Source: Lachnospiraceae bacterium JLR.KK008
Lineage (GTDB): Bacteria > Bacillota > Clostridia > Lachnospirales > Lachnospiraceae
DNA: 64,000 nucleotides
Assembly: GCA_037015955.1 (NCBI GenBank)
Contig: CP143548.1
Span: 2,102,001 to 2,166,000 of the forward strand
Reading direction: 5' to 3'
The notes beneath the pieces are model-generated. The model ran no database searches. It was not told the origin of the DNA and saw only the letters and a program-made list of their open reading frames with translations. Shown here piece by piece: positions 1-64,000 of the stretch; the first letter of the stretch is position 1; every line of letters starts with the position of its first letter. A program made the position numbers and the translations under genes.

Positions 1-99
1 GATGCTGAAAAATATGACAAGGATAATCAGAACGATAAAGGTACGTCCTTTGAGCAGCGTCATCAGCATCTGATTGGAATTCATTTTCTTCGTTTTCAT
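1..99 (-). CDS. Sugar ABC transporter permease, N-terminal fragment
   Basis: The minus strand opens with ATG at 99 and stays open to the window edge, giving 33 residues: a short basic, Asn/Gln-containing N-terminus followed by a hydrophobic stretch (FIVLIILVIFFSI). This is how MglC/RbsC-family inner-membrane permeases of galactose or ribose type importers begin. It starts 18 bp after the stop of the dual ATPase gene, in the same direction, and an AAAGGAGCGAATT ribosome binding site precedes the ATG. The family call rests on the short N-terminus and the operon position; the rest of the gene lies outside the window. Confidence 0.75.
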   Translation of the reverse strand, partial: MKTKKMNSNQMLMTLLKGRTFIVLIILVIFFSI

Positions 100-117
100 A
101 ATTCGCTCCTTTCCATC

Positions 118-1659
118 TTACGCATGCGCGCCGGTGCCAAGTCCGGCATAAGATGCCCGTACGAGTGCATCCTCGGTGATCTCAGTTCCCTGTAGTTCGC
201 CCGTACATTTCCCGTTTGACAATATGTAGATCCTGTCCGCGATGGCCATGATCTCTTTCAGCTCGGATGAAATGACGATAATGGACAGACCCCGCTCCGC
301 GTACTCATGGATAATCTCAAAAACTTCCGTCTTGGCGCCAATGTCGATCCCTCTGGACGGCTCGTCGAGCAGCAGCACCGTAGGATCAGTCAGAATCCCC
401 TTGCCGATCACGACTTTCTGCTGGTTTCCGCCGGACAGAGACAGGATCGGGAGCTTTTTATCTGCCACCTTGATATGAATGTCCGCAATCTGTTCCTCTA
501 CCGCTTTTTCCTCTTCCTTATTGTCGAGGAAAATTCCTTTGACATATTTCTTCATCGAGGCGATGGATGTATTCTTGCAGATGTCCAATGTCTGGATCAG
601 TCCCTGACGCTGGCGGTCTTCCGGTACGATGGCGAACCCGTTTTTGATCTGCTCGGAAATACTTCTGATCTTCAGCGGCTTCCCCTGATAGATCACCTCC
701 CCTTTGTGCTCGGGACGCATTCCCATCAGACACTCGAACAATTCGCTGCGCCCGGCTCCCAGAAGTCCGTAAATGCCGAGTACTTCGCCCTTTTTCAGGT
801 GCATGTTCACGTGTTCCAGAAGGTACCCGCCGCCCTTTTTCTGCAGGGTCAGATCTTTGATCTCCAATATCTTTTCCGCCTTGTTCAGATCGATGCTTCT
901 CTCGAATCTGTGATATTGCGTGTTCTTGCCGACCATATTTTCCACGATCCAGCTCAGCTCGATGTCCCTGACATCCGCATCCGCTACATATTTGCCGTCC
1001 CGAAGCACTGTCACATGGTCCCCGATCTCCATGATCTCCTCCAGACGATGCGATATATAGACGATGGAAATACCGTCCGCCATCAGTTCCCGCATAATCT
1101 TAAACAATACCTTCACTTCCGCCGCCGAGAGAGAGGAGGTCGGCTCATCCATAATCAGTACCCGCAGATCGTCCTGGATGAGATTTCTGGCGATCTCCAC
1201 CATCTGCTGCTGCCCTACACGCAGATCTCCGACAAGCGTTTCCGGCGGGATTTCATGTTCCAGCCGCTCTAATATCTTCTTTGCACCCTCCACATGGGCT
1301 TTGTCGTCAAGAAACAGCTTCCCTTTTCTATGTTCATGGTTCATAAAGATATTCTGATACACTGTCAGATTTGGAAACAGACTCAGTTCCTGATGAATGA
1401 TACCAATGCCCTTTTCTCTGGCCGCCGTCGTATCCTTAAAAAATACTTCTTCCCCGTCCATGTACATTTTGCCGTTCGACGGCTGCTCGATCCCCGCGAT
1501 CATTTTCATCAATGTGGATTTCCCGGCGCCGTTCTCACCGATCAGCACGTTTACCTTTCCTTTTAACAGGTCAAAAGAAACGCCATCCAGCGCTTTCGTG
1601 CCCGGATAAATCTTATCTATTTTTTCACAATGGAGAACAACATTCGGATTATCAAACAT
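118..1659 (-). CDS. Sugar ABC transporter ATP-binding protein (MglA/RbsA family)
   Basis: The 513-residue protein is the cytoplasmic ATPase of a CUT2-type sugar importer. It carries two ABC cassettes in one chain. The first has Walker A GENGAGKST near residue 41, a signature region ending RVGQQQMVEIAR and Walker B LIMDEP. The second has the degenerate Walker A typical of this family (GLLGAGRSE) but a good LSGGNQQKVV signature. I chose ATG 1659 because AAAAGGAGGAGC precedes it; an upstream in-frame TTG at 1680 lies before this ribosome binding site. It lies between the DUF2291 lipoprotein gene and the permease gene, so it probably energises that permease. The sugar cannot be read from the sequence. 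Confidence 0.93.
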   Translation of the reverse strand: MFDNPNVVLHCEKIDKIYPGTKALDGVSFDLLKGKVNVLIGENGAGKSTLMKMIAGIEQPSNGKMYMDGEEVFFKDTTAAREKGIGIIHQELSLFPNLTVYQNIFMNHEHRKGKLFLDDKAHVEGAKKILERLEHEIPPETLVGDLRVGQQQMVEIARNLIQDDLRVLIMDEPTSSLSAAEVKVLFKIMRELMADGISIVYISHRLEEIMEIGDHVTVLRDGKYVADADVRDIELSWIVENMVGKNTQYHRFERSIDLNKAEKILEIKDLTLQKKGGGYLLEHVNMHLKKGEVLGIYGLLGAGRSELFECLMGMRPEHKGEVIYQGKPLKIRSISEQIKNGFAIVPEDRQRQGLIQTLDICKNTSIASMKKYVKGIFLDNKEEEKAVEEQIADIHIKVADKKLPILSLSGGNQQKVVIGKGILTDPTVLLLDEPSRGIDIGAKTEVFEIIHEYAERGLSIIVISSELKEIMAIADRIYILSNGKCTGELQGTEITEDALVRASYAGLGTGAHA

Positions 1660-1672
1660 AATGCTCCTCCTT

Positions 1673-2251
1673 TTATTCAATCGACATTTCTACCGGCGTG
1701 ATCACAATCTTACCGCTGCTCTCCGCCGCTGCCCCTGTAAATGTCACCGTCTTGCCGGCCACACTCTCGTCCAGTCCAAGAGGCGCCACGACCTGTGTAT
1801 CTGCCTCTTTGTTCAGCGCTTTCGCATACTGAGACCATTCTGTCTGGTTGGTAAAGCTCTCGAACCCCTTGAGTGTCTGGGTATCCCGAAGCGCCGTACC
1901 GGAATAGACACCGCCTGCCTGTATCTGCACTTCCCCCTCATAGCCGTCCAGTGTCACGAGCAGGTAATGCTTGGGCGTCTCCGTATTGTATTCCACGATC
2001 TTCGCCGTTCCGGTCACTGCCGTGCCGCCTCCGACGCCCGCACCGATCGCCTGTGCCGCGTCTGTGGCATTCGCTTTCAGCTCATCTACCACGGCCGTCC
2101 AGTCATTGCTCGATTCCGCGCTGGAATCAAACTCCTGCTGCCCGGTAAAAGAGCTCTCCTGCCCAATCGGCACGACCGTAACAATACCGCAGGCCGTGAT
2201 ACTCAGCGATGCCATAACTGCCGTGATCATAAGAACCAGTTTTTTCTTCAT
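1673..2251 (-). CDS. DUF2291-type lipoprotein of a sugar ABC operon
   Basis: The 192-residue product has a basic N-terminus, a hydrophobic core and a lipobox ending at Cys21 (SITAC), so it is probably a membrane-anchored lipoprotein. The rest, with a GTAKIVEYNTETPKHYLLV beta-rich segment, matches my recollection of the DUF2291 family, whose genes sit next to CUT2 sugar importers; its function is not established. The stop at 1673-1675 lies 13 bp before the ATPase start, and a good AATAGGAGAAGGAAT ribosome binding site precedes ATG 2251. The domain assignment comes from pattern memory and neighbourhood, not from a search. Confidence 0.75.
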   Translation of the reverse strand: MKKKLVLMITAVMASLSITACGIVTVVPIGQESSFTGQQEFDSSAESSNDWTAVVDELKANATDAAQAIGAGVGGGTAVTGTAKIVEYNTETPKHYLLVTLDGYEGEVQIQAGGVYSGTALRDTQTLKGFESFTNQTEWSQYAKALNKEADTQVVAPLGLDESVAGKTVTFTGAAAESSGKIVITPVEMSIE

Positions 2252-2281
2252 ATTCCTTCTCCTATTATCCCGTTTTGTTAT

Positions 2282-2324
2282 CTTTCCGGGGAAAGAAGGG
2301 ACGACTCATACCACGCCGTCCCTT
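2282..2324 (-). terminator. Double hairpin after the sugar-binding protein gene
   Basis: Reading the minus strand, AAGGGACG and CGTCCCTT form an 8-bp stem (2296-2324), followed at once by a second small palindrome CTTTCC-GG-GGAAAG (2282-2295). It lies 20 bp after the binding-protein stop and before the DUF2291 gene. There is no long T tract, so partial termination or protection of the 3' end of the abundant binding-protein mRNA is more likely than full termination. Confidence 0.55.
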
Positions 2325-2344
2325 TCCGTTTCCCTGCTATCCGA

Positions 2345-3406
2345 TTACTCTGTATAAACAAATGCAGATAATTTATCTACGTTATCGGCTGTAATTGCCA
2401 CACAGGGAACGAGCTGTTTCTCTTCTGCGGGAGCTGTGCCCTTCAGATAAGCGTCAGCCTGCTCTACTGCCATTTCTGTGATCAGTGCGATTTGCTGAAG
2501 CGCCGTACCGACCATGTTTCCGGATTTGATATAGTTCGCTGCGTCATCGGAGCCATCCACACCGATAATCTTGATGTCATCACGGCCTGCATCGATACAT
2601 GCCTGAACTGCGCCACATGCCATCGTGTCGTTGCCGCAGATGATACCTGTGATCTCCGGATTGGACTGAAGGATTGCTTCCGCTTTCTCGTAGCCCTGCG
2701 TCTGATCCCAGTTTGCAGACTGCTGTGCTACCATCTCCATGTCCGGATATTCATCGATGACAGAGTGGAAATTCTCGGAACGTACCTGACAGTTCGTGTC
2801 GGATTCCAGACCGAGCAGTTCCGCATATTTGCCTTCATAGCCCATTGCCTCGACCCATGCTTCCGCGATCGCTGCCGCACCCTGTGCATTGTCTGCTACA
2901 AGCTGTGCGACTGCAAGACCGGACTGATTGATCTCACGGTCTACGAGGAAAGTCGGGATTCCTGCGTCATAGGCTTTCTGAATTGCCTCGATGGAAGCGT
3001 CTGCACCTGCATTGTCACAGATAATTGCTGCCGCGCCGTCTGCGATCGCTGCCTCGAACATCTCAAGCTGTGTCGCCGCATCATCGTCATGGGAGAAGCA
3101 TTTCACTTCATAGCCCAGTTCCGTACCCTTTGCGGTTGCAATATCCTGTACGGTCTTAAAATAAGCGTTGGAGGTGGAAGGGGTGATGCAGTAAATGATG
3201 TTGCTGCCGCCGCCCGGAAGCAATTCTCCTGATGCCTCTGCGGGTGCTTCCTCCGGCGCCTCCGCTTCCTCTGCGGGCGCTTCCTCCTGTGCCTCCGGCG
3301 CTGCTTCCTGTGCCGGTGCCGTCTCCTGCGGTGTGCTTCCGCAGCCGACAAGCATCGCTGCGACCATAGCCACGCTCAGGAGCGTTGCCAAAACTTTCTT
3401 TCTCAT
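2345..3406 (-). CDS. Sugar ABC transporter substrate-binding lipoprotein
   Basis: The 353-residue protein begins with a lipoprotein signal ending at Cys22 (MLVGC), followed by a long Pro/Ala/Glu-rich linker of about 40 residues, typical of Gram-positive binding lipoproteins. The folded part resembles the periplasmic binding protein type 1 (RbsB-like) fold: segments such as IICDNAGADAS, IPTFLVDREI, GIICGNDTMACGA and IKIIGVDGSDDA are the usual sugar and hinge contacts. It is the first gene of the operon and starts at ATG 3406 after AAAAGGAGGAAACC. It should capture a pentose or hexose at the cell surface for the ATPase and permease that follow. Confidence 0.9.
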   Translation of the reverse strand: MRKKVLATLLSVAMVAAMLVGCGSTPQETAPAQEAAPEAQEEAPAEEAEAPEEAPAEASGELLPGGGSNIIYCITPSTSNAYFKTVQDIATAKGTELGYEVKCFSHDDDAATQLEMFEAAIADGAAAIICDNAGADASIEAIQKAYDAGIPTFLVDREINQSGLAVAQLVADNAQGAAAIAEAWVEAMGYEGKYAELLGLESDTNCQVRSENFHSVIDEYPDMEMVAQQSANWDQTQGYEKAEAILQSNPEITGIICGNDTMACGAVQACIDAGRDDIKIIGVDGSDDAANYIKSGNMVGTALQQIALITEMAVEQADAYLKGTAPAEEKQLVPCVAITADNVDKLSAFVYTE

Positions 3407-3444
3407 AATACGGTTTCCTCCTTTTCCTGTTTTGAAATTGTTGT

Positions 3445-3459
3445 TCGCAACCGTTGCGA
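3445..3459. promoter_or_regulatory. LacI-type palindrome in the sugar operon leader
   Basis: TCGCAACCGTTGCGA is a perfect inverted repeat around a central base, with the CG core expected of LacI/GalR-family operators. It lies about 15 bp downstream of the -10 box of the sugar operon promoter, where a bound repressor would block elongation or initiation. No LacI-family gene is in the window. The assignment is inferred from motif shape and position. Confidence 0.6.
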
Positions 3460-3472
3460 TTGCTTGTTTGGA

Positions 3473-3501
3473 ATTATAAATTATTTATATAAATATTTCA
3501 A
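3473..3501 (-). promoter_or_regulatory. Sigma-A promoter of the sugar ABC operon
   Basis: On the minus strand TTGAAA (3496-3501) and TATAAT (3473-3478) are separated by exactly 17 bp. The start point would fall near 3466, giving a leader of about 60 nt to ATG 3406 that includes the LacI-type palindrome. The flanking DNA is very AT-rich. Confidence 0.75.
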
Positions 3502-3659
3502 TATTTTACGAGTAAAAATTTTTAACTTCGACAGTTTTCACATTTATAATGACAATATTTTGGTAGTGTTGCACAGTAATATTCTGTTTTATTGGAATAT
3601 CCATTATATTTTACTGTTGTTCTGTTATTTCATTTATATAAATATTTATATAAATATTA
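3484..3659. repeat. Three copies of TTTATATAAATATT around the sugar promoter
   Basis: The 14-mer TTTATATAAATATT occurs at 3484-3497, 3633-3646 and 3645-3658, the last two overlapping with a 12-bp period. The first copy covers the promoter spacer and -35 side. The surrounding stretch 3480-3680 is extremely AT-rich and holds no gene. It could act as an UP-element-like or regulator-binding region, or be simple AT-rich drift. Confidence 0.5.
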
Positions 3660-3697
3660 AGTTTATTATTTAGATAGGAAATCCACATTTTCCGCAC

Positions 3698-3736
3698 AAA
3701 AAAAGAACCGGTAAAGATATTTTTCTCTACCGATTC
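3698..3736 (-). terminator. Terminator after the cytidylate-kinase-like gene
   Basis: GAATCGGTA and TACCGGTTC on the minus strand pair with one G-U and are followed by seven T residues. The stem lies 34 bp after the stop at 3770 and ends the liv transcript. The plus strand also carries a T5 run after the stem, but no plus-strand gene precedes it. Confidence 0.85.
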
Positions 3737-3769
3737 CTTTTTGCAACTCATATCATTTTCTCTTACGCC

Positions 3770-4390
3770 TTACCGGAACCTGACATTCATATATGCCTTA
3801 ATCTCTTCAATACACCGTTCCATGCCCAGTTTACTGCTGTCCAGGCACAGGTCATAGTTTCTGGCATCTGTCCACTCTCTTCCGGTATAATGTTTGTAGT
3901 AATCCGCCCGCTCTCTGTCGGTCTTCTGGATAAATTTTCTGATCTCTTTCTCTGGCATGCTCAGCTTCTGCTTGGCCTGCTCGATACAATACTCTTCCGG
4001 CGCATGGACAAATACGCTCAGCACATTGTCATAATCGCGCAGCACATAGTCTGCGCAACGGCCGATGATAATACAGGATTCTTCCTCCGCAAGCTGTTTG
4101 ATCACCTTTGCCTGATAATTAAACAGATTTTCCGCAGAAGTAAATCCCCCGCTCTCCGGTGAGATCAGCTGCCCCTGATAAACCCTTTTGGAGATCCGCA
4201 GCAGCGGACTGTTCCTGATCTTCTCGTCCGCGCCGACAAACAAACGCTCATTGATGCCGCTCTCCTCCGAGGCGATCTTCAGCAGTTCCTTGTCATAATA
4301 ATGAACGCCCAGATCTTCGGACAACATCTGTCCGATCGTACGACCGCCGCTTCCATACTGTCTCGCGATCGTAATGACAACTTTATCCAT
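3770..4390 (-). CDS. Cytidylate kinase-like family protein
   Basis: The 206-residue protein starts VVITIARQYGSGGRTIGQ, the signature of the cytidylate-kinase-like family (Cytidylate_kin2) in which the usual P-loop Lys is replaced by the RQYGSGG loop. A later IIIGRCADYVL segment and the Arg-rich KTDRERADYYKHYTGREW lid also fit. ATG 4390 follows AAAGGAGGAGGAAAG; the reading frame extends upstream into livF but no better start exists there. It starts 14 bp after the livF stop. True CMP kinases are larger and usually sit elsewhere, so the nucleotide substrate of this paralogue is unknown. Confidence 0.8.
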   Translation of the reverse strand: MDKVVITIARQYGSGGRTIGQMLSEDLGVHYYDKELLKIASEESGINERLFVGADEKIRNSPLLRISKRVYQGQLISPESGGFTSAENLFNYQAKVIKQLAEEESCIIIGRCADYVLRDYDNVLSVFVHAPEEYCIEQAKQKLSMPEKEIRKFIQKTDRERADYYKHYTGREWTDARNYDLCLDSSKLGMERCIEEIKAYMNVRFR

Positions 4391-4403
4391 CTTTCCTCCT
4401 CCT

Positions 4404-5114
4404 TTATTCCCCCAGATATGCTTTCTTAATGGAGTCATCATTCATCAGTACATCCGCTTCGCCTTCGAGCACGATCTTCCCTGTCTCCAGAACATACGCC
4501 CTGTCCGCGATTGACAGCGCCTTTTTCGCATTCTGTTCCACGAGAAGCACCGTCGTGCCGCTATTACTCACTTCCCTGATAATATCGAATATCTCATTGA
4601 CAAAAATCGGTGAGAGTCCCATGGACGGCTCATCCATCAAAATGATCTTCGGATGAGACATCAGTGCCCTGCCCATCGCCAGCATCTGCTGTTCGCCGCC
4701 GGAGAGTGTCCCTGCCATCTGGCTTTGACGCTCCTCCAGACGTGGAAAGCGCTCATAGACCATTTTCAGAGTCTTTTCAATCTCGTCTTTGTCTTTTCTC
4801 GTATAGGCTCCCATACGAAGATTTTGCAGCACGGAAAGCTGGGCAAAGATTCGTCTGCCCTCCGGCACATGGGCCATTCCCATCGATACGATCTTATGTC
4901 CCGGCACTTTTGTGATGTCCTTTCCTTCGAACAGGACAGAGCCTTTTTTCGCCGGTAAAAGTCCGGTGATCGTATGCAGTGTCGTTGTCTTCCCCGCTCC
5001 GTTGGCGCCGATCAGCGCAATGACTTCCCCTTCATTGACCTCAAAGGAGATACCCTTGATCGCCTGAATCATACCATAATAAACTTCCAGATCTTTTATC
5101 TCAAGCATTGCCAT
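4404..5114 (-). CDS. livF: Branched-chain amino acid ABC transporter ATP-binding protein LivF
   Basis: At 236 residues this is a single ABC cassette of the length usual for LivF. Walker A is GANGAGKTT (about 37-45), the signature is LSGGEQQ, Walker B is IILMDEPSMGLSP and the switch His region is VLLVEQN. The C-terminus ends KKAYLGE, as in LivF proteins. It starts at ATG 5114 behind GGGGGAATAGCG, 11 bp after livG. With LivG it forms the cytoplasmic motor of the leucine/isoleucine/valine importer. Confidence 0.95.
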   Translation of the reverse strand: MAMLEIKDLEVYYGMIQAIKGISFEVNEGEVIALIGANGAGKTTTLHTITGLLPAKKGSVLFEGKDITKVPGHKIVSMGMAHVPEGRRIFAQLSVLQNLRMGAYTRKDKDEIEKTLKMVYERFPRLEERQSQMAGTLSGGEQQMLAMGRALMSHPKIILMDEPSMGLSPIFVNEIFDIIREVSNSGTTVLLVEQNAKKALSIADRAYVLETGKIVLEGEADVLMNDDSIKKAYLGE

Positions 5115-5125
5115 CGCTATTCCCC

Positions 5126-5884
5126 CTATTCTCCCAGATATGCCGTGATGACCTGCGGGTCGTTGAGCACCTTGCTCGTCTTGCCCTGCGCCAGGATTCG
5201 CCCGAAATTGAGCACGGTGAGCGCTTCACAGATTCCGGACACCAGTTTCATATCATGTTCGATCAGGAGAATCGTCATATCAAACCGGTCGCGGATCAGC
5301 CGGATCGTCTCCATCAGTTCCTTTGTCTCATTGGGATTCATCCCGGCAGCCGGTTCATCGAGAAGGAGCAGCTTCGGGTTCGTGGCAAGCGCTCTGGCGA
5401 TCTCCAGCTGTCTCTGCTTGCCGTAAGGGAGATTGGCGGCCAGAAGGTCCGCCTCACCGCCCAGATCGAAGACCTCCAGAAGCTCCATTGCCCGCTCATC
5501 CATTTCTTTCTCCACCCTGCGGTAAGACGGCATCCTCAAGATGCCCGCCAGAGAAGAATATTTATAATTGTTATGCAGCCCGGCCTTTACGTTGTCCAAC
5601 ACGGACATACCCTTAAACAGACGGATATTCTGAAAGGTCCTCGCTATGCCCTCTTTATTGATGTCGATCGTCCGTTTGCCCGTAATATCCGTCCCATCCA
5701 GCCGGATAATACCCTCGTTCGGTTTGTACACTCCGGTCAGCAGATTGAACACCGTCGTCTTTCCGGCGCCATTGGGCCCGATCAGTCCATACAGCTGTCC
5801 TTTCTCAATCCGGATCTCAAAATCATCGACGGCGCGAAGTCCGCCAAATGAAATACATAAATTCTGTACCTCTAATAATGCCAT
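5126..5884 (-). CDS. livG: Branched-chain amino acid ABC transporter ATP-binding protein LivG
   Basis: The 252-residue cassette has Walker A GPNGAGKTT (about 37-45), a LivG-type signature LPYGKQRQLEIARAL, Walker B LLLLDEPAAGMNP and IEHDMKLV at the switch His. LivG proteins carry this less canonical signature and the long insert after Walker A (FNLLTGVYKPNEG). Only 3 bp separate it from the livM stop, and GGAGGAGTAAGAT precedes ATG 5884 inside the end of livM, which suggests translational coupling. Confidence 0.95.
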   Translation of the reverse strand: MALLEVQNLCISFGGLRAVDDFEIRIEKGQLYGLIGPNGAGKTTVFNLLTGVYKPNEGIIRLDGTDITGKRTIDINKEGIARTFQNIRLFKGMSVLDNVKAGLHNNYKYSSLAGILRMPSYRRVEKEMDERAMELLEVFDLGGEADLLAANLPYGKQRQLEIARALATNPKLLLLDEPAAGMNPNETKELMETIRLIRDRFDMTILLIEHDMKLVSGICEALTVLNFGRILAQGKTSKVLNDPQVITAYLGE

Positions 5885-5887
5885 ATC

Positions 5888-6940
5888 TTACTCCTCCGTC
5901 TTATGGAACAACCGTCTCAGGGAATACCGTTCCCGCAGCTCGATCGCCTTGGGGCTCCAGTTAAACAACATCATGACGATCAGCACAATCGCATAGATCA
6001 ACATACGGTAATCACTGAGTCCCCGCAGCAGCTCCGGAAGCAGCGTGAGCACGATCGCGGAGATCACAGATCCTCTGATATTTCCGATACCGCCCAGCAC
6101 GACAAAAACCAGGATCATGATCGATCTGTCATAACCAAAGTTTTTCGGCAGCGCTGTCAGCGTGGAGAGATTATGGGCATACAATACGCCTGCCACCCCT
6201 GCGATCGAGGCAGACAGTGTAAACGCCATCAATTTATATTTCGTGACATTGATTCCGATCGATTCCGCCGCAATCCGGTTGTCACGGATCGCCATGATCG
6301 CACGGCCGTCTCTCGAATGGATCAGATTCATGATGATAAAAAGCGTCAGCAGCACAAGCAGCACCCCGATCGTAAAATTGGAGTCCTGCGGCGTACCTGT
6401 AATTCCCTGGGGACCGTTGAGGATCGGCTTACTGCCCGGCTCCAGCCCCAGATCCATAATGTCTTTCATGGAAAAATGAAAACCGCTGCTGTCTCTGCCG
6501 ATATAGAGCGCATTGACGATGTTTTTGATAATCTCTCCGAACGCCAGTGTCACGATAGCCAGATAATCGCCCCGCAGACGAAGCACCGGGATGCCGATCA
6601 GCAGACCGCAGGCCGCCGCACAGACGGCGCCAATGACAAATGCCAGCACAAACCGCAGCAGCGGCGGCATGACCTCTTTCACGCACATGGAAAAGAACGC
6701 GCTCGTAAAGGCGCCCACGCACATAAATCCCGCATGTCCGAGACTCAGTTCTCCCAGAATACCCACGACTAGATTCAGGGAGACCGCCAGCATCACATAA
6801 ATACACAGCGGCACAAGCAGACCCTTCATCAGGCTGGAAATATGTCCGGTCACACCCAACAGCGTTACGACAAGATACGCGGCAATCACGATCCCGTATG
6901 TAATGATATTTTGTTTCATTATCTTATTTTTGTTATTCAT
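5888..6940 (-). CDS. livM: Branched-chain amino acid ABC transporter permease LivM
   Basis: The 350-residue hydrophobic protein has about nine predicted membrane segments and the LivM signature LSLGHAGFMCVGAF near residue 66, plus the cytoplasmic loop RDNRIAAESIGINVTKYKL that contacts the ATPase. The start at 6940 is preceded by AGGGCAGGAAG. It follows livH after 9 bp. LivM and LivH together form the membrane channel. Confidence 0.95.
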   Translation of the reverse strand: MNNKNKIMKQNIITYGIVIAAYLVVTLLGVTGHISSLMKGLLVPLCIYVMLAVSLNLVVGILGELSLGHAGFMCVGAFTSAFFSMCVKEVMPPLLRFVLAFVIGAVCAAACGLLIGIPVLRLRGDYLAIVTLAFGEIIKNIVNALYIGRDSSGFHFSMKDIMDLGLEPGSKPILNGPQGITGTPQDSNFTIGVLLVLLTLFIIMNLIHSRDGRAIMAIRDNRIAAESIGINVTKYKLMAFTLSASIAGVAGVLYAHNLSTLTALPKNFGYDRSIMILVFVVLGGIGNIRGSVISAIVLTLLPELLRGLSDYRMLIYAIVLIVMMLFNWSPKAIELRERYSLRRLFHKTEE

Positions 6941-6949
6941 CTTCCTGCC

Positions 6950-7834
6950 CTACACTTTCTCCTGAATTTCCTTACCAAGAATACCGGTAGGCTTTACAAG
7001 CAGCACGATGATCAGCACCGCAAATACGATCGCATCCGCCATCTGCGAAGAAATATATGCTTTTCCAAAGATCTCGATCACACCCAGTAAGATACCGCCG
7101 ATCATAGCGCCCGGAATGGAACCAATGCCGCCGAATACGGCCGCCACAAAGGCTTTGATGCCCGGCATTGCCCCCGTATACGGAGTCAGGGAAGGGTACG
7201 TCGAACAGAGCAGTACGCCTGCCACTGCCGCCAGCGCGGAACCAATCGCAAATGTAAGCGCAATCGTTCCATTGACATTAATTCCCATAAGCTGCGCCGC
7301 TCCCTTATCTTCCGAGACTGCCAGCATCGCCTGTCCTGCCCTGGTCCGCCTGATAAACAGCGTCAGGCCCGTCATGATCACGATGCAGGCGGCGATCGTC
7401 ACGATCGTCTCCCCCGAGATCGTCAGCGCGCCGTCGGCAAGCGTAAGCGTCGGTACGGTGACGACGGAAGTGAACGATTTCGTGTTGGCGCCAAAGAGCA
7501 GGAGTGCCACATTCTGCAGCAGATAGCTGACACCGATCGCTGTAATCAGTACCGCCAGCGGAGACGAAGCCTTGCGCAGCGGCTTGTAAGCGACCTTTTC
7601 AATCGTCATCCCGAGCACGGTACACGCCGCCATGGAAACGAGCACACCCAAAATCGGCGGCAGCCCCAACCCGCTCACGAGCAGAAACACGACATAGCTT
7701 CCAACCATAATCACGTCGCCATGGGCGAAATTCAACATTTTTGCAATTCCATATACCATGGTATAGCCCAGCGCTATGATAGCATAGACACTGCCAAGAC
7801 TGATACCATTGATCAGATACGAAACAAAACTCAT
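6950..7834 (-). CDS. livH: Branched-chain amino acid ABC transporter permease LivH
   Basis: The 294-residue membrane protein begins with the typical LivH pattern ISLGSVYAIIALGYTMVYGI and MLNFAHGDVIMVG, and has the ATPase-contact loop SEDKGAAQLMGINVNGTIAL. About eight membrane segments are visible. ATG 7834 follows AGAGGTGTACTT. It opens the livHMGF section, downstream of a terminator and a second promoter that separate it from livJ. Confidence 0.95.
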   Translation of the reverse strand: MSFVSYLINGISLGSVYAIIALGYTMVYGIAKMLNFAHGDVIMVGSYVVFLLVSGLGLPPILGVLVSMAACTVLGMTIEKVAYKPLRKASSPLAVLITAIGVSYLLQNVALLLFGANTKSFTSVVTVPTLTLADGALTISGETIVTIAACIVIMTGLTLFIRRTRAGQAMLAVSEDKGAAQLMGINVNGTIALTFAIGSALAAVAGVLLCSTYPSLTPYTGAMPGIKAFVAAVFGGIGSIPGAMIGGILLGVIEIFGKAYISSQMADAIVFAVLIIVLLVKPTGILGKEIQEKV

Positions 7835-7902
7835 AAGTACACCTCTTCATTTTTAAGACTGATTGCATATATTTCCCGCAGCGCAATGCACTGCTAATGC
7901 TC

Positions 7903-7932
7903 ATTATAGCATACCTGTTACGGCACAGGCAA
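7903..7932 (-). promoter_or_regulatory. Internal promoter of livHMGF
   Basis: TTGCCT (7927-7932) and TATAAT (7903-7908) are 18 bp apart on the minus strand, and the -10 is extended (TGCTATAAT). It lies between the terminator after livJ and the livH start, so it could supply the membrane and ATPase genes independently of livJ. Confidence 0.65.
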
Positions 7933-7969
7933 GAACGCCCGGGAAAGTCCGCAGGAATCTTCGCTATGT

Positions 7970-8000
7970 AAAAAGGTACAGTGCGGTGAAACACTGTACC
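7970..8000 (-). terminator. Intrinsic terminator between livJ and livH
   Basis: GGTACAGTG and CACTGTACC form a perfect 9-bp stem with an 8-nt loop, followed by five T residues on the minus strand. It begins 24 bp after the livJ stop. It should keep most transcripts to livJ alone, giving an excess of binding protein over transporter. Confidence 0.9.
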
Positions 8001-8023
8001 CCTCTGTACTTTTCTATAAACGA

Positions 8024-9250
8024 TTACATGGCAGCGTATGCGCCGTCTGTGATCTTAACAGCCTTCGGCGCTTTGTTCGGTTCGCCGTCAGCGCCCCATG
8101 TCATGCCTACGCCTGTCAGACCATCAATCGTGATCTCTGTCATGGATACTTTCAGTGCCTCACAAATATCGGAAGCGCTCATGTCAGGCGTCGCGCCTGC
8201 TTTTTCAAGCGCTGCTTTCAGTGCATAAATGCCGTCATAGGCATCTGCTGCGAACTGGTTCGGAATGTCACCGTAAGCGTCCTGATATGCCGTTACGAAA
8301 TTCTGTGTCAGTTCATCTTCCGCATCTGCCGCAAACGGTGTCAGAAGCATCACGCCCTCTGCAAGAGACGTATCAAAATCCTCTACTGCAAGAATACCGT
8401 CCAGACCGTCACAGCCAAAGAAGATCGGTGCATATCCCATCTTATCTGCCTGACCTAAAATGATAGAAGCCTCAGTATAATAAATAGGAAGGAATACAAG
8501 CTCAGCGCCGGCATCTTTTGCTTTCTGAAGCTGCACGGAAAAATCTGTGCTGCTGTCTGCGGTAAACGCCTCCGCGGATACGATCTCAAGACCCTGGTTG
8601 GGAGCTTCTGATGCAAATGTCTGATAAATACCGGAAGAATATACGTCGGAACTGTTGTAGATAACCGCTACCTTTGTCGCCAGCTTATTCTCGCCGATGT
8701 ACTGCGCGGATGCGCTTCCCTGGTTCGGGTCGGAGAAACATACGCGGAATGCGTTGTCATACTGGATACTCTCCACCGCGGACCCTGAAGGTGTAAGCTG
8801 GAACAGATTATCCTCATGGGACTTCTCAACGACTGCGGTACAAGGTGTACTCGTTACCGTACCAAGCAGCATCTGCATATCCCAGTCTTTCAATGTGTTG
8901 TAAGCGTTGACTGCCTTCTCTGCGTCATGCTCATCATCCTGGAAATTGAACTCGATCATGGCGCCGTTCACGCCGCCTGCCGCATTGATCTCATCGACTG
9001 CCAGCTGAGCCGCATTTTTTACTGCCTGACCGTATACTGCTGCCGCACCAGTCACAGGGCCGATCCCACCGATCCGGAACGCTGCACCGTCAGATGCCCC
9101 TGCGCTCTCTCCTTCCGCTGCATTTTCTGTCGCCGTACTCTCCGGCGTCGTGTTGTCTGTTGTAGAATCAGAAGCTGCAGTCCCTCCGCAGCCTGCCAGG
9201 GTAGCTGCCACCATAGCTGATGCTACAACAATGCTGAACATTTTTTTCAT
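8024..9250 (-). CDS. livJ: Branched-chain amino acid ABC transporter substrate-binding lipoprotein
   Basis: The 408-residue protein has a lipoprotein signal ending at Cys21 (TLAGC), a Ser/Thr/Glu-rich linker to about residue 50, and a Leu/Ile/Val-binding fold with the marker segment GIGPVTGAAAVYGQAVKNAA and AAGGVNG near the ligand pocket. ATG 9250 was chosen over the upstream in-frame ATG at 9274 because GAGGAGAAGAGATT sits just before it and the signal peptide begins there. It is first in the liv cluster and captures the amino acid outside the membrane for LivHMGF. Confidence 0.95.
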   Translation of the reverse strand: MKKMFSIVVASAMVAATLAGCGGTAASDSTTDNTTPESTATENAAEGESAGASDGAAFRIGGIGPVTGAAAVYGQAVKNAAQLAVDEINAAGGVNGAMIEFNFQDDEHDAEKAVNAYNTLKDWDMQMLLGTVTSTPCTAVVEKSHEDNLFQLTPSGSAVESIQYDNAFRVCFSDPNQGSASAQYIGENKLATKVAVIYNSSDVYSSGIYQTFASEAPNQGLEIVSAEAFTADSSTDFSVQLQKAKDAGAELVFLPIYYTEASIILGQADKMGYAPIFFGCDGLDGILAVEDFDTSLAEGVMLLTPFAADAEDELTQNFVTAYQDAYGDIPNQFAADAYDGIYALKAALEKAGATPDMSASDICEALKVSMTEITIDGLTGVGMTWGADGEPNKAPKAVKITDGAYAAM

Positions 9251-9290
9251 AATCTCTTCTCCTCCATTCTGCATTGCGAATTATATGCAC

Positions 9291-9319
9291 AAAAAGATTC
9301 AGTGGATCACCATTGAACC
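9291..9319 (-). terminator. Terminator-like hairpin in the livJ leader
   Basis: On the minus strand GGTTCAATGG and CCACTGAATC pair (one mismatch, one wobble) around TGAT and are followed by TTTTTG. It lies downstream of both the ktrA stop and the livJ promoter, so it may end the ktr transcript and also attenuate livJ. No alternative antiterminator stem was worked out. Confidence 0.6.
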
Positions 9320-9336
9320 TTTTTACAGCTAAACGT

Positions 9337-9365
9337 ATCATAAATACTTTTTTTACATTTGTCAA
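9337..9365 (-). promoter_or_regulatory. Sigma-A promoter of livJ
   Basis: TTGACA (9360-9365) and TATGAT (9337-9342) are separated by exactly 17 bp. The -35 box overlaps the ktrA stop codon. The leader to ATG 9250 would be about 80 nt and contains the terminator-like hairpin. Confidence 0.8.
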
Positions 9366-10027
9366 CGTTTTTTTTCGTCCAAACGCTTAAGCACACGGAA
9401 CACATCATCGTTATTGCCCATCACAATCAGATGATCACCGTCTGCAAACCGATAATCCGGATGGATCACAAAGTCCGTAAATTCTCCTTTTTTAATCCCT
9501 AAAATATTCACATGATATTTGGGTCGGATGTCCAGCTCCCGCACGGTTCTGCCGATCCATTCCGGCAGAGGAACCGTCTCGTAGATCGAGCATTCCCGGC
9601 TCAGCTCAATATAGTCAAACACGTGGCTCGCACTGCAGCGGTTGGCCAGCCGTTCCGCTATGTCACGGTCCGGGTAGATGACCTCGTCGGCGCCGTTTCG
9701 CAGCAGGAATTTCGACTGAATGTCCCTGACTGCCTTACTGATCACATATTTGGCGCCCATCTCTTTTAACTGACTCGTGATCTCCAGACTGCTCTGGAAA
9801 TTCTCTCCGACACAGACAAAACAATAATCAAAATTGTCCACACCCAATGTCTTTAATACGTCCACTTTCGTACAGTCGCCGATCTTGGCGCTCGTCACGA
9901 CCGAAAGCACTTCCTCCAGCGCCTCCTCCCGTTCGTCCACGACCATGATCTGATTGCCCAGCTCCGCCATCTTTCTGCACAGATGATAACCGAAATTTCC
10001 CATCCCGATAATTAAAACCGCTTTCAT
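9362..10027 (-). CDS. ktrA: Potassium uptake regulatory subunit KtrA/TrkA
   Basis: The 221-residue protein has an N-terminal RCK/TrkA_N Rossmann domain (IIGMGNFGYHLCRKMAELG, residues 5-23, then an acidic end of strand two at VVDERE) and a C-terminal TrkA_C domain after about residue 135. RCK subunits bind nucleotide and gate the KtrB channel from the cytoplasmic side. I took ATG 10027, preceded by AAAGGGCGGAC, rather than an in-frame ATG at 10051 that has no ribosome binding site. It follows ktrB after 81 bp. Confidence 0.9.
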   Translation of the reverse strand: MKAVLIIGMGNFGYHLCRKMAELGNQIMVVDEREEALEEVLSVVTSAKIGDCTKVDVLKTLGVDNFDYCFVCVGENFQSSLEITSQLKEMGAKYVISKAVRDIQSKFLLRNGADEVIYPDRDIAERLANRCSASHVFDYIELSRECSIYETVPLPEWIGRTVRELDIRPKYHVNILGIKKGEFTDFVIHPDYRFADGDHLIVMGNNDDVFRVLKRLDEKKR

Positions 10028-10108
10028 TTGTCCGCCCTTTCCATTGCTCATTACTTATTTGTCATATCCCTGTATCAATACAAACTGTCTGCCTTTTTGA
10101 CACATCTC

Positions 10109-11452
10109 CTACCCTACCGTGATCTTCCCCAGCGGATACTGTACCGGTTCCGTCTTCTTTTTCTGCATGAACGACAGGGCAAATGTCATGCTGCCGATCC
10201 TGCCGCAGTACATGAGAAATGTGATGATACATTTGGAGACGGCGCTCAGATCCCGGGTAATGCCGGTCGTCATACCTACAGTTCCGATGGCAGAACAGAT
10301 TTCAAACGCCACATTGTCCATTGAAAGTTCCGGCTGGATGCCGCAGATGATCACCCCTGCCGTCAACGCCATCAGCAGATTGATCACGAGAACCATACTG
10401 GATTTTTTGATGATCTCGTCCGGAATCCGCCGTCCGAAGATACTGCACCCGTTCTTGCTGCAAAGACTGTTCCATGTATACATAATCAACACCACAACCG
10501 TCGTCGTCTTGATACCGCCCGCTGTGGAACCGGGGCTGCCGCCGATAAACATCAGGATCATCGTCAGCAGTTTACTGCCGTTGGAGAGCGCCCCCGTATC
10601 GACCGTATTAAACCCGGCTGTCCTGGCTGTGGCAGAGCTGAACATAGCCGCCAGAGCCTGTCCCATTGGAGAGAGGTCCGCAAATAAGGTCCGCCGCTCA
10701 AAGAGCCAGAATAAAAAGGCGCTGCCAAATAATAACGTGGCGGTCGTCAGCAGTACGATCTTCGTATGAAGCATATATTTTTTTACATGCAAGCCATGTT
10801 CATATATGTCCTGCCAGACGATAAAGCCAATGCCGCCCACGACGATGAGCGCCATAATTACAAGATTCACGAGCGGGTCCTGCACATATTCCACGAGGGA
10901 AGAATAGGCCTCCTTCTCGCCCATCAGGTCAAATCCGCCGTTGCAAAATGCCGATACCGCATGGAAAACGCCATAGTAACAGCCTTTCCAAAACCCCATC
11001 TGCGGAATAAAGCGAATGCTGAGCAGCAACGCCCCGACCCCCTCGATCAGGAGCGTTCCTTTCACAATCAGCTTCGTCAGTCTGACAACCCCCGCAAGCT
11101 GCAGCGTATTGATGCTCTCCTGGAGCAGTTCCCGTTCCCGCAGGCTGATCTTTCTTCTGATATAAATCGAAAAGAACACGCCGATCGTCATAAACCCGAG
11201 ACCACCGGTCTGGATCAGCCCCAGAATCACAAGTTGTCCAAAGAGTGTCCAGTTGCGAAACGTATCCGCCACGACCAGACCTGTCACACAGGTCGCGCTC
11301 GTCGCCGTAAACAGGGCGTCCAGCGGCTTTGCTGCTTCTCCCCTGGAAGAGATCGGCAGCATAAGCAGCAGCGTTCCGATTACAATGATGATAAAAAATC
11401 CCAGGGCAATCAACTGAATCTGCGACAGCCCGTTTCTATATTTCCGTTTCAT
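10109..11452 (-). CDS. ktrB: Potassium transporter KtrB/TrkH family
   Basis: The 447-residue membrane protein has the repeated membrane-pore-membrane plan of the Trk/Ktr family. Filter-like segments are TATSATCVTGLVV near residue 50, SAFCNGGFDLMG, ATARTAGFNTVD and SAIGTVGMTTGITR, each placing a glycine in the selectivity loop. ATG 11452 follows GGAACGGAGAC, 10 bp after the amidase stop. With KtrA it should import potassium using the sodium or membrane potential. Confidence 0.93.
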   Translation of the reverse strand: MKRKYRNGLSQIQLIALGFFIIIVIGTLLLMLPISSRGEAAKPLDALFTATSATCVTGLVVADTFRNWTLFGQLVILGLIQTGGLGFMTIGVFFSIYIRRKISLRERELLQESINTLQLAGVVRLTKLIVKGTLLIEGVGALLLSIRFIPQMGFWKGCYYGVFHAVSAFCNGGFDLMGEKEAYSSLVEYVQDPLVNLVIMALIVVGGIGFIVWQDIYEHGLHVKKYMLHTKIVLLTTATLLFGSAFLFWLFERRTLFADLSPMGQALAAMFSSATARTAGFNTVDTGALSNGSKLLTMILMFIGGSPGSTAGGIKTTTVVVLIMYTWNSLCSKNGCSIFGRRIPDEIIKKSSMVLVINLLMALTAGVIICGIQPELSMDNVAFEICSAIGTVGMTTGITRDLSAVSKCIITFLMYCGRIGSMTFALSFMQKKKTEPVQYPLGKITVG

Positions 11453-11462
11453 GTCTCCGTTC

Positions 11463-12002
11463 CTATACGACCCCGATCGACTCCAGAATGCCGTAGGCTA
11501 TCGCTTCCGCGATCGCCTCAAATTCCAGATCAAACAGAGCGTTATCTGCATCTGTATTAATAAAACCCACTTCCACAAGCACGGCCGGCATCTGCGTGCT
11601 GTTGAGCACGATCAGATTCGGTCGTTCCGTCACGCCGATATTGCGAAATCCCAGATAGGAGAGCTGCCGGTTGACATTGCGCGCGATCGTCGCCGCGATC
11701 CCATAATCCGAATATACAAGAGACTCCACACCCGAGTATGTGTTCGGATAAGGACTGGAATTTCGGTGAATCGAAATAAAATAATCGGCGCCCGCCAGAT
11801 TCCCCTCCTGCGCTTTCCGGTAAGGGGTCTCATACACATCTTCCGTACGGGTATATATTACATTAATTCCCGCATTTTGTAAAATATTTCCCACTGCCAG
11901 CGTCAGCGCCAATGTATCGTCCTTTTCGTACCGGCCCTCGTAGACCGCCCCAAAGTCCGAACCGCCATGGCCGGCATCCAACACGATCGTATAATATGCC
12001 AT
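11463..12002 (-). CDS. N-acetylmuramoyl-L-alanine amidase (Amidase_3)
   Basis: The 179-residue protein is a bare catalytic domain. The zinc ligands expected of Amidase_3 are visible as His12 (DAGHGG), Glu26 and His79 (SIHRNSS), and the catalytic Glu144 lies in VLVEVGF. There is no signal peptide, membrane segment or cell-wall-binding repeat, so it may act inside the cell, for example after mother-cell lysis, or leave by another route. GAGGAACGATCT precedes ATG 12002. It sits between the phosphopantetheinyl transferase and ktrB genes. Confidence 0.9.
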   Translation of the reverse strand: MAYYTIVLDAGHGGSDFGAVYEGRYEKDDTLALTLAVGNILQNAGINVIYTRTEDVYETPYRKAQEGNLAGADYFISIHRNSSPYPNTYSGVESLVYSDYGIAATIARNVNRQLSYLGFRNIGVTERPNLIVLNSTQMPAVLVEVGFINTDADNALFDLEFEAIAEAIAYGILESIGVV

Positions 12003-12131
12003 AGATCGTTCCTCATATCTGCGTTGTTACCATATAATATGAAGCTGGCAACTCCTGCGTGACAATGAGCGGCGGCAAAATCAGACCGGTCACACGGAGG
12101 CTCCTGCTGCCGTCGTTTCACCTATCATATT

Positions 12132-12911
12132 TTATTGAAGGACAACAAGCAGCTCCTCTGTCACATCGGTCACTGCCTCCGGAAACAGCGCCGCCTTGCC
12201 GGAAGTCTCCGCTGCAACATCTTCTGTCTGTTCCACACAGACATTCATATAATATCCCTGCACCGGCAAATATTCCCGGCAGAGCGCCCGCTCCGCTCCG
12301 CTTTCCACCGCAGTCCCGTCCGCCGCCAGCGTAATCCGGCGCGGATCATACAAGAGACCGGTCCCCTTCAGCTTACCGTAACTCTCTTTCGCACACCAGC
12401 AGCGGTAAAACCATTCCGCGCTCTCCCTTACATGTTCCTGCGCCGCATAACGGTCGTATTCCGGCGGCGACAACACTCTGGCAGCCGTTTCCTCCCGCAC
12501 CGGACGGCTCTGCTGCAGATCCATTCCCAGTTCCCTGTCCGCACAGGCCAGCGCGGCATAAGCGCCGGAATGGGAAAGGCTGAAATGAAACTGCGGGTAA
12601 TCCAGGAAATATGGTTTCCCATACGCTCCATATCCATACCGGATCGCCAGCTTTCTCTCTTCCGGTCCTGGGAGAGGAACAGCATCCGGCGCATCATCCG
12701 ACGGCCCTCTTGCCTGCCAGAGCCCCTGCTTTAAAAAGCTGCCGAGCGCATATTGCAGCAAAAGCCCGCAGCATAAGCTCCGGGCTTTGTCCTGGGACTT
12801 TTTACATCGCTTTGTCTTTTCCAGACGGACAGCGTCCAACAAACCGCAGCCCCGTGTAAACACTTCTTTTTCCTGAAAATGATCCGTACACGCGATCCAG
12901 ATCCGAATCAT
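12132..12911 (-). CDS. 4'-phosphopantetheinyl transferase (Sfp type)
   Basis: The 259-residue length and motifs fit the Sfp/AcpT superfamily: HFSLSHSGAYAALACA, then the Mg-binding LGMDLQQSRP and the WCAKESYGKLKGTGL helix. The enzyme transfers phosphopantetheine from CoA to carrier proteins. Its ATG shares one base with the aspS stop (TGATG at 12913-12909), a sign of translational coupling. Whether the target is acyl carrier protein or a peptide synthetase cannot be decided here. Confidence 0.88.
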   Translation of the reverse strand: MIRIWIACTDHFQEKEVFTRGCGLLDAVRLEKTKRCKKSQDKARSLCCGLLLQYALGSFLKQGLWQARGPSDDAPDAVPLPGPEERKLAIRYGYGAYGKPYFLDYPQFHFSLSHSGAYAALACADRELGMDLQQSRPVREETAARVLSPPEYDRYAAQEHVRESAEWFYRCWCAKESYGKLKGTGLLYDPRRITLAADGTAVESGAERALCREYLPVQGYYMNVCVEQTEDVAAETSGKAALFPEAVTDVTEELLVVLQ

Positions 12912-14710
12912 CAGGACTCCTCTTGCGTCTCTTGGGTCACCGAAAGCTGCAGCTCTGCAAGCTGCGCCTCATCCACAACATCGGGCGCATTTGTCAACAG
13001 GCAAGACGCATCCTTGACTTTCGGGAACGCCATCACTTCCCGGATACTGTCTGCTTTTACGAGCAGCATCACGAGCCGGTCAAGGCCATAGGCAAGTCCT
13101 GCATGGGGAGGCACCCCATATTTGAAGGCATCGAGCAGAAACCCGAACCGATTGTAGGCGTCTTCCTTTGTAAATCCGAGTATCTCAAACATTTTTTCCT
13201 GAATATCATTCTGGTAGATACGCACACTGCCGCCGCCCAGTTCCACGCCGTTGAGCACGATGTCGTAGGCCTTCGCCCGCACCCGCCCCGGATCGCTCTC
13301 CAGGTACTGCAAGTCCTCATCCATCATCATCGTAAACGGATGATGCACAGCTACAAACCGCGCCTCCTCCTCACTCCACTCGAGAAGCGGAAATTCCGTG
13401 ATCCACAGGAAATCGAAGCGATCGTGATCGATGATTCCCATCTGCTCGCCGACTTCCAGCCGCAGCGCGCCGAGTACACTGAACACGATCTTGTCCTGAT
13501 CGGCTGCGAACAAAAGCAAATCGCCAGGTTTGCCATCCATCGCCGCTGCGAGCGCGTCAAGCTGCTCCTGCGTCATAAATTTGGCAAACGAAGACTTATA
13601 GCTGCCATCTTCCTGAATACTGAGGTAAGCAAGCCCTTTCGCACCATATCCTTTGGCAAAATCAACAAGAGCGTCAATCTTTTTGCGGGGCATGGCTGCC
13701 TGTCCTCTGGCATTGATGCCGCGAACGCTCCCACCCGCCTCGAGCGCGGATGTGAAGACACCGAAGCCACAACCGGCCACCGTCTCGGAGACATTGACAA
13801 GCTCCATCCCGAAACGGGTATCCGGCTTATCGCTACCGTACCGCTCCATCGCCTCTTTCCATGTCATCCGCGGGATCGGGACCTGCACGTCCAGACCGAT
13901 CGCCTCTCTGCACACAAACTGTAATAATCTCTCATTGACATCAATTACATCGTCCACATCCACAAAAGACAGCTCCATATCAAGCTGCGTAAACTCCGGC
14001 TGCCTGTCCGCCCGCAGATCTTCATCGCGGAAGCATTTCGCAATCTGGAAATATCTGTCATAACCAGAGCACATCAAAAGCTGTTTGAATAACTGCGGCG
14101 ACTGCGGCAGTCCGTAAAACGTCCCCGGATGCACACGGCTGGGCACGAGATAGTCTCTGGCCCCCTCCGGTGTGGACTTGCCGAGAATCGGCGTCTCGAT
14201 CTCCAGAAACCCTTCCTCTGTCATAAACTTGCGGATATTGGCAGCGATCCTGCTCCTCAAAATAATGTTTCTCTGCAGGTCCGGACGGCGCAGATCAAGA
14301 TACCGGTATTTCAGACGCAGCTCTTCCTTCGTCTTCGAATCCTCTTCAATCGGAAACGGCGGTGTCTGTGCTTCGGAGAGAACCCGGATCTCCTGTGCCC
14401 GGATCTCGATCTCCCCGGTCGCCAGATTTTCATTGACTGCGCCCGCTCTCCGCTCTGCCTTGCCCACGACAGCGATCACAAATTCGCTTCTGACCTTCTC
14501 CGCCTTCGCGAACGCCTCCGCGCCGCATTCCTTCTCTTCAAATATAATCTGCAAAATACCGGAACGGTCGCGCAGATCGACAAAAATGATGCCGCCTTTG
14601 TTTCTCTGCTTCTGGACCCATCCCATCACGGTCACAGTGTTTCCGATTTCCCCGGTCGTTACTTCCCCGCATCTGTGACTTCTGTGCAGTCCTTTCATTG
14701 CCTCTGCCAT
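12911..14710 (-). CDS. aspS: Aspartyl-tRNA synthetase
   Basis: The 599-residue protein has the bacterial AspRS plan. An OB-fold anticodon domain comes first (GWVQKQRNKGGIIFVDLRDR), then the class II core with YGLPQSPQLFKQ, motif 2 FRDEDLRADRQPEFTQLD, a GAD insertion, and motif 3 GLAYGLDRLVML. GGAGGCAGAGACA precedes ATG 14710. It starts 20 bp after hisS, the usual hisS-aspS order in Firmicutes. Whether the enzyme is strictly Asp-specific or also charges tRNA-Asn is not visible. Confidence 0.97.
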   Translation of the reverse strand: MAEAMKGLHRSHRCGEVTTGEIGNTVTVMGWVQKQRNKGGIIFVDLRDRSGILQIIFEEKECGAEAFAKAEKVRSEFVIAVVGKAERRAGAVNENLATGEIEIRAQEIRVLSEAQTPPFPIEEDSKTKEELRLKYRYLDLRRPDLQRNIILRSRIAANIRKFMTEEGFLEIETPILGKSTPEGARDYLVPSRVHPGTFYGLPQSPQLFKQLLMCSGYDRYFQIAKCFRDEDLRADRQPEFTQLDMELSFVDVDDVIDVNERLLQFVCREAIGLDVQVPIPRMTWKEAMERYGSDKPDTRFGMELVNVSETVAGCGFGVFTSALEAGGSVRGINARGQAAMPRKKIDALVDFAKGYGAKGLAYLSIQEDGSYKSSFAKFMTQEQLDALAAAMDGKPGDLLLFAADQDKIVFSVLGALRLEVGEQMGIIDHDRFDFLWITEFPLLEWSEEEARFVAVHHPFTMMMDEDLQYLESDPGRVRAKAYDIVLNGVELGGGSVRIYQNDIQEKMFEILGFTKEDAYNRFGFLLDAFKYGVPPHAGLAYGLDRLVMLLVKADSIREVMAFPKVKDASCLLTNAPDVVDEAQLAELQLSVTQETQEES

Positions 14711-14730
14711 TGTCTCTGCCTCCTGCTTTT

Positions 14731-16005
14731 TTATCGTAAAGGATCTTTATAAAATTCCCGGAACTCCTCATAGCCTTCCGCCGTAAGCTGCTGCTTCTGG
14801 AACTTTTTATTTTTATTCATCCGCGCGACGAGCACCTGTCTGCCCTGTGCGCGCTCTTCCTGCGCCTGTGCGATCACCTGACAGAGCGTCTCGCCCTGCA
14901 CGCCTTTCTCAATCAGAAACGCCGTCTTCGCCGGCTGGGAAGGTACCCGGAACCCGCTCTCCAGAAGGAGCAGGATAATCCGCTCAAACCCGATGGAAAA
15001 CCCGCAGGCCGGGACGTCCTTACCCGTAAACCGCCCGACCATCCGGTCATACCGCCCGCCGCCGCCGCAGCTACCGCCAAATTCCGGCATGGCGATCTCA
15101 AAAATTGTCCCCGTATAATAGGACATCCCACGCACAAGCGTCGGGTCAAATACGATCTCGAAGGAAGAAGCCTTCGTCGCCTTCACGCTGGAGATAATCT
15201 CCTGCAGATTCGTCTTCACTTCCTCCTCCAGCGCTCCCGCTTTGATGAGAATGTCCGCCAGCTCTGTCAGCGACGCTTCGGCGTCATCTCCACCCTGGAG
15301 CCCGGCAAAGAGCGAGACATACCGGTCAACCGCCTCCTTCGCGTAACCGCTGTTTTCCAGTTCGGCCGCCACGCCTTCGAGGCCGATCTTATCCATCTTA
15401 TCGAGAATGATAAAGACGGTGTCATAGTCTTCCTCTGAAAAACCGCTGTAAGCAGCCATCGCCTTCAGAATCCTTCTCTCATTGATTCTGATCTGGAAGT
15501 TTTTGAAACCGATTCTGTCCAGCGTCGTCGTCGTCGCCAGGATCAGCTCAATCTCCGCCAGATTCGACGGTTCCCCCAGAATGTCGATGTCACACTGCAT
15601 AAACTGACGATAGCGCCCTCTCTGTGGCCTGTCCGCCCGCCATACATTTCCCATCTGCAGCGCCTTGAACGGAGACGGCAGTTCATTGGCATGGTTGGCA
15701 TAAAAACGCACGAGCGGCACTGTCAGGTCATACCGCAGTCCGCCGTCCACGAGGTCACTCTCCGTCTGCGCCGCCTCCAGGTTCAGTTTCTCGCCTCTCT
15801 TTAAAATCTTAAAGATCAGTTTCTCATTCTCTCCGCCCTGCTTACTGCTCAGATTAGCAATATTTTCCACACAGGGAGTCTCTATGGAAGTAAACCCGAA
15901 TTTCGCATACGTCTCCTTGATCACGCCGATCACATAATCCCTGATCTGCATCTCCTCGGGCATAATATCTTTCATACCGGTCACCGGCTTCTTACTCAGC
16001 GCCAT
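14731..16005 (-). CDS. hisS: Histidyl-tRNA synthetase
   Basis: The 424-residue class II enzyme shows motif 2 (VWRADRPQRGRYRQFMQCD), the histidine-binding loop LVRGMSYYTG, and motif 3 GFSIGFERI, with a C-terminal anticodon-binding domain containing VLVARMNKNK. AAAGGAGAATCGCCT precedes ATG 16005. It is the first gene of the hisS-aspS operon. The leader is only about 95 nt and contains no recognisable T-box, so T-box control of this operon looks absent. Confidence 0.97.
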   Translation of the reverse strand: MALSKKPVTGMKDIMPEEMQIRDYVIGVIKETYAKFGFTSIETPCVENIANLSSKQGGENEKLIFKILKRGEKLNLEAAQTESDLVDGGLRYDLTVPLVRFYANHANELPSPFKALQMGNVWRADRPQRGRYRQFMQCDIDILGEPSNLAEIELILATTTTLDRIGFKNFQIRINERRILKAMAAYSGFSEEDYDTVFIILDKMDKIGLEGVAAELENSGYAKEAVDRYVSLFAGLQGGDDAEASLTELADILIKAGALEEEVKTNLQEIISSVKATKASSFEIVFDPTLVRGMSYYTGTIFEIAMPEFGGSCGGGGRYDRMVGRFTGKDVPACGFSIGFERIILLLLESGFRVPSQPAKTAFLIEKGVQGETLCQVIAQAQEERAQGRQVLVARMNKNKKFQKQQLTAEGYEEFREFYKDPLR

Positions 16006-16108
16006 AGGCGATTCTCCTTTGCTTTCCTCTTGTCTGTGATCAGATACCGCATCCGGACCATAAAAACCTTTTGGCCTCCGAACCCGGTATCATTCCATTC
16101 CTTTACCG

Positions 16109-16137
16109 ATTCTACACTGTTTTCCTCTATTTTTCAA
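16109..16137 (-). promoter_or_regulatory. Sigma-A promoter of hisS-aspS
   Basis: TTGAAA (16132-16137) and TAGAAT (16109-16114) are 17 bp apart on the minus strand, in the 158-bp gap upstream of hisS. Confidence 0.75.
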
Positions 16138-16163
16138 GCATCTTACACGCCGGTTTGGAAAAA

Positions 16164-16532
16164 TCAGCGCTGCCCCGCATCCCGCTTTGACTGTCGCCCA
16201 CACGCTCTTCTTTTCCGTATGAAACAGAGCAGCGCACCGACAAGCAGCCCTGTGACCAGCAATTTCAAATCATGGAACACGAAGTCGCGCAATCCCCATC
16301 CCTTATACCACTTATAATTGGGATCTGAGGGATCATCATACGCCATGTAGGGAATAAATACATGGTACATGGCGATCAGAAAATAACCGATCATCCAGGG
16401 AATGACCCATCCGTGCCTGAATGATTTCTTTTTTACTTTTTTCCAGAGTGCGATCACCCCCAGTAAACCGGAAAAGAAAAACATTCCCAAATAAAAGTAG
16501 CTCATCATGAGCGCATACGTTTCTATCTGCAC
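16164..16532 (-). CDS. Small membrane protein of unknown function
   Basis: The 122-residue product has three clear hydrophobic segments (about residues 8-28, 44-62 and 92-106), a basic KKVKKKS loop between the first two, a Tyr/Trp/Asp-rich stretch (PSDPNYKWYKGWG) before the third, and a strongly basic C-terminal tail. I do not recognise a family. The frame begins at a GTG at 16532 preceded by AGAAGGAAG at a usable distance; two in-frame ATG codons lie about 9 residues later. It is divergent from the ECF S-component gene. Confidence 0.6.
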   Translation of the reverse strand: MQIETYALMMSYFYLGMFFFSGLLGVIALWKKVKKKSFRHGWVIPWMIGYFLIAMYHVFIPYMAYDDPSDPNYKWYKGWGLRDFVFHDLKLLVTGLLVGALLCFIRKRRACGRQSKRDAGQR

Positions 16533-16624
16533 AGGTACACTTCCTTCTTCTATAGTTACACATCCTCTGTGGCCGTTGAAAATGTCCGGTCACGGCAATT
16601 GCAAATCGGTAGCATCTGAAACAA

Positions 16625-16653
16625 ACTATACGGGATGCGGATACCACTGTCAA
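16625..16653 (-). promoter_or_regulatory. Sigma-A promoter of the small membrane protein gene
   Basis: A consensus TTGACA (16648-16653) and TATAGT (16625-16630) are separated by 17 bp. The leader to the GTG at 16532 is about 85 nt. Confidence 0.75.
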
Positions 16654-16746
16654 GAAAAGCCAAAGGACTTCTTAAAATCGGCTAACTGTCAGACGAACAG
16701 ATTGCATGGGAAACACCATATTTTTCCCGATCCGCACTAAAAAATA

Positions 16747-16775
16747 TTGTACCAGCACATAACCCGTGGTAAAAT
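16747..16775 (+). promoter_or_regulatory. Sigma-A promoter of the ECF S component-coaBC operon
   Basis: TTGTAC (16747-16752) and TAAAAT (16770-16775) are 17 bp apart on the plus strand. The leader of about 90 nt contains AGGCAC near its start and GTGCCT further on, which could close a larger stem. I do not recognise a known riboswitch in it. Confidence 0.65.
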
Positions 16776-16873
16776 AGGCACGTATTGTATCTTCGTACAT
16801 AGAAAGCGCCTGCTCTCAAAGCCTGTGCCTTTCATGTAAATCAGGGAGAACGATAACAGGAGGAAAACTGAAT

Positions 16874-17563
16874 ATGAACAAGACAAACACGAAACTGCCC
16901 ACTCAGGTGCTGAGCGGTGCGCGGCCCGCCGGGGAATCTGCCCTTACAAAGAAAGGGACTGCCTGGATGATCCGCGTTGCTCTGATGATGGCGATCATCA
17001 TCCTTTTGGCGAACACGCCGCTCGGTATGATCCAGCTGCCTGTCATCAAAGCGACGACCGTCCACATTCCGGTTATCATCGGCGCCATTTTGCTCGGACC
17101 GGCTGCCGGAGCAATTCTCGGAGCGACCTTCGGCATCTGCTCAATGCTGAGCAACACCTACGCTCCCACACTGCTCTCTTTTGCATTTTCACCCTTTCTG
17201 AGTACGACCGGCCTCTCCGGAGCCGTCAAGGCGCTGTGGATCTCTGTCGGCTGCCGGATTCTCATCGGTGTAGTCTCCGGCTGGCTCTGGATTTTATTAA
17301 AGAAAATCAAATGCCCGAAGATCGCCGGCTATGCAGTCTGCGGCTTCATCGGCTCGATGACCAATACCGTCGCCGTCATGGGCAGCATTTATCTGCTGCT
17401 GGCACAGCAATATGCGACAGCGAAAGAGGTCGCAGTCTCCGCCACCTTTGATCTGATTATGGTAACAGTCACCGGTTCCGGCATTCCGGAAGCCATCTGT
17501 GCCACAATACTCGTCGCCGTGATCACAAAGGCACTGACAGCGGCCAGATTATTTCAATATTAA
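16874..17563 (+). CDS. ECF transporter S component, probably for pantothenate
   Basis: The 229-residue membrane protein has about six hydrophobic segments and the look of an ECF-type substrate-binding S component: small, alanine and glycine rich, with IKATTVHIPVIIGAILLGPAAGAILGA near the first third. S components bind a vitamin and work with a shared energising module encoded elsewhere. The next gene, 42 bp downstream, is coaBC, which uses phosphopantothenate; this makes pantothenate the likely cargo by context only. AACAGGAGGAAAACTGAAT precedes ATG 16874. Confidence 0.8.
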   Translation: MNKTNTKLPTQVLSGARPAGESALTKKGTAWMIRVALMMAIIILLANTPLGMIQLPVIKATTVHIPVIIGAILLGPAAGAILGATFGICSMLSNTYAPTLLSFAFSPFLSTTGLSGAVKALWISVGCRILIGVVSGWLWILLKKIKCPKIAGYAVCGFIGSMTNTVAVMGSIYLLLAQQYATAKEVAVSATFDLIMVTVTGSGIPEAICATILVAVITKALTAARLFQY

Positions 17564-17605
17564 TGTTATCGATATTATGAATTTCCATATTTAAGAGAGA
17601 ATGTT

Positions 17606-18799
17606 ATGTTAAAAAATAAAAAAATCCTTCTCGGTGTGACAGGCAGTATCGCCGCCTACAAGATCGCCTCGCTGGCCAGTATGCTCAAAAAGCAGGGCGC
17701 CGACATTACTGTCATTATGACCAGGAACGCAGTCAATTTCATCAATCCGATCACATTTGAGACACTGACCGGAAACAAATGTCTCGTCGACACGTTTGAT
17801 CGTAATTTCGAGTTCAGTGTGGAGCATGTCGCCTTGGCCAAACAGACCGACGTCGTTTTAATCGCGCCCTGTTCTGCCAACGTGATTGGCAAGATCGCGA
17901 ATGGTCTCGCCGATGATATGCTCACGACCACCTATCTCGCCTGCCAGTGTCCGAAAATTGTGGCTCCGGCCATGAACACGCGCATGTATCAAAATCAGAT
18001 CGTGCAGGATAATCTGGAGAAATGCCGGCACTACGGGATGGAGGTTCTCACCCCGGCGACCGGCTATCTGGCCTGCGGTGACACCGGCGACGGCAAAATG
18101 CCGGAGCCGGAAGTTCTCTTTCATGCCATCGAACATGCCATCTCCCACGAGAAAGATATGGCGGGAATCAAGGTTCTCGTAACCGCCGGCCCGACAATGG
18201 AGGCGATCGACCCGGTCCGCTTTATCAGCAATCATTCTACCGGAAAGATGGGATATGCCATCGCCAGAGTCTGTATGCTGCGCGGGGCAGATGTGACACT
18301 GGTGTCAGGTCCGGTCGCGCTCCCGGCTCCGCCCTATGTGACGTGTATCCCTGTCCGCTCGGCCAGAGAGATGTTCGAGCAGGTGACAGCCCGCTGCAAC
18401 GCTCAGCATATCATCATCAAAGCCGCTGCCGTAGCCGACTACCGGCCCGTCGTCACTGCCGATCACAAGATCAAGAAATCGGACACCGATCTTTCTCTCG
18501 GGCTCGAACGGACCGACGACATTTTACAGTATTTGGGAGAGCACAAAGGCGATGGCCAGTTTCTATGCGGCTTTTCCATGGAGACAGAACAGATGCTGGA
18601 AAATTCCAGAGCAAAGCTGAAAAAGAAACATCTGGATATGATTGTCGCCAATAATCTGAGAACGGTGGGCGCAGGCTTTGGCACTGACACCAACGTCGTG
18701 ACGCTGATCACGAAAGATGCGGAAATACCGCTGCCGATCATGAGCAAAGAGGACGTGGCCGAAAAACTGGTCGATCAGATCATGGAGCTGCGGAAGTAA
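17606..18799 (+). CDS. coaBC: Bifunctional phosphopantothenoylcysteine decarboxylase/phosphopantothenate-cysteine ligase
   Basis: The 397-residue protein joins the FMN-dependent CoaC domain (GVTGSIAAYK at 10-19, catalytic His74 in VEHVALAK, APAMNTRMY, ACGDTGDGKMPEP) with the CoaB ligase domain after about residue 185 (LVTAGPTMEAIDPVRFISNHSTGKMG, KAAAVADYRP). It converts 4'-phosphopantothenate to 4'-phosphopantetheine, two steps of coenzyme A synthesis. ATG 17606 follows AAGAGAGAATGTT. Confidence 0.97.
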   Translation: MLKNKKILLGVTGSIAAYKIASLASMLKKQGADITVIMTRNAVNFINPITFETLTGNKCLVDTFDRNFEFSVEHVALAKQTDVVLIAPCSANVIGKIANGLADDMLTTTYLACQCPKIVAPAMNTRMYQNQIVQDNLEKCRHYGMEVLTPATGYLACGDTGDGKMPEPEVLFHAIEHAISHEKDMAGIKVLVTAGPTMEAIDPVRFISNHSTGKMGYAIARVCMLRGADVTLVSGPVALPAPPYVTCIPVRSAREMFEQVTARCNAQHIIIKAAAVADYRPVVTADHKIKKSDTDLSLGLERTDDILQYLGEHKGDGQFLCGFSMETEQMLENSRAKLKKKHLDMIVANNLRTVGAGFGTDTNVVTLITKDAEIPLPIMSKEDVAEKLVDQIMELRK

Positions 18800-18846
18800 A
18801 ACAAAATTTGCATTAATGTGCATAAAAAGAAAAACTTTGTCTTAAC

Positions 18847-18880
18847 CATCCCCCGTCTGTGTCAATGCAGGCGGGGGATG
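18847..18880. terminator. GC-rich hairpin between convergent genes
   Basis: CATCCCCCGTCTG and CAGGCGGGGGATG form a 13-bp stem with one wobble. It lies 48 bp after coaBC and 44 bp before the end of the convergent minus-strand gene, so it can stop transcription from both sides. T tracts are weak on both strands. Confidence 0.7.
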
Positions 18881-18923
18881 CTGTTTCTCACATTGGACAG
18901 ACGAAACGACAATCTGCATTTTC

Positions 18924-20228
18924 CTATTCTGCGATTCGTGGCACTTCCAGCTCCTTTGGTTCCACAATATTGGACAGATACCTGAAAGTGCCGTCCTCAA
19001 AAGGCTGTACTACAATCGTATTGGTAAAAGCGAGATCGGAATTATAGTCTGGCCATACGGCATCCACAATAAGCATAATCGTTCCATCGTCATTTTCCAC
19101 ATAGTCAACAACTTCCCCAAAAGGCGGATAGGCTTTTGCCAATATCATCTCATATTCATAGCTGTTGCTGTCCTCGTCATATCCACATTTCTCCCGCAAT
19201 GTCTCTGCTGACACCGGAAAATATGTTGTCATAATCGTTTCGTATGTTTCTGCTGGTATCCTCCAGTCCTTCGCCCTGAAGTTTTCCCCTGTGTGAATCC
19301 GGTAAATATCCTCGAACATGCACGGCATTAAAATATCCTCCACGTTATCGCTGTCCCAGTCAGTCACCAGAAGATTATAATTTACATAACTTAACCCGTA
19401 TATGTATTTTTCTGTCAATTCCCTGCACCGATCGGAAAGGGGCCGAATTCTCCAAAACTGACGCAGACTGGAATGCGGTATTGTATTTTCATAGGCATAA
19501 ATAAAATATCCTTTCTCAGTCAGTTTTATTTCAGCGATGTTACTGACGGAAGTCTCCCTGATCTCCGGTACCGCGCCTTTCTGCCAGCCAATGCCCACAT
19601 AGTATGCCCGCAATTCATTGTCCCGGTATAGAAAAGTAATCACGCCAAGCAGGCCGTCCCGGTTGACATTCATAACCGTCACCTCTGCACTGCGCTTTTC
19701 CATATATGCGGCATAGAAATCCTCGATCTCTTCATAATGTTCCATATTGGTATCTTCCGTCACACTGACATATCCTGCGCCTCCAAGCAGCGAGACGATC
19801 TCCCTGCGCCGCTCTTTTGTCAGCTCTTTGCCACTTGGAGCACAGGAAAGTCCCTCTGTCGTTTCTATCTCTCTGTACACGTCCCTTACCTGCTCTGCTG
19901 CTGTCAAAGCCATATGATTCAATGCTTCTTTTTCCTCCTCCGTTATCAGGCTCTGTTCCGGCTGTGACAGCACCCACAAATCTGCTGCTGTTTCGCTGTC
20001 TTCCCCATATGTTTCCGCTATATCACTGCCGTCTGTTTCCTCCTGACTGTCAAATGGCAGGGAACCAGGCCCGGCAGACAGTTCCGCTGGCGGTTCCCAC
20101 ACAGTCTCCAGATCCTCTTCTCTCTCTCCACCGCGCTGTGTCCACACAAAATTTCCCACCACCACAGCCAAAAGCAATATAAGGACAAGCATTCCCCCAC
20201 TTTTTAAGAAACCTTTTCTATCATTCAC
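18924..20228 (-). CDS. Membrane-anchored extracytoplasmic protein of unknown function
   Basis: The 434-residue protein has one N-terminal membrane segment (about residues 13-30) after a short basic start, then an acidic low-complexity linker rich in Glu and Ser (about 40-90), and a folded outer part with many aromatic residues. I am not certain of a family; it resembles Lachnospiraceae proteins listed only as DUF families. It stands alone between two terminators. A strong promoter and a TACA-N2-TGTA palindrome lie 125-180 bp upstream, so it is probably a single regulated gene. Confidence 0.65.
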   Translation of the reverse strand: MNDRKGFLKSGGMLVLILLLAVVVGNFVWTQRGGEREEDLETVWEPPAELSAGPGSLPFDSQEETDGSDIAETYGEDSETAADLWVLSQPEQSLITEEEKEALNHMALTAAEQVRDVYREIETTEGLSCAPSGKELTKERRREIVSLLGGAGYVSVTEDTNMEHYEEIEDFYAAYMEKRSAEVTVMNVNRDGLLGVITFLYRDNELRAYYVGIGWQKGAVPEIRETSVSNIAEIKLTEKGYFIYAYENTIPHSSLRQFWRIRPLSDRCRELTEKYIYGLSYVNYNLLVTDWDSDNVEDILMPCMFEDIYRIHTGENFRAKDWRIPAETYETIMTTYFPVSAETLREKCGYDEDSNSYEYEMILAKAYPPFGEVVDYVENDDGTIMLIVDAVWPDYNSDLAFTNTIVVQPFEDGTFRYLSNIVEPKELEVPRIAE

Positions 20229-20353
20229 GGCTTATTCCTCCATGGCTTCCTGAGTCCGGATACGGCAGATACAGACATGCAGTCTCATAAATTCCCGTTC
20301 CCTGTCTCCCGGACATCCGTCGCCGAATCTCTCTTGTCAGCAGCTTCTCAATT

Positions 20354-20367
20354 CTTACATTTGTAAG
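20354..20367. promoter_or_regulatory. TACA-N2-TGTA palindrome (CopY/BlaI-type operator)
   Basis: CTTACATTTGTAAG has perfect 6-bp arms and contains TACA-N2-TGTA, the core of the cop box bound by CopY and of sites bound by the related BlaI/MecI repressors. It lies about 10-25 bp downstream of the -10 box of the only promoter seen for the gene ending at 18924. No CopY/BlaI repressor gene is in the window. Confidence 0.55.
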
Positions 20368-20377
20368 ATTTAAGGAA

Positions 20378-20406
20378 ATACTACACCATCAGAATCATCC
20401 GGTCAA
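20378..20406 (-). promoter_or_regulatory. Sigma-A promoter of the membrane-anchored protein gene
   Basis: TTGACC (20401-20406) and TAGTAT (20378-20383) are 17 bp apart on the minus strand. The predicted leader to ATG 20228 is about 140 nt and begins with the palindrome. Confidence 0.75.
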
Positions 20407-20446
20407 GTAAATGATCATTTCCTGATCATTGCCATCGCTACCCGAA

Positions 20447-20482
20447 CAAAAAGATGATAAAAAACAGTAGTTTTTTATCATC
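20447..20482 (-). terminator. Intrinsic terminator of the hemZ operon
   Basis: GATGATAAAAAAC and GTTTTTTATCATC form a perfect 13-bp stem with a 4-nt loop, followed by a T5 run on the minus strand. The stem begins inside the hemZ stop codon. Confidence 0.9.
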
Positions 20483-21956
20483 AAGCCTGTTTTTCATGCG
20501 TAAACAGTTGGCGTTTCCTCCCGATCATCTCATTGATCCGCTCGATATACTGGGCGACGTCTTTCACATTGTCACACCGCTCGATCCTCCCGTCCGCATA
20601 GACACGCTTACTGATCGAACCGGCCCCCAGCGCGGCGATCGTCTGCTTCTCCTCCATAATCAGTATGTTATACAATCCGAAACAGCCTTCCCGCGCATAG
20701 CCAACATTCTCAAAATTGCCGGACATGTTTTTCTGACGATACAGATAATATGGTTTCATATCCATGTCCCTGGCAGCGTCTACCGCGATCTTCATCATTG
20801 CATCCGTATTTTGGAGCATCTCCAGCCCATTCTCCTGAATCCACTGATTTAAGCGGGAAGCTCTTTTGACCGCCAGGGAATGAACGGTCAGACTGTCCGG
20901 ACGCAGCGCCTTTACTGCTTCCGCCGTAGCCCGCACTTCCCGCTCACCTTCTCCCGGCAGACCAAGAATCAGATCCATATTGATATTGTCAAAGCCGCAT
21001 TCCCTTGCCATTGCAAAAGCCTCTCCGACCTGTGCGACTGTATGCTGTCTGCCGATCAGTCGCAGCGTCTCCTGCTGCATCGTCTGAGGATTGATCGAAA
21101 TACGGGTGACACCATATTTTTTTAATAACAATAGTTTTTCGACTGTAATACTGTCCGCGCGTCCTGCTTCCACCGTAAATTCTTTGACATGAGCGAATGG
21201 AAAGATAATCCTGATTTTATATAACAGACGCTCTAATTCCTGCGGACCGAGTGTTGTCGGTGTACCGCCGCCAACATAGACGCTGTCCAAAATCCGATCC
21301 TGAAACATAACAGCCGTCTGTTCCATTTCCTGTTCCAGCGCCGTCAGATAATCCGATACCCGCTCTTTCCAGACGCTGATCGGAAAGGATGTAAAGGAAC
21401 AGTACAGGCAAGTCGTCGGACAAAAAGGAATCCCGATATACAGACTGTATCCTTCTTCACAGTGAAACGCAGAGAGCAGCCTTCGCTCACGCTTTGCTAT
21501 GTCAATGCCCAGTCTGCCCTTTTCTTCGTTTAAATAATAGGTGTTTTTCATATAACGAAGGATCTCTGTCTCGGAGAGCCCCTTCTCCAGAAATCCCATT
21601 GCGATCTTCGTCGGCCGTATTCCCGTCAGCGTTCCCCATGGGAGTGTCTTTCCCGTATATTTTGATAACACTCGATATATCAACTGCTTGATGCTGTTTC
21701 TGACCTGGCTCTTATCGTCCACATTCTCCAGACCTGCCTCCTCTGCGATCAGAGGTACTTCTTCCGGAAATACAGAAAGGAGCAGTTCTATTTTCTCACT
21801 GCTCCTTATAAGCTGTATCACAGGCAGACCCGGATCGGAATTGACTTCCTTCTTTCCTTCCGTAAATACTTTTACCTCCGATTCCGGGTAAAATGCCTTC
21901 ACCAGAGAATGAATGTCATACTCAAATCCTTCGATATTTAACAATACTGTAATCAT
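20481..21956 (-). CDS. hemZ: Coproporphyrinogen dehydrogenase HemZ-like radical SAM protein
   Basis: At 491 residues it matches the HemZ group rather than the shorter HemW/HemN proteins. An N-terminal extension of about 165 residues precedes the radical SAM domain with the cluster motif C179-x3-C183-x2-C186 (PFCPTTCLYCSF) and the SAM-binding GGGTPTTL. The family is assigned to oxygen-independent coproporphyrinogen III oxidation, although this role is unproven for many clostridial members, and no other heme gene is in the window. AGGAAAGAAAA precedes ATG 21956. It follows the MBL hydrolase gene after 40 bp. Confidence 0.9.
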   Translation of the reverse strand: MITVLLNIEGFEYDIHSLVKAFYPESEVKVFTEGKKEVNSDPGLPVIQLIRSSEKIELLLSVFPEEVPLIAEEAGLENVDDKSQVRNSIKQLIYRVLSKYTGKTLPWGTLTGIRPTKIAMGFLEKGLSETEILRYMKNTYYLNEEKGRLGIDIAKRERRLLSAFHCEEGYSLYIGIPFCPTTCLYCSFTSFPISVWKERVSDYLTALEQEMEQTAVMFQDRILDSVYVGGGTPTTLGPQELERLLYKIRIIFPFAHVKEFTVEAGRADSITVEKLLLLKKYGVTRISINPQTMQQETLRLIGRQHTVAQVGEAFAMARECGFDNINMDLILGLPGEGEREVRATAEAVKALRPDSLTVHSLAVKRASRLNQWIQENGLEMLQNTDAMMKIAVDAARDMDMKPYYLYRQKNMSGNFENVGYAREGCFGLYNILIMEEKQTIAALGAGSISKRVYADGRIERCDNVKDVAQYIERINEMIGRKRQLFTHEKQA

Positions 21957-21996
21957 TTTTCTTTCCTGCTTTTATTTCCTGCGTCCGACGCACCTG

Positions 21997-22629
21997 CTAG
22001 GCGCAAAACGGATTATATTTCTTTTCGTAACCGATCTCTGTCGCTTCCCCGTGCCCCGGATAGACCTTTGTCTCCTCCGGCAAAGCGAACAGCTTCTCTT
22101 TGACAGACCGTACCAGCTCTCCCATATCTCCCGTAGGCAGATCGGTCCTGCCCACCGAGTCTGCAAACAGCGTATCCCCGCTAACCAGAAACCCGCCGTC
22201 TGCAAAATAGTAACAGCAGCTTCCCTCCGTATGTCCCGGCGTGGCGATCAGCTTACACGTGATCCCGCAGATCGTGATCTCCTCCCCGTCCTTCACATAC
22301 ACATCTGCATCCACGCTGCACGCCCGGCCCGCACCTGCGGACACATTCAGACGTGCGTCATTGCAAAGTGCCCGTTCCTTTTCGCAGGCATATACTTTGG
22401 CCCCGCTCTTCTCCCGCAGCTCTTCCAGCCCCCAGATATGATCAAAATGTCCATGTGTGAGCAGGATACCGGCCACCGTAAACCCGCGTTCCTTCAAGGC
22501 CTCATAAATATAACCTCCTTTGTCCGCCGGGTCGATGAAAATCACATCACTCTTCCCTTCCTCATATACAAAATAGCAATTTGTCTGACAAACACCCATC
22601 ATCAGACGCCCAATTCTTACATCCGCCAT
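21997..22629 (-). CDS. MBL-fold metallo-hydrolase (glyoxalase II-like)
   Basis: The 210-residue protein has the metallo-beta-lactamase motif THGHFDHIWG, the later zinc ligands in ATPGHTEGS, SGDTLFADSVGRTDLPTG and YPGHGEATEIG. These suit the YcbL/glyoxalase II-like hydrolases, which cleave thioesters such as S-lactoyl adducts. The stop of rel lies one base before ATG 22629 (TGATATG), a spacing that suggests coupling; the frame also opens upstream at a TTG, which I reject because it lies inside rel. The substrate is unknown. Confidence 0.88.
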   Translation of the reverse strand: MADVRIGRLMMGVCQTNCYFVYEEGKSDVIFIDPADKGGYIYEALKERGFTVAGILLTHGHFDHIWGLEELREKSGAKVYACEKERALCNDARLNVSAGAGRACSVDADVYVKDGEEITICGITCKLIATPGHTEGSCCYYFADGGFLVSGDTLFADSVGRTDLPTGDMGELVRSVKEKLFALPEETKVYPGHGEATEIGYEKKYNPFCA

Positions 22630-22630
22630 A

Positions 22631-24940
22631 TCATCCTGTCGTCCTTTCAATGTCGATCACACTTTCGATTGTTCTGATCTTATCTATGATACGCTGCAAC
22701 TCGTCCCTGCTGCCGATCTCAAAGCTGACGGACATCGTAGCCGTTCCCTGTTTGCTCGCTCTCGTATTCATAGAAAGAATATCAATGTTTTTTTCCGTCA
22801 ACGCCTTGGATACGTCAGCCAGAAGGCCGTTTCTGTTGTTGGCATATATTCTGATCTCGGCAAGGTACTTTTCCCCTTCTGCAATCCGGTCCGGCGTCTG
22901 CCAGTCGGCATCAATCAGTCTCACCCGCTCAATTTCGGAGAGATTGATGACATTAATACAATCGGTGCGGTGAATGGAAACACCTCTGCCTCTCGTCACA
23001 AAACCCACGATCTCATCGCCCGGAACCGGTGAACAGCACTTGGAAAAGCGAACTGCCACATCGTCGATCCCTTTGACAACGATACCACTCGAAGACTTGG
23101 GCTTCATCTGCTTTGTCTGCCCGATCCCCGCAACTTTCGCCAGCACTTCCTCATCCGTCAACTGCTTCTTGTGCTCTTTGTCATAGAGCTCCTGCATCTT
23201 GTTGACGATCTGACCCTCCTTGAGACCGCCATGTCCGACTGCGGCGAGTACCGACTCCCAGTCACGGAACCCGTATTTCTGCATCACATATTCCGTATAG
23301 GGAGGACGCAGGATTAAGGCCGTGTCGATCGTTTTTGCCTTACAATAGCTGAGGATCATCTCTCTTCCTTTTATGATATTGTCTTCCTTGAGTTCATTCT
23401 TAAACCACTGGTTAATCTTGTTTTTCGCCTGTGTGCTCTTGACAATATTCAGCCAGTCCCGACTTGGCCCTTTGGAATTTTGAGACGTCAGAACCTCGAC
23501 GCGGTCACCATTTTTGATCTCATAGTCAATCGTCACCAGTTTTCCGTTCACCCGGGCGCCGATCATTTTATTACCGACCGCACTGTGAATGGCATAGGCA
23601 AAATCGATGGGCGTGGAGCCGGCCGGCAGATTTTTCACATCTCCGGTAGGCGTAAAACAATAAACACTGTCCGAGAAAAGATCCAGATCGCTTTTCAGTA
23701 GCTTCATAAACTCCCGGTTATCGGACATATCCTTCTGCCACTCCAGAATCTGGCGCAGCCAGACGAGCTTCTCTTCTTCCTGCCTCTCCACCTTTTTACC
23801 GTCGGAGGCTTCCTTATATTTCCAGTGAGCGGCAATGCCATACTCTGCCGCCTTGTGCATCTCATAAGTGCGGATCTGAATCTCAAACGGCTGCCCGGAA
23901 GTACCGATCAGAGTCGTGTGCAGCGATTGATACATATTCGCCTTCGGCATGGCAATATAATCCTTAAACCGCCCCGGAATCGGCTTATACATGGCATGGA
24001 TCACGCCAAGCGCAGCATAGCAATCTTTCATCGTATCGACGATAATGCGGACTGCGAACAGATCATAGATCTGATCCAGCGTCTTGTCCTGATTTTTCAT
24101 TTTCTTATAAATACTGAAGAAATGTTTGACACGGCCATCAATCTTTGCTTTGATACCCGCATTGGAAATATGAGCGTTGACTTCATCTACGATAGACTGA
24201 ATATATTTTTCACGTACACTCTTGCGAACTGCAATTTTTTCTACCAGATCATAATATATCTCCGGCTCCAGATATTTCAGGGACAGATCATCCAGCTCTA
24301 TCTTGATTCTGGAAATGCCAAGGCGCTGCGCGATCGGCGCATAGATGTCCATCGTCTCTCTGGCGATACGCTGCTGTTTCTCCGGTGGCATATGCTTTAA
24401 CGTACGCATATTGTGCAGTCTGTCCGCCAGCTTAATCATAATAACCCGAATATCTCTGGCCATTGCCAGAAACATCTTCCGCAGATTTTCCGCCTGCATC
24501 TCCACTCTGTCATTGTCCCCCGACTTGGATTCGGTACTGCCGGAGAGCTGCAGCTGCTGCAATTTTGTCACGCCGTCCACAAGCAGCGCCACGTCTGCGC
24601 CAAACTCCTCCGTGATTTCCTCTTCCGTCATGATCGTATCTTCCACCACGTCATGAAGCAGGCCGGCCACGATCGTCTCTTTGTCCAGCTCCAGACCGGC
24701 CAGTATGATAGCTACACAGAGAGGATGGATAATATAAGGCTCACCTGACTTGCGCACCTGATCTTTGTGTGCCTCATAGGCAGTTGTATACGCCTTCTCG
24801 ATCATCGAAATATCATCGGAAGGATGATATTTTTTTACATGAGAAATAAGATCCTGATACAATACTTCAGGACTCTGAAACTCTGCGATTGATTCGATTC
24901 TCCCGTCATCGAATACGGTTTCCTTTTTCTCTTCTGTCAT
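22631..24940 (-). CDS. relA: Bifunctional (p)ppGpp synthetase/hydrolase Rel
   Basis: The 769-residue protein has the full RelA/SpoT plan: an HD hydrolase domain with HDVVEDT near residue 88, a synthetase domain with KAN-MYQSLHTT, a TGS domain beginning YCFTPTGDVKNLP near residue 430, a zinc-finger region with CCSPVPGDEIVGF, and a C-terminal ACT domain (IYANNRNGLLADVSKAL). It makes and destroys the alarmone (p)ppGpp in amino acid starvation. ATG 24940 is taken; a GTG three codons earlier is possible. It sits 36 bp after apt, a gene pair usual in Firmicutes. Confidence 0.97.
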   Translation of the reverse strand: MTEEKKETVFDDGRIESIAEFQSPEVLYQDLISHVKKYHPSDDISMIEKAYTTAYEAHKDQVRKSGEPYIIHPLCVAIILAGLELDKETIVAGLLHDVVEDTIMTEEEITEEFGADVALLVDGVTKLQQLQLSGSTESKSGDNDRVEMQAENLRKMFLAMARDIRVIMIKLADRLHNMRTLKHMPPEKQQRIARETMDIYAPIAQRLGISRIKIELDDLSLKYLEPEIYYDLVEKIAVRKSVREKYIQSIVDEVNAHISNAGIKAKIDGRVKHFFSIYKKMKNQDKTLDQIYDLFAVRIIVDTMKDCYAALGVIHAMYKPIPGRFKDYIAMPKANMYQSLHTTLIGTSGQPFEIQIRTYEMHKAAEYGIAAHWKYKEASDGKKVERQEEEKLVWLRQILEWQKDMSDNREFMKLLKSDLDLFSDSVYCFTPTGDVKNLPAGSTPIDFAYAIHSAVGNKMIGARVNGKLVTIDYEIKNGDRVEVLTSQNSKGPSRDWLNIVKSTQAKNKINQWFKNELKEDNIIKGREMILSYCKAKTIDTALILRPPYTEYVMQKYGFRDWESVLAAVGHGGLKEGQIVNKMQELYDKEHKKQLTDEEVLAKVAGIGQTKQMKPKSSSGIVVKGIDDVAVRFSKCCSPVPGDEIVGFVTRGRGVSIHRTDCINVINLSEIERVRLIDADWQTPDRIAEGEKYLAEIRIYANNRNGLLADVSKALTEKNIDILSMNTRASKQGTATMSVSFEIGSRDELQRIIDKIRTIESVIDIERTTG

Positions 24941-24976
24941 ACCTATCACCAGCCTGCATACATTTTAGTTTGATCT

Positions 24977-25501
24977 TTATTTTCCCTCGTAAGTGATGGC
25001 AGCTTCCAGTCTGTAGTCGCATATCTTCTCTCTGCCTTTGAGTCCCGCCAGCTCCATCAATACGACGACACCCACTACTTGGCCGCCAAGAGATTCGATC
25101 AGACGGATCATCGCCTCCGTCGTCCCGCCTGTGGCGATGAGATCGTCCACGATCAGCACTTTCTGCCCTTTTTGGATCGAATCTTTGTGCATTTCGATCG
25201 TCGCCTTGCCGTACTCGAGATCATAGTCCATGGAAACGGTCTCACAGGGCAGCTTACCTTTCTTCCGAATAAGCACAAAAGGCTTTCTATTGTTATACGC
25301 AATCGGCATTCCAAAAATAAATCCTCTCGACTCCGGTCCCACGACCACATCGTACTCCAGATCTTTGATCATATCCTGCATTGTGTCAATGGCAAGATGC
25401 AGACCTTCCGCATCCTGCAGCACACTTGTCACGTCACGGAATATAATCCCTTCCTCCGGAAAATCCGGTATGCTTCTTACGTATTCTTCCAATTTTTTCA
25501 T
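24977..25501 (-). CDS. apt: Adenine phosphoribosyltransferase
   Basis: The 174-residue protein has the length and motifs of Apt: IPDFPEEGIIFRDVT, GPESRGFIFG and the PRPP-binding VLIVDDLIATGGTTEA near residue 118. It salvages adenine to AMP. I chose ATG 25501; the frame runs upstream into 3' sequence of the neighbouring gene. The ribosome binding site (AAAGG at about 10 nt) is modest. Confidence 0.95.
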   Translation of the reverse strand: MKKLEEYVRSIPDFPEEGIIFRDVTSVLQDAEGLHLAIDTMQDMIKDLEYDVVVGPESRGFIFGMPIAYNNRKPFVLIRKKGKLPCETVSMDYDLEYGKATIEMHKDSIQKGQKVLIVDDLIATGGTTEAMIRLIESLGGQVVGVVVLMELAGLKGREKICDYRLEAAITYEGK

Positions 25502-25556
25502 GACTGGCACTACCTTTCCCGGACTACTTTCGTCCGTATCACCGCATTTTAAAGTT

Positions 25557-25586
25557 ATTATAGCAAAAGATTCTACCACTCTGCAA
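25557..25586 (-). promoter_or_regulatory. Promoter of apt-rel-MBL-hemZ
   Basis: TTGCAG (25581-25586) and TATAAT (25557-25562) are 18 bp apart, with an extended -10 (TGCTATAAT). The -35 lies inside the 3' end of the upstream secreted-protein gene. Confidence 0.7.
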
Positions 25587-26487
25587 CATTTTCTTCTTCG
25601 GAGTCCAACGGCATTTCCTCCGATTCCGGCATATAGATCGCAGAATAATCATAATGCCCTAAAAATTTCCCATAATAGTTCGCCATACTATAACTGTATT
25701 TTGCCAGAGCCGGAACCGTACCCGGCTGCTGCATCCCCGCCTGCCCGAGTGCGATCTGTCCGTCCACATCAGCGATATACGCATTTATATCAAAGGATTC
25801 ATTGCCTTTCCGACCCTCCATAATCCCTTTCTCCACAAAATGGCGCAGCAGCTCCGGCGGCTGAAAGCCGATCGTCGTCTGCAGATCGGGATTGGCATCA
25901 TAATAGTAATCCGGATCGAATACGGCTGAATAGTCTCTGCCATTGTATGTATAATCTGTCACCTGCGCTTTCGGCCGGTTCAGCAGATACGGATTTTTCA
26001 GACACTCCGTCAAGATCTCATAATAAGCGTCCTTTTCTCCCCTTCTCTCCAGATAATCTGCCGCGTAGGCTGCCAGCTCATAATAGTCGAGCAGATAGCC
26101 ATTATCCAGGAACATCTCCAAATTCTGATAGGCATTGCTGACCATATTCATTGACAGTTCCTTCTTGTCCTGTTCTCCCTGTGGACTGAAATTCCAGTAA
26201 GACTGCTCCACCTCCGTCAGATACCTGGCAGACCACATGGAAGGGTCCGTAGTGCCCAGCAACTGCTGCATCTGTTCTGACGTCGTAAAGACGGTATTGC
26301 GGACGATCGTCTCTTCCTTCACACCCGACTGTTCCGGCTGCTCCATCTCTTCCGGCTGTTGTCTTTCCTCCGAAGCCTTCACTACCTCAGGCAGCTTCCT
26401 CTGCGGCTCCTCTGCAAAAGCGGTAACGGAAGCCTGCAAAGCGAGAACCGCCGCTGCCGTCACACAGATCACTTTTCTTTTATTCAT
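25573..26487 (-). CDS. Secreted protein of unknown function
   Basis: The 304-residue protein has a cleavable signal peptide (cleavage likely after AFA, near residue 25), a Glu/Gln/Pro-rich linker, and a helical domain. Near residues 190-230 it carries FDPDYYYDANPDLQ followed by LLRHFVEKGIMEGRKG. This resembles a roughly 50-residue module (DYY...NPDL...LQHFV..GM.EGR) that recurs in surface proteins of Gram-positive gut bacteria. Its role is unknown. It has its own promoter and sits upstream of apt. Confidence 0.75.
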   Translation of the reverse strand: MNKRKVICVTAAAVLALQASVTAFAEEPQRKLPEVVKASEERQQPEEMEQPEQSGVKEETIVRNTVFTTSEQMQQLLGTTDPSMWSARYLTEVEQSYWNFSPQGEQDKKELSMNMVSNAYQNLEMFLDNGYLLDYYELAAYAADYLERRGEKDAYYEILTECLKNPYLLNRPKAQVTDYTYNGRDYSAVFDPDYYYDANPDLQTTIGFQPPELLRHFVEKGIMEGRKGNESFDINAYIADVDGQIALGQAGMQQPGTVPALAKYSYSMANYYGKFLGHYDYSAIYMPESEEMPLDSEEENVAEW

Positions 26488-26546
26488 CCTTTATCCTCCC
26501 CTGATCGTAAGTCAAACAAAACTACCGGTTACAAACATTTATCATT

Positions 26547-26575
26547 ATTATATACTTTATGAGAAAAAGGTGCAA
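26547..26575 (-). promoter_or_regulatory. Sigma-A promoter of the secreted protein gene
   Basis: TTGCAC (26570-26575) and TATAAT (26547-26552) are 17 bp apart on the minus strand, 60 bp upstream of ATG 26487. Confidence 0.75.
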
Positions 26576-26680
26576 CCTGCATACGGTCTCCGTCTTCCTC
26601 TCCCGGCAGCAAACTGCCAGGAACAGGATACCTGCCCTCAGCAGATAAGGCGACACAGGGTATCATACGCAGAACACAAC

Positions 26681-26726
26681 AAAACTCACTCCAATCATTT
26701 TCTTACGATAAACTGAAGTGAGTTTT
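26681..26726 (-). terminator. Hairpin after tpiA
   Basis: AAAACTCACTTCA and TGGAGTGAGTTTT form a 13-bp stem with one wobble and a 20-nt loop, 38 bp after the tpiA stop. The following GTTGTG tract is poor in T, but the stem itself ends in TTTTG. Confidence 0.65.
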
Positions 26727-26763
26727 GCCATTTTACTCTAGGATTCCATATGACCTGTCATAA

Positions 26764-27513
26764 TTATTGATAATTAACGATCTTTCCAAAATCTGCTTTC
26801 AGAGAAGCGCCGCCTACAAGACCGCCGTCGATGTCAGGCTGTGCAAACAGTTCAGCCGCATTGCCCCCATTGACAGAACCTCCGTACTGAATACGAACAG
26901 CATCTGCAGTAGCCGCATCATACATTTCAGCGATGCAGTCACGAACACCCTTGCAAACTTCCTGTGCCTGCTCTGTCGTCGCTGTCTTGCCTGTGCCGAT
27001 CGCCCAGATCGGCTCATAAGCGATGACCATGGATTTCACCTGATCTGCCGTGATGCCAACGAGATCGGATTTGATCTGCAGTCTGATCCAGTCCATCGTA
27101 ACGCCCGTCTCTCTCTGCTCCAATGTCTCACCGCAGCAAAGGATCGGTGTCAGACCTGCCTCGAAGGCTTTCTTTACCTTTTTATTCAGGAGAGCGTCAT
27201 CTTCCTTGAAGTAATCGCGTCTCTCAGAATGTCCGATGATCACATATTTTACTCCTGCATCTACGAGCATGGCTGCGGAAATTTCGCCTGTATAAGCGCC
27301 TTTCTCCTCAAAATACATATTCTCTGCGCCGACTTCGACGTTCGTACCTTTCACTGCCTCTACGACCGGTACGATGTCGATCGCCGGAACACAGTATACG
27401 ACATCTACGTCGTCAGATTTCACCAGATCTTTTAACTCGTCACACAATGCAACTGCCTGACTCGGTGTCATATTCATCTTCCAGTTGCCTGCTACGATCT
27501 TCTTTCTTGCCAT
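26764..27513 (-). CDS. tpiA: Triosephosphate isomerase
   Basis: The 249-residue TIM barrel shows the catalytic residues Lys12 (GNWKMN), His95 (GHSERR) and Glu167 ([10 protein letters not shown]), and the phosphate-binding loop [10 protein letters not shown]. It interconverts dihydroxyacetone phosphate and glyceraldehyde-3-phosphate. It is the last gene of gap-pgk-tpiA, preceded by AAAGGAGAATAAAATC. Confidence 0.98.
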
Positions 27514-27551
27514 GATTTTATTCTCCTTTTGCTTTCATAATTAGCATAAAT

Positions 27552-27588
27552 GCTGCGCATTTACGCATATACTGCGCACACGCAGCAG
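27552..27588 (-). other. Branched hairpin between pgk and tpiA
   Basis: On the minus strand TGCTGCG pairs with CGCAGCA around inner GCGCA/TGCGT complementary segments. It lies in the 113-bp gap before tpiA and has no T tract, so RNA processing or 3'-end protection is more likely than termination. Confidence 0.5.
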
Positions 27589-27626
27589 TTAGTTCGCACG
27601 AAACCCGAAAATACCTCGTTAAGTAC

Positions 27627-28850
27627 TTACTTATCGTCTGCTGCCACAACGCCCGGCAGTTCTTTGCCTTCCAAAAACTCCAGAGATGCACCGCCTCCTG
27701 TGGAGATATGGCTCATCTTATCTGCAAATCCAAGCTGGTTGACTGCCGCTGCGGAATCACCGCCACCGATGATTGTAGTCGCATCTGTCTCTGCGAGAGA
27801 TTTTGCAACTGCGATCGTACCTGCAGCCAATGTCGGATTCTCGAATACGCCCATCGGTCCGTTCCATACGACTGTCTTCGCAGATTTTACTGCATCTGCA
27901 TACAGCTGCGCCGTCTTCGTTCCGATGTCAAGTCCTTCCATATCTGCCGGAATTTCTTCCACAGGCACTACCTTAACCTCGATCGGGCCATCGATCGGAT
28001 TCGGGAATGCGGCTGCGATTGTTGTATCAACCGGGAGAAGCAACTGTTTGCCGAGCTTCTCTGCCTTAGCCATCATCTCTTTGCAATAATCCAGTTTCTC
28101 ATTGTCAACGAGAGAATTGCCAACTTCCAGCCCTTTTGCCTTGAGGAAGGTGAACGCCATGCCGCCGCCGATAATCAGCGTATCGCACTTCTCCAGTAAA
28201 TTATTGATTACGTTCAATTTGTCGGCAACCTTTGCGCCGCCAAGAATCGCTACAAAAGGTCTGACCGGTGTTTCCACTGCGTTTCCAAGGAAATCGATCT
28301 CTTTCTGCATCAGGTATCCTACCGCATTCTCTCCGCCCTTCGCCGTAATGCACTTTGTCACACCTGCCACCGAAGCATGTGCCCTGTGAGAAGAACCAAA
28401 CGCATCACATACATAGACGTCTGCCAGATCAGCCAGCTCTTTGGAGAAAGCCTCTCCGTTCTTTGTCTCCTCTGCGCCGCGGAAACGAGTATTCTGAAGC
28501 AGGACAACATCCCCTTCTTTCATCTCTTCCACTGCCTTCGTCGCAGCCTCACCGGTCACGTTATAATCAGCTACAAAATTCACTTCCTTGCCGAGTTTCT
28601 CAGACAATCTCTTTGCAACAGGCGCCAGAGACTCCCCTTCATTGGGGCCATTCTTTACTTTTCCAAGATGGGAGCAGAGAATGACTTTGCCGCCGTCCGC
28701 AAGCAGTTTATTGATAGTGGGAAGCGCTGCCACAATACGTGTCTCGTCTGTGATCTCGCCATTTTTTAACGGCACGTTAAAATCACATCTCACAAGTACG
28801 CGTTTTCCCTTTACACTGATGTCATCTACGGATTTTTTATTCAATCCCAT
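27627..28850 (-). CDS. pgk: Phosphoglycerate kinase
   Basis: The 407-residue enzyme begins with the N-terminal substrate domain ([13 protein letters not shown], residues 17-29) and has the nucleotide-domain motifs [13 protein letters not shown] and GGGDSAAAV. It makes ATP from 1,3-bisphosphoglycerate. ATG 28850 follows GGAGGGAAAGAAC; the frame continues five codons upstream without a better start. Confidence 0.98.
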
Positions 28851-28890
28851 GTTCTTTCCCTCCATATTTTAAAATGATAAGCATCAAAAC

Positions 28891-28916
28891 AGGCCCGGTC
28901 CATATGGACCGGACCT
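28891..28916 (-). terminator. Strong hairpin between gap and pgk
   Basis: AGGTCCGGTCC and GGACCGGGCCT form an 11-bp stem with one wobble around ATAT, 40 bp after the gap stop, followed by GTTTTGATG. It is either a leaky terminator that lets part of the transcripts reach pgk-tpiA, or an RNA processing and stability element. Confidence 0.65.
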
Positions 28917-28956
28917 GAAAGACAAAGACCAATACTGTCAATGAGCTGACAGACGA

Positions 28957-29985
28957 TTAACCTAACTCAGCAAAGAATTTGATTGTACGAACCATCTGGC
29001 TTGTGTAGGAGTTCTCGTTGTCATACCATGAAACAACTTCTACCTGTGTCTTGCCATCGGGAAGAGGGCTGACCATTGTCTGTGTAGCGTCAAAGAGAGA
29101 ACCAAATCTCATGCCGATAATATCGGAGGAAACGATCTCATCTGTGTTGTATCCAAAGGACTCGGAAGCCTGTGCCTTCATTGCTGCATTTACTTCGTCA
29201 ACAGTAACCGCTTTGTTGACAACTGCAAACAACAGTGTGGAGGAACCTGTCGGAGTAGGAACACGCTGTGCAGCGCCGATCAGCTTGCCATTCAGCTCAG
29301 GAATAACAAGGCCGATAGCCTTAGCAGCACCTGTAGAGTTAGGAACGATATTGATAGCGCCTGCACGGCTTCTTCTCTTATCGCCTTTTCTCTGCGGTCC
29401 GTCAAGAATCATCTGATCACCTGTGTAAGCATGGATTGTGCACATAATACCGGACTCGATCGGAGCCAGATCATTCAATGCTTTTGCCATAGGAGCCAGG
29501 CAGTTTGTTGTGCAGGAAGCTGCGGAGATGATCTTGTCATCTTTTGTCAATGTCGTATGGTTTACATTGTAAACGATTGTCGGAAGGTCATTTCCAGCAG
29601 GAGCGGAAATAACAACTTTCTTAGCGCCGGCATTGATATGAGCCTGTGCTTTTGCTTTGGATGTATAGAAACCGGAGCACTCAAGAACAACGTCTACACC
29701 GATCTCACCCCAAGGGCAGTTATTAGCGTCTGGCTCTTTGTAAATCTTGATTGTTTTGCCTTTTACTGTGATTGTACCAGCTTCATCATCAGCTGTTACC
29801 TGATCCTCTTCTCCAACTGCAACATATCTGCCCTGAGAAGAATCATATTTCAACAAATGTGCTAACATGGAAGGTGTTGTTAAGTCATTGATCGCAACAA
29901 CTTCGTATCCCTCTGCACCAAACATCTGTCTGAATGCAAGACGACCAATACGGCCAAAACCATTGATTGCTACTTTAACTGCCAT
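28957..29985 (-). CDS. gap: Glyceraldehyde-3-phosphate dehydrogenase, type I
   Basis: The 342-residue enzyme has the NAD-binding [12 protein letters not shown] at 9-20, catalytic Cys158 in [12 protein letters not shown] and the conserved [13 protein letters not shown] near the end. It oxidises glyceraldehyde-3-phosphate in glycolysis. Codon use appears strongly biased, as expected for a very abundant protein. It leads the gap-pgk-tpiA operon, with TAGGAGGAATAAAAA before ATG 29985. Confidence 0.98.
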
Positions 29986-30065
29986 TTTTTATTCCTCCTA
30001 AAATGAATTTTATATCATTTTGACCTCATCTTTACAATGATTGTCAAAACTTTGTCAGCATGTAT

Positions 30066-30094
30066 ATTTTACCTAATTTGTCCAAAAATATCAA
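30066..30094 (-). promoter_or_regulatory. Sigma-A promoter of gap-pgk-tpiA
   Basis: TTGATA (30089-30094) and TAAAAT (30066-30071) are separated by 17 bp on the minus strand. The leader to ATG 29985 is about 75 nt. Confidence 0.75.
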
Positions 30095-30134
30095 GACGTA
30101 ATTCAAAAAATTTTACCTATATCTTTCCTTTTTT

Positions 30135-30163
30135 TTGCAAAAATACGGTAAATTCGCTATACT
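30135..30163 (+). promoter_or_regulatory. Sigma-A promoter of the PHP phosphatase gene
   Basis: TTGCAA (30135-30140) and TATACT (30158-30163) are 17 bp apart on the plus strand. It is divergent from, and close to, the gap promoter. Confidence 0.75.
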
Positions 30164-30237
30164 GATATTGTTGGCACAGGCTGACAGACAAGCAGCCGAT
30201 AAATTATGCAGGATTTCCGTCACACAGGAGGACCTTT

Positions 30238-31056
30238 ATGATGATTACCGCAGATTACCATATGCACTCTTCTTTCTCAGGAGACAGCGACGCACCGATG
30301 GAACAGATGATCCGACAGGCGGTGTCGGCAGGGCTGCGCCGTATCTGTTTTACAGAGCACCAGGATTTTGACTACCCTCCCTGCCCGGATACACCGGCAG
30401 GTTTCTGGACGACCGACACGGATGCCTGCCGCCGGAAGTATCTGGAATTAAGAGACAGATACCGTGACCAGATCCGCGTGTTATTTGGCATTGAACTGGG
30501 CCTGCAGCCCCATCTGTCGGCACGAAATGCAGAATATGTCCGCTCTTATGATTTTGATTTCGTGATCGCATCTTCCCACATCTGTCACAGGCAGGACCCT
30601 TACTATGCCGGTTTCTTTGCCGGGCGAAGCGGGGAAGAGGCTTACCGGGAATACTTCGTATCAATACTGGAAAATATCGAGGCGTTCACAGACTACGATG
30701 TGTACGGCCATCTGGACTATGTCGTGCGCTATGGACCGGATCAGGATAACGGCTACACTTACGAAACGTATGCGGATCTTCTCGATGCGATTCTGGAACG
30801 GCTTGTGCAAAAGGGAAAGGGGCTGGAGATCAACACCGGCGGCCTGCGGGCCGGCCTGCGGCAGCCCAATCCATGCGCCGCGATCCTCAAACGCTACCGG
30901 GCGCTCGGCGGCAGTATCGTCACAGTCGGAAGCGATGCGCACAAGCCGGAGCAGATCGCCTGGGATTTTGACCGGGCAGCGCAGCTACTGCGGGACTGCG
31001 GTTTTTCTTACTATACGACATTCGAAAACAGAAACCCGACGTATCACAAACTGTAA
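30238..31056 (+). CDS. hisJ: Histidinol-phosphatase, PHP family
   Basis: The 272-residue protein has the PHP metal motif DYHMHSSFSGD at 6-16, a later CFTEHQDFD, the ASSHICH metal site and a C-terminal SDAHKPEQIAWDF. These match the HisK/HisJ type of histidinol phosphatase, which removes phosphate from histidinol phosphate in histidine synthesis. No other his gene is in the window, so a different phosphoester substrate stays possible. AGGAGGACCTTT precedes ATG 30238. Confidence 0.82.
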   Translation: MMITADYHMHSSFSGDSDAPMEQMIRQAVSAGLRRICFTEHQDFDYPPCPDTPAGFWTTDTDACRRKYLELRDRYRDQIRVLFGIELGLQPHLSARNAEYVRSYDFDFVIASSHICHRQDPYYAGFFAGRSGEEAYREYFVSILENIEAFTDYDVYGHLDYVVRYGPDQDNGYTYETYADLLDAILERLVQKGKGLEINTGGLRAGLRQPNPCAAILKRYRALGGSIVTVGSDAHKPEQIAWDFDRAAQLLRDCGFSYYTTFENRNPTYHKL

Positions 31057-31069
31057 ATGGCAGTCAGAA

Positions 31070-31101
31070 GGCCTGCGGAGGGTTTCGTCCCGCCGCAGGC
31101 C
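31070..31101 (+). terminator. GC-rich hairpin after the PHP phosphatase gene
   Basis: GGCCTGCGG and CCGCAGGCC form a perfect 9-bp stem with an inner GGG/CCC pair, 13 bp after the stop. No T tract follows, so efficiency is uncertain. The opposing gene ends at 31173, and the hairpin may serve both. Confidence 0.55.
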
Positions 31102-31172
31102 CTCTGGCCGGCATGAATCCCGTCATATATGATCCCATATGATCTCTTATCTCTGACCGGCGCTGCAATCTG

Positions 31173-33755
31173 TCAGCAGGTAGCGCCGCCTTTCATATGT
31201 TTCTGCGCCGCAATGTTTTCTGCCTTTCTCGCCAGCAGATCATCGGCAAGCAGCTGCTCCTGTACCTGTTCAAAACCGATTCTCGCCACCGTATCGGCAA
31301 ACCGCTCTCCTGTCATCCCCTGTTCCCGGAATAATAAGATCGCTTTCTCAACAACCGCCAACACTTCTTCCTGATCGGTAAAGACTTTGTCCAGATACCT
31401 GCCCTGGGCAACTTTCTTACCCCAGCGGCCGCCTATGTAGATCCGATACCCGTTCGTATGGTTTTCCAGCGCGCCAAATGGACATTTCCCTATGCAGCGG
31501 CCGCAGTGATTACACACATTGTCGTCAATCACGATTTTTCCATCCTGCACTTTGGCTACCTGGATCGGACAGTTTGCCTCTACCTGACATACTTTACAGC
31601 CGCGGCATTTCTCAAAATCAATCTGCGGAACCCGCTGACCGATAATACCGAGATCGTTCAGGTCCGGCTTGACACAGTTGTTCGGGCAGCCGCCCACGGC
31701 GATCTTGAATTTGTGCGGCAGCTTAACGTTCGCATAACCGTGAAAGAACCGTTCGTGGATTTCTTCGGAGAGGGCGAAAGTATCGATCAGACCATACTGA
31801 CAAGTCGTGCCCTTGCAGGATACAACCGGCCGCACTTTGGAGCCCGTACCGCCCATTTCCAGCCCCTCCTGAAGCAGGTACTCCCGCAGCGGCTCGATAT
31901 TCTCAAAGGGAACTCCCTGAATCTCCATTGTCAGACGGGAAGTCATCGTCACCTGCCCGCTGCCAAATCGCTCGGCAGCCTCCGCAATGGCTTTCGCCTC
32001 CTGCGCCGTAATCTTTCCGTTTCTCGTAATCACACGCCCATTGAACCTATCCGGCGTCCTTTTATCTTTCAAAAAGCCAAGCGCCTTGACTCTCGTCTCT
32101 TCCTCCCTGGAAACCTGCCCGTCCACATCCTTCACTTTTACATCGTTGAAGAAAGTCGCGCCCTCCAGTACAACCGTATTCGTATATCCGTAATAACGCA
32201 GACGATTCTGCAGGAAGTAACCTCTCTTGCCCTTTGCACACACAAGCAGCAGTTTTTCGTCCCTGCCAATGCCCGGCAGCTCACCGTTTACTTCTCCCAG
32301 ATTAATATACTGCGCACCGCTAATCACAGGCACCGGAGCCACGTCGAGCACCCGATAGCCTTCCGCCCTGCCTGCCGCATATTCCTCCGGCGTCATGCTG
32401 ACCATATCTCCGTTTAATTTATTCAGCAGCACATACACCGCCTGTACAAACGGATGGATCGCCGTCGAAAATGGAGGCGCATAGGCGAAGTCGGCATTCT
32501 CAAAGTCTTCCAGTCTCGCCCCCATATTGATGCCCATTACGGCGATGTCCACCATTTTATCTACCGCGCCCGGCCCAAACACCTGCATTCCGAGCAGCCT
32601 GTGACTCTCCCGGTCCGCAATCAGTTTGGTGGCAAAAAATGCCGCATCCGGATAATAGTGCGCTTTGTCATCCGTGACGGCAAGCACCGTCTCCACCTGA
32701 TAGCCTGCTGCCCTGGCCTGCTCCTGTGTCAGTCCCGTACGACCACAGTTCAGTCCCGGCAGTTTGACAACGCCCGTGCCAAGCACGCCGGGATATTCTT
32801 TTTCTGTCCCCGTCAGAATCTGCGCCAGCGTTCTTCCTTCCATGTTGGCGGAAGAACCCATCGGTGACCACTGGCCCGCCCCGGTAATACGGTTTGTCAC
32901 CTGCACACAGTCCCCGGCGGCATAGACATCGGGCAGACTGGTCCGCATTGACCGGTCCACCACAATCGTTCCCCGGTTCATCTCGATACCGCTGCCCTCC
33001 AAAAAGGCCGTATTCGGCCGGATACCCGCAGACATAATCACCAGACCGCAGTCCAGTTTTCCGGCAGTCGTCTTCACTGCCATCACCTGGCCCTCTCCCA
33101 CGATCTCCTCTGCCTTCGTCCCTGTGATTACCCGGATGCCTTTTTTCAACAGATGCTTTTTCCCGTAAGCAGCCATCTCCGGATCGAGAATATTGGGCAG
33201 GATCTGCGGCGCGAAATCAATGACGGTCACGGAAACTCCCTGCTGCTGCAGATTCTCAGCCATCTCCAGTCCGATAAATCCCGCTCCGACTACAACTGCC
33301 TTCTTCACCTGATTCTCTTTCACATAGGCGCGGACGCCGATCGCATCCCCGGGAACCCGGATCGTAAACACACCTTGCAGTTCCATTCCCCGGACCGGAG
33401 GAACGGCAGGAGAGGCGCCCGTGGCAATCACCAGCTTGTCATAGGAAACGGGCTCCTCCGCCCCTGTTCTGACATCCCGCACCATCACGGTCTTCGCCTG
33501 TGCGTCCAGTCTCACCGCCTCTTTTTCCGTCCGCACTTCCACACCTGTCAGTGCGGCATATTTTTCGGGTGAATTCACGATCAGCTCTTCCGGTTCCGCG
33601 ATCAGTCCTCCCACATAATAGGGCAGTCCACACCCCGCGTAAGAAATCTCCCGTCCTTTCGTGATCACGGTCACTTGTGCGCCCCTGTCGGCGCGCTTTA
33701 ACTTTGCCGCCGTCTTCGTCCCGGCCGCTACCCCGCCAATGACCAATACTTTCAT
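31173..33755 (-). CDS. Fusion of CoA-disulfide reductase, rhodanese and sulfite-reductase-like domains
   Basis: The 860-residue protein joins three parts. Residues 1-445 are a CoA-disulfide-reductase-like flavoprotein: FAD motif VIGGVAAG, redox Cys42 in SYAGCGLP, NAD motif VVGAGFIG, and Tyr367 and Tyr425 where CoA reductases carry a Tyr pair. Residues about 455-535 are a rhodanese-like domain with Cys506 (LLVCAKGKRG). Residues about 570-860 are a siroheme/4Fe-4S half-enzyme with C647-x4-C652 and C690-x3-C694, followed by two ferredoxin clusters (C717, C720, C723, C758 and C729, C748, C751, C754). It could reduce persulfide or polysulfide sulfur, or sulfite, with NADH. ATG 33755 follows AAAGGAGGATTCTT. 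The domain reading is firm; the reaction is inferred. Confidence 0.85.
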   Translation of the reverse strand: MKVLVIGGVAAGTKTAAKLKRADRGAQVTVITKGREISYAGCGLPYYVGGLIAEPEELIVNSPEKYAALTGVEVRTEKEAVRLDAQAKTVMVRDVRTGAEEPVSYDKLVIATGASPAVPPVRGMELQGVFTIRVPGDAIGVRAYVKENQVKKAVVVGAGFIGLEMAENLQQQGVSVTVIDFAPQILPNILDPEMAAYGKKHLLKKGIRVITGTKAEEIVGEGQVMAVKTTAGKLDCGLVIMSAGIRPNTAFLEGSGIEMNRGTIVVDRSMRTSLPDVYAAGDCVQVTNRITGAGQWSPMGSSANMEGRTLAQILTGTEKEYPGVLGTGVVKLPGLNCGRTGLTQEQARAAGYQVETVLAVTDDKAHYYPDAAFFATKLIADRESHRLLGMQVFGPGAVDKMVDIAVMGINMGARLEDFENADFAYAPPFSTAIHPFVQAVYVLLNKLNGDMVSMTPEEYAAGRAEGYRVLDVAPVPVISGAQYINLGEVNGELPGIGRDEKLLLVCAKGKRGYFLQNRLRYYGYTNTVVLEGATFFNDVKVKDVDGQVSREEETRVKALGFLKDKRTPDRFNGRVITRNGKITAQEAKAIAEAAERFGSGQVTMTSRLTMEIQGVPFENIEPLREYLLQEGLEMGGTGSKVRPVVSCKGTTCQYGLIDTFALSEEIHERFFHGYANVKLPHKFKIAVGGCPNNCVKPDLNDLGIIGQRVPQIDFEKCRGCKVCQVEANCPIQVAKVQDGKIVIDDNVCNHCGRCIGKCPFGALENHTNGYRIYIGGRWGKKVAQGRYLDKVFTDQEEVLAVVEKAILLFREQGMTGERFADTVARIGFEQVQEQLLADDLLARKAENIAAQKHMKGGATC

Positions 33756-33797
33756 AAGAATCCTCCTTTGCACGTGATCCATAAAATGCTCAGGAAA

Positions 33798-33806
33798 AGT
33801 ATACCA
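33798..33806 (-). promoter_or_regulatory. Extended -10 promoter of the fusion gene
   Basis: TGGTATACT on the minus strand is an extended -10 box 43 bp upstream of ATG 33755. No good -35 is visible, so this is only a candidate. Confidence 0.4.
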
Positions 33807-33834
33807 TAAAAGGAACATTGACGAAATACCGTAT

Positions 33835-34464
33835 TTACATAACCCTTGTTATTGTCACTTCTGACGAAAGAAACTCATCGCCCGAAATGTCACTGATTGC
33901 CTCCTTACCTTTCAGATGCAGCATATCGCCTTCCTGAATATCTGAAAAGCCCGCCTCCTTTTTCGTCACATTTCCACCAACGTCCGTGATCTCCTCTAAT
34001 ATATAACTGGTGCCATCTAAAAAGTAAACGTTGACCAGCAGTCCTTCCTGATTATGTACTTTCTCCAGTCCGCTTTCCTGGTCCGCCTCGATATAAAACT
34101 TATCAATAACCACTGTTTTATTACTCTTGTCCACAGTTATGACAATCCCATCCAGTTCGTCGCCGTCCAATTTCTTCTCTGACCCTTTGCCTTCTTGCTT
34201 GTCTGCTTCTGTCGGCGCAGCGCTCTCCGGCTCTGCCAGCCCTTCGGAATCACCGCCCGCCTGTGTCTCTCCTTCTCTTTCTTCCTGTGTCTCTGCTACC
34301 GGCTCTTCTTCCTCCTGTATCTCACTGCCCGGCTCCGTCCCTGACGCTGCAGACTCTGCCCCGTCAGAGGCGGCGGGCTGCTCCTGCCCGCCGCAACCTG
34401 CTGCCAATGCCATCAGAAGAACACACATGCCGACTACAACCACATATGTTATTTTACTTTTCAT
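33835..34464 (-). CDS. Lipoprotein of the ECF sigma operon
   Basis: The 209-residue protein has a lipoprotein signal ending at Cys24 (LAAGC), a very acidic Glu/Ala/Ser-rich linker of about 80 residues, and a small C-terminal domain rich in beta strands (GIVITVDKSNKTVVIDKFYI...LLVNVYFLDGTSYIL). I do not recognise the family. ATG 34464 is used because the signal peptide starts there, although the frame extends 11 codons upstream. It follows the anti-sigma gene after 22 bp, so it is probably co-transcribed with it. Confidence 0.7.
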   Translation of the reverse strand: MKSKITYVVVVGMCVLLMALAAGCGGQEQPAASDGAESAASGTEPGSEIQEEEEPVAETQEEREGETQAGGDSEGLAEPESAAPTEADKQEGKGSEKKLDGDELDGIVITVDKSNKTVVIDKFYIEADQESGLEKVHNQEGLLVNVYFLDGTSYILEEITDVGGNVTKKEAGFSDIQEGDMLHLKGKEAISDISGDEFLSSEVTITRVM

Positions 34465-34486
34465 ACTCCCGCTTTCCTCTCTCCTG

Positions 34487-35314
34487 TCAATTCTCAATGA
34501 TCGTTCTCGCCATCTCCAGCATCTCTTCCCCGGTAATAGTCAGATCCGTGCCATACAGATTATAAATGATACCATCCTCGATCCACAACGTAGAGAAGCC
34601 TTTATTTTCCTCTACCTCCGAACTGCCGTACGCCAGATTGAAATTCGGATTTTCCATATTTTTCTCATCTTCCTCTGTCAGTTCATAATCCGGAGGGACA
34701 AATTTATTGGTGATCTGCCGGAAACCGGCCTCTACCTCTCCCACCTGCAATGTCTGATCATACTTATCCATTCCCTTTTCCTCCAGCGTATCGATCTCTT
34801 CCTGATACAGTCCGCGTACGAAAAGTGTGATCTCCTCTCCGTCTTTCTCATAACAAATCTGCAGGCCTTTCTGGCTCTCCTGTACCTCTCCGACCTCATT
34901 CATCAGCGCCTCATCCATAATGCTTATACTCTGAAACCGATAGCCGTTGTCAAAATTTTCCACTGCCTTCACATCATAACCGATTGTCTCTTCCGCTTCC
35001 GCCAGATCTGAAAACTCCGTATAATCCGGGATGGAAGAAGATCCTCCCATATAATATTTAAGTCCGCTTCCTGCGATACATACCGTCCCCACTGCAAGAC
35101 ATGCCGCAGCCACGCTGAGGATCACCTTTTTTACGTTGAAGTGTTTTCTCATAATTTCCTCCTTTACCGATTCCTTCTCAATCCGACGATCGATCTGTCG
35201 TTTCATCTGATCGGAGGCCTCCACAAATTGCACACTGGCACACAAAGCCTCTCTGATCTCCCTGTCTTTTGTTTCCCGTTCTCTATAAAAGATAGGTTCC
35301 AGGCTTTTTTTCAT
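34487..35314 (-). CDS. Probable anti-sigma factor, single-pass membrane protein
   Basis: The 275-residue protein has a charged cytoplasmic N-terminus of about 60 residues, one membrane segment (about 62-82: VKKVILSVAAACLAVGTVCIA) and an outer domain of about 190 residues. It overlaps the end of the sigma factor gene by 32 bp, the usual arrangement for ECF sigma/anti-sigma pairs. No zinc-binding HxxxCxxC motif is visible. The call is from topology and context; the sensed signal is unknown. GGAAGGAGACAGAGAAT precedes ATG 35314. Confidence 0.7.
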   Translation of the reverse strand: MKKSLEPIFYRERETKDREIREALCASVQFVEASDQMKRQIDRRIEKESVKEEIMRKHFNVKKVILSVAAACLAVGTVCIAGSGLKYYMGGSSSIPDYTEFSDLAEAEETIGYDVKAVENFDNGYRFQSISIMDEALMNEVGEVQESQKGLQICYEKDGEEITLFVRGLYQEEIDTLEEKGMDKYDQTLQVGEVEAGFRQITNKFVPPDYELTEEDEKNMENPNFNLAYGSSEVEENKGFSTLWIEDGIIYNLYGTDLTITGEEMLEMARTIIEN

Positions 35315-35864
35315 ATTCTCTGTCTCCTTCCTCTAACTGCTGCAAACTTTCACCCAGCTTTTTTCTTGCTGCAAACAGTCTGGACTTTACCGTCCCTTCT
35401 GTCGTACTGAGTATCCTGGCAATCTCCCTGACGGGCATCTCGTTATAATAAAACAAAACAACGACCGCCCGATGCTTGAAACTGAGAGCCTGTACTGCAG
35501 TCCTGATCACCCGCTGCCTTTCCGACTGTAAGATCCGGTCCAGAGAAGTCACACCGTCCGTTGCATCTGCCCGTACGGCAATCTCATCGTCAGGAATTTC
35601 CCGTCTGCTTTTCTTTCCGTGTGCATATGCCGTGCGGTAGAGGATTTGAAAAAGCCATGGCTGGAAGCCCGTATTCTTTTTCAGACTGCCGATATGCAGA
35701 TAACACTTTACAAACGTCTCCTGAACGACATCTTCAGCGTCATCTGCAGAGCCGCTGACCAGATATGCCATACGCAGAAGTATATTCTTATATTTTTCGT
35801 ACAATATGTCAAAAGCCTGTCTGTCTCCGGCTTTCAAACGCTGTACCAGTTTTGATTCATCCAT
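35283..35864 (-). CDS. ECF-type RNA polymerase sigma factor
   Basis: The 193-residue protein has region 2 (AFDILYEKYKNILLRMAYLVSGSADDAEDVVQETFVKCY, about 17-55) and region 4 (FKHRAVVVLFYYNEMPVREIARILSTTEGTVKSRLFAARKKL, about 130-172) with no region 1 or 3, as in extracytoplasmic-function sigma factors. It directs RNA polymerase to stress-type promoters when released by the membrane anti-sigma factor. AAAGGAGCGCCGGAC precedes ATG 35864. A plausible self-recognised promoter lies upstream. Confidence 0.92.
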   Translation of the reverse strand: MDESKLVQRLKAGDRQAFDILYEKYKNILLRMAYLVSGSADDAEDVVQETFVKCYLHIGSLKKNTGFQPWLFQILYRTAYAHGKKSRREIPDDEIAVRADATDGVTSLDRILQSERQRVIRTAVQALSFKHRAVVVLFYYNEMPVREIARILSTTEGTVKSRLFAARKKLGESLQQLEEGDREYEKKPGTYLL

Positions 35865-35905
35865 GTCCGGCGCTCCTTTATGTTTCTTATCGATACGTAT
35901 CTGAC

Positions 35906-35938
35906 TATAAGAGCGTTCTGTATGGGAAACGGTTCATT
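35906..35938 (-). promoter_or_regulatory. Candidate autoregulated ECF sigma promoter
   Basis: On the minus strand AATGAACC (35931-35938) and CTCTTATA (35906-35913) are separated by 17 bp. GAAC-type -35 boxes paired with a non-TATAAT -10 are typical of ECF-recognised promoters, and such operons are usually autoregulated. The site lies 42-74 bp upstream of the sigma factor start. Confidence 0.55.
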
Positions 35939-35967
35939 GATTTTGAGAAAAATTATGATTGGAGTCT

Positions 35968-37059
35968 TTATAAATGGCTGCCGATGATTGTGCCGCCCCC
36001 GGCAACGTACCGGTCTCTGTAAAATACAACGGCCTGTCCGGGTGTCACCGCCCTTACCGGCTCATCAAACATACACCGGAGCATATCATCTCCGATCTTT
36101 TCCACCGTACACATCGTCCCCCTATGGCCGTAGCGCACCTTGGTCAGAAAACGGTCCCCATCCTCAAACCGTTCCACTGCCATACAGTTCAGATCGTTAC
36201 AATACAATTCCTGTGTAAACACGTCCTCCGCCTCCCCGATGACGACCTCATCTGTCTGCGGACGGATCTCCGTGACAAAGACCGGATGGCCCATCGACAA
36301 CTGCAATCCTTTACGCTGTCCTACCGTATAGTGGGTAATCCCCTTATGCCGTCCGAGTATTTTTCCATCCGCCGTGACAAAATTACCCGGTCCGGGTACT
36401 GCCTTCCCCGCCTCCCGCTCGATCAATGCGGCATAGTCGTTATCCGGCACGAAACAGATTTCCTGGCTGTCCGGCTTATGAGCGACCGGCAGCCGGTATT
36501 CCCCGGCAATCTGCCGTATCTCCTCTTTTGTATAACCGCCCACCGGCATCAGCGTATGCGCCAGTTGGAACTGGGTCAGATTATAGAGGGCATATGTCTG
36601 ATCTTTGACTGCAGTTTTTGACATACTCACACAATAACGCTTGTTTTCTAATTGTTCCACGCGCGCATAATGTCCGGTGGCAATAAAATCTGCCCCGATC
36701 TCCAGGCTGCGCCGCAGCATTGCTTCCCATTTCACATAACGATTGCAGGCAATACATGGGTTGGGCGTCCTTCCCCGCAAATATTCCGCCACAAAGTAAT
36801 CGATCACCGCCGACTGAAACTCCTGCTTAAAATTCATCACATAATAGGGAATGTCAAGCGCCTGGGCTACCCGCCTCGCATCGTCCACGGCAGAAAGACC
36901 GCAGCAGCCTCCGTTTTCCGACTGCTGTTCCTGCGACTCATCCCGCCAGATCTGCATCGTCACACCGATCACTTCATATCCCTGAGTTTTTAAAAGGCAT
37001 GCCGCGACGGAGGAATCCACTCCGCCTGACATGCCTACCACTACCTTTTTTCCATTCAT
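35968..37059 (-). CDS. mnmA: tRNA-specific 2-thiouridylase MnmA
   Basis: The 363-residue protein has the PP-loop GMSGGVDSSVAA at 9-20 and the catalytic cysteines Cys102 (NPCIACN) and Cys202 (SQEICFVPD). It thiolates uridine 34 of Lys, Glu and Gln tRNAs using sulfur relayed from a cysteine desulfurase; iscS lies two genes upstream in the same direction. GAAAGGATCACAGT precedes ATG 37059. Confidence 0.97.
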   Translation of the reverse strand: MNGKKVVVGMSGGVDSSVAACLLKTQGYEVIGVTMQIWRDESQEQQSENGGCCGLSAVDDARRVAQALDIPYYVMNFKQEFQSAVIDYFVAEYLRGRTPNPCIACNRYVKWEAMLRRSLEIGADFIATGHYARVEQLENKRYCVSMSKTAVKDQTYALYNLTQFQLAHTLMPVGGYTKEEIRQIAGEYRLPVAHKPDSQEICFVPDNDYAALIEREAGKAVPGPGNFVTADGKILGRHKGITHYTVGQRKGLQLSMGHPVFVTEIRPQTDEVVIGEAEDVFTQELYCNDLNCMAVERFEDGDRFLTKVRYGHRGTMCTVEKIGDDMLRCMFDEPVRAVTPGQAVVFYRDRYVAGGGTIIGSHL

Positions 37060-37095
37060 ACTGTGATCCTTTCAGAATCCGCATAACACCCGGAT

Positions 37096-37536
37096 TCAAT
37101 ATTCTTCTTCCGTCTCCTCATCCTCATGAATATCGGACTTTGGCTTCTCCAATCCTTCGATCGTAATGCCGCTTTTCTGCGCATAATCCCAGAGCGCCGC
37201 ATGGATGGCTTCCTCCGCAAGCAAAGAACAGTGCACCTTGACCGGCGGCAGCCCGTCAAGCGCCTCCATGACCGCCCTGTTCGTCACCTTCATCGCTTCC
37301 TCAATCTTTTTACCTTTTACAAGTTCCGTGGCCATGCTGGAAGTCGCCACAGCCGCTCCACAGCCAAATGTCTTAAACTTTACGTCTCTGATCACTTCAT
37401 TCTCATCGATGTCCAGATAGATCCTCATAATATCGCCACATTTTGCATTGCCGACCGTACCGACACCACTGGCATCCTCGATCTCGCCTACATTTCGCGG
37501 ATTCTGAAAATGATCCATCACTTTTTCACTGTACAT
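37096..37536 (-). CDS. iscU: Iron-sulfur cluster scaffold IscU/NifU N-terminal type
   Basis: The 146-residue protein has the three scaffold cysteines Cys33 (AKCGD), Cys59 (FGCGAA) and Cys103 (KVHCSLLAEE). The AKCGD context belongs to the IscU/NifU type that assembles [2Fe-2S] or [4Fe-4S] clusters from sulfur delivered by the desulfurase next to it. The last 20 residues are highly acidic (HEDEETEEE). CGGAGGAATTGAT precedes ATG 37536. Confidence 0.95.
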   Translation of the reverse strand: MYSEKVMDHFQNPRNVGEIEDASGVGTVGNAKCGDIMRIYLDIDENEVIRDVKFKTFGCGAAVATSSMATELVKGKKIEEAMKVTNRAVMEALDGLPPVKVHCSLLAEEAIHAALWDYAQKSGITIEGLEKPKSDIHEDEETEEEY

Positions 37537-37558
37537 ATCAATTCCTCCGGTTAGTTTG

Positions 37559-37603
37559 ATAACTGTTGATTCTATAACTATTGATATTATAACTATCGAT
37601 ATT
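37559..37603. repeat. Three tandem 15-bp repeats between iscS and iscU
   Basis: Units at 37559-37573, 37574-37588 and 37589-37603 follow the pattern ATAACTrTyGATwyT with few differences. They fill most of the 83-bp gap between iscS and iscU. No protein reading is intended there. They could be a regulator-binding array or a slipped-strand duplication. Confidence 0.75.
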
Positions 37604-37619
37604 ATTTTGTCATTTCCCG

Positions 37620-38801
37620 TTATTTCTGATTCTTTATAAAATCCTCGTAGAGCGGTGACATCGACCGCAGCCGTTCCACAATCCGTTTCACCGCATCTGC
37701 CACGGTATCCAGCTCTTCCTCTGTCGTCTCCTCACTCAAAGTAAGCCGCAGAGAACCATGCGCGATCTCATGAGGCAGACCGATCGCAAGCAGAACATGC
37801 GAGGGGTCCAGAGAACCGGAAGTACAGGCAGAGCCGCTGGAAGCGCAGATCCCCTCCATATCAAGCATGATCAGCAGCGATTCCCCCTCCACAAAGCGAA
37901 AGCTGAAATTGACATTGTTCGGAAGACGCCTTACCCGGTCGCCGTTCAGCCTGCAATAGGGAATCTCCGACTCAATCTTCCGGATCAGATGATCGCGGAG
38001 TGCAATTTCCCTCTGTGTCTTTTCTTCCATGATTCGAAACGCCCGCGCTGCGGCCGCTCCCATGCCGACAATACCGGGGACATTCTCCGTGCCTGCTCTT
38101 CTGGCCCGCTCCTGCTGTCCGCCATGGACAAACGAGCGAATCTTCACACCCTTTCTGATATAGAGAAAGCCGACGCCCTTCGGCCCATTCAGTTTATGTC
38201 CGCTGGCACTGAGCATGTCGATGTGCAGTTCATCCACGTCGATCGGCAGCTGTCCGTATGCCTGTACCGCGTCCGTATGAAACAAAATGCCTCTCTCATG
38301 GGTGATCTCCCCGATCTCTCTGACGGGCTGGATTGTACCGATCTCATTGTTGGCAAACATCACGCTGATCAGTATCGTATCCGGACGGATCGCCGCCTTC
38401 AGTTCGTCCAGTTTCACGATACCGTTTTCATCCACATCAATGTAAGTAATCTCAAACCCTCTTCCTGCCAGATAATCACAGGTATGCAGAATCGCATGGT
38501 GTTCGATCGCGGAAGTAATGATATGTCTGCCCTTACCCTGATAGGCTTCTGCGGCCGTCTTCAGCGCCCAGTTATCCGCCTCCGAACCACCCGCCGTGAA
38601 ATAAATCTCGTTTGTCTGTGCGCCCAGTGACCGGGCGATCGTCTCTCTCGCCTTCGTCACCGCTTCCTTACTTTTTGCGCCCAGAGAATAAATGCTGCTC
38701 GGATTGCCATACGCCTCGGTAAAAAAGGGAAGCATGGCATCCACAACTTCCTGTGCGGTCCTGGTCGTCGCCGCGTTGTCCAAATATATATAAGATCCCA
38801 T
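37620..38801 (-). CDS. iscS: Cysteine desulfurase IscS/NifS
   Basis: The 393-residue PLP enzyme begins YLDNAATTR, has the PLP lysine Lys203 in SASGHKLNGPKG and the catalytic Cys326 in SSGSACTSG. The insertion of residues around that cysteine matches group I (IscS/NifS) enzymes. It supplies sulfur for the neighbouring scaffold and for MnmA. GAAAAGGAGTGACCAACG precedes ATG 38801. Confidence 0.96.
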   Translation of the reverse strand: MGSYIYLDNAATTRTAQEVVDAMLPFFTEAYGNPSSIYSLGAKSKEAVTKARETIARSLGAQTNEIYFTAGGSEADNWALKTAAEAYQGKGRHIITSAIEHHAILHTCDYLAGRGFEITYIDVDENGIVKLDELKAAIRPDTILISVMFANNEIGTIQPVREIGEITHERGILFHTDAVQAYGQLPIDVDELHIDMLSASGHKLNGPKGVGFLYIRKGVKIRSFVHGGQQERARRAGTENVPGIVGMGAAAARAFRIMEEKTQREIALRDHLIRKIESEIPYCRLNGDRVRRLPNNVNFSFRFVEGESLLIMLDMEGICASSGSACTSGSLDPSHVLLAIGLPHEIAHGSLRLTLSEETTEEELDTVADAVKRIVERLRSMSPLYEDFIKNQK

Positions 38802-38832
38802 CGTTGGTCACTCCTTTTCATTTCCTAGTAAT

Positions 38833-38850
38833 TCACTACGAATTCAGTGA
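38833..38850. promoter_or_regulatory. Inverted repeat at the iscS transcription start
   Basis: TCACT-N8-AGTGA lies 5-22 bp downstream of the -10 box, over the expected start point. An Rrf2/IscR-like repressor would be a natural candidate for an isc operon, but no such gene is in the window. Confidence 0.4.
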
Positions 38851-38854
38851 TTCC

Positions 38855-38883
38855 ACTATAACACCACCTGTCGGTTCTGTCAA
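38855..38883 (-). promoter_or_regulatory. Sigma-A promoter of iscS-iscU-mnmA
   Basis: A consensus TTGACA (38878-38883) and TATAGT (38855-38860) are 17 bp apart on the minus strand, 54 bp upstream of ATG 38801. Confidence 0.85.
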
Positions 38884-39099
38884 TAAAGGCTGCCGCCTTC
38901 AATGGCAGATAAATCTGACCTGTTTCCCTCAGGACAATAAAGCGCAAAGCCCCGATGATTGGGCAGACTTTACCCCTGTTCTTCCCGTATACTCTTTGGC
39001 ACACGCCGATACCTGTCCGTAAATGATCATTCCCTTGGAAGTTCTCTGCCTGTGCTGGCAGGATAGCCCGAAAACTTTCTGTGATCACTGCTCTTTTGC
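38884..39099. other. Intergenic stretch with no recognised gene
   Basis: This 216-bp stretch between the iscS promoter and the spoVB promoter holds a 92-codon minus-strand frame (38825-39103) that runs through the iscS promoter, lacks a ribosome binding site and has no family look. I see no tRNA, riboswitch or known small RNA fold. An unidentified small RNA cannot be excluded. Confidence 0.5.
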
Positions 39100-39129
39100 T
39101 CATTTATGTGCCTGTCTCACACATATAAT
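39100..39129 (+). promoter_or_regulatory. Candidate sigma-E promoter of spoVB
   Basis: TCATTTAT (39100-39107) and CATATAAT (39122-39129) are separated by 14 bp. Bacillus sigma-E promoters look like kmATATTT-N13/14-CATAcAaT, and spoVB belongs to the mother-cell programme there. A sigma-A -35 is not visible at the right place. Confidence 0.5.
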
Positions 39130-39161
39130 GAAGTAACAATCATTTGATTACAGGTGTTATT

Positions 39162-40487
39162 ATGTTGAAAAAGAATTCCTTCCTGACCGGAACGCTTATC
39201 CTCACTCTGGCAGGATTTCTAAGCCGTCTCATCGGCTTTTTTTACAGGGCATTTCTTTCCCAGACATTCGGCGAAGAAGGGATGGGGATCTACCAGCTGC
39301 TCGCTCCGGTCATGGCGCTCTCTTTCTCCCTCACAGCGGCCGGCATCCAGACTGCCGTCTCCAAATTCACCGCCTCGGAGACAACCACCCACGATTACCG
39401 TGCTTCCCTGCGCGTTCTCCTGGCCGGCTTTCTGCTCTCCATGCCCCTGTCGTTCCTCTGCACATGGTTTATCTACCGGCAGGCAGACCTGATCGCTGTC
39501 CGTTTCCTGTTGGAACAGCGCTGCGCGCCGCTTCTGCGGGTCTTTGCGCTTTCGATCCCCTTTTGCTCACTCCACTCACTCATAAACGGCTATTTTTATG
39601 GAATCAAACGCGCCGGTATTCCTGCACTGACACAAATTCTGGAGCAGCTCGCCCGGGTAGGAAGTGTCTTCTGGATCTGTAACCGGCTACAGTCACAGAG
39701 CCAGAGTCCGGCTATCGTCTGCGCAGTCATCGGCCTGGCAGTCGGAGAATGTGTCTCCATGCTGATCTCTCTCTCCGCTGTCTATCTGCGCTTTTACCGG
39801 CTCAAACCGATAGCGGCAAGTCGCGTCCGTACAGGCACCATGGTCTGGAAAATTTTCATGCTTTCCACACCGCTTACCGCCAGCCGCATCGCAACCAATA
39901 TTTTGATGAGCATCGAGGCCGTGTCCATCCCGAGCTGTCTCGTGCGCCATGGGTTTACCCAGACGCAGGCACTGTCGGTCTATGGCGTGCTCACCGGCAT
40001 GGCACTCCCCCTCATCCTCTTCCCGACCGCACTCATTAACTCGGCCTGCGTCTTCTTACTGCCCGTGATCTCGGAAGCGGACGAGAGCGGCAATGTAAAT
40101 GCCATCCGCAGCGCGGTGCGCAAGTCGGTTATCTGCTGCCTGCTCTTCGGCGTCTTCTGCACGGCCTCTTTTCTGCTGATCGGCGAATATGCCGGGCTTG
40201 TCCTCTTCAAAAGCAAAATGGCAGGGTCTTTTATTCTCACCTTAAGTTTTATCTGTCCCCTGCTCTATCTGTCCGGTGCACTCTCAAGCATTCTGCACGG
40301 GCTTGGGAAAACAGGTGTTACTTTTGTTTTTAACATGGCAGCTCTTGCCACCCGCCTCCTCTTTGTCTTCTGGCTGATTCCTGCCATCGGAATCCAGGGG
40401 TATCTCTATGGCCTGCTGTTAAGCCAGTTTCTGATCACAATTTTAAATATACTGGCGGTAAAATACTACATACAGAGGCATGTCTGA
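39162..40487 (+). CDS. spoVB: Stage V sporulation protein B / lipid flippase-like exporter
   Basis: The 441-residue membrane protein has about 12-14 predicted helices and belongs to the MVF/polysaccharide-flippase group. The N-terminal KKNSFLTGTLILTLAGFLSRLIGFFYRAFLS pattern, GEEGMGIYQL and NGYFYGIKRA are SpoVB-like. SpoVB is needed for spore cortex synthesis, probably moving a lipid-linked precursor. ATG 39162 follows ACAGGTGTTATT; an upstream TTG at 39144 has no ribosome binding site. A sigma-E-like promoter precedes it. Confidence 0.88.
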   Translation: MLKKNSFLTGTLILTLAGFLSRLIGFFYRAFLSQTFGEEGMGIYQLLAPVMALSFSLTAAGIQTAVSKFTASETTTHDYRASLRVLLAGFLLSMPLSFLCTWFIYRQADLIAVRFLLEQRCAPLLRVFALSIPFCSLHSLINGYFYGIKRAGIPALTQILEQLARVGSVFWICNRLQSQSQSPAIVCAVIGLAVGECVSMLISLSAVYLRFYRLKPIAASRVRTGTMVWKIFMLSTPLTASRIATNILMSIEAVSIPSCLVRHGFTQTQALSVYGVLTGMALPLILFPTALINSACVFLLPVISEADESGNVNAIRSAVRKSVICCLLFGVFCTASFLLIGEYAGLVLFKSKMAGSFILTLSFICPLLYLSGALSSILHGLGKTGVTFVFNMAALATRLLFVFWLIPAIGIQGYLYGLLLSQFLITILNILAVKYYIQRHV

Positions 40488-40520
40488 GCCAAATGTGAAG
40501 CAATACTGGAACTTTATGAC

Positions 40521-40549
40521 TTGCCCTCCTTATTTTTTTATATTATAAT
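40521..40549 (+). promoter_or_regulatory. Sigma-A promoter of the DAHP synthase gene
   Basis: TTGCCC (40521-40526) and TATAAT (40544-40549) are 17 bp apart on the plus strand, 58 bp upstream of the start. No T-box or leader-peptide attenuator is visible in this short leader. Confidence 0.7.
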
Positions 40550-40606
40550 GAGTCAGACATAATTTCCGAATCATAACAAGTGTACTTTATAGAGAAAGGA
40601 GACCTT

Positions 40607-41635
40607 ATGGGATTCGAATTTGTAAAAAAGCTGCCTGTGCCTGACGAAATACGCGGACAATATCCGGTGCCTAACGAGCTGGCGGCTTTAAAAGAACAAC
40701 GCGATGAAGAAATCAGAAAAGTGATTACCGGAGAGAGTGATAAATTTCTCCTTATAATAGGACCCTGCTCCGCAGACAATGAGGATGCCGTCTGCGATTA
40801 TGTGACCAGACTTGCCAAAGTCAGTGAAAAGGTGAAAGACAGGCTTATTTTGATTCCGAGGATTTACACAAATAAACCCCGCACGACCGGCGAGGGGTAT
40901 AAAGGCATTCTCCATCAGCCCGACCCCAACAAGAAGCCTGATTTTCTCGCCGGTTTGATCGCCATGCGCAAAATGCACATCCGTGTGATTGAAGAGTCGG
41001 GCCTGACGGCGGCAGACGAGATGCTGTACCCGGAAAACTGGCGCTATCTGTCGGACATTCTTTCCTATGTGGCGATCGGTGCCCGCTCTGTCGAAGATCA
41101 GCAGCATCGTCTCGTTGTCAGCGGCTTTGATGTGCCCGCAGGGATGAAAAATCCGACAAGCGGCGATTTTTCCATTATGCTCAACTCGGTATATGCCGCT
41201 CAGCACTCTCACTCTTTTATTTACCGCGGCTGGGAAGTAAACACGCCGGGCAACCCGCTCGCCCACACGGTACTGCGCGGCTCCGTCAACAAACATGGCC
41301 GGAGTCTTCCCAACTACCATTACGAGGACTTAAACAGTCTGCTGGAGCTGTACAACAGTATGGATCTGCTCAACCCTGCCTGCATCATTGATGCCAACCA
41401 CAGCAATTCCAACAAGCAGTTTAAACAGCAGATCCGCATCGTCAAAGAAGTGATGCACAGCCGCAAATTAAACCACGATATTCACCGTCTCGTCAAAGGC
41501 GTCATGGTCGAGAGCTACCTCGTCGAAGGCACACAGAAGATCGGAGAGGGAATCTACGGAAAATCGATCACGGATCCCTGCCTCGGCTGGGAAGACACGG
41601 AACGTCTGATTTATGATATTGCGGAATATGAATGA
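40607..41635 (+). CDS. aroF: 3-deoxy-7-phosphoheptulonate synthase, class I
   Basis: The 342-residue protein is an AroF/G/H-type DAHP synthase. Active-site segments are IGPCSADNEDAV, YTNKPRTTGEGYKG, RGSVNKHGRSLPNY and DANHSNSNKQ with the metal His. It condenses phosphoenolpyruvate and erythrose-4-phosphate, the first step to aromatic amino acids. ATG 40607 follows AAAGGAGACCTT; the frame runs nine codons upstream without a ribosome binding site. It is monocistronic, with a terminator right behind. Confidence 0.95.
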   Translation: MGFEFVKKLPVPDEIRGQYPVPNELAALKEQRDEEIRKVITGESDKFLLIIGPCSADNEDAVCDYVTRLAKVSEKVKDRLILIPRIYTNKPRTTGEGYKGILHQPDPNKKPDFLAGLIAMRKMHIRVIEESGLTAADEMLYPENWRYLSDILSYVAIGARSVEDQQHRLVVSGFDVPAGMKNPTSGDFSIMLNSVYAAQHSHSFIYRGWEVNTPGNPLAHTVLRGSVNKHGRSLPNYHYEDLNSLLELYNSMDLLNPACIIDANHSNSNKQFKQQIRIVKEVMHSRKLNHDIHRLVKGVMVESYLVEGTQKIGEGIYGKSITDPCLGWEDTERLIYDIAEYE

Positions 41636-41660
41636 CAACAGCACAGACCACAGAGACCGG

Positions 41661-41709
41661 AAAGGTGCTGCCAGCTAACGGCTTTTCCGTTACATGGCAG
41701 CACCTTTTT
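41661..41709 (+). terminator. Terminator of the DAHP synthase gene
   Basis: AAAGGTGCTGCCA and TGGCAGCACCTTT form a 13-bp stem; the loop holds a second small hairpin (AACGG/CCGTT). T5 follows on the plus strand. The convergent spoIIM gene ends 12 bp further on and may use it too. Confidence 0.85.
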
Positions 41710-41720
41710 CACCATTTCGT

Positions 41721-42332
41721 TCAAAATATCCGCAGTAATTCTCTCATCAGCGCCGGATTGACATAACTTTCCAGAATCGCTCCCGCAATAAGCATCCCAT
41801 GAAGCAGCAAAAAGTGAAAAAGGATTCCCGGATTTTTCTGTTTCCCCTCCCGGCTTTCCGTGAAATCACGTACCGGATAGTACAGCCGGGTACACACTTG
41901 AAAGCACCAGTCTGCCAGAAGCAAAAAGGCAGGTATGTAGAGCAGGAAGTGCGGCATCATGCCTCCCGCCAGCAAAAGAAAGCCTTTGATGCCATATCTC
42001 ATAATAGAAACCGCCGCTGCGACACCTCCGCACACACCTGTCCATAGTACGAACAGATATGTCGTCACGATACCGGCAAAAGTCGTGGAAAGAATTGCCG
42101 CCAGCCAGAGTGTCCCCAGCCTTTCACGCAGTACATATAGAAAAAACATTCCTTCATTCAGTTCCAGGCGCTCAAGCCGTTCCAGATTCATCCGGCTTAA
42201 AAACCCCGATTCTGATAAAAAAACACCTGTGTTTAAATATACAAGGGCAATCCCCGCCAGCAGCCCGGCAAAAAAGGGCAGCGCCCAGTTCGGCCGTTCT
42301 GCCCTCTTCCATCGTATTTTCGAAATTCTCAC
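41721..42332 (-). CDS. spoIIM: Stage II sporulation protein M
   Basis: The 203-residue protein has five hydrophobic segments and the SpoIIM pattern, including FFAGLLAGIALVYLN near the start and GGMMPHFLLYIPAFLLL. SpoIIM is part of the SpoIIDMP machine that remodels peptidoglycan during engulfment. The frame opens at a GTG at 42332 with only a weak GGA before it. It sits 28 bp after a NUDIX gene, a pairing common in Clostridia. Confidence 0.85.
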   Translation of the reverse strand: MRISKIRWKRAERPNWALPFFAGLLAGIALVYLNTGVFLSESGFLSRMNLERLERLELNEGMFFLYVLRERLGTLWLAAILSTTFAGIVTTYLFVLWTGVCGGVAAAVSIMRYGIKGFLLLAGGMMPHFLLYIPAFLLLADWCFQVCTRLYYPVRDFTESREGKQKNPGILFHFLLLHGMLIAGAILESYVNPALMRELLRIF

Positions 42333-42360
42333 AGCATATCCATTTCTGTCTTTTTCACAA

Positions 42361-42897
42361 TTATATGCCGTATTTCACTTTATATGCCATCAAAGCGGCA
42401 ATCGTTTTCGAGTCTGAAATCTTCTGTTCAAAAATCATCGATTCCAACTCTTCCAGTCCGTATGCACCGACATTCAAAAATTCATCTTCATCCAAATGCT
42501 GGTGTGTCTTTACGAGGTTTCTTGCAAGATAAATATCAATCTTCTCATTGCAAAATGCAACCGTTGTATTGATCGAGATCAGAAGCTCCAGATCCCCGGA
42601 GACATATCCCGTCTCTTCTTCCAGCTCTCTCGCAGCCGCCTTGTCAGTCGACTCACCGGGGTTTAAGCCGCCCGCCGGAATTTCCAGCGTATACCGATCC
42701 AGCGCATTGCGGTATTGAGACACAATCAGAATCCTGCCATCCTCTGTTACCGGAACGACCGCTGCCGCTCCGTTATGACGGATAAAATCCCATTTTGCCT
42801 GCTTCCCGTTCGGGAGCTGCATCGTATCTACATAATATTCTATGATCGCACCTTTGTGAATCAGCGTCCGGTCGATCCTCTTTATTTCCTCGCTCAT
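42361..42897 (-). CDS. NUDIX hydrolase, ADP-ribose pyrophosphatase type
   Basis: The 178-residue protein has a complete NUDIX box at about 76-98 (GG, ES, then RELEEETGY). The preceding YRNALDRYTLEIPAGG is the ADP-ribose pyrophosphatase signature. It would cleave ADP-ribose to AMP and ribose-5-phosphate. GAGAGAGGAA precedes ATG 42897. It is upstream of spoIIM and downstream of the aminotransferase gene by 33 bp. Confidence 0.9.
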   Translation of the reverse strand: MSEEIKRIDRTLIHKGAIIEYYVDTMQLPNGKQAKWDFIRHNGAAAVVPVTEDGRILIVSQYRNALDRYTLEIPAGGLNPGESTDKAAARELEEETGYVSGDLELLISINTTVAFCNEKIDIYLARNLVKTHQHLDEDEFLNVGAYGLEELESMIFEQKISDSKTIAALMAYKVKYGI

Positions 42898-42930
42898 TTC
42901 CTCTCTCCCATACCGCTTTGCCAGTCTTTT

Positions 42931-44217
42931 TTATGCCTCCAGCAGTTTCTCTATGCTGGCCAGTTTCACACACAGTACGAACAGGTCTGTCGCCTCTGCC
43001 ATCTCCGTCGCCGTCGGAAATGTAGGCGCAATACGAATGTTACTGTCGTGAGGGTCTTTTCCATAAGGGAAAGGCGCACCCGCTTTCGTCAGTGTCACAC
43101 CCGCCTCTTTGCACTTCTGAACTATATTTTTCGCACAGCCGTCCATCGCCTCAAAAGAGATAAAATATCCTCCTTTGGGTTTTACCCAGCTTCCGATTTC
43201 AAGGCCGCCAAGCTCTCTCTCCAATACTTCCAGCACGGCCTCAAACTTCGGCCGTATAATCGCCGCATGTTTCTTCATATGCGCCTTCACGCCATCAAAA
43301 TTTTTGAAAAATCTCGCATGCCGCAGCTGATTGATCTTGTCATAACAGATTGTGCGGATTGCCATCGACTTCTTGATCGCATCCAGATTCCTCTTCGAAG
43401 CAGCCATCGCCGCGATCCCTGCTCCTGCCATACTGATTTTGGAAGTGGAACCGAACAGATATACCATATCCGGATTGCCTGCTTTCTCACATTCCTCCAG
43501 AATGTCAAGAATCTGATCCTGGTCCTCATCATACAGATGATGTACCGCATAGGCGTTATCCCAATAAATACGGAAGTCTTCGGCTGCAGGCTTCAGCGCC
43601 GCAAACCTTCTCACCGTCTCGTCGGAATAGGAAATCCCCTGTGGATTGGAATACTTGGGCACACACCAGATTCCTTTTACTGCCGCGTCCTCCGATACAT
43701 ATTTTTCCACAAGATCCATATCCGGCCCTGTCGGAGTCATTGGAATATTGATCATCTCAATCCCGAAATGTTCCGTAATCGTGAAGTGCCTGTCATAGCC
43801 GGGAACCGGACAGAGGAATTTAACCCGCTCCAGCTTACACCACGGCGTACTTCCCATTACCCCATGTGTAAAGGAACGACAGATCGCATCATACATAACA
43901 GAAAGGCTTCCGTTGCCGAGTACAATGACATTGGCCGGGTCTTTGACTCCCATCACATCAGCCATCAATCCTTTGGCCTCCATAATACCGTCCAGTTCCC
44001 CATAATTCCTGCAATCTGTACCGTCTTCCGCCCGCATATCACAGTCTACATCCAATGCGCTCATCAATCCCATGCCCATATCGAGCTGACCTGTCTCCGG
44101 CTTCCCTCTGGACATATCCAGATTCAGCCCTTTGCCCTGCGCCTCTTTGTACGCAGCGTCTAATTCTGCCTTGCATGCAAGTAATTCTTCTCTGCTTAAC
44201 TCTCTGTATGGTTTCAT
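42931..44217 (-). CDS. Aspartate-type aminotransferase (MocR-like subgroup Ic)
   Basis: The 428-residue protein is a fold-type I PLP aminotransferase. Lys260 in FGSTSKISMAGAG should hold PLP, with YWDNAYAVHH at the Asp-x-x-Tyr site and IRIAPTFP for the substrate carboxylate. The N-terminal NLDMSRGKPE and overall length match the Aminotran_MocR group, shown elsewhere to include aspartate aminotransferases. No DNA-binding domain is present. The start at 44217 has a distant AAGGA. Confidence 0.85.
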   Translation of the reverse strand: MKPYRELSREELLACKAELDAAYKEAQGKGLNLDMSRGKPETGQLDMGMGLMSALDVDCDMRAEDGTDCRNYGELDGIMEAKGLMADVMGVKDPANVIVLGNGSLSVMYDAICRSFTHGVMGSTPWCKLERVKFLCPVPGYDRHFTITEHFGIEMINIPMTPTGPDMDLVEKYVSEDAAVKGIWCVPKYSNPQGISYSDETVRRFAALKPAAEDFRIYWDNAYAVHHLYDEDQDQILDILEECEKAGNPDMVYLFGSTSKISMAGAGIAAMAASKRNLDAIKKSMAIRTICYDKINQLRHARFFKNFDGVKAHMKKHAAIIRPKFEAVLEVLERELGGLEIGSWVKPKGGYFISFEAMDGCAKNIVQKCKEAGVTLTKAGAPFPYGKDPHDSNIRIAPTFPTATEMAEATDLFVLCVKLASIEKLLEA

Positions 44218-44304
44218 ATTTCCGCACCGTCCTTCAGTATCTTGTTTTCTGATCTACTTTGCTTAATTGGATAATTGTATACAATCAAACATCGCACCTT
44301 TGCT

Positions 44305-44333
44305 ATTCTACTACAAGATACCAAAATACACAA
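44305..44333 (-). promoter_or_regulatory. Promoter of the aminotransferase-NUDIX-spoIIM unit
   Basis: TTGTGT (44328-44333) and TAGAAT (44305-44310) are 17 bp apart on the minus strand, about 90 bp upstream of ATG 44217. Confidence 0.6.
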
Positions 44334-44349
44334 GAGGAAATTTCCAGTA

Positions 44350-44460
44350 TTATGAATCAATATCCTCACTTGCCGCCACTGCGGATACAACAGATGAGAC
44401 TGCCGCCACTACAACAACGGCAATGATAATGACCAACATACCACCCATTAAAACTAACAT
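44350..44460 (-). CDS. 36-residue hydrophobic membrane peptide
   Basis: An ATG at 44460 is preceded by the excellent AGAAGGAGGCTTATTC and opens a 36-codon frame. The peptide starts MLVLMGGMLVIII, has an unbroken run of small hydrophobic residues to about residue 30 (Val, Ala, Ser, Gly), and ends in the acidic tail SEDIDS. It should span the membrane once. An extended -10 (TGTTATAAT) lies 67 bp upstream, and it stands between the rny terminator and the aminotransferase promoter. No family is recognised. Confidence 0.65.
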   Translation of the reverse strand: MLVLMGGMLVIIIAVVVVAAVSSVVSAVAASEDIDS

Positions 44461-44526
44461 GAATAAGCCTCCTTCTATTTCCTTCTCTCATGGGCTCTCA
44501 CCCTCTGAGAATGCAAGCTATTAATT

Positions 44527-44535
44527 ATTATAACA
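44527..44535 (-). promoter_or_regulatory. Extended -10 promoter of the 36-residue peptide gene
   Basis: TGTTATAAT on the minus strand is a full extended -10 box. The -35 region coincides with the T tract of the rny terminator and is poor. Confidence 0.5.
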
Positions 44536-44543
44536 TAAAATAT

Positions 44544-44574
44544 AAAAAAAGGAAACGCATAAACGTTTCCTTTT
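44544..44574 (-). terminator. Terminator of rny
   Basis: AAAAGGAAACG and CGTTTCCTTTT form a perfect 11-bp stem followed by a seven-T tract on the minus strand, 19 bp after the rny stop. Confidence 0.92.
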
Positions 44575-44592
44575 CCCATAAGCAAAACTATT

Positions 44593-46140
44593 CTACTTTG
44601 CATAATCGATTACGCGCGATTCGCGGATGACATTGACTTTGATTTGTCCCGGATATTCCAGTTCTGCCTCTATCTGTTTGGAAATATCACGGGCTAAAAG
44701 TACCATGTCAGAATCCGAAATCTGATCTGGAACTACCATGACACGAACCTCTCTGCCTGCCTGAATAGCAAAAGATTTGTCGACACCTTTGAAATTGTTT
44801 GTGATTTCTTCTAACTGTTTCAACCTGCTTGTATATGTTTCCACCGTTTCCCGTCTGGCACCCGGACGCGCCGCGGAAATCGTGTCCGCCGCCTGAATAA
44901 GGCAAGCGATCAAAGACTGCGCCTCTACGTCACCATGATGGGATTCCACACTGTTGATGACGACAGGGCCTTCTTTATATTTCCTGCAAAGCTCAACACC
45001 TAACTGTATATGGGAGCCTTCCATCTCATGATCGACTGCTTTTCCAATGTCATGCAACAATCCTGCACGCTTGGCCAGCCGGACATCCAATCCCATTTCT
45101 GCTGCCAGCAATCCGGATAACTGGGCAACCTCGATAGAATGCTTGAGCGCATTCTGACCATAACTCGTTCTGAACTTCATTTTACCAAGTAATCTCACAA
45201 GTTCCGGATGAATGCCGTGTACGCCAACTTCCAGCGTAGCAGCCTCGCCCTCTTCCTTGATCATCACTTCCACTTCTTTTTGCGCTTTCTCCACCATTTC
45301 TTCGATCCTTGCCGGATGGATACGTCCGTCTACGATCAGTTTTTCAAGAGCAATGCGCGCAACTTCCCTGCGGATCGGATCAAAACCGGATAATATCACG
45401 GCTTCCGGTGTGTCGTCAATGATCAGATCCACTCCGGTCATTGTTTCGAGAGTGCGGATATTCCTGCCCTCCCGGCCGATGATCCTTCCCTTCATCTCAT
45501 CATTGGGAAGTTGTACTACGGAGATCGTCGTCTCGGACACATGGTCAGCGGCACATTTCTGAATGGCAGTCACTACATATTCCTTCGCCTTCTTGTCCGC
45601 CTCTTCCTTAGCCCGGCTTTCCATCTCCTTGATCATCATGGCTGTTTCATGTTTTACTTCATCTTCCACAGTTTTCAACAAATAATCTTTTGCCTGTTCG
45701 GAGGTTAATCTGGAGATTCGTTCAAGTTCCTGTACTCTTTGCTCATTGAGCTTGGAAATTTCTACTTTCATCTTCCCAAGTTCTTCTTCCCTCGCTGTCA
45801 ACACTGCTTCTTTCTTTTCGATAGAATCTGCTTTTTTATCGATGTTCTCTTCTTTCTGCTGGACTCTTCTTTCAGAGCGCTGTACTTCAGCACGGCGTTC
45901 CTTGATCTCCTTATCAAGTTCATTCTTTGTACGAATGGACTCTTCCTTAATCTCAAGTAAGCCTTCCCTCTTCTTAGCCTCCGCAGTTTTTAACGCTTCA
46001 TCGATGATCTCTCTTGCCTTTTCCTCAGCATTACCGATCTTAGTCTCTACTACCTTCTTGCGATAGGAAGTAGCTACTCCGGCAGACACCGGTACCGCAA
46101 TAAGAAGCGTAACAACTACTGCTACTATTACACTAAGCAT
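44593..46140 (-). CDS. rny: Ribonuclease Y
   Basis: The 515-residue protein has an N-terminal membrane anchor (about 1-22), a long charged coiled coil (about 30-200), a KH domain with [14 protein letters not shown], and an HD domain with [17 protein letters not shown]. RNase Y starts decay of many mRNAs at the membrane in Firmicutes. ATG 46140 is preceded by AGGAGG at 11 nt; a GTG four codons earlier lies directly against the ribosome binding site and is unlikely. The ribosome binding site itself lies in a small palindrome (AGGAG-N3-CTCCT). It follows recX and has its own promoter. Confidence 0.96.
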
Positions 46141-46188
46141 GTACAGGAGCACCTCCTTATTTATTTTTCATTGTACAAATATCTGATA

Positions 46189-46216
46189 TAGGGTATACTG
46201 CTTACCGTATACCCTA
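46189..46216 (-). other. Perfect hairpin in the rny leader
   Basis: TAGGGTATAC and GTATACCCTA form a perfect 10-bp stem with an 8-nt loop. It lies between the rny promoter and the rny start, with no T tract on the minus strand. It could stabilise or regulate the leader, or end recX transcripts inefficiently. Confidence 0.6.
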
Positions 46217-46240
46217 ATTTTCAAAAATTACAACATATTA

Positions 46241-46269
46241 ATTTTAAACGCAATTACCCATTATGTCAA
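46241..46269 (-). promoter_or_regulatory. Sigma-A promoter of rny
   Basis: TTGACA (46264-46269) and TAAAAT (46241-46246) are 17 bp apart on the minus strand, just after the recX stop at 46283. The leader is about 95 nt. Confidence 0.75.
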
Positions 46270-46282
46270 GTAAAACTGTCTG

Positions 46283-46906
46283 TTAATCCATTTCCTCCAT
46301 CACACGTCTGGCAGTGTCCATGGAAAACCCTTTGCGGTACAGGTATCCATACATGCGCTGTCTCTCTTTTTCGCTGGCATGTTCAGACGAATAGTGCTTC
46401 TTTTCCAGCAGTCTGCGTATCATTGCTTCCTCGTCCGAAACAAATCCATCGCCGGCCAGTTCTTCCACCGCAGAGCGGATCACCTCTCTGCACACACCTT
46501 TCTGAAGCAGCTTCTGTTCGATCTCTTTCAGACTGTGGCTGCCCATACGACAGGAAATGTAATCATAGGCATATCTGGCATCATCCACATAGTGATATGA
46601 TTTTACATAGTCGACTGCCTCCTGCGCCATCTCCTGACTGTATCCTCCGAGCAACAGTTTGTCCATAAGCTGCCGCTGTGTATATTGCCGGCCTTTTAAA
46701 AGATTCATTGCACGCAGTCTGGCACGTTTCGGAAGCACCTCGGTTTGAAGTTCCTGCCATACGTCCTCCGTCAACTCGCCGCCCTCTCTGATCTGATATT
46801 TGCGCAACTCGCCCTTGTATAAGATAAAAGCGGCTGTACCGTCCACATATACCCTGCTTCTTGTTTTTGAGATCGGTTCGACCTCTGTCACTGTCATCTC
46901 CGTCAT
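46283..46906 (-). CDS. recX: Regulatory protein RecX
   Basis: The 207-residue protein has the RecX pattern of repeated three-helix units: ALNLL-type [46 protein letters not shown] and a final [16 protein letters not shown]. RecX binds RecA filaments and limits their activity. Its ATG overlaps the recA stop (ATGA at 46903-46906), which indicates coupled translation and shared SOS control. Confidence 0.93.
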
Positions 46907-48048
46907 TTGCTCTCTGCCTTAGCTGCAGTCGTTTTCCTGTCTGCGGCCGTCTTTTTGCCGGCGCTCTCCTTTTTCCCTGCGTCAGCGGCATCCGCATCCG
47001 CATTCTTTTCAGGCATATCGCTCTGAGCTCCGTCCGCTTCACTGCCTGCACCATTTCCAAGCCCGTAGTTCACTCTGACTTTGTTTTCCACTTCTTCACA
47101 GAGCTGTGGGTTATCTTTCAGATATTGTTTGGCATTTTCACGGCCCTGGCCGATTTTACCGCCCTCATAGGCGTACCACGCGCCGCTCTTACTGATCACA
47201 TTGCAGGCGGCTGCCAGATCGAGAATATCCCCCTCCCGGGAAATGCCCTGACCGAACATAATGTCAAACTCCGCCTCCTTGAAGGGCGGCGCAATTTTGT
47301 TCTTGACGACTTTCACTCTCGTGCGGTTTCCAATCATCTCACCACTCTGTTTTAATGTCTCGATCCTTCTCACATCGAGACGCACAGAGGAATAAAACTT
47401 CAGTGCGCGCCCACCTGTCGTCGTCTCGGGATTGCCAAACATCACACCAACTTTTTCCCGAAGCTGGTTGATAAAAATAACGGTACAGTTCGACTTACTG
47501 ATCACTGCAGTCAGTTTTCGAAGGGCCTGTGACATCAGCCTGGCCTGTAATCCCACATGGCTGTCACCCATGTCGCCGTCGATCTCTGCCTTTGGTACAA
47601 GTGCTGCAACAGAGTCCACGACAATGATGTCGATCGCCCCCGAACGCACCATAGTCTCCGTGATCTCCAGTGCCTGCTCTCCGTTATCCGGCTGAGAGAT
47701 ATAGAGATTATCAATATCAACGCCGATATTTTTCGCATAGACAGGATCAAGCGCATGTTCGGCATCGATAAATCCTGCGATACCGCCTCGTTTCTGCACT
47801 TCCGCGACCATATGTAACGTTACCGTAGTCTTGCCGCTGGACTCCGGTCCATATATTTCCACGATCCTGCCTTTGGGAATCCCGCCAAGTCCCAGCGCAA
47901 TATCCAGACTCAGAGAACCTGTCGGTATCGTCTCCACATTCATCTGTACTTTCGGGTCGCCCAGCTTCATCACCGCGCCTTTTCCAAACTGTTTCTCAAT
48001 CTGACCCAATGCGGCATCCAATGCTTTTAATTTATCATCTTTTTCCAT
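46903..48048 (-). CDS. recA: Recombinase RecA
   Basis: The 381-residue protein has Walker [10 protein letters not shown] near 67-75, the DNA-binding loops around [17 protein letters not shown] and [12 protein letters not shown], and the usual C-terminal domain to about residue 345. The last 35 residues are unusual: a run rich in Ala, Asp and Lys (about 345-381) that resembles a disordered tail. RecA catalyses strand exchange and LexA cleavage. Two LexA-type boxes lie at its promoter. Confidence 0.98.
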
Positions 48049-48075
48049 ATAAACTCTCCTTACGCGCTCTCGAAT

Positions 48076-48089
48076 AGAACATTCGTTCT
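48076..48089. promoter_or_regulatory. LexA (SOS) box 1 of recA
   Basis: AGAAC-ATTC-GTTCT is a perfect palindrome with the GAAC-N4-GTTC core of Gram-positive LexA boxes. It lies just downstream of the recA -10 box. Confidence 0.85.
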
Positions 48090-48095
48090 GTTAAT

Positions 48096-48124
48096 AGGAT
48101 AAAACATCTGTTCGATTTTGTCAA
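48096..48124 (-). promoter_or_regulatory. recA promoter with LexA box 2 in its spacer
   Basis: TTGACA (48119-48124) and TATCCT (48096-48101) are 17 bp apart on the minus strand. The spacer contains CGAAC-N4-GTTTT (48101-48114), a second, slightly degenerate LexA box. Confidence 0.8.
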
Positions 48125-48151
48125 TTCTTTTTTCAGGAAACGGAAATCATA

Positions 48152-48194
48152 TAACTGCCGGGCCAGATGGCCGCTGACTGCCACAGCCCGGCAA
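48152..48194 (-). terminator. GC-rich hairpin after the zinc-ribbon protein gene
   Basis: GCCGGGC pairs with GCCCGGC around an inner GGCC/GGCC element, 24 bp after the stop at 48218. There is no T tract. It separates the yicC-to-zinc-ribbon run from recA. Confidence 0.5.
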
Positions 48195-48217
48195 AAGATA
48201 AGTGTGTCAATAGATTT

Positions 48218-49621
48218 TCAGAATTTCTTCAGATATTTGTCATAATCCTTATAAGTGACTGTCACCCAGCCGCTGGAAACGCTGTCACTGTAATTCATAC
48301 CGACTTCCATACCAAGCGGCGTATAATAGGCGATCACGGCATCTCTGTCCCGAAGGACCTGTGCCAGCTCTTCATCAGACAACGCATCCAGATAATCAAT
48401 ACTGCCGTTCTGCTCGTCGTTTCTCTCACGGAACTCCCTGGCAAACGCTTCGTCAATCTCAAGCAGGCTTCCATTGTCCAGCACAACGCCATTTTTCACA
48501 TCGATGTTGATCGGATACAGATCGACATGGTATTCATCATCCAGAACCACATATTCATCAATAACAATGCTGATCATATCTTCGTCGTTATAAGTCACAT
48601 AGGTCGTCGTATATACGGCATAGCTCTCTCCGTACTCCGCGTAATAAGAATATTTGGGGAAGTCCTCCGCATAGTAGAGTGCAACCGTCTCAATGGCTTC
48701 GTTCAACTGATCGATATTGGGAATGCTGTTCCCCTTCAGTTCAATATAATTGATTACGACATCTATATCATTGTCAGGATCTTCGTTCGTATAGGATTTC
48801 GTGACGAAAGAATAGTCCACGTCTTCATTGATGGCGTTGCAAGGCCCATAATAATAAGTATCTGTCGGAGACGGCACATAATCGTCCCCGCCGTAAGCAT
48901 CCTCTCCGTCATAAGAAAAATACGGGTCCTGAATGCCGCTGCCTTCTTCCTCAAAATCATACTCGTCGACATACGGATTCGAACTGTCCATCGACGCATA
49001 CTTCATGATAAAATAGCCGTAAAAGAAACTGAATATAATATAACCGAGCAGAAAGAGTACGGCGACCACAACTCCGATCGTCACCCACACTTTGTTATCT
49101 TTTTTCGGCTTCATATAAGGATTATACGGACTATAGTTCTGCTGCCCGTAATAAGAATTCTGCTGGTTCTGATATGAACCCTGCTGACCATAATACTGGT
49201 CCTGCTGATTCTGATACGGCCCCTGCTGACCATAATACTGGTTCTGCTGATTCTGGTACGGTCCCTGCTGGTTCTGATATGATCCGTACTGATTCTGTTG
49301 ATTCTGATACGGTCCGTACGGGTCCTGCTGATTCTGATATGATCCGTATGGGTCTTGTTGATTCTGATATGGTCCGTATGGGTCCTGTTGATTCTGATAT
49401 GATCCATATGGGTCCTGCTGACTCTGCCCTGATCCGTACATATTCGTCTGATAACCGCTTCCCGGTTGATAATTCTGCTCCGGCATTTCCTGCGGATAGT
49501 TCTGCGAGGAATAGACACCCTGCTCATCACGCTGGCCTGAACATTCCGGACAGACCCCATTCTCCATCAAAGCACCGCATTTCGGACAGAAATTATAGTT
49601 TTCCCTCGTTTGATCATTCAT
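48218..49621 (-). CDS. Zinc-ribbon membrane protein with Gln/Tyr/Asn-rich repeats
   Basis: The 467-residue protein starts with a zinc ribbon (C12-x2-C15 and C24-x2-C27), followed by a low-complexity segment of tandem repeats: five 10-residue units of the type [SP]YQNQQDPYG (about 69-118) and three 14-residue units of the type G[PS]YQNQQ-QYYGQQ (about 120-161). Next comes one membrane helix (about 178-202) and an acidic outer domain of about 260 residues. The repeats look prion-like. Function is unknown. It follows cinA after 18 bp with GGGGGAACAAGT before the ATG. Confidence 0.8.
   Translation of the reverse strand: MNDQTRENYNFCPKCGALMENGVCPECSGQRDEQGVYSSQNYPQEMPEQNYQPGSGYQTNMYGSGQSQQDPYGSYQNQQDPYGPYQNQQDPYGSYQNQQDPYGPYQNQQNQYGSYQNQQGPYQNQQNQYYGQQGPYQNQQDQYYGQQGSYQNQQNSYYGQQNYSPYNPYMKPKKDNKVWVTIGVVVAVLFLLGYIIFSFFYGYFIMKYASMDSSNPYVDEYDFEEEGSGIQDPYFSYDGEDAYGGDDYVPSPTDTYYYGPCNAINEDVDYSFVTKSYTNEDPDNDIDVVINYIELKGNSIPNIDQLNEAIETVALYYAEDFPKYSYYAEYGESYAVYTTTYVTYNDEDMISIVIDEYVVLDDEYHVDLYPINIDVKNGVVLDNGSLLEIDEAFAREFRERNDEQNGSIDYLDALSDEELAQVLRDRDAVIAYYTPLGMEVGMNYSDSVSSGWVTVTYKDYDKYLKKF
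49139..49417. repeat. In-frame tandem repeats coding a Gln/Tyr-rich segment
   Basis: Units of 30 bp (about 49268-49417) and 42 bp (about 49139-49264) repeat inside the zinc-ribbon protein gene. All copies keep the reading frame. Nearly identical units suggest recent slippage, so copy number may vary between strains. Confidence 0.85.
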
Positions 49622-49639
49622 ACTTGTTCCCCCATTTGT

Positions 49640-50899
49640 TTAACGGAATGTAACCTCGCTGTAATGTTCCAAAATGCTCTGTCTCATCAACGTTAGCGCA
49701 GCCGTCACACTGTTTTCACGGATCTTGCTCCGACTGCCGGAAAAATGGTATTCTTTTATTTTCATCTTCCCACAGACACTGCAGGCAATGTACACAAGTC
49801 CCACCGGTTTCTGTGCAGTACCGCCGTCAGGACCGGCAATGCCCGTGATCGCGACTGCCACATCCGCTTTGGAAGAAACGGCTGCTCCCTTCGCCATCTG
49901 TTTGGCCACATTCTCACTGACCGCACCGTATTTGTCAAGAGACGGTTTCTTGACGCCGAGCAGTTTATGCTTCGCCTTATTGGAATACGTCACCTGACCG
50001 GATTTAAATACTTCGGAAACCCCCGGTACATTGATCAGTCTTGCGGACAGCAGTCCGCCCGTACAGGACTCTGCCGTCGTCACCGTCAGACGGTTGGCCA
50101 GAAGCAGATCAACGACCGCCTCCTCCAGCGTCACGTCTTTATCCGTCGTATACACATTCATGCCAAAACGGTTTTTCAGTTCTTTGACGACCGGTTTGAC
50201 GAGCTTCCTGGCCTCTTTCTCTTCCTCCGCCTTCGCTGTGATCCTAAGATGCACTTCCCCGGTCTTTGCATAGGGCGCAATCGTCGGATTCCCCTGCTGT
50301 GCAATCAAATCGGCGATCATTGTCTCCGCCTTGCTCTCTCCGATACCGCACAGTTTCACTGTCTGAGAATAAATAACGCCCGCAGCAGCTCCTGCCAGAT
50401 AAGGACCAACGGCAGATTCAAACATCGGGATCAGTTCCCCCGGCGGTCCCGGCAGAAGAATGATCCGCTTTCCGTTCTCTTCCATAATAATACCCGGCGC
50501 CGTACCGTTGTCATTGTCAATGACAGTCGCTCCCTCCGGAACCATGGCCTGCTTCCAGTTGTTTTCTGTCAGCTCCAGCCCACGCCTCGTAAAATATTGT
50601 GCAATCCGCTCTTTGGAATGATCATCCATGTACAACGATCTGCCCAGAACTTTCGCCGCCGTCTCTTTTGTCAGGTCATCCTGCGTCGGTCCCAGTCCTC
50701 CTGACGCAATAACGATGTCACTGCGTCCAAACGCAGTCTGCAGCGCCTGCATCAGTCTCTCCTCGTTGTCTCCGACAACAGTCTGATAAAAACAGGAAAA
50801 GCCAAGAGCCGCGCACTGCTCCGCGAGATAGGCTGCATTGGTATTGACAATGTTTCCGAGCAGGATCTCCGTCCCCACCGAAACCAGTTCTACGGTCAT
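49640..50899 (-). CDS. cinA: CinA family nucleotide-repair protein
   Basis: The 419-residue protein joins an N-terminal MoaB/MoeA-like domain (SVGTEILLGNIVNTNA, ASGGLGPTQDDLTKE; residues about 1-170) with a C-terminal CinA domain (TTAESCTGGLLSARL, SSKADVAVAITGIAGPDGG). Known members have NMN deamidase or ADP-ribose pyrophosphatase activity and sit next to recA. The pgsA stop directly abuts its ATG (TAAATG). Confidence 0.95.
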   Translation of the reverse strand: MTVELVSVGTEILLGNIVNTNAAYLAEQCAALGFSCFYQTVVGDNEERLMQALQTAFGRSDIVIASGGLGPTQDDLTKETAAKVLGRSLYMDDHSKERIAQYFTRRGLELTENNWKQAMVPEGATVIDNDNGTAPGIIMEENGKRIILLPGPPGELIPMFESAVGPYLAGAAAGVIYSQTVKLCGIGESKAETMIADLIAQQGNPTIAPYAKTGEVHLRITAKAEEEKEARKLVKPVVKELKNRFGMNVYTTDKDVTLEEAVVDLLLANRLTVTTAESCTGGLLSARLINVPGVSEVFKSGQVTYSNKAKHKLLGVKKPSLDKYGAVSENVAKQMAKGAAVSSKADVAVAITGIAGPDGGTAQKPVGLVYIACSVCGKMKIKEYHFSGSRSKIRENSVTAALTLMRQSILEHYSEVTFR

Positions 50900-51439
50900 T
50901 TATTTATCCTCCATAAATACGCTTCTGTTCTTTATCATATAATCGACCAGCGACACGATCGTCAGTATCACGGCAATCCATGTGACGATTGCCGACACAA
51001 CCGTCAGTGCCTCGATATGAATGATCAGCAGACAGATCATAATCATCTGGAATGTCGTCTTATATTTGCCCCAATAACTGGCTGCAATGACAATGCCATT
51101 GTCCGCGGCGATCTGCCGCAGGCCACTGACGATAAACTCCCGGCTGATGATGACGATAACGATCCAGGCTGCCAGTCTGTCCTGCGCCGACAGACAGATC
51201 AGAGCCGCACTCACGAGAAGTTTGTCGGCAAGCGGGTCCATCAGCTTGCCAAAATTCGTGACAAGATTGTATTTTCTGGCAATCTTACCGTCCAGCAGAT
51301 CGGTCAGGCTGGCAACGACAAAGATGCCAAGCGCGATCCACCTGTCTGCGCTTCCAAACAGCTCCATCAGCATAAATACCACAAAAAAGGGAATCAGAAT
51401 TACGCGCAGCATCGTCAGCTTATTCGGTAAATTCATCAT
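50900..51439 (-). CDS. pgsA: CDP-diacylglycerol-glycerol-3-phosphate 3-phosphatidyltransferase
   Basis: The 179-residue membrane protein has the CDP-alcohol transferase motif DGKIARKYNLVTNFGKLMD (D-G-x2-A-R-x8-G-x3-D) plus the final Asp in PLADK, and four or more helices. It makes phosphatidylglycerol phosphate for membrane lipids. The start at 51439 uses AGGAGAG inside the 3' end of rimO, which it overlaps by 20 bp. Confidence 0.96.
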   Translation of the reverse strand: MMNLPNKLTMLRVILIPFFVVFMLMELFGSADRWIALGIFVVASLTDLLDGKIARKYNLVTNFGKLMDPLADKLLVSAALICLSAQDRLAAWIVIVIISREFIVSGLRQIAADNGIVIAASYWGKYKTTFQMIMICLLIIHIEALTVVSAIVTWIAVILTIVSLVDYMIKNRSVFMEDK

Positions 51440-52766
51440 ATATCTCTCCTATCAGATCATATTCGTTGGAATCCGTAATCACAGCTCTGACGAAATCTCC
51501 GCTCATCAGTTCTCTGTCCGTCTGCAGAAAGAGCAGACCGTCGACATTCGGTGCATCCTGATACGTTCTGGCAATATAGACGCCATCCTCCGGCAGCCTA
51601 CCTTCGATAAATGCGTCCAGGATGGTCCTCTGCCGTGCCATGCCTTCCGTCTTCTCAAAAGCGATCGCCTGCTGAAGCAACATCAGTTCATCCCGGCGCC
51701 GGCGCTTGACTTCCTCCGGTATCTGGTCCTCCATCGATGCTGCCGGCGTCCCTTCCTCCGCAGAATACGGGAATACGCCGAGTCTGTCAAATTCCATCTC
51801 GTTTACAAATCTGTACAGTTCTTCATAGTCCTCCTGGCTCTCTCCCGGAAACCCGGTAATCAGCGTTGTCCGCAGACAAATATCCGGTATCATCTCCCGC
51901 AGTTTCTTGATCTGTCGCCGCAGTTCCTCCTGCGTCGTACGCCTGCCCATTCTCTTTAAGACCGGGTCGCTGGCATGCTGGATCGGAATATCGAGATAAT
52001 GGCAGATCTTTGCCTCGTCCCGGATTGTCTGGATCAGTTCATCGGTAATTTCCTCCGGATAACAGTATAAAATGCGGACCCACCGCAGACCGTCAATCTC
52101 ACACAGCCTGTGCAGAAGTTCCGGCAGACTTTTTCTGCCATACCGGTCAACGCCATAGAGCGTCGTCTCCTGAGCCACGAGAATCAGTTCCTTCACGCCG
52201 TCTGCCGCCAGCGATTTTGCTTCCTCCACCAGCTCCTCCATCGGAACGCTCCGGTAATTCCCCCGCACCCTCGGTATGATACAGTAAGTGCAGCGCTTAT
52301 CACAGCCCTCCGCAATCTTCAGATAGGCGTAATGTCCGCCTGTCGTGACGATCCTGCTGCCCTGCCGGGCCTTTAACGCCGCATTAATATCTGCAAACCG
52401 GCTGCATCGTTTTCCGGCCAGCGCCTCGTCGATGGCATCTGCGATCTGATCGACAGCCATCGTCCCAAGGATGGCGTCCACTTCCGGAATCTCTTCCCGA
52501 ATCTCCTCCCGGTACCGCTGGGCAAGACAGCCGGTCACGATCAGCGCCTGTATCTTCCCCGCTTTTTTCCACTCTGCCATTTCCAGAATATTCTGAATGC
52601 TCTCCTCTTTTGCATCGTTGATAAAACAGCATGTGTTGACGACGACAATATCCGCCTGCTGCTCATCATCGGTAAAGGCATACCCCCGCGCCGCGAGAAT
52701 ACCAAGCATGACTTCCGAATCCACCAGATTTTTATCACAGCCGAGAGATACCAGTAATACATTCAT
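51420..52766 (-). CDS. rimO: Ribosomal protein S12 methylthiotransferase RimO
   Basis: The 448-residue protein starts MNVLLVSLGCDKNLVDSEVM, the usual RimO start, with the second cluster cysteines in the N-terminal UPF0004 domain, the radical SAM motif CDKRCTYC near residue 155, and a C-terminal TRAM domain. It methylthiolates an Asp of ribosomal protein S12. ATG 52766 lies 4 bp after the rpoZ stop; an in-frame ATG at 52784 overlaps rpoZ and is less likely. Confidence 0.95.
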   Translation of the reverse strand: MNVLLVSLGCDKNLVDSEVMLGILAARGYAFTDDEQQADIVVVNTCCFINDAKEESIQNILEMAEWKKAGKIQALIVTGCLAQRYREEIREEIPEVDAILGTMAVDQIADAIDEALAGKRCSRFADINAALKARQGSRIVTTGGHYAYLKIAEGCDKRCTYCIIPRVRGNYRSVPMEELVEEAKSLAADGVKELILVAQETTLYGVDRYGRKSLPELLHRLCEIDGLRWVRILYCYPEEITDELIQTIRDEAKICHYLDIPIQHASDPVLKRMGRRTTQEELRRQIKKLREMIPDICLRTTLITGFPGESQEDYEELYRFVNEMEFDRLGVFPYSAEEGTPAASMEDQIPEEVKRRRRDELMLLQQAIAFEKTEGMARQRTILDAFIEGRLPEDGVYIARTYQDAPNVDGLLFLQTDRELMSGDFVRAVITDSNEYDLIGEIYDEFTE

Positions 52767-52770
52767 CGTT

Positions 52771-53004
52771 TCATTCTTCTTCATTCTGTATTTTGATTCT
52801 GGACTGATCCAGCTCCTCGATCGCAACGGAAAGCGGTTTCTTGCCGTCCGAATCCACATAGGCGTCCTCGCCGCCAATCAGCTGACGGGCACGTTTGGAA
52901 GTTGCCATAACAATAGAATATCTGCTGTTGACGACGGGTGCTTCCCCCTCCTCAACCTCACTGTTTACTACTCTCATTAAATCGGAATAGGATGGATGTA
53001 ACAT
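52771..53004 (-). CDS. rpoZ: RNA polymerase omega subunit
   Basis: The 77-residue protein has the omega core with NSRYSIVMATSKRARQLIGG and KPLSVAIEEL. It supports assembly of RNA polymerase. Its ATG shares a base with the gmk stop (TAATG), so the two are translationally coupled. The gene order remA-gmk-rpoZ is conserved in Firmicutes. Confidence 0.93.
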   Translation of the reverse strand: MLHPSYSDLMRVVNSEVEEGEAPVVNSRYSIVMATSKRARQLIGGEDAYVDSDGKKPLSVAIEELDQSRIKIQNEEE

Positions 53005-53639
53005 TATTTTTCTCCTTTCACCAGTTCCTGTAACTGCATTCTTATATTTTCGATAAATTCCTGATTTCTGACCGGCGCGCTGTGCGCCCCCTCAATCAGC
53101 CCGTGCATCTCTCTCACACACGTATCCAGATCGTCATTGACGACAAGATAATCATACTTCTCAATGCCTTCCGCCTCCTCGCAGGCACGGGAAAGTCTGG
53201 AACTTACGACTTCTTCCGTCTCTGTCCCCCTGCCGATCAGTCTTCGTTTCAGCTCCTTGATGCTCGGCGGCGTGACAAACAACAGCAGCGCCGACGGGAA
53301 CCGCTCCTTTACTTTGAGCGCCCCCTGTATCTCGATCTCCAGAATCACGTCCTTGCCGCGTGCAAGCTGCATTTCCACATACTCCCGCGGCGTCCCGTAA
53401 TAATTCCCACAGTACGACGCATATTCAATCAGTTCTCCTCCGGCGATCTTATGCTCAAACGTTTCCCGGGAGACAAAAAAGTATTCTTTCCCGTCCTCTT
53501 CTCCCGGTCTGGGGCTGCGCGTCGTCATTGAGACAGACAAGGCATACGCATCATATGTCCTCACAAGCTCCTTCATCAGCGTACCTTTGCCGGCGCCGGA
53601 AAATCCGGATACCACTACCAAAATTCCCCTTCGCTTCAT
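53004..53639 (-). CDS. gmk: Guanylate kinase
   Basis: The 211-residue kinase has the P-loop GFSGAGKGT at 10-18, the GMP-binding segment SMTTRSPRPGEEDGKEYFFVSRE and an Arg-rich lid (RLIGRGTETEEVV). It phosphorylates GMP to GDP. Its ATG overlaps the remA stop by four bases (ATGA). Confidence 0.97.
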   Translation of the reverse strand: MKRRGILVVVSGFSGAGKGTLMKELVRTYDAYALSVSMTTRSPRPGEEDGKEYFFVSRETFEHKIAGGELIEYASYCGNYYGTPREYVEMQLARGKDVILEIEIQGALKVKERFPSALLLFVTPPSIKELKRRLIGRGTETEEVVSSRLSRACEEAEGIEKYDYLVVNDDLDTCVREMHGLIEGAHSAPVRNQEFIENIRMQLQELVKGEK

Positions 53640-53890
53640 TTGTTTACCCCTTCTTCTGTCTGTACTCTGCTCACGATCGTCTCCGGCAACAGCGCCGAAA
53701 GCACGACCTGATTATTCTCCATCACAAGAACTGCTTTCGTTTTTCTTCCCTGCGTGGCGTCGATGGCGGTACCGCTTTCCTTCGCTTTCTGAACAAGACG
53801 TTTCACCGGCGCAGAATCCGGCGTGACGATCGCCATGACCTTCTCCGTATTCACCATATTGCCAAATCCGATGTGAATTAAATGATTCAA
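53636..53890 (-). CDS. remA: RemA family regulator (DUF370)
   Basis: The 84-residue protein has the RemA pattern IHIGFGNMVNTEKVMAIVTPDSAP and ATQGRKTKAVLVMENNQVVLSA. In Bacillus, RemA is a DNA-binding activator of matrix and osmoprotection genes. It lies between yicC and gmk, as in Bacillus. Here its targets are unknown. Confidence 0.92.
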   Translation of the reverse strand: MNHLIHIGFGNMVNTEKVMAIVTPDSAPVKRLVQKAKESGTAIDATQGRKTKAVLVMENNQVVLSALLPETIVSRVQTEEGVNK

Positions 53891-53903
53891 GCTCTTCTCC
53901 GCC

Positions 53904-54782
53904 TTATTCGATATTCTGTATCTGTTCCCGCACCTTTTCGATCTCCGTTTTCAGATCAATCGCATGATTGGAGATCTCGATATCCGTTGTCTTCGAGAGG
54001 ATCGTATTCGCCTCACGATTCATCTCCTGTGCAATGAAGTCGAGCTTGCGTCCCACGCTTCCGCCCGCAGTAAGCGCCTCCCTCGTCTGTGCAATGTGAC
54101 TTCTGAGCCTTACCAGTTCCTCATCCACACATACCTTATCCGCAAATATCGTCACTTCCGTGAGCAGCCGCGTCTCATCCACCTTTGTGTCTTCCAGCAG
54201 CTCCTGCACTTTTTCCTTCAGTTTTTCCTTATATTCCGCGATAATATGCGGAGAACGGGCGGCAATAACATCAACGCCCGCCGTCATATTGTCCAGTTTG
54301 TCCAGCAGATCTTTTTTCAGATTTTCCCCTTCTGTGACCCTCGTGCGGACAAAGCCATCCGCCGCACCGCGCACTGCCTGTTCCAGGCCTTTCCAAAGCT
54401 GTTCTTCGTCTACGGCCTGCTCCTCCATGCCAAACACTTCCGGATACCTTGACAGCGTGGAGACGCGAACATCGTCTTCCAGTGCAAACTCCTCCGCCAT
54501 CTGCCGCAGATACCGCACATATTCCCCGGCAATCGCCCTGTTATATTTCACGCATACATTGCTCTCGGTAAAATCTTCATAAGTAATAAACACGTCCACT
54601 TTACCCCGGCCGATATAATCCTTGAGCAGCCCCCGGACAGCGGACTCAAAAAGCCCGAGCTTTTTCGGCATCTTAATATTCACGTCCAGATACCTGTGAT
54701 TGACTGCTTTCATCTCCACCGTAAACTTACGTTCTCCTTCGGAAAACTCACATCTTCCAAAGCCTGTCATACTTTTGATCAT
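53904..54782 (-). CDS. yicC: YicC family endoribonuclease-like protein
   Basis: The 292-residue protein starts MIKSMTGFGR and contains VEMKAVNHRYLDVNIKMP near residue 27 and the conserved C-terminal HFIAQEMNREANTILSK-type segment (LDFIAQEMNREANTI) and IEKVREQIQNIE. YicC homologues have been described as endoribonucleases. ATG 54782 gives the usual length; the long upstream extension of the frame is rejected because it covers the promoter and leader. Confidence 0.92.
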   Translation of the reverse strand: MIKSMTGFGRCEFSEGERKFTVEMKAVNHRYLDVNIKMPKKLGLFESAVRGLLKDYIGRGKVDVFITYEDFTESNVCVKYNRAIAGEYVRYLRQMAEEFALEDDVRVSTLSRYPEVFGMEEQAVDEEQLWKGLEQAVRGAADGFVRTRVTEGENLKKDLLDKLDNMTAGVDVIAARSPHIIAEYKEKLKEKVQELLEDTKVDETRLLTEVTIFADKVCVDEELVRLRSHIAQTREALTAGGSVGRKLDFIAQEMNREANTILSKTTDIEISNHAIDLKTEIEKVREQIQNIE

Positions 54783-54855
54783 CGCGTACTCTACCTTCTT
54801 TATCTGAGTTATCTGAAAATCAGATCCGGAATCCCTGATCTGGACATTAATTCTA

Positions 54856-54884
54856 ATTATAGAACAAGAATATGCTTCAGTCAA
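54856..54884 (-). promoter_or_regulatory. Sigma-A promoter of the yicC operon
   Basis: TTGACT (54879-54884) and TATAAT (54856-54861) are 17 bp apart. It probably drives yicC-remA-gmk-rpoZ-rimO-pgsA-cinA-zinc-ribbon gene. The leader contains a small CAGATC/GATCTG hairpin. Confidence 0.82.
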
Positions 54885-54890
54885 TAAAAT

Positions 54891-56240
54891 CTACGGACGC
54901 TTTTTGATATACTTGCGGTATGTATACAGGAATAATACAAGCGCAAGCGCCACAGACAGATAATCGGTCACCGGCTGGGCAAGCGCAAGTGTCCGCGCCG
55001 TATGCAGTACACCGTGAAAGATCAGCAGAATCGGAAGATACAGCAGCCCCTGTCTGCTCACCGAAAGGATCAGCGCCGGAACCGCCGCTCCTGTGGACTG
55101 AATGGCATTGATCAGCACAAACAAAAGGCCCATAACCGGACCAGACAGAATATAAATCCGGGAAAAGGACATCCCATACACGAAAGCATCCTCATTGTCC
55201 AGAAAGGCCGTCACAAGCGGCCCTGCCCCGGCATAACAGATCACTGTCATCACCATGCTCAGCCCAAAGGCAAGGCAGAGAGAAAACTTCAGCACATCCA
55301 TATAACGTTTCCCGTCGCCGGCGCCAAAGCAATAGCCGAGCAGCGGCTGGATGCCTGTTCCCAGCCCGATCAGCAGCATGACAACGATCATATTGACCTT
55401 CATCGCAACACCCAGGCCCGCCACCGCCATATCTCCGTAGCCGGCCATCATATTATTGACAACGATATTGGAAGTGCTCATCAGGATGCTGTTCAGGGAA
55501 GCGGGAATCCCGATCGCCAGCACGCCCGCCGCGATACCGCTGCGGATACGGTAATCCTTCAGCCGTATGGACAGCATGGACTTCCCGGAAGTCAGATGAA
55601 CGAAATAAAATACTGCAGAGACTATATTACTGAGCGTCGTGGCAATGGCGGCGCCTGCCACGTTCCAGCCAAATCCAAGGATCAGAACCGGGTCAAGCAC
55701 AATGTTCAACAGATTGCCAAATACCATGCCGGCCATCGCTGTCCTGGCATTTCCTTCCGCACGGATGATATTGCTGAAACTGTTGCTGATGATCAGAAAC
55801 GGAATACCGCCTGCCACGATATTCAGATACTGTGAAGCATAGCCGATCGTCTCCTCACTGGCGCCGATCATTCGGCAGACCGGCAGCACAAAAATCCATA
55901 TGAGTACCATTGACACAACGCCGATCGTCAGTCCGGTCCAAAAACAGAAGGAAGAAGTGTTTTTCGCCTTCTGACCGTTTCCCTCGCCGATCATCCGTGA
56001 GATCAGCGAAGTCCCGCCGATGCCAAACAGCATACCGACCGCCATAAAAAACAGAAATGCCGGCGTAGCTACGGAAACTGCCGCCACCATGTAGGCGTCT
56101 TTCGTCTGGCCGATAAAAAATGTATCCGCCAGATTATATAAAAGTACCATGATCATGCTGATAATAGACGGTACCACATTGCTGATAACCGCTTTGGGTA
56201 CCGGTGCGTTCTTAAAAATTTCCATTGTCTTGTCTTTCAT
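54891..56240 (-). CDS. MATE family efflux transporter
   Basis: The 449-residue protein has 12 predicted helices in two halves and MATE features such as NLADTFFIGQ, GGTSLISRMIGEGN near the first half and AGYGDMAVAGLGVAMKV in the second. It should expel cationic drugs or metabolites using an ion gradient. Its start overlaps the end of a MarR gene by 29 bp, and both are controlled from one MarR-type operator. GGAGAAAGAAG precedes ATG 56240. Confidence 0.93.
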   Translation of the reverse strand: MKDKTMEIFKNAPVPKAVISNVVPSIISMIMVLLYNLADTFFIGQTKDAYMVAAVSVATPAFLFFMAVGMLFGIGGTSLISRMIGEGNGQKAKNTSSFCFWTGLTIGVVSMVLIWIFVLPVCRMIGASEETIGYASQYLNIVAGGIPFLIISNSFSNIIRAEGNARTAMAGMVFGNLLNIVLDPVLILGFGWNVAGAAIATTLSNIVSAVFYFVHLTSGKSMLSIRLKDYRIRSGIAAGVLAIGIPASLNSILMSTSNIVVNNMMAGYGDMAVAGLGVAMKVNMIVVMLLIGLGTGIQPLLGYCFGAGDGKRYMDVLKFSLCLAFGLSMVMTVICYAGAGPLVTAFLDNEDAFVYGMSFSRIYILSGPVMGLLFVLINAIQSTGAAVPALILSVSRQGLLYLPILLIFHGVLHTARTLALAQPVTDYLSVALALVLFLYTYRKYIKKRP

Positions 56241-56733
56241 CTTCTTTCTCCTCTCCTGTCGGAAGTGAGTGTTCCGGGCTGCCGCTCTCCGTCTGCTTCA
56301 GATTCTGTTCCGCCTGTTTCAGATTATGGTAGACTCTCTGCAGCAGGCCGCATAAAACTTCCTGCTCCGTCTCCGTAATCCCCTGGATCATGATCTTCTG
56401 CACAAGAGACTTCTTCGCATCAATCTCCTGCATGATCTCCCGGCCCTTCCCGGTCAGAAAGATCTGGCCCGCACGACTGCCCGGTCGTTTCTCCTCTCTC
56501 ACGACCAACTCTTTTTTCTCTAAAATTTTCACTACATGCAGGACACTCGTATGTTTTACATCAAAAAATGCGGCAATGCCGGCCAGCGTGCATCGTTTCC
56601 CGTCTCCATAGTACAGATATTCCAGAATGTCAAGCTGTGTCCCTGTCAGACCGTGGACTTTTAAATTGCGGTTTTTCCCTCGTTCCAACTGGTTATGGAT
56701 TCGTTTGATACAGATGCAGATGTCTTCTTTCAT
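56212..56733 (-). CDS. MarR family transcriptional regulator
   Basis: The 173-residue protein has a winged helix-turn-helix (about 30-100; LTGTQLDILEYLYYG, FFDVKHTSVLHVVKILEKKELVVREEKRPGSRAGQIFLTGKG) and a helical C-terminus with a disordered acidic tail. It probably represses itself and the MATE gene downstream until a ligand binds. TAAGGAGAGGAATTG precedes ATG 56733. Confidence 0.93.
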   Translation of the reverse strand: MKEDICICIKRIHNQLERGKNRNLKVHGLTGTQLDILEYLYYGDGKRCTLAGIAAFFDVKHTSVLHVVKILEKKELVVREEKRPGSRAGQIFLTGKGREIMQEIDAKKSLVQKIMIQGITETEQEVLCGLLQRVYHNLKQAEQNLKQTESGSPEHSLPTGEEKEDERQDNGNF

Positions 56734-56759
56734 CAATTCCTCTCCTTACCTTCGCGCCC

Positions 56760-56783
56760 TAATATGTAGCAAGCTACATATTA
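56760..56783. promoter_or_regulatory. MarR operator over the -10 box
   Basis: TAATATGTAGC and GCTACATATTA are perfect 11-bp arms separated by AA. The upstream end is the -10 box itself, so bound repressor would block RNA polymerase. Its size and symmetry fit a MarR dimer site. Confidence 0.88.
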
Positions 56784-56806
56784 ACGTATTTTTTAAAATA
56801 ATGCAA
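56778..56806 (-). promoter_or_regulatory. Promoter of the marR-MATE operon
   Basis: TTGCAT (56801-56806) and TAATAT (56778-56783) are 17 bp apart on the minus strand; the -10 is part of the operator. Confidence 0.75.
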
Positions 56807-56962
56807 GCGCTGATTTTCCACATGCCCTGACACTGTAACCATATTCTGTTTCTGTTTTTGCATATACGGATCGTCCCCAAACCGCCTCAGAGAAGTATTG
56901 TCAAGTGTGTTTGTAAATTTTCCAAAAATAAACAAAATTCAATGCATGATGATAAATTTAAC

Positions 56963-56991
56963 AAAAATCCCCACAGCTTACTGTGAGGATT
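56963..56991 (-). terminator. Terminator of the lipoprotein 1 transcript
   Basis: AATCCTCACAG and CTGTGGGGATT form an 11-bp stem with one wobble and a 4-nt loop, followed by T5 on the minus strand. It ends the unit that includes the lipoprotein gene and the gene fragments behind it. Confidence 0.85.
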
Positions 56992-57104
56992 TCAAATTAT
57001 ACCTGCTAATTTGCGAAATAGCTGTAGCATGAACCAAAAATTGTAGCAAAGGTACTTATAGACATTGCTGCCCCCAAAAGCACTCTTTGAAAAGAGCATA
57101 AATC

Positions 57105-57285
57105 TCAGCGTACAGCTTCAAAATTCCCTGATTCCATACTATAAACATGATCACAAAGGATATTTATATCTTCTGAATTATGACTGGTAATTAAAATTAT
57201 TTTTCCACATGTATTATGATTTCGGATCAAGTCCTACTTTATCCATAATACCTTCTAAATAAGGTCTGTTATTCTTATCCTGCAT
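57105..57285 (-). pseudogene. Remnant of an ABC transporter ATPase gene
   Basis: Two pieces survive on the minus strand. 57214-57285 reads MQDKNNRPYLEGIMDKVGLDPKS then stops, like the segment before the signature in bacteriocin/antibiotic-type ABC ATPases. 57105-57206, in another frame, reads GKIILITSHNSEDINILCDHV and continues to a stop, the H-loop region of such an ATPase. The signature and Walker B region between them, and the whole Walker A part, are missing. It follows the lipoprotein 1 gene, so a transporter probably once belonged to this unit. Confidence 0.7.
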
Positions 57286-57288
57286 TTG

Positions 57289-57360
57289 TCATGGCAAGCG
57301 AATTGTATAATTTGCCCCATTATTGAGCATACAGGCCTCTTTAAGTCTGTTTTCAAATAA
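57289..57360 (-). pseudogene. Fragment resembling a histidine kinase C-terminus
   Basis: Directly after the lipoprotein 1 stop, 23 codons read LFENRLKEACMLNNGANYTI and then RLP-stop. Ending in [FY]TIRLP after a GA/GT turn is characteristic of HATPase domains of sensor kinases. There is no start codon or upstream domain. The similarity is short, so this is tentative. Confidence 0.45.
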
Positions 57361-57373
57361 TTACAAAATTTTC

Positions 57374-58546
57374 TCAAGGTATAATCTCCTTCGCTGTCTG
57401 TGCATCTATAATGACCTGAATATCCTGCTCATGCTGTTCACTTTTTTCGATCCCCTTCACGATCCAGACAGGCTTTACATCATATACGCCTGTTCCTGAA
57501 GATAAATCAACATAATAGCATAATTCTGCTTCTGTCATTTCATATGTTGAGCTTCCGAGTATTTGGTTATACTTATGAGCAACCGTTTCAGCAATCACAT
57601 CCATAGGAGCTAAAGAGACTGCCATTCCTTCATCAGAAATTTCAAATACTTTTTCAATGTTCAAATACTCTATTCCATCTTTTGATATAAATGCCTGTAC
57701 CGGAGCATTTACATCTGCTACATCTGAAAATATCTCACAATACACATGATAAAGCGGCAGTTCTCTGTATATCTGATTGACACAAAAATAATAGCCTTCA
57801 TCTGAGACGGACCACCCGCTTTTATAGTTTGCCCGGTCAATATTTCCGTCCATATCTTCGTGATATTCCTGTGACTGCATACAATTGTAATCTAACGCAT
57901 ATCCCGTATAAACATGCTCAAATTTAATATTCACTTCTGTTAATGCGTTATCAATTATCTGAAAAGCCTCCTCACGCGTCATAAATGACAACTGCTCTTC
58001 TGTAGAATACAAACCTGCATTATATCGATCATCTGCCGGATCAAGTACAAAAGAGCTGAGTATATATGGCATCAGATCTCTTTGCATATATGACATCTGA
58101 CTGGAAAGCGGACCATAAGATAATGTTATTTCCTCTGGAGTGACATAAGTTGCCGTATCTACTTTTTCCCCATATTCGTTTTTTTCTTCATAACTGTATA
58201 CTTCGTAATCATCATTACCGCTGAATAATGATTGAAATGCCCACTCCTCATTTACTTTCAACATTCTTGCTTTCGCGGTAATTGGAAATTTTTCTCCTAA
58301 ATCAGCACCAACAATAACATCCATCTTAAAATCAACATTTTCTATGGTATTCTCGTAACTTGCTGGAAAAGTAATTTTCTCATCAGGTATATCGTTTTCT
58401 ACATAAGATTCTTCTGTTTCAGAACCCACTTCATTTTGAACATCTGCTATTTTACTTCCAGAATCCTGTCCCTGCCCTGAATTTCCACACCCAAATATAG
58501 ACATAGAAAAAATAACAATCAATATCAAACATAGTTGCCTTTTCAT
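57374..58546 (-). CDS. Lipoprotein 1, paralogue of the gene at 61129-62244
   Basis: The 390-residue protein has a lipoprotein signal ending at Cys20 (SIFGC) and a disordered acidic linker. It shares a pattern with the second lipoprotein of the island: LSFMTREEA against LSFMSREDA, a PLYHVY against PVYRNE segment, PVWIVKG against PVWCVDF, and IIDAQTAKEI against RFNAITGEEI at the C-terminus. The family is not recognised; such proteins may bind a ligand or protect against one. ATG 58546 follows AAAAGGAGAAAGTCGG. The leader of about 100 nt starts at a promoter shared with the paralogue. Confidence 0.75.
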   Translation of the reverse strand: MKRQLCLILIVIFSMSIFGCGNSGQGQDSGSKIADVQNEVGSETEESYVENDIPDEKITFPASYENTIENVDFKMDVIVGADLGEKFPITAKARMLKVNEEWAFQSLFSGNDDYEVYSYEEKNEYGEKVDTATYVTPEEITLSYGPLSSQMSYMQRDLMPYILSSFVLDPADDRYNAGLYSTEEQLSFMTREEAFQIIDNALTEVNIKFEHVYTGYALDYNCMQSQEYHEDMDGNIDRANYKSGWSVSDEGYYFCVNQIYRELPLYHVYCEIFSDVADVNAPVQAFISKDGIEYLNIEKVFEISDEGMAVSLAPMDVIAETVAHKYNQILGSSTYEMTEAELCYYVDLSSGTGVYDVKPVWIVKGIEKSEQHEQDIQVIIDAQTAKEIIP

Positions 58547-58651
58547 CCGACTTTCTCCTTTTAATTTTGTTTTTACCATATTAAATTCCTCCATTCTGTA
58601 TTAGGTAGTGAACTTTTGTGTAGCTGTTCTGTGAAATCAATGGCACTTCTC

Positions 58652-58679
58652 ATTATCTTTATTCCGGTCATGATTACAA
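58652..58679 (-). promoter_or_regulatory. Promoter of lipoprotein 1
   Basis: TTGTAA (58674-58679) and GATAAT (58652-58657) are 16 bp apart on the minus strand. The same boxes and spacing occur before lipoprotein 2 at 62323-62350. Downstream, 58624-58646 matches 62294-62316 with two differences in 23. Confidence 0.7.
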
Positions 58680-58693
58680 CCCCATTGGCACCA

Positions 58694-58723
58694 AACGACA
58701 TTTTTTTCATTCATTTGGTCATT
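58694..58723 (-). promoter_or_regulatory. LytTR-type direct repeat before lipoprotein 1
   Basis: On the minus strand AATGACCAA (58715-58723) and AATGTCGTT (58694-58702) lie exactly 21 bp apart, centre to centre, and end 14 bp before the -35 box. Paired 9-bp direct repeats with 12 bp between them are the binding geometry of AgrA/LytTR regulators. The LytTR gene lies 200 bp away. Confidence 0.7.
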
Positions 58724-58741
58724 CCAGTAATTTTTTTCATT

Positions 58742-58780
58742 ATTTTTGGTCGATTACAAAACGGGAACCTCGGATTGCAA
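58742..58780. repeat. Inverted repeat GGTCGATT-N23-AATCGACC
   Basis: Perfect 8-bp arms flank 23 bp in the gap between lipoprotein 1 and the regulator gene. It could form a hairpin or bind a protein; no T tract makes it a clear terminator. Confidence 0.5.
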
Positions 58781-58831
58781 TCGACCATTTTCTTATTCTT
58801 ATTTTTCAATTTATCCCAAAATCCACAAAAA

Positions 58832-58882
58832 AATGTCTTTTCATACAAGCCTTTTGTATTTTTCTGGCCTTTATTGTATAGT
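58832..58882 (+). promoter_or_regulatory. Promoter of the LytTR-GHKL pair with one half-site
   Basis: TTGTAT (58854-58859) and TATAGT (58877-58882) are 17 bp apart on the plus strand. AATGTCTTT (58832-58840) lies 13 bp before the -35, matching the half-site AATGTCGTT and its 14-bp distance at the lipoprotein promoters. The second half-site 21 bp further up (TTATCCCAA) is poor. Autoregulation is plausible. Confidence 0.55.
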
Positions 58883-58925
58883 ACAAAGAGTAAATGAGGT
58901 AAATGACACGAAAAGAGGAATGAGA

Positions 58926-59630
58926 ATGCGAATACTCATCTGTGACGATGATGCGCTGATAATTGAACAGCTTCAGAAATATATAAAAAATTTTTTTGAA
59001 AACATCGGTGTGAAATGTCCTGAATTAATTTGCTTTTCTGATGGGGAATCTCTCTTGGCAGATGAAGGTGAAAAGGACATTCTGTTTCTTGACGTAGAAA
59101 TGCCCGGGATGAATGGTATCTATGTGGGAAAGGAGTTAAAAAAGAAGAATGAAAATATTATTATTTTTATTGTGACTTCTTATTCCGAATATCTTGATGA
59201 GGCAATGCGGTTCCATGTATTCCGCTACCTTTCCAAGCCTTTGACGAAACAACGTTTTTTTCGTAATATGAAAGATGCGGTTGACCTGTATAACACCATG
59301 ACAGTAAAAATCCCGGTTGAAACAAAACACGGCGTGCATACACTGCTTGCATCCTCCGTCATAGCAGTAGAGGCACAGGGCAGAAAGGTAACGGTACATA
59401 CCACTCTGTGTGATTTTGAATCCACCCACAATATGCAGTACTGGCTGGAACTTCTCCCTAAAAACAATTTCTTCCAGACACACCGCAGTTTCATTATCAA
59501 TTTTGAACATGTCACAGATTTTGACCGTAATCTTGTTCATTTATCAGAAAATCAATCTGCTTATCTGACAAAAAGAAAATACAGCTCATTCAAAGAAGCC
59601 TATCTCCTTTATTTAGAAAGTACAAGGTAA
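58926..59630 (+). CDS. LytTR-family response regulator (AgrA-like)
   Basis: The 234-residue protein has a receiver domain (acidic pocket CDDD at 6-9, phospho-acceptor Asp56 in LFLDVEMPG, Lys in RYLSKPL) and a C-terminal LytTR DNA-binding domain (about 130-232) with FFQTHRSFIIN. LytTR proteins bind paired direct repeats. ATG 58926 follows AGAGG at a normal distance; an ATG two codons earlier is too close. The kinase gene starts 5 bp after its stop. Confidence 0.92.
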   Translation: MRILICDDDALIIEQLQKYIKNFFENIGVKCPELICFSDGESLLADEGEKDILFLDVEMPGMNGIYVGKELKKKNENIIIFIVTSYSEYLDEAMRFHVFRYLSKPLTKQRFFRNMKDAVDLYNTMTVKIPVETKHGVHTLLASSVIAVEAQGRKVTVHTTLCDFESTHNMQYWLELLPKNNFFQTHRSFIINFEHVTDFDRNLVHLSENQSAYLTKRKYSSFKEAYLLYLESTR

Positions 59631-59635
59631 AGCAA

Positions 59636-60949
59636 ATGGTAAATACAATCTGTTATTTTTTCGGTTTTCTTGTAGAAGCAATGATACTCTGGCAGTACTC
59701 CTGCAATTTATTTCCCGCCAGACACACCAGGCCGAGAAGGCTTGCCGTGCTATGCGGTTTATATTTTATGCTGTTTTGCGTATCACTGTCTGAAGCTATA
59801 TGGATCAATCTCGTATTATATTTTTTACTGAATTTCATTTTCTTAGTGACTCAATGTTCTCTGAATCGGTACGCGGCAGTATTTCATTCTTCCATACTGA
59901 CGGCTGTTATGACAATGAGTGAATTAATTGTTTATGCCATTACCAAACGGTTTGCCCCTCACTTCCTTGATAATGGCAGGGAATTTTATCATCTTTTATT
60001 TTTTTCGGTCTTTAGTAAGCTCATATTCTTTGCTGTTGCTTATATACTGATGCACCTGATGCAAAACCCGAAGAAGGATACAGGGCAGTATGATCAGTCT
60101 GTTTTTCTATTTGTTTTCATTCCCTTAACCTCAATTTTTATTATGTTTACTTACATAAGTATTGGCGAATCCGTTTCCCTCCCAGCGTCACTTGACTGGA
60201 TGGTTGCTGTGGGCGCTGTTTTTTTGCTGGCAGCAAATCTGCTTATGTTTGAAATCAACCAGTATCATCAGAAAAAAAACAGGGAATTTACAGAAATACA
60301 GTTATTGCTCCAAAAAGAGTCAGATTTGGCTGGATATTATAAGATGCTGAATGTACAGAATGAAAACCAGCGTATTTTAATCCATGACATAAAAAAGCAC
60401 CTGCAGTCCATTGATATGCTGAATGAACAAAAAGAGTATGCTAAGATAAGAGCCTATATCCGGCAATTGGTACTCTCACCAGACCTGAAGGAATTTTCCA
60501 GACTATGCGACCATGAAATGCTGAATTCCATTCTATGCCGCTATATGCAGCAATGCACTGACAGCCACATAACTTTTCATGCTGACATTCGAAGTGGAAC
60601 GACAGATTTTATTGCTGACAACGACCTTACCTCATTGTTCTGCAATCTGCTCGACAATGCTGTGAAAGCGGCTGAATACATTCCAGAATCATTTATTGAA
60701 ATTAGTACAAGCAAAAAAGCAAAAAATCCATTTACAGTTTTGACGGTCATAAATTCCTGCCGGACAGATCCTTTCATAACGAAAAACGGTAGTCCGACTA
60801 TAAATATACCCCGAAGCCATAAGCATGGTTTCGGACTTAAAAGCATCCGCAAAATTGTCACCAAGTACAATGGGAATATGCAGATATACTACAATTCTGA
60901 TACGCTGACGTTCCATGCAATCATTATTTTAAAACAACAGGGATTATGA
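59636..60949 (+). CDS. GHKL sensor histidine kinase (AgrC-like)
   Basis: The 437-residue protein has six or so N-terminal membrane helices (to about residue 207), a short coiled coil, the phospho-acceptor His250 in LIHDIKKHLQ, and a GHKL ATPase domain with LLDNAVKAA and HGFGLKSI. This plan, and the missing classical H-box, put it with AgrC-type peptide-sensing kinases. No AgrB or AgrD gene is present, so the ligand is unknown. It pairs with the LytTR regulator. Confidence 0.92.
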   Translation: MVNTICYFFGFLVEAMILWQYSCNLFPARHTRPRRLAVLCGLYFMLFCVSLSEAIWINLVLYFLLNFIFLVTQCSLNRYAAVFHSSILTAVMTMSELIVYAITKRFAPHFLDNGREFYHLLFFSVFSKLIFFAVAYILMHLMQNPKKDTGQYDQSVFLFVFIPLTSIFIMFTYISIGESVSLPASLDWMVAVGAVFLLAANLLMFEINQYHQKKNREFTEIQLLLQKESDLAGYYKMLNVQNENQRILIHDIKKHLQSIDMLNEQKEYAKIRAYIRQLVLSPDLKEFSRLCDHEMLNSILCRYMQQCTDSHITFHADIRSGTTDFIADNDLTSLFCNLLDNAVKAAEYIPESFIEISTSKKAKNPFTVLTVINSCRTDPFITKNGSPTINIPRSHKHGFGLKSIRKIVTKYNGNMQIYYNSDTLTFHAIIILKQQGL

Positions 60950-60965
60950 AAAACCATAATCCCTG
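60938..60965. terminator. Bidirectional hairpin between kinase and lipoprotein 2
   Basis: CAGGGATTATG and CATAATCCCTG form a perfect 11-bp stem overlapping the kinase stop. On the minus strand TTGTTTT follows, so it suits lipoprotein 2 transcripts best; the kinase operon can use it too. Confidence 0.75.
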
Positions 60966-61128
60966 TCTCTGCCTGTCAATACCCTATTTTGATGTAAAAC
61001 TATTAAATGATCCTGGTTATGTCAAACTTACTGGTGAAAATCCATATATCCAGTCCAGCCATTCATTTGAAACACATATATCCAAAACAGCGATTAACTT
61101 CCCCGCGAATGTTCCTGCTGATTTGCAG

Positions 61129-62244
61129 TTATCTTATTTCCTCTCCTGTGATTGCGTTAAACCGAATTGAATACCTGCTGTCTTCAACCGATTGTCCATC
61201 TACTTCAAAATCAACACACCATACCGGAATCAGTTCCATCTCTGTCAAAGAGTCTTCCCTCAGAAGCGGAAAATACTCCATCCAGATATTCTTTGCCCTG
61301 AACTCGCTTGTTAAAATCACATCACCAAATCTTTTCACGATTGCTTCTTTGATGCCGTCCTCACCTATGATAATCGCTTCCTTCTGATGTTCCTCATAAG
61401 GCTCAAACATTCCCATCATGGTTATCATTTCGATCCCATTATTTGATAGCAACGCCGTTACAGTAGCCGGATAAGCCAGAAATCTCTCACTCGTTTGCCT
61501 CAGATTTGGCTCATTTCGGTATACGGGAATCCCATTTACATTCATTCGAAAACTGATTCGGTACACTTCCATGCCTTCGTCAAACGTATCACTTCCATAT
61601 CCCTTTGCCGACAGAAACTGATAGTCGCCATCTTCCAATATTGCCTTTTTCACACTCTCAAAATCCGCCTGATCCATAGCAACCACATCGAAAGCTTCCA
61701 GTTCTCCACCCACGTCAAGCATCCCTATAAAGCTCTGCAGCCTTGCAACAGCATCTTCCCGGGACATAAAAGAAAGATCCCTGTCATCTGCCAGTCCCAT
61801 CTCCCCTGCATAGGAACAATAGGTGTCCAAATGGTTTGCCATATCGTTTCTTTGATATGTCAGGGAGCCACCCGTGGATTTATCGCTTCCATCATCAGCA
61901 ACAAGGTTTCCTTCTGCATTTCCTATTGCTTCCTGCACTTTATCATAGTCAAAGCTTTTTAACTGCGTTGCATACTCATAAAGGTTATTTTCCGGCACTT
62001 TCAATTCTGCACTGATGAACAGATTTTCATCCAGTTTTTCATCTACGAAAGCTGTTGTATCCTGCTCATCTTCGACATCAATATTTGTCTCATCCTGTGC
62101 TTCAACCATCTGAGTGTCTGCTGCTGTACTACCATGGTCAATGTCTGGGACTTCTCCCTGAGATGTGCTGGCACAACCGCCTAATAATGTCAGAAGAATA
62201 AGCATACTCATTGAAGCTATCATCGTTTTTTTCATCTTTTTCAT
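61129..62244 (-). CDS. Lipoprotein 2, paralogue of the gene at 57374-58546
   Basis: The 371-residue protein has a lipoprotein signal ending at Cys24 (LGGC), an acidic linker and the outer domain described for lipoprotein 1. Overall identity is low; conserved points are LSFMSREDAV, PVYRNE, MELIPVWCVDF and the C-terminal AITGEE. GGGGAGACCGATAG precedes ATG 62244. It is convergent with the kinase gene and carries its own copy of the LytTR promoter module. Confidence 0.78.
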   Translation of the reverse strand: MKKMKKTMIASMSMLILLTLLGGCASTSQGEVPDIDHGSTAADTQMVEAQDETNIDVEDEQDTTAFVDEKLDENLFISAELKVPENNLYEYATQLKSFDYDKVQEAIGNAEGNLVADDGSDKSTGGSLTYQRNDMANHLDTYCSYAGEMGLADDRDLSFMSREDAVARLQSFIGMLDVGGELEAFDVVAMDQADFESVKKAILEDGDYQFLSAKGYGSDTFDEGMEVYRISFRMNVNGIPVYRNEPNLRQTSERFLAYPATVTALLSNNGIEMITMMGMFEPYEEHQKEAIIIGEDGIKEAIVKRFGDVILTSEFRAKNIWMEYFPLLREDSLTEMELIPVWCVDFEVDGQSVEDSRYSIRFNAITGEEIR

Positions 62245-62322
62245 CTATCGGTCTCCCCTTCCTTTCAATGCAATCAATGAAATGAATCTTGTTGCTGTTT
62301 TGTGAAATCAATGACATATCCC

Positions 62323-62350
62323 ATTATCCATGTTTCAGTCATGAGTTCAA
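62323..62350 (-). promoter_or_regulatory. Promoter of lipoprotein 2
   Basis: TTGAAC (62345-62350) and GATAAT (62323-62328) are 16 bp apart on the minus strand, the same boxes and spacing as at lipoprotein 1. Confidence 0.7.
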
Positions 62351-62364
62351 CCCTTCTTGCACCA

Positions 62365-62394
62365 AACGACACTTTTTACCTTTATATGGTCATT
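62365..62394 (-). promoter_or_regulatory. LytTR-type direct repeat before lipoprotein 2
   Basis: AATGACCAT (62386-62394) and AGTGTCGTT (62365-62373) are 21 bp apart centre to centre and end 14 bp before the -35 box. Spacing and bases repeat those at lipoprotein 1, as expected for common control by one LytTR protein. Confidence 0.7.
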
Positions 62395-62476
62395 TGAGCA
62401 ATATTTTCACTAATTTCTTCAAGATGTAGGGAAGCTGTAATCCCGCAGCCAGCACAATACCGATTGAAATAAACAT
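62390..62476 (-). pseudogene. C-terminal fragment of a hydrophobic protein
   Basis: A 28-codon frame reads MFISIGIVLAAGLQLPYIL and ends KKLVKILLK, a membrane helix followed by a basic tail. This looks like the end of a permease. It has no ribosome binding site, its stop lies in the LytTR repeat of lipoprotein 2, and upstream sequence has no matching frame. It is probably a leftover of a transporter gene. Confidence 0.4.
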
Positions 62477-62557
62477 TACGTATGTATATACCCTCAGTGG
62501 ACAAGGCGGACGATTGAGGCGTACTGGATATACGCTGATTGAGGACAACGCAGAAAA

Positions 62558-63193
62558 TTACTCAAACATAGCTTTCTGGATATTTTTCTGCCAATATGAG
62601 CTGTCAAAGTAATTCCCGCTTTTAGGCAGGTTCCTGAACATATTCATGATCATGTCATAAGTCATAGATGACGTGTCTATAAACAGTTCCTTTCCGTCCT
62701 TTGATTTAATCGCTGTACCGTTTGTTCCCACATAGGCAGTTGTATTGTCATTAAGGTGCTGTATCGTTCCTGTCATTTCCGCAAACTTTTTCAGCCACGA
62801 CTCTCCCGTTTCCTTGCACATTTCCTTAAATTTCTTGGCATCCTCCCCCGTCATATAAGGGTGCTTCCCATCCCTGACATACCATGAAAAACCTGTTGCT
62901 TTGTCCGTATATTTCGGGTCTGTTGCCGCCCATTCTTCCAAGGTCTTATCGCCATACCACACTGTCAGGCCGCTGTCATTTGATACAGCGTTTTCCTCCT
63001 GCCCCATTATTGGATTTGTTGATTTAAGTGCATCATATATAACCTGCACATTGGCATTCTGCCTTGCACCTCCAGGAATGGATTCCTCTGCCACCTGTTT
63101 CTGTTGGTAGCACTGTCCGGCACTTCTCCTGTTGTACTTATTCGTTGATACATTGTTCTGATAATAATTCTGTCCTATTCCATTGACGCTCAT
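62558..63193 (-). CDS. Conserved-looking protein of unknown function
   Basis: The 211-residue protein has no signal peptide or membrane helix. The N-terminus is rich in Asn, Gln and Tyr (MSVNGIGQNYYQNN), the middle is mixed with several Trp (TVWYGDKTLEEWAA, FSWYVRDGKHPYM), and the end contains SSMTYDMIMNMFRNLP. I do not recognise it. The start shares a base with the stop of a 53-codon frame upstream (TAATG), so the two are probably coupled. GGAGG lies 9 nt before the ATG. Confidence 0.65.
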   Translation of the reverse strand: MSVNGIGQNYYQNNVSTNKYNRRSAGQCYQQKQVAEESIPGGARQNANVQVIYDALKSTNPIMGQEENAVSNDSGLTVWYGDKTLEEWAATDPKYTDKATGFSWYVRDGKHPYMTGEDAKKFKEMCKETGESWLKKFAEMTGTIQHLNDNTTAYVGTNGTAIKSKDGKELFIDTSSMTYDMIMNMFRNLPKSGNYFDSSYWQKNIQKAMFE

Positions 63194-63354
63194 TATTGCA
63201 ATCCTCCATTTTCATCAATAGCTATATGGAACACCTTTCCTCTCTCTGTTAATTTAGAAATAGTTTCCACTTGGTTTATCGTCAATCTGAACAGATTTTT
63301 CACAGATTTGGCACGAACTGCCCCATTTAGGGAATGAACAAGTCCTGAAAGCAT
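63193..63354 (-). CDS. Small 53-residue protein coupled to the next gene
   Basis: A frame from ATG 63354 to a TAA at 63193-63195 gives 53 residues beginning MLSGLVHSLNGAVRAKSVK and ending IAIDENGGLQ. The TAA shares its last base with the ATG of the 211-residue gene. Two stops directly precede the ATG and no clear ribosome binding site is seen, so it could instead be the tail of a broken longer gene. Confidence 0.4.
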   Translation of the reverse strand: MLSGLVHSLNGAVRAKSVKNLFRLTINQVETISKLTERGKVFHIAIDENGGLQ

Positions 63355-63390
63355 TTATCACAGTGTAAAAATTAATTCTTTTTAATAAAT

Positions 63391-63419
63391 TTGCATATTT
63401 CTCCGAAATGATGTACGAT
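63391..63419 (+). promoter_or_regulatory. Candidate promoter of the acidic secreted protein gene
   Basis: TTGCAT (63391-63396) and TACGAT (63414-63419) are 17 bp apart on the plus strand; the -10 is weak. Confidence 0.45.
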
Positions 63420-63444
63420 AATAATTCAAAGAGGAGGTGTTATC

Positions 63445-64000
63445 ATGAAAAAATGTAAGGTACTCTGTCTTTTCCTGTGTATCGTTGCGCTGTGCAGTCC
63501 TTCCCATGTAGCTGCCACAGAAGGCTTCTCCTGGGATATGCTCTCCGAACAGGAGCCTGTAAAAGAGGAGCATGATCAAAATGATAAAGACAACGAAAAA
63601 ACAGAGCAGGACAATACCCCCGCCAACGATGAGATAACATGGATCATTGGAACAGGCGGCAACGAGGCAGACATAGATGACGAGACCGGCCGGAACAGTG
63701 ATTCCGATGAAGAGAAACCTGATATAGGAGAATCTGACAGCGAAGCGCCGGACGATAAAGAAAAAACGGACAAGCAAGGCACAGATTCAGACAACGAAGA
63801 CGACGAATCAGAGGAAATAGAAACAGGCGAAGAGGCAGATGACGACAGGACAAAGTATCCGTCCGGCAATATCTACTCCGAAGAAGAGACCGGTGAGATG
63901 ATCTCGGAAAAATACCGGGAACTGCGAAAAGCCTACGAGATCGAAGATAAATTCCGTAAAACAAAGGAGATCGACCGCATCGATTCTTTTATTCTTAATT
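63445..64000 (+). CDS. Acidic secreted protein, N-terminal part
   Basis: GAGGAGGTGTTATC precedes ATG 63445, and the frame is open to the window end (185 codons). A signal peptide (MKKCKVLCLFLCIVALC, cleavage likely near residue 24) is followed by about 115 residues that are very rich in Asp, Glu, Asn and Lys and certainly disordered. A more structured, charged helical part (EEETGEMISEKYRELRKAYE) begins near residue 145. The function depends on the missing C-terminal part. The frames on the minus strand here are shadows. Confidence 0.8.
   Translation, partial: MKKCKVLCLFLCIVALCSPSHVAATEGFSWDMLSEQEPVKEEHDQNDKDNEKTEQDNTPANDEITWIIGTGGNEADIDDETGRNSDSDEEKPDIGESDSEAPDDKEKTDKQGTDSDNEDDESEEIETGEEADDDRTKYPSGNIYSEEETGEMISEKYRELRKAYEIEDKFRKTKEIDRIDSFILN

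Follow-up and report, generated by a model that had tools for sequence, protein, structure and literature searches.

Background

The described systems closest to the locus reported here are agr of Staphylococcus aureus (AgrBDCA) together with the agr-like loci of Firmicutes, VirSR of Clostridium perfringens, RgaSR of Clostridioides difficile, and the pneumococcal blp loci. For C. difficile RgaR, critical G residues have been placed at -51 and -72, 21 bp apart (PMC10602386). Some pneumococcal blp loci have been described as 'cheaters', a claim that has been disputed by experiment (PMC4739728). It is disputed, as the blp case illustrates, whether the receiver serves a purpose in bacteria that retain it after they have stopped making a quorum-sensing signal.

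The window analysed here is a stretch of 64,000 nucleotides from Lachnospiraceae bacterium JLR.KK008 (contig CP143548.1). A literature search, with subscription journals and preprints outside its coverage, returned no description of the locus. The layout represents no new kind of system. In the best reading, the locus descends from a quorum-sensing locus of the agr type of which the receiver part was retained, with a proposed regulon of three lipoprotein genes (lpA, lpB, and lpC), and we assign this reading a probability of roughly 0.66.

Gene content and selection

The core of the locus is a LytTR gene adjoining a GHKL (HATPase_c_5) kinase gene, the arrangement by which agr-type loci are recognised, with a lipoprotein gene on either side:

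57374-58546, minus strand: lipoprotein A (lpA), probably starting at 58546 (MKRQLC) in an open reading frame reaching 58594; YycI/DUF6034-like fold
58926-59630, plus strand: LytTR response regulator gene, AgrA-like (Pfam LytTR E 7e-17, receiver domain E 1e-15)
59636-60949, plus strand: GHKL histidine kinase gene, AgrC-like, with an N-terminal sensor half and a kinase domain (HATPase_c_5 E 1e-19)
61129-62244, minus strand: lipoprotein B (lpB), lipobox LGGC

That a LytTR regulator and a GHKL kinase lie between two lipoprotein genes of one family, as an earlier note on this DNA had proposed, was confirmed by Pfam domains and by the 23% identity of the paralogues lpA and lpB (E 4e-7). The LytTR protein is not AgrA in the strict sense, scoring 25.5 bits against a cut-off of 400 for NCBIfam NF046049. 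A third paralogous lipoprotein gene, lpC, lies about 0.92 Mb from the window locus, behind a third copy of the promoter module described below.

The lipoprotein family is predicted to adopt the YycI fold. The structure prediction for lpA (pLDDT 78, pTM 0.75) matched 5coz (E 3e-15) and B. subtilis YycI (E 6e-5) in a fold search, and other members of the family matched YycI PF09648 (best E 3e-6) and DUF6034 (E 1e-11); lpA and lpB themselves gave neither a DUF6034 nor a YycI Pfam match at E 0.1. To our knowledge, DUF6034 has no known function. Measured against the nearest relatives, dN/dS was about 0.09 for the LytTR gene, about 0.20 for the kinase, and 0.25-0.29 for the kinase sensor half, while lpA gave 0.016/0.064 against locus L013, that is, about 0.25. 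Such values (0.09-0.3) indicate that purifying selection continued to act on regulator, kinase, and lipoproteins while the signal genes went.

Promoter modules and operators

Each lipoprotein gene in the window is preceded by a copy of one promoter module, and a related operator lies before the regulator gene:

58619-58745, minus strand: module 1, lpA promoter (127-nt repeat unit), from repeat analysis, blastn, and module alignment
58688-58721, minus strand: operator 1, TGACC (58721) and TGTCGTTT (58700), starts 21 bp apart
58652-58679, minus strand: module 1 -35/-10, TTGTAA 58679-58674, 16-bp spacer, GATAAT 58657-58652
58630-58645, minus strand: module 1 early-leader motif, TGCCATTGATTTCACA, beginning at the predicted +1
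62290-62416, minus strand: module 2, lpB promoter, with TGACC 62392/TGTCG 62371, TTGAAC 62350-62345, GATAAT 62328-62323, and leader motif 62316-62301
58816-58846, plus strand: operator of the regulator's own promoter, CCAAAATCCACAAAAAAATGTCTTTTCATAC
58854-58882, plus strand: predicted regulator promoter, TTGTAT-17-TATAGT

The earlier note had claimed a conserved upstream module, and alignment of the two stretches resolved it as a 127-nt direct repeat, 76% identical and by far the largest repeat of the region; since the genome-wide blastn E-value is 3e-21, the similarity is not attributable to chance. The layout proposed there was also borne out, reading on the minus strand as TGACC..TGTCG half-sites 21 bp apart, TTGNAN (TTGTAA or TTGAAC), a 16-bp spacer, GATAAT, and then TG(T/C)CATTGATTTCACA. 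At the regulator promoter, the distance from operator to -10 is the same as in the output modules. The operator pattern occurs at exactly four sites in the whole genome, namely the regulator promoter and the three lipoprotein promoters, against one match for the reversed pattern used as a control, and a profile model of the module returned three matches at 75-82 bits, the next best scoring 14.6. No meaningful match of the module to a known RNA element was found in Rfam. The proximal half-site, TGTCG-TTT, is repeated only imperfectly by the upstream one, TGACC-AAA, and for this reason binding of the operator by a dimer is treated here as an assumption.

Conservation in relatives follows the regulator closely. 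Among 299 genomes of the family, the module was strong (>40 bits) in 8 of the 13 with a LytTR orthologue versus 0 of the 286 others, and it was present in nearly all orthologous loci whose sequence extends far enough; it was absent from the distant LytTR loci L064-L090. The 21-bp spacing, on whose conservation the earlier note had made its reading depend, holds in nearly all of 42 aligned modules, with one extra base in two. Mean column identity of the two upstream regions in the window was 65% with reverse-strand alignment versus 80%, the reverse being worse. The operator of the regulator promoter is likewise conserved, in about 43 loci. Because the module is conserved at orthologous loci, co-occurs with the regulator across the 299 genomes, and has an unlinked third member, the proposal of a small LytTR-controlled regulon with surface lipoproteins as outputs is supported. 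The early-leader motif is conserved beyond the needs of a LytTR promoter, and the leader of the output modules is complementary to the agrDB leader of relatives; the conservation may reflect a second layer of control.

Traces of lost genes

Relatives carry agrD-agrB, followed directly by the module, a secreted protein, a lipoprotein, and often an ABC transporter, with the agrB stop codon falling in the first half-site of the module. Their AgrD scores above the cut-off of TIGR04223 and their AgrB matches PF04647 (E 2e-33), both genes standing immediately upstream of the module; agrD and agrB are both at the orthologous place in L017, L021, L049, L054, L055, L056, and L061. The small secreted proteins gave structure predictions too poor for use (pLDDT 46). 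In L056, the module leads into a lactococcin-972-like gene and a TIGR01654-like bacteriocin-associated membrane protein, assignments whose TIGR01653 and TIGR01654 scores both lie below the cut-offs; the lactococcin-972 cluster (bacteriocin gene, TIGR01654 membrane protein, and ABC ATPase) is absent from the window. Two remnants were recognised in the window:

62429-62500, minus strand: AgrB C-terminal fossil adjoining module 2 on its upstream side, with 71% identity across 24 aa (E 1.2e-4)
57008-57373, minus strand: scar of an operon for an ABC transporter (an ATPase and two permeases), 91-97% identical to L062/L013 and co-linear with them

The earlier note had reported neither AgrB nor AgrD and had considered the layout undescribed. 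The first statement stands insofar as no intact agrB or agrD occurs at the window locus, and requires amendment for the AgrB fossil; the second does not hold, as relatives have agrD-agrB in exactly the same locus and a remnant of AgrB is in the window. Because relatives hold these genes exactly there and the remnant is kept, the window locus is, judged from its sequence, an eroded agr locus. The fossil occupies the same position as intact agrB in relatives. Behind lpA, the transporter scar consists of four pieces joined by three deletions, the last continuing into lpA, and a truncated permease lies behind lpC. Across the family, agrDB was lost on several branches with differing remnants, loci scored 'none' for agrB including contig-end cases. 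The earlier note had overlooked the third module with lpC, the operator at the regulator promoter, and the ABC-transporter scar.

Proposed mechanism and alternative explanations

The proposed mechanism builds on operators, co-occurrence, fossils, repeated agrDB loss, and purifying selection as read from the genomes. From knowledge of these families, we infer that the GHKL kinase would phosphorylate the LytTR regulator and that the regulator, bound to half-site pairs with a 21-bp offset that precede weak -35 boxes, would activate its own operon from a P2-like promoter and three lipoprotein genes from P3-like promoters, namely lpA and lpB in the window and lpC about 0.92 Mb off. In the ancestral locus there would also have been signal genes (agrD-agrB), an ABC transporter, and a gene for an antagonist-like secreted protein; this lineage would have deleted the signal pair and the secreted protein's gene, and recently the transporter as well, retaining sensor, regulator, operators, and lipoproteins. 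Because the receiver half was kept and the signal-making genes were lost, the locus resembles a listener that has fallen silent. The kinase would now most likely respond to cyclic peptides from related gut bacteria, and the odds that it senses such a foreign signal are roughly even. The lipoproteins could be what is left of the protective side of the old cluster, a tentative assignment, somewhat short of even odds, suggested by gene neighbourhood. Relatives with the YycI fold modulate sensor kinases instead of giving immunity. More speculatively still, gut Lachnospiraceae might repeatedly have made agr-controlled antagonist clusters into eavesdropping loci by deleting signal genes while the receiver and the surface lipoproteins were kept; autoinducing peptides of neighbours would then switch on protection in advance, and the leader at +1, with its complementarity to the agrDB leader of relatives, would add an RNA-level or second-regulator link.

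Among the alternatives, the one that survives best, unlikely as it is, holds that the lipoproteins, like YycI, act outside the cytoplasm as partners of a sensor, be it the GHKL kinase or a different one, and serve envelope sensing with feedback and not protection. It draws on the family matches to YycI/DUF6034 and the resemblance of the lpA model to 5coz and to B. subtilis YycI, a sensor-kinase regulator, and on the lipoprotein being the output most often retained upon loss of agrDB, secreted protein, and ABC genes. However, known YycI is a single-pass membrane-anchored protein and no lipoprotein, the relatives' lipoprotein travels with ABC transporter and secreted antagonist-like genes, and in some loci the module sits before unrelated lipoproteins or without any.

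In a further and improbable alternative, the kinase would take its signal from another agr system of the same genome, at G000:C1:2413609, so that the regulon would follow a self signal with no listening to others. At that site the genome encodes an AgrD (CYYIQYQPEEP) together with an AgrB that is intact (E 1e-35), and in C. difficile, agrB1D1 and RgaSR illustrate that an AgrC-like kinase need not be encoded beside signal genes (PMC10602386); nevertheless, the AgrD core of this second system, CYYIQYQP, differs from the CAIAYQP/CAIMYQP type adjoining orthologous receivers, and an AgrC-like gene of its own stands next to it. That the window locus is in decay and no longer has a function is very improbable: the deletion scars of the ABC operon, the lost agrDB, and the truncated permease behind lpC favour it, but the regulator, both halves of the kinase, and the lipoproteins are intact at dN/dS 0.09-0.3, and each of the four operators has been retained, the unlinked one among them. 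Finally, the module is promoter DNA and not a gene: a short coding gene for an AgrD-like peptide (MSFxAxxVEIM...IDF) would fit its position directly behind agrB, a frequent place for agrD, and the open frame in many loci, but was ruled out, with negligible remaining probability, by third codon positions no more variable than the others (entropy 0.86/0.90/0.73), a frame shifted or stopped in several copies, and the true AgrD upstream of agrB.

The receiver-only agr derivative favoured here connects agr signalling in gut Lachnospiraceae with bacteriocin-like secreted proteins and an uncharacterised YycI-fold lipoprotein family. Dozens of genomes in this family differ in whether the signal genes are intact, reduced to partial remnants, or absent; receiver and outputs are under purifying selection, and a regulon of four sites is small enough for complete testing.

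Comparison with known systems

Like agr, the locus combines a LytTR regulator with a GHKL kinase. Its promoters, too, have non-optimal spacers and are preceded by operators made of paired direct repeats, which (here at the sequence level) stand before the regulator's own promoter as well as before output promoters, and relatives of the locus hold AgrD and AgrB. The window locus differs in having only a fossil of AgrB and no AgrD, in outputs that would be three lipoproteins instead of RNAIII, and in gene order, agrD-agrB in relatives being divergent from regulator and kinase.

As in VirSR and RgaSR, an AgrC-like kinase and a LytTR regulator are encoded apart from signal genes, and as in RgaSR the half-sites are 21 bp apart, with the proximal G at a predicted -51 if +1 is assumed 7 nt after the -10. 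Unlike in those systems, the window regulator has an operator at its own promoter, the signal genes were lost from the locus and, as far as found, not relocated, and the operator sequence is not the same (TGTCKTTTCATGC).

The lipoproteins resemble DUF6034/YycI-fold proteins (PF19499, PF09648, PDB 5coz) in predicted fold and family profile matches, but carry a lipoprotein anchor, and lpA and lpB lack a significant Pfam match. The pneumococcal blp 'cheater' loci are alike in their direct-repeat promoters and in keeping receiver and immunity with a broken secretion/signal part (PMC4739728), whereas their peptide class, their regulator (BlpRH), and the genes lost are different.

Locus layout and duplicated promoter module

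Judged from sequence, the window probably holds a signal-less agr locus, in which a receiver whose own promoter carries an operator is combined with three lipoproteins, two of them encoded in the window. The lipoprotein gene lpA (minus strand) is followed by the divergent LytTR regulator and GHKL kinase genes (plus strand) and then by lpB (minus strand). The upstream stretches that the earlier note had named as conserved are indeed a 127-nt direct repeat with 76% identity (blastn against the whole genome, E 3e-21), despite only 23% identity between the lpA and lpB proteins. A third copy, which the same search located about 0.92 Mb away at genome position 3,083,598, precedes lpC, a third lipoprotein gene of the family. 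The observation of the earlier note was right and reaches further than stated, extending to the lpC module and an operator at the LytTR promoter. The main features are as follows.

Both modules, minus strand: TGACC, 21 bp to TGTCGTTT, TTGTAA or TTGAAC, 16-bp spacer, GATAAT
Predicted +1 of both modules, minus strand: leader TG(T/C)CATTGATTTCACA
58630-58645 and 62301-62316: conserved leader motif TGYCATTGATTTCACA
62429-62500: AgrB fossil, last 24 residues, directly upstream of module 2, 71% identity
57008-57400: ABC-operon scar behind lpA, four co-linear pieces

Because an open frame is present within the module in many genomes, its coding potential was assessed. A coding gene is ruled out by the similar variation of the three codon positions across 46 copies (entropy 0.86, 0.90, 0.73), by a shifted or stopped frame in several copies, and by conservation that peaks in the half-sites, in TTG within the -35 box and in ATAAT within the -10 box. 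The module is promoter DNA, and a search of Rfam returned no meaningful family match for it.

In another genome (G264), two paralogous units (L151 and L152) each have their own LytTR-GHKL pair, module and lipoprotein, one of lpC type and one of lpB type. These paired units suggest that the window locus may represent two units minus one regulator pair. Upstream of module 2, a small protein (MSVNGIGQNYYQ...) is encoded at 62558-63193; a protein of similar style occurs in locus L060 (1595-2221), but 3' of the module.

Operator sites and predicted regulon

Upstream of the LytTR gene, the same operator occurs on the opposite strand (58816-58846). This regulator operator is conserved as CCCAAAATcc.c.AAAAATGTCTTTTCATGCA, with a -35/-10 pair after it, in about 43 orthologous loci, and it is as far from the -10 box as the operators of the output modules are. 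A pattern search covering both operator kinds with up to 3 mismatches found only four sites in the 3.19-Mb genome (the regulator, lpA, lpB and lpC promoters), and the output-module profile gave three hits at 75-82 bits, the next being noise at 14.6. The four predicted sites would constitute a closed regulon. Among 299 family genomes, the module exceeds 40 bits in 8, all of them among the 13 with a LytTR orthologue (62% identity or more), so that every genome with a strong module also has the regulator; because these genomes are related to one another, the co-occurrences do not represent independent events.

Ancestral locus in relatives

Orthologous loci found by a genome scan number about 50; their labels are Lachnospiraceae or kin in nearly every case. 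Where a locus extends far enough, the module almost always lies near the regulator. Copies of the Lachnospiraceae regulator with 85-90% identity also sit on contigs labelled Gastranaerophilales and Muribaculum (L026, L030), where misbinning in the assemblies is the probable cause. In L017, L021, L049, L054, L055, L056 and L061, agrB lies directly upstream of the module and agrD before agrB. L021 encodes an AgrB (PF04647, E 2e-33) and an AgrD (MKGKLSKVVAKG...SCAIAYQPKAPKELARYRRRK; TIGR04223, E 8e-9, above cut-off), and its first half-site contains the agrB stop codon. The earlier note knew of no described system with this layout: the lack of intact signal genes here stands, but with agrD/agrB upstream of the module in relatives and an AgrB tail in the window the claim of novelty is reduced to that of a variant. 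In L061 (Roseburia inulinivorans DSM 16841, 7992-9456), agrD and agrB are seemingly intact and the LytTR and GHKL genes split or truncated, reflecting either the reverse situation or draft-genome errors.

The region 3' of the module in relatives contains varied combinations of a secreted 135-160-residue protein, a lipoprotein and, often, two permeases plus an ATPase. The secreted protein of L056 is lactococcin 972-like (TIGR01653, E 7e-6, below cut-off), and the next gene resembles a bacteriocin-associated membrane protein (TIGR01654, E 9e-49, below cut-off). In L148, the genes after the module are of peptidoglycan-binding and lysozyme type, together with a lipoprotein gene. L143 (G171:C86, 4536-4626) has a module copy behind a diverged AgrB and before a secreted 158-residue protein, adjoining a different LytTR-GHKL pair.

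Loss of signal genes and retention of the receiver

L062 and L013 have an intact ABC operon, to which the ABC-scar pieces show 91-97% identity; three deletions removed >2.2 kb, and two of the three joints show overlaps of about 10 bases, suggestive of deletion between short repeats. The scar is a clean example of such gene loss. A similar truncated permease lies behind lpC. The ABC deletions are therefore recent. The agrDB loss predates them and is common to the window, L013, L014 and L062.

On a tree built on regulator and kinase, loci with intact agrB do not group together (six rows, six changes). The relic label also changes six times, and well-supported branches force at least five of these changes; some loci scored 'none' for agrB end at contig edges and are uninformative on agrB. 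Remnants comprise the AgrB tail only (window clade), agrD plus an agrB start (L024, L027), a middle piece (L015) and a broken frame (L016, L048, L060). The signal genes have been lost repeatedly while the receiver was retained. The dN/dS values of about 0.09 for the regulator, 0.20 for the kinase and about 0.25 for lpA indicate constraint. The kinase sensor half is likewise constrained where agrDB is absent: dN/dS is 0.19-0.45 in such loci versus 0.22-0.27 between loci with agrDB, a difference within method noise given small dS.

Leader motif

The leader motif is a near-exact reverse complement of sequence immediately preceding the agrD ribosome-binding site in relatives (L017, L021 and L049 compared), with duplex energies of -21 to -24.5 kcal/mol versus about -10 +/- 2.7 for shuffled sequences. 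This complementarity could reflect RNA pairing, or the motif could be half of a palindromic site for a neighbouring XRE-type regulator (a shared operator half). It is kept at 3/3 lipoprotein promoters of this genome, where local agrDB is absent.

Proposed mechanism

From LytTR-family biology, the regulator would be phosphorylated by the GHKL kinase and bind as a dimer to both half-sites on one DNA face; 21 bp is two turns of DNA. Bound regulator would recruit polymerase to promoters whose spacer is not optimal, a mode of action described for AgrA (PMC4227749). If +1 is placed seven bases downstream of the -10 box, the TGTCG half-site has its last G at -51, and the matching upstream half-site base, a C, lies at -72; both positions agree with the critical G residues of C. 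difficile RgaR (PMC10602386), although the upstream base differs. This agreement supports predicted activation by the LytTR regulator.

The signal may come from CAIAY-type peptides that related bacteria still produce; the ring of the cell's other agr system differs from this type. That second, unrelated locus (L093, G000:C1:2413609) encodes AgrB and an AgrD with CYYIQYQPEEP, and its AgrC-like gene has a frame broken near the 3' end. The weakest step is the lipoprotein role: gene neighbourhood suggests protection, and fold similarity to YycI makes sensor-kinase control possible.

Comparison with agr systems

The newness of the locus is limited to a variant of agr, not a new kind of system. The AgrC/AgrA-like receiver pair is common to the window and its relatives; several relatives carry agrDB signal genes, whereas the window keeps only the AgrB tail of these, with three lipoproteins, one of them encoded outside it, as the predicted outputs.
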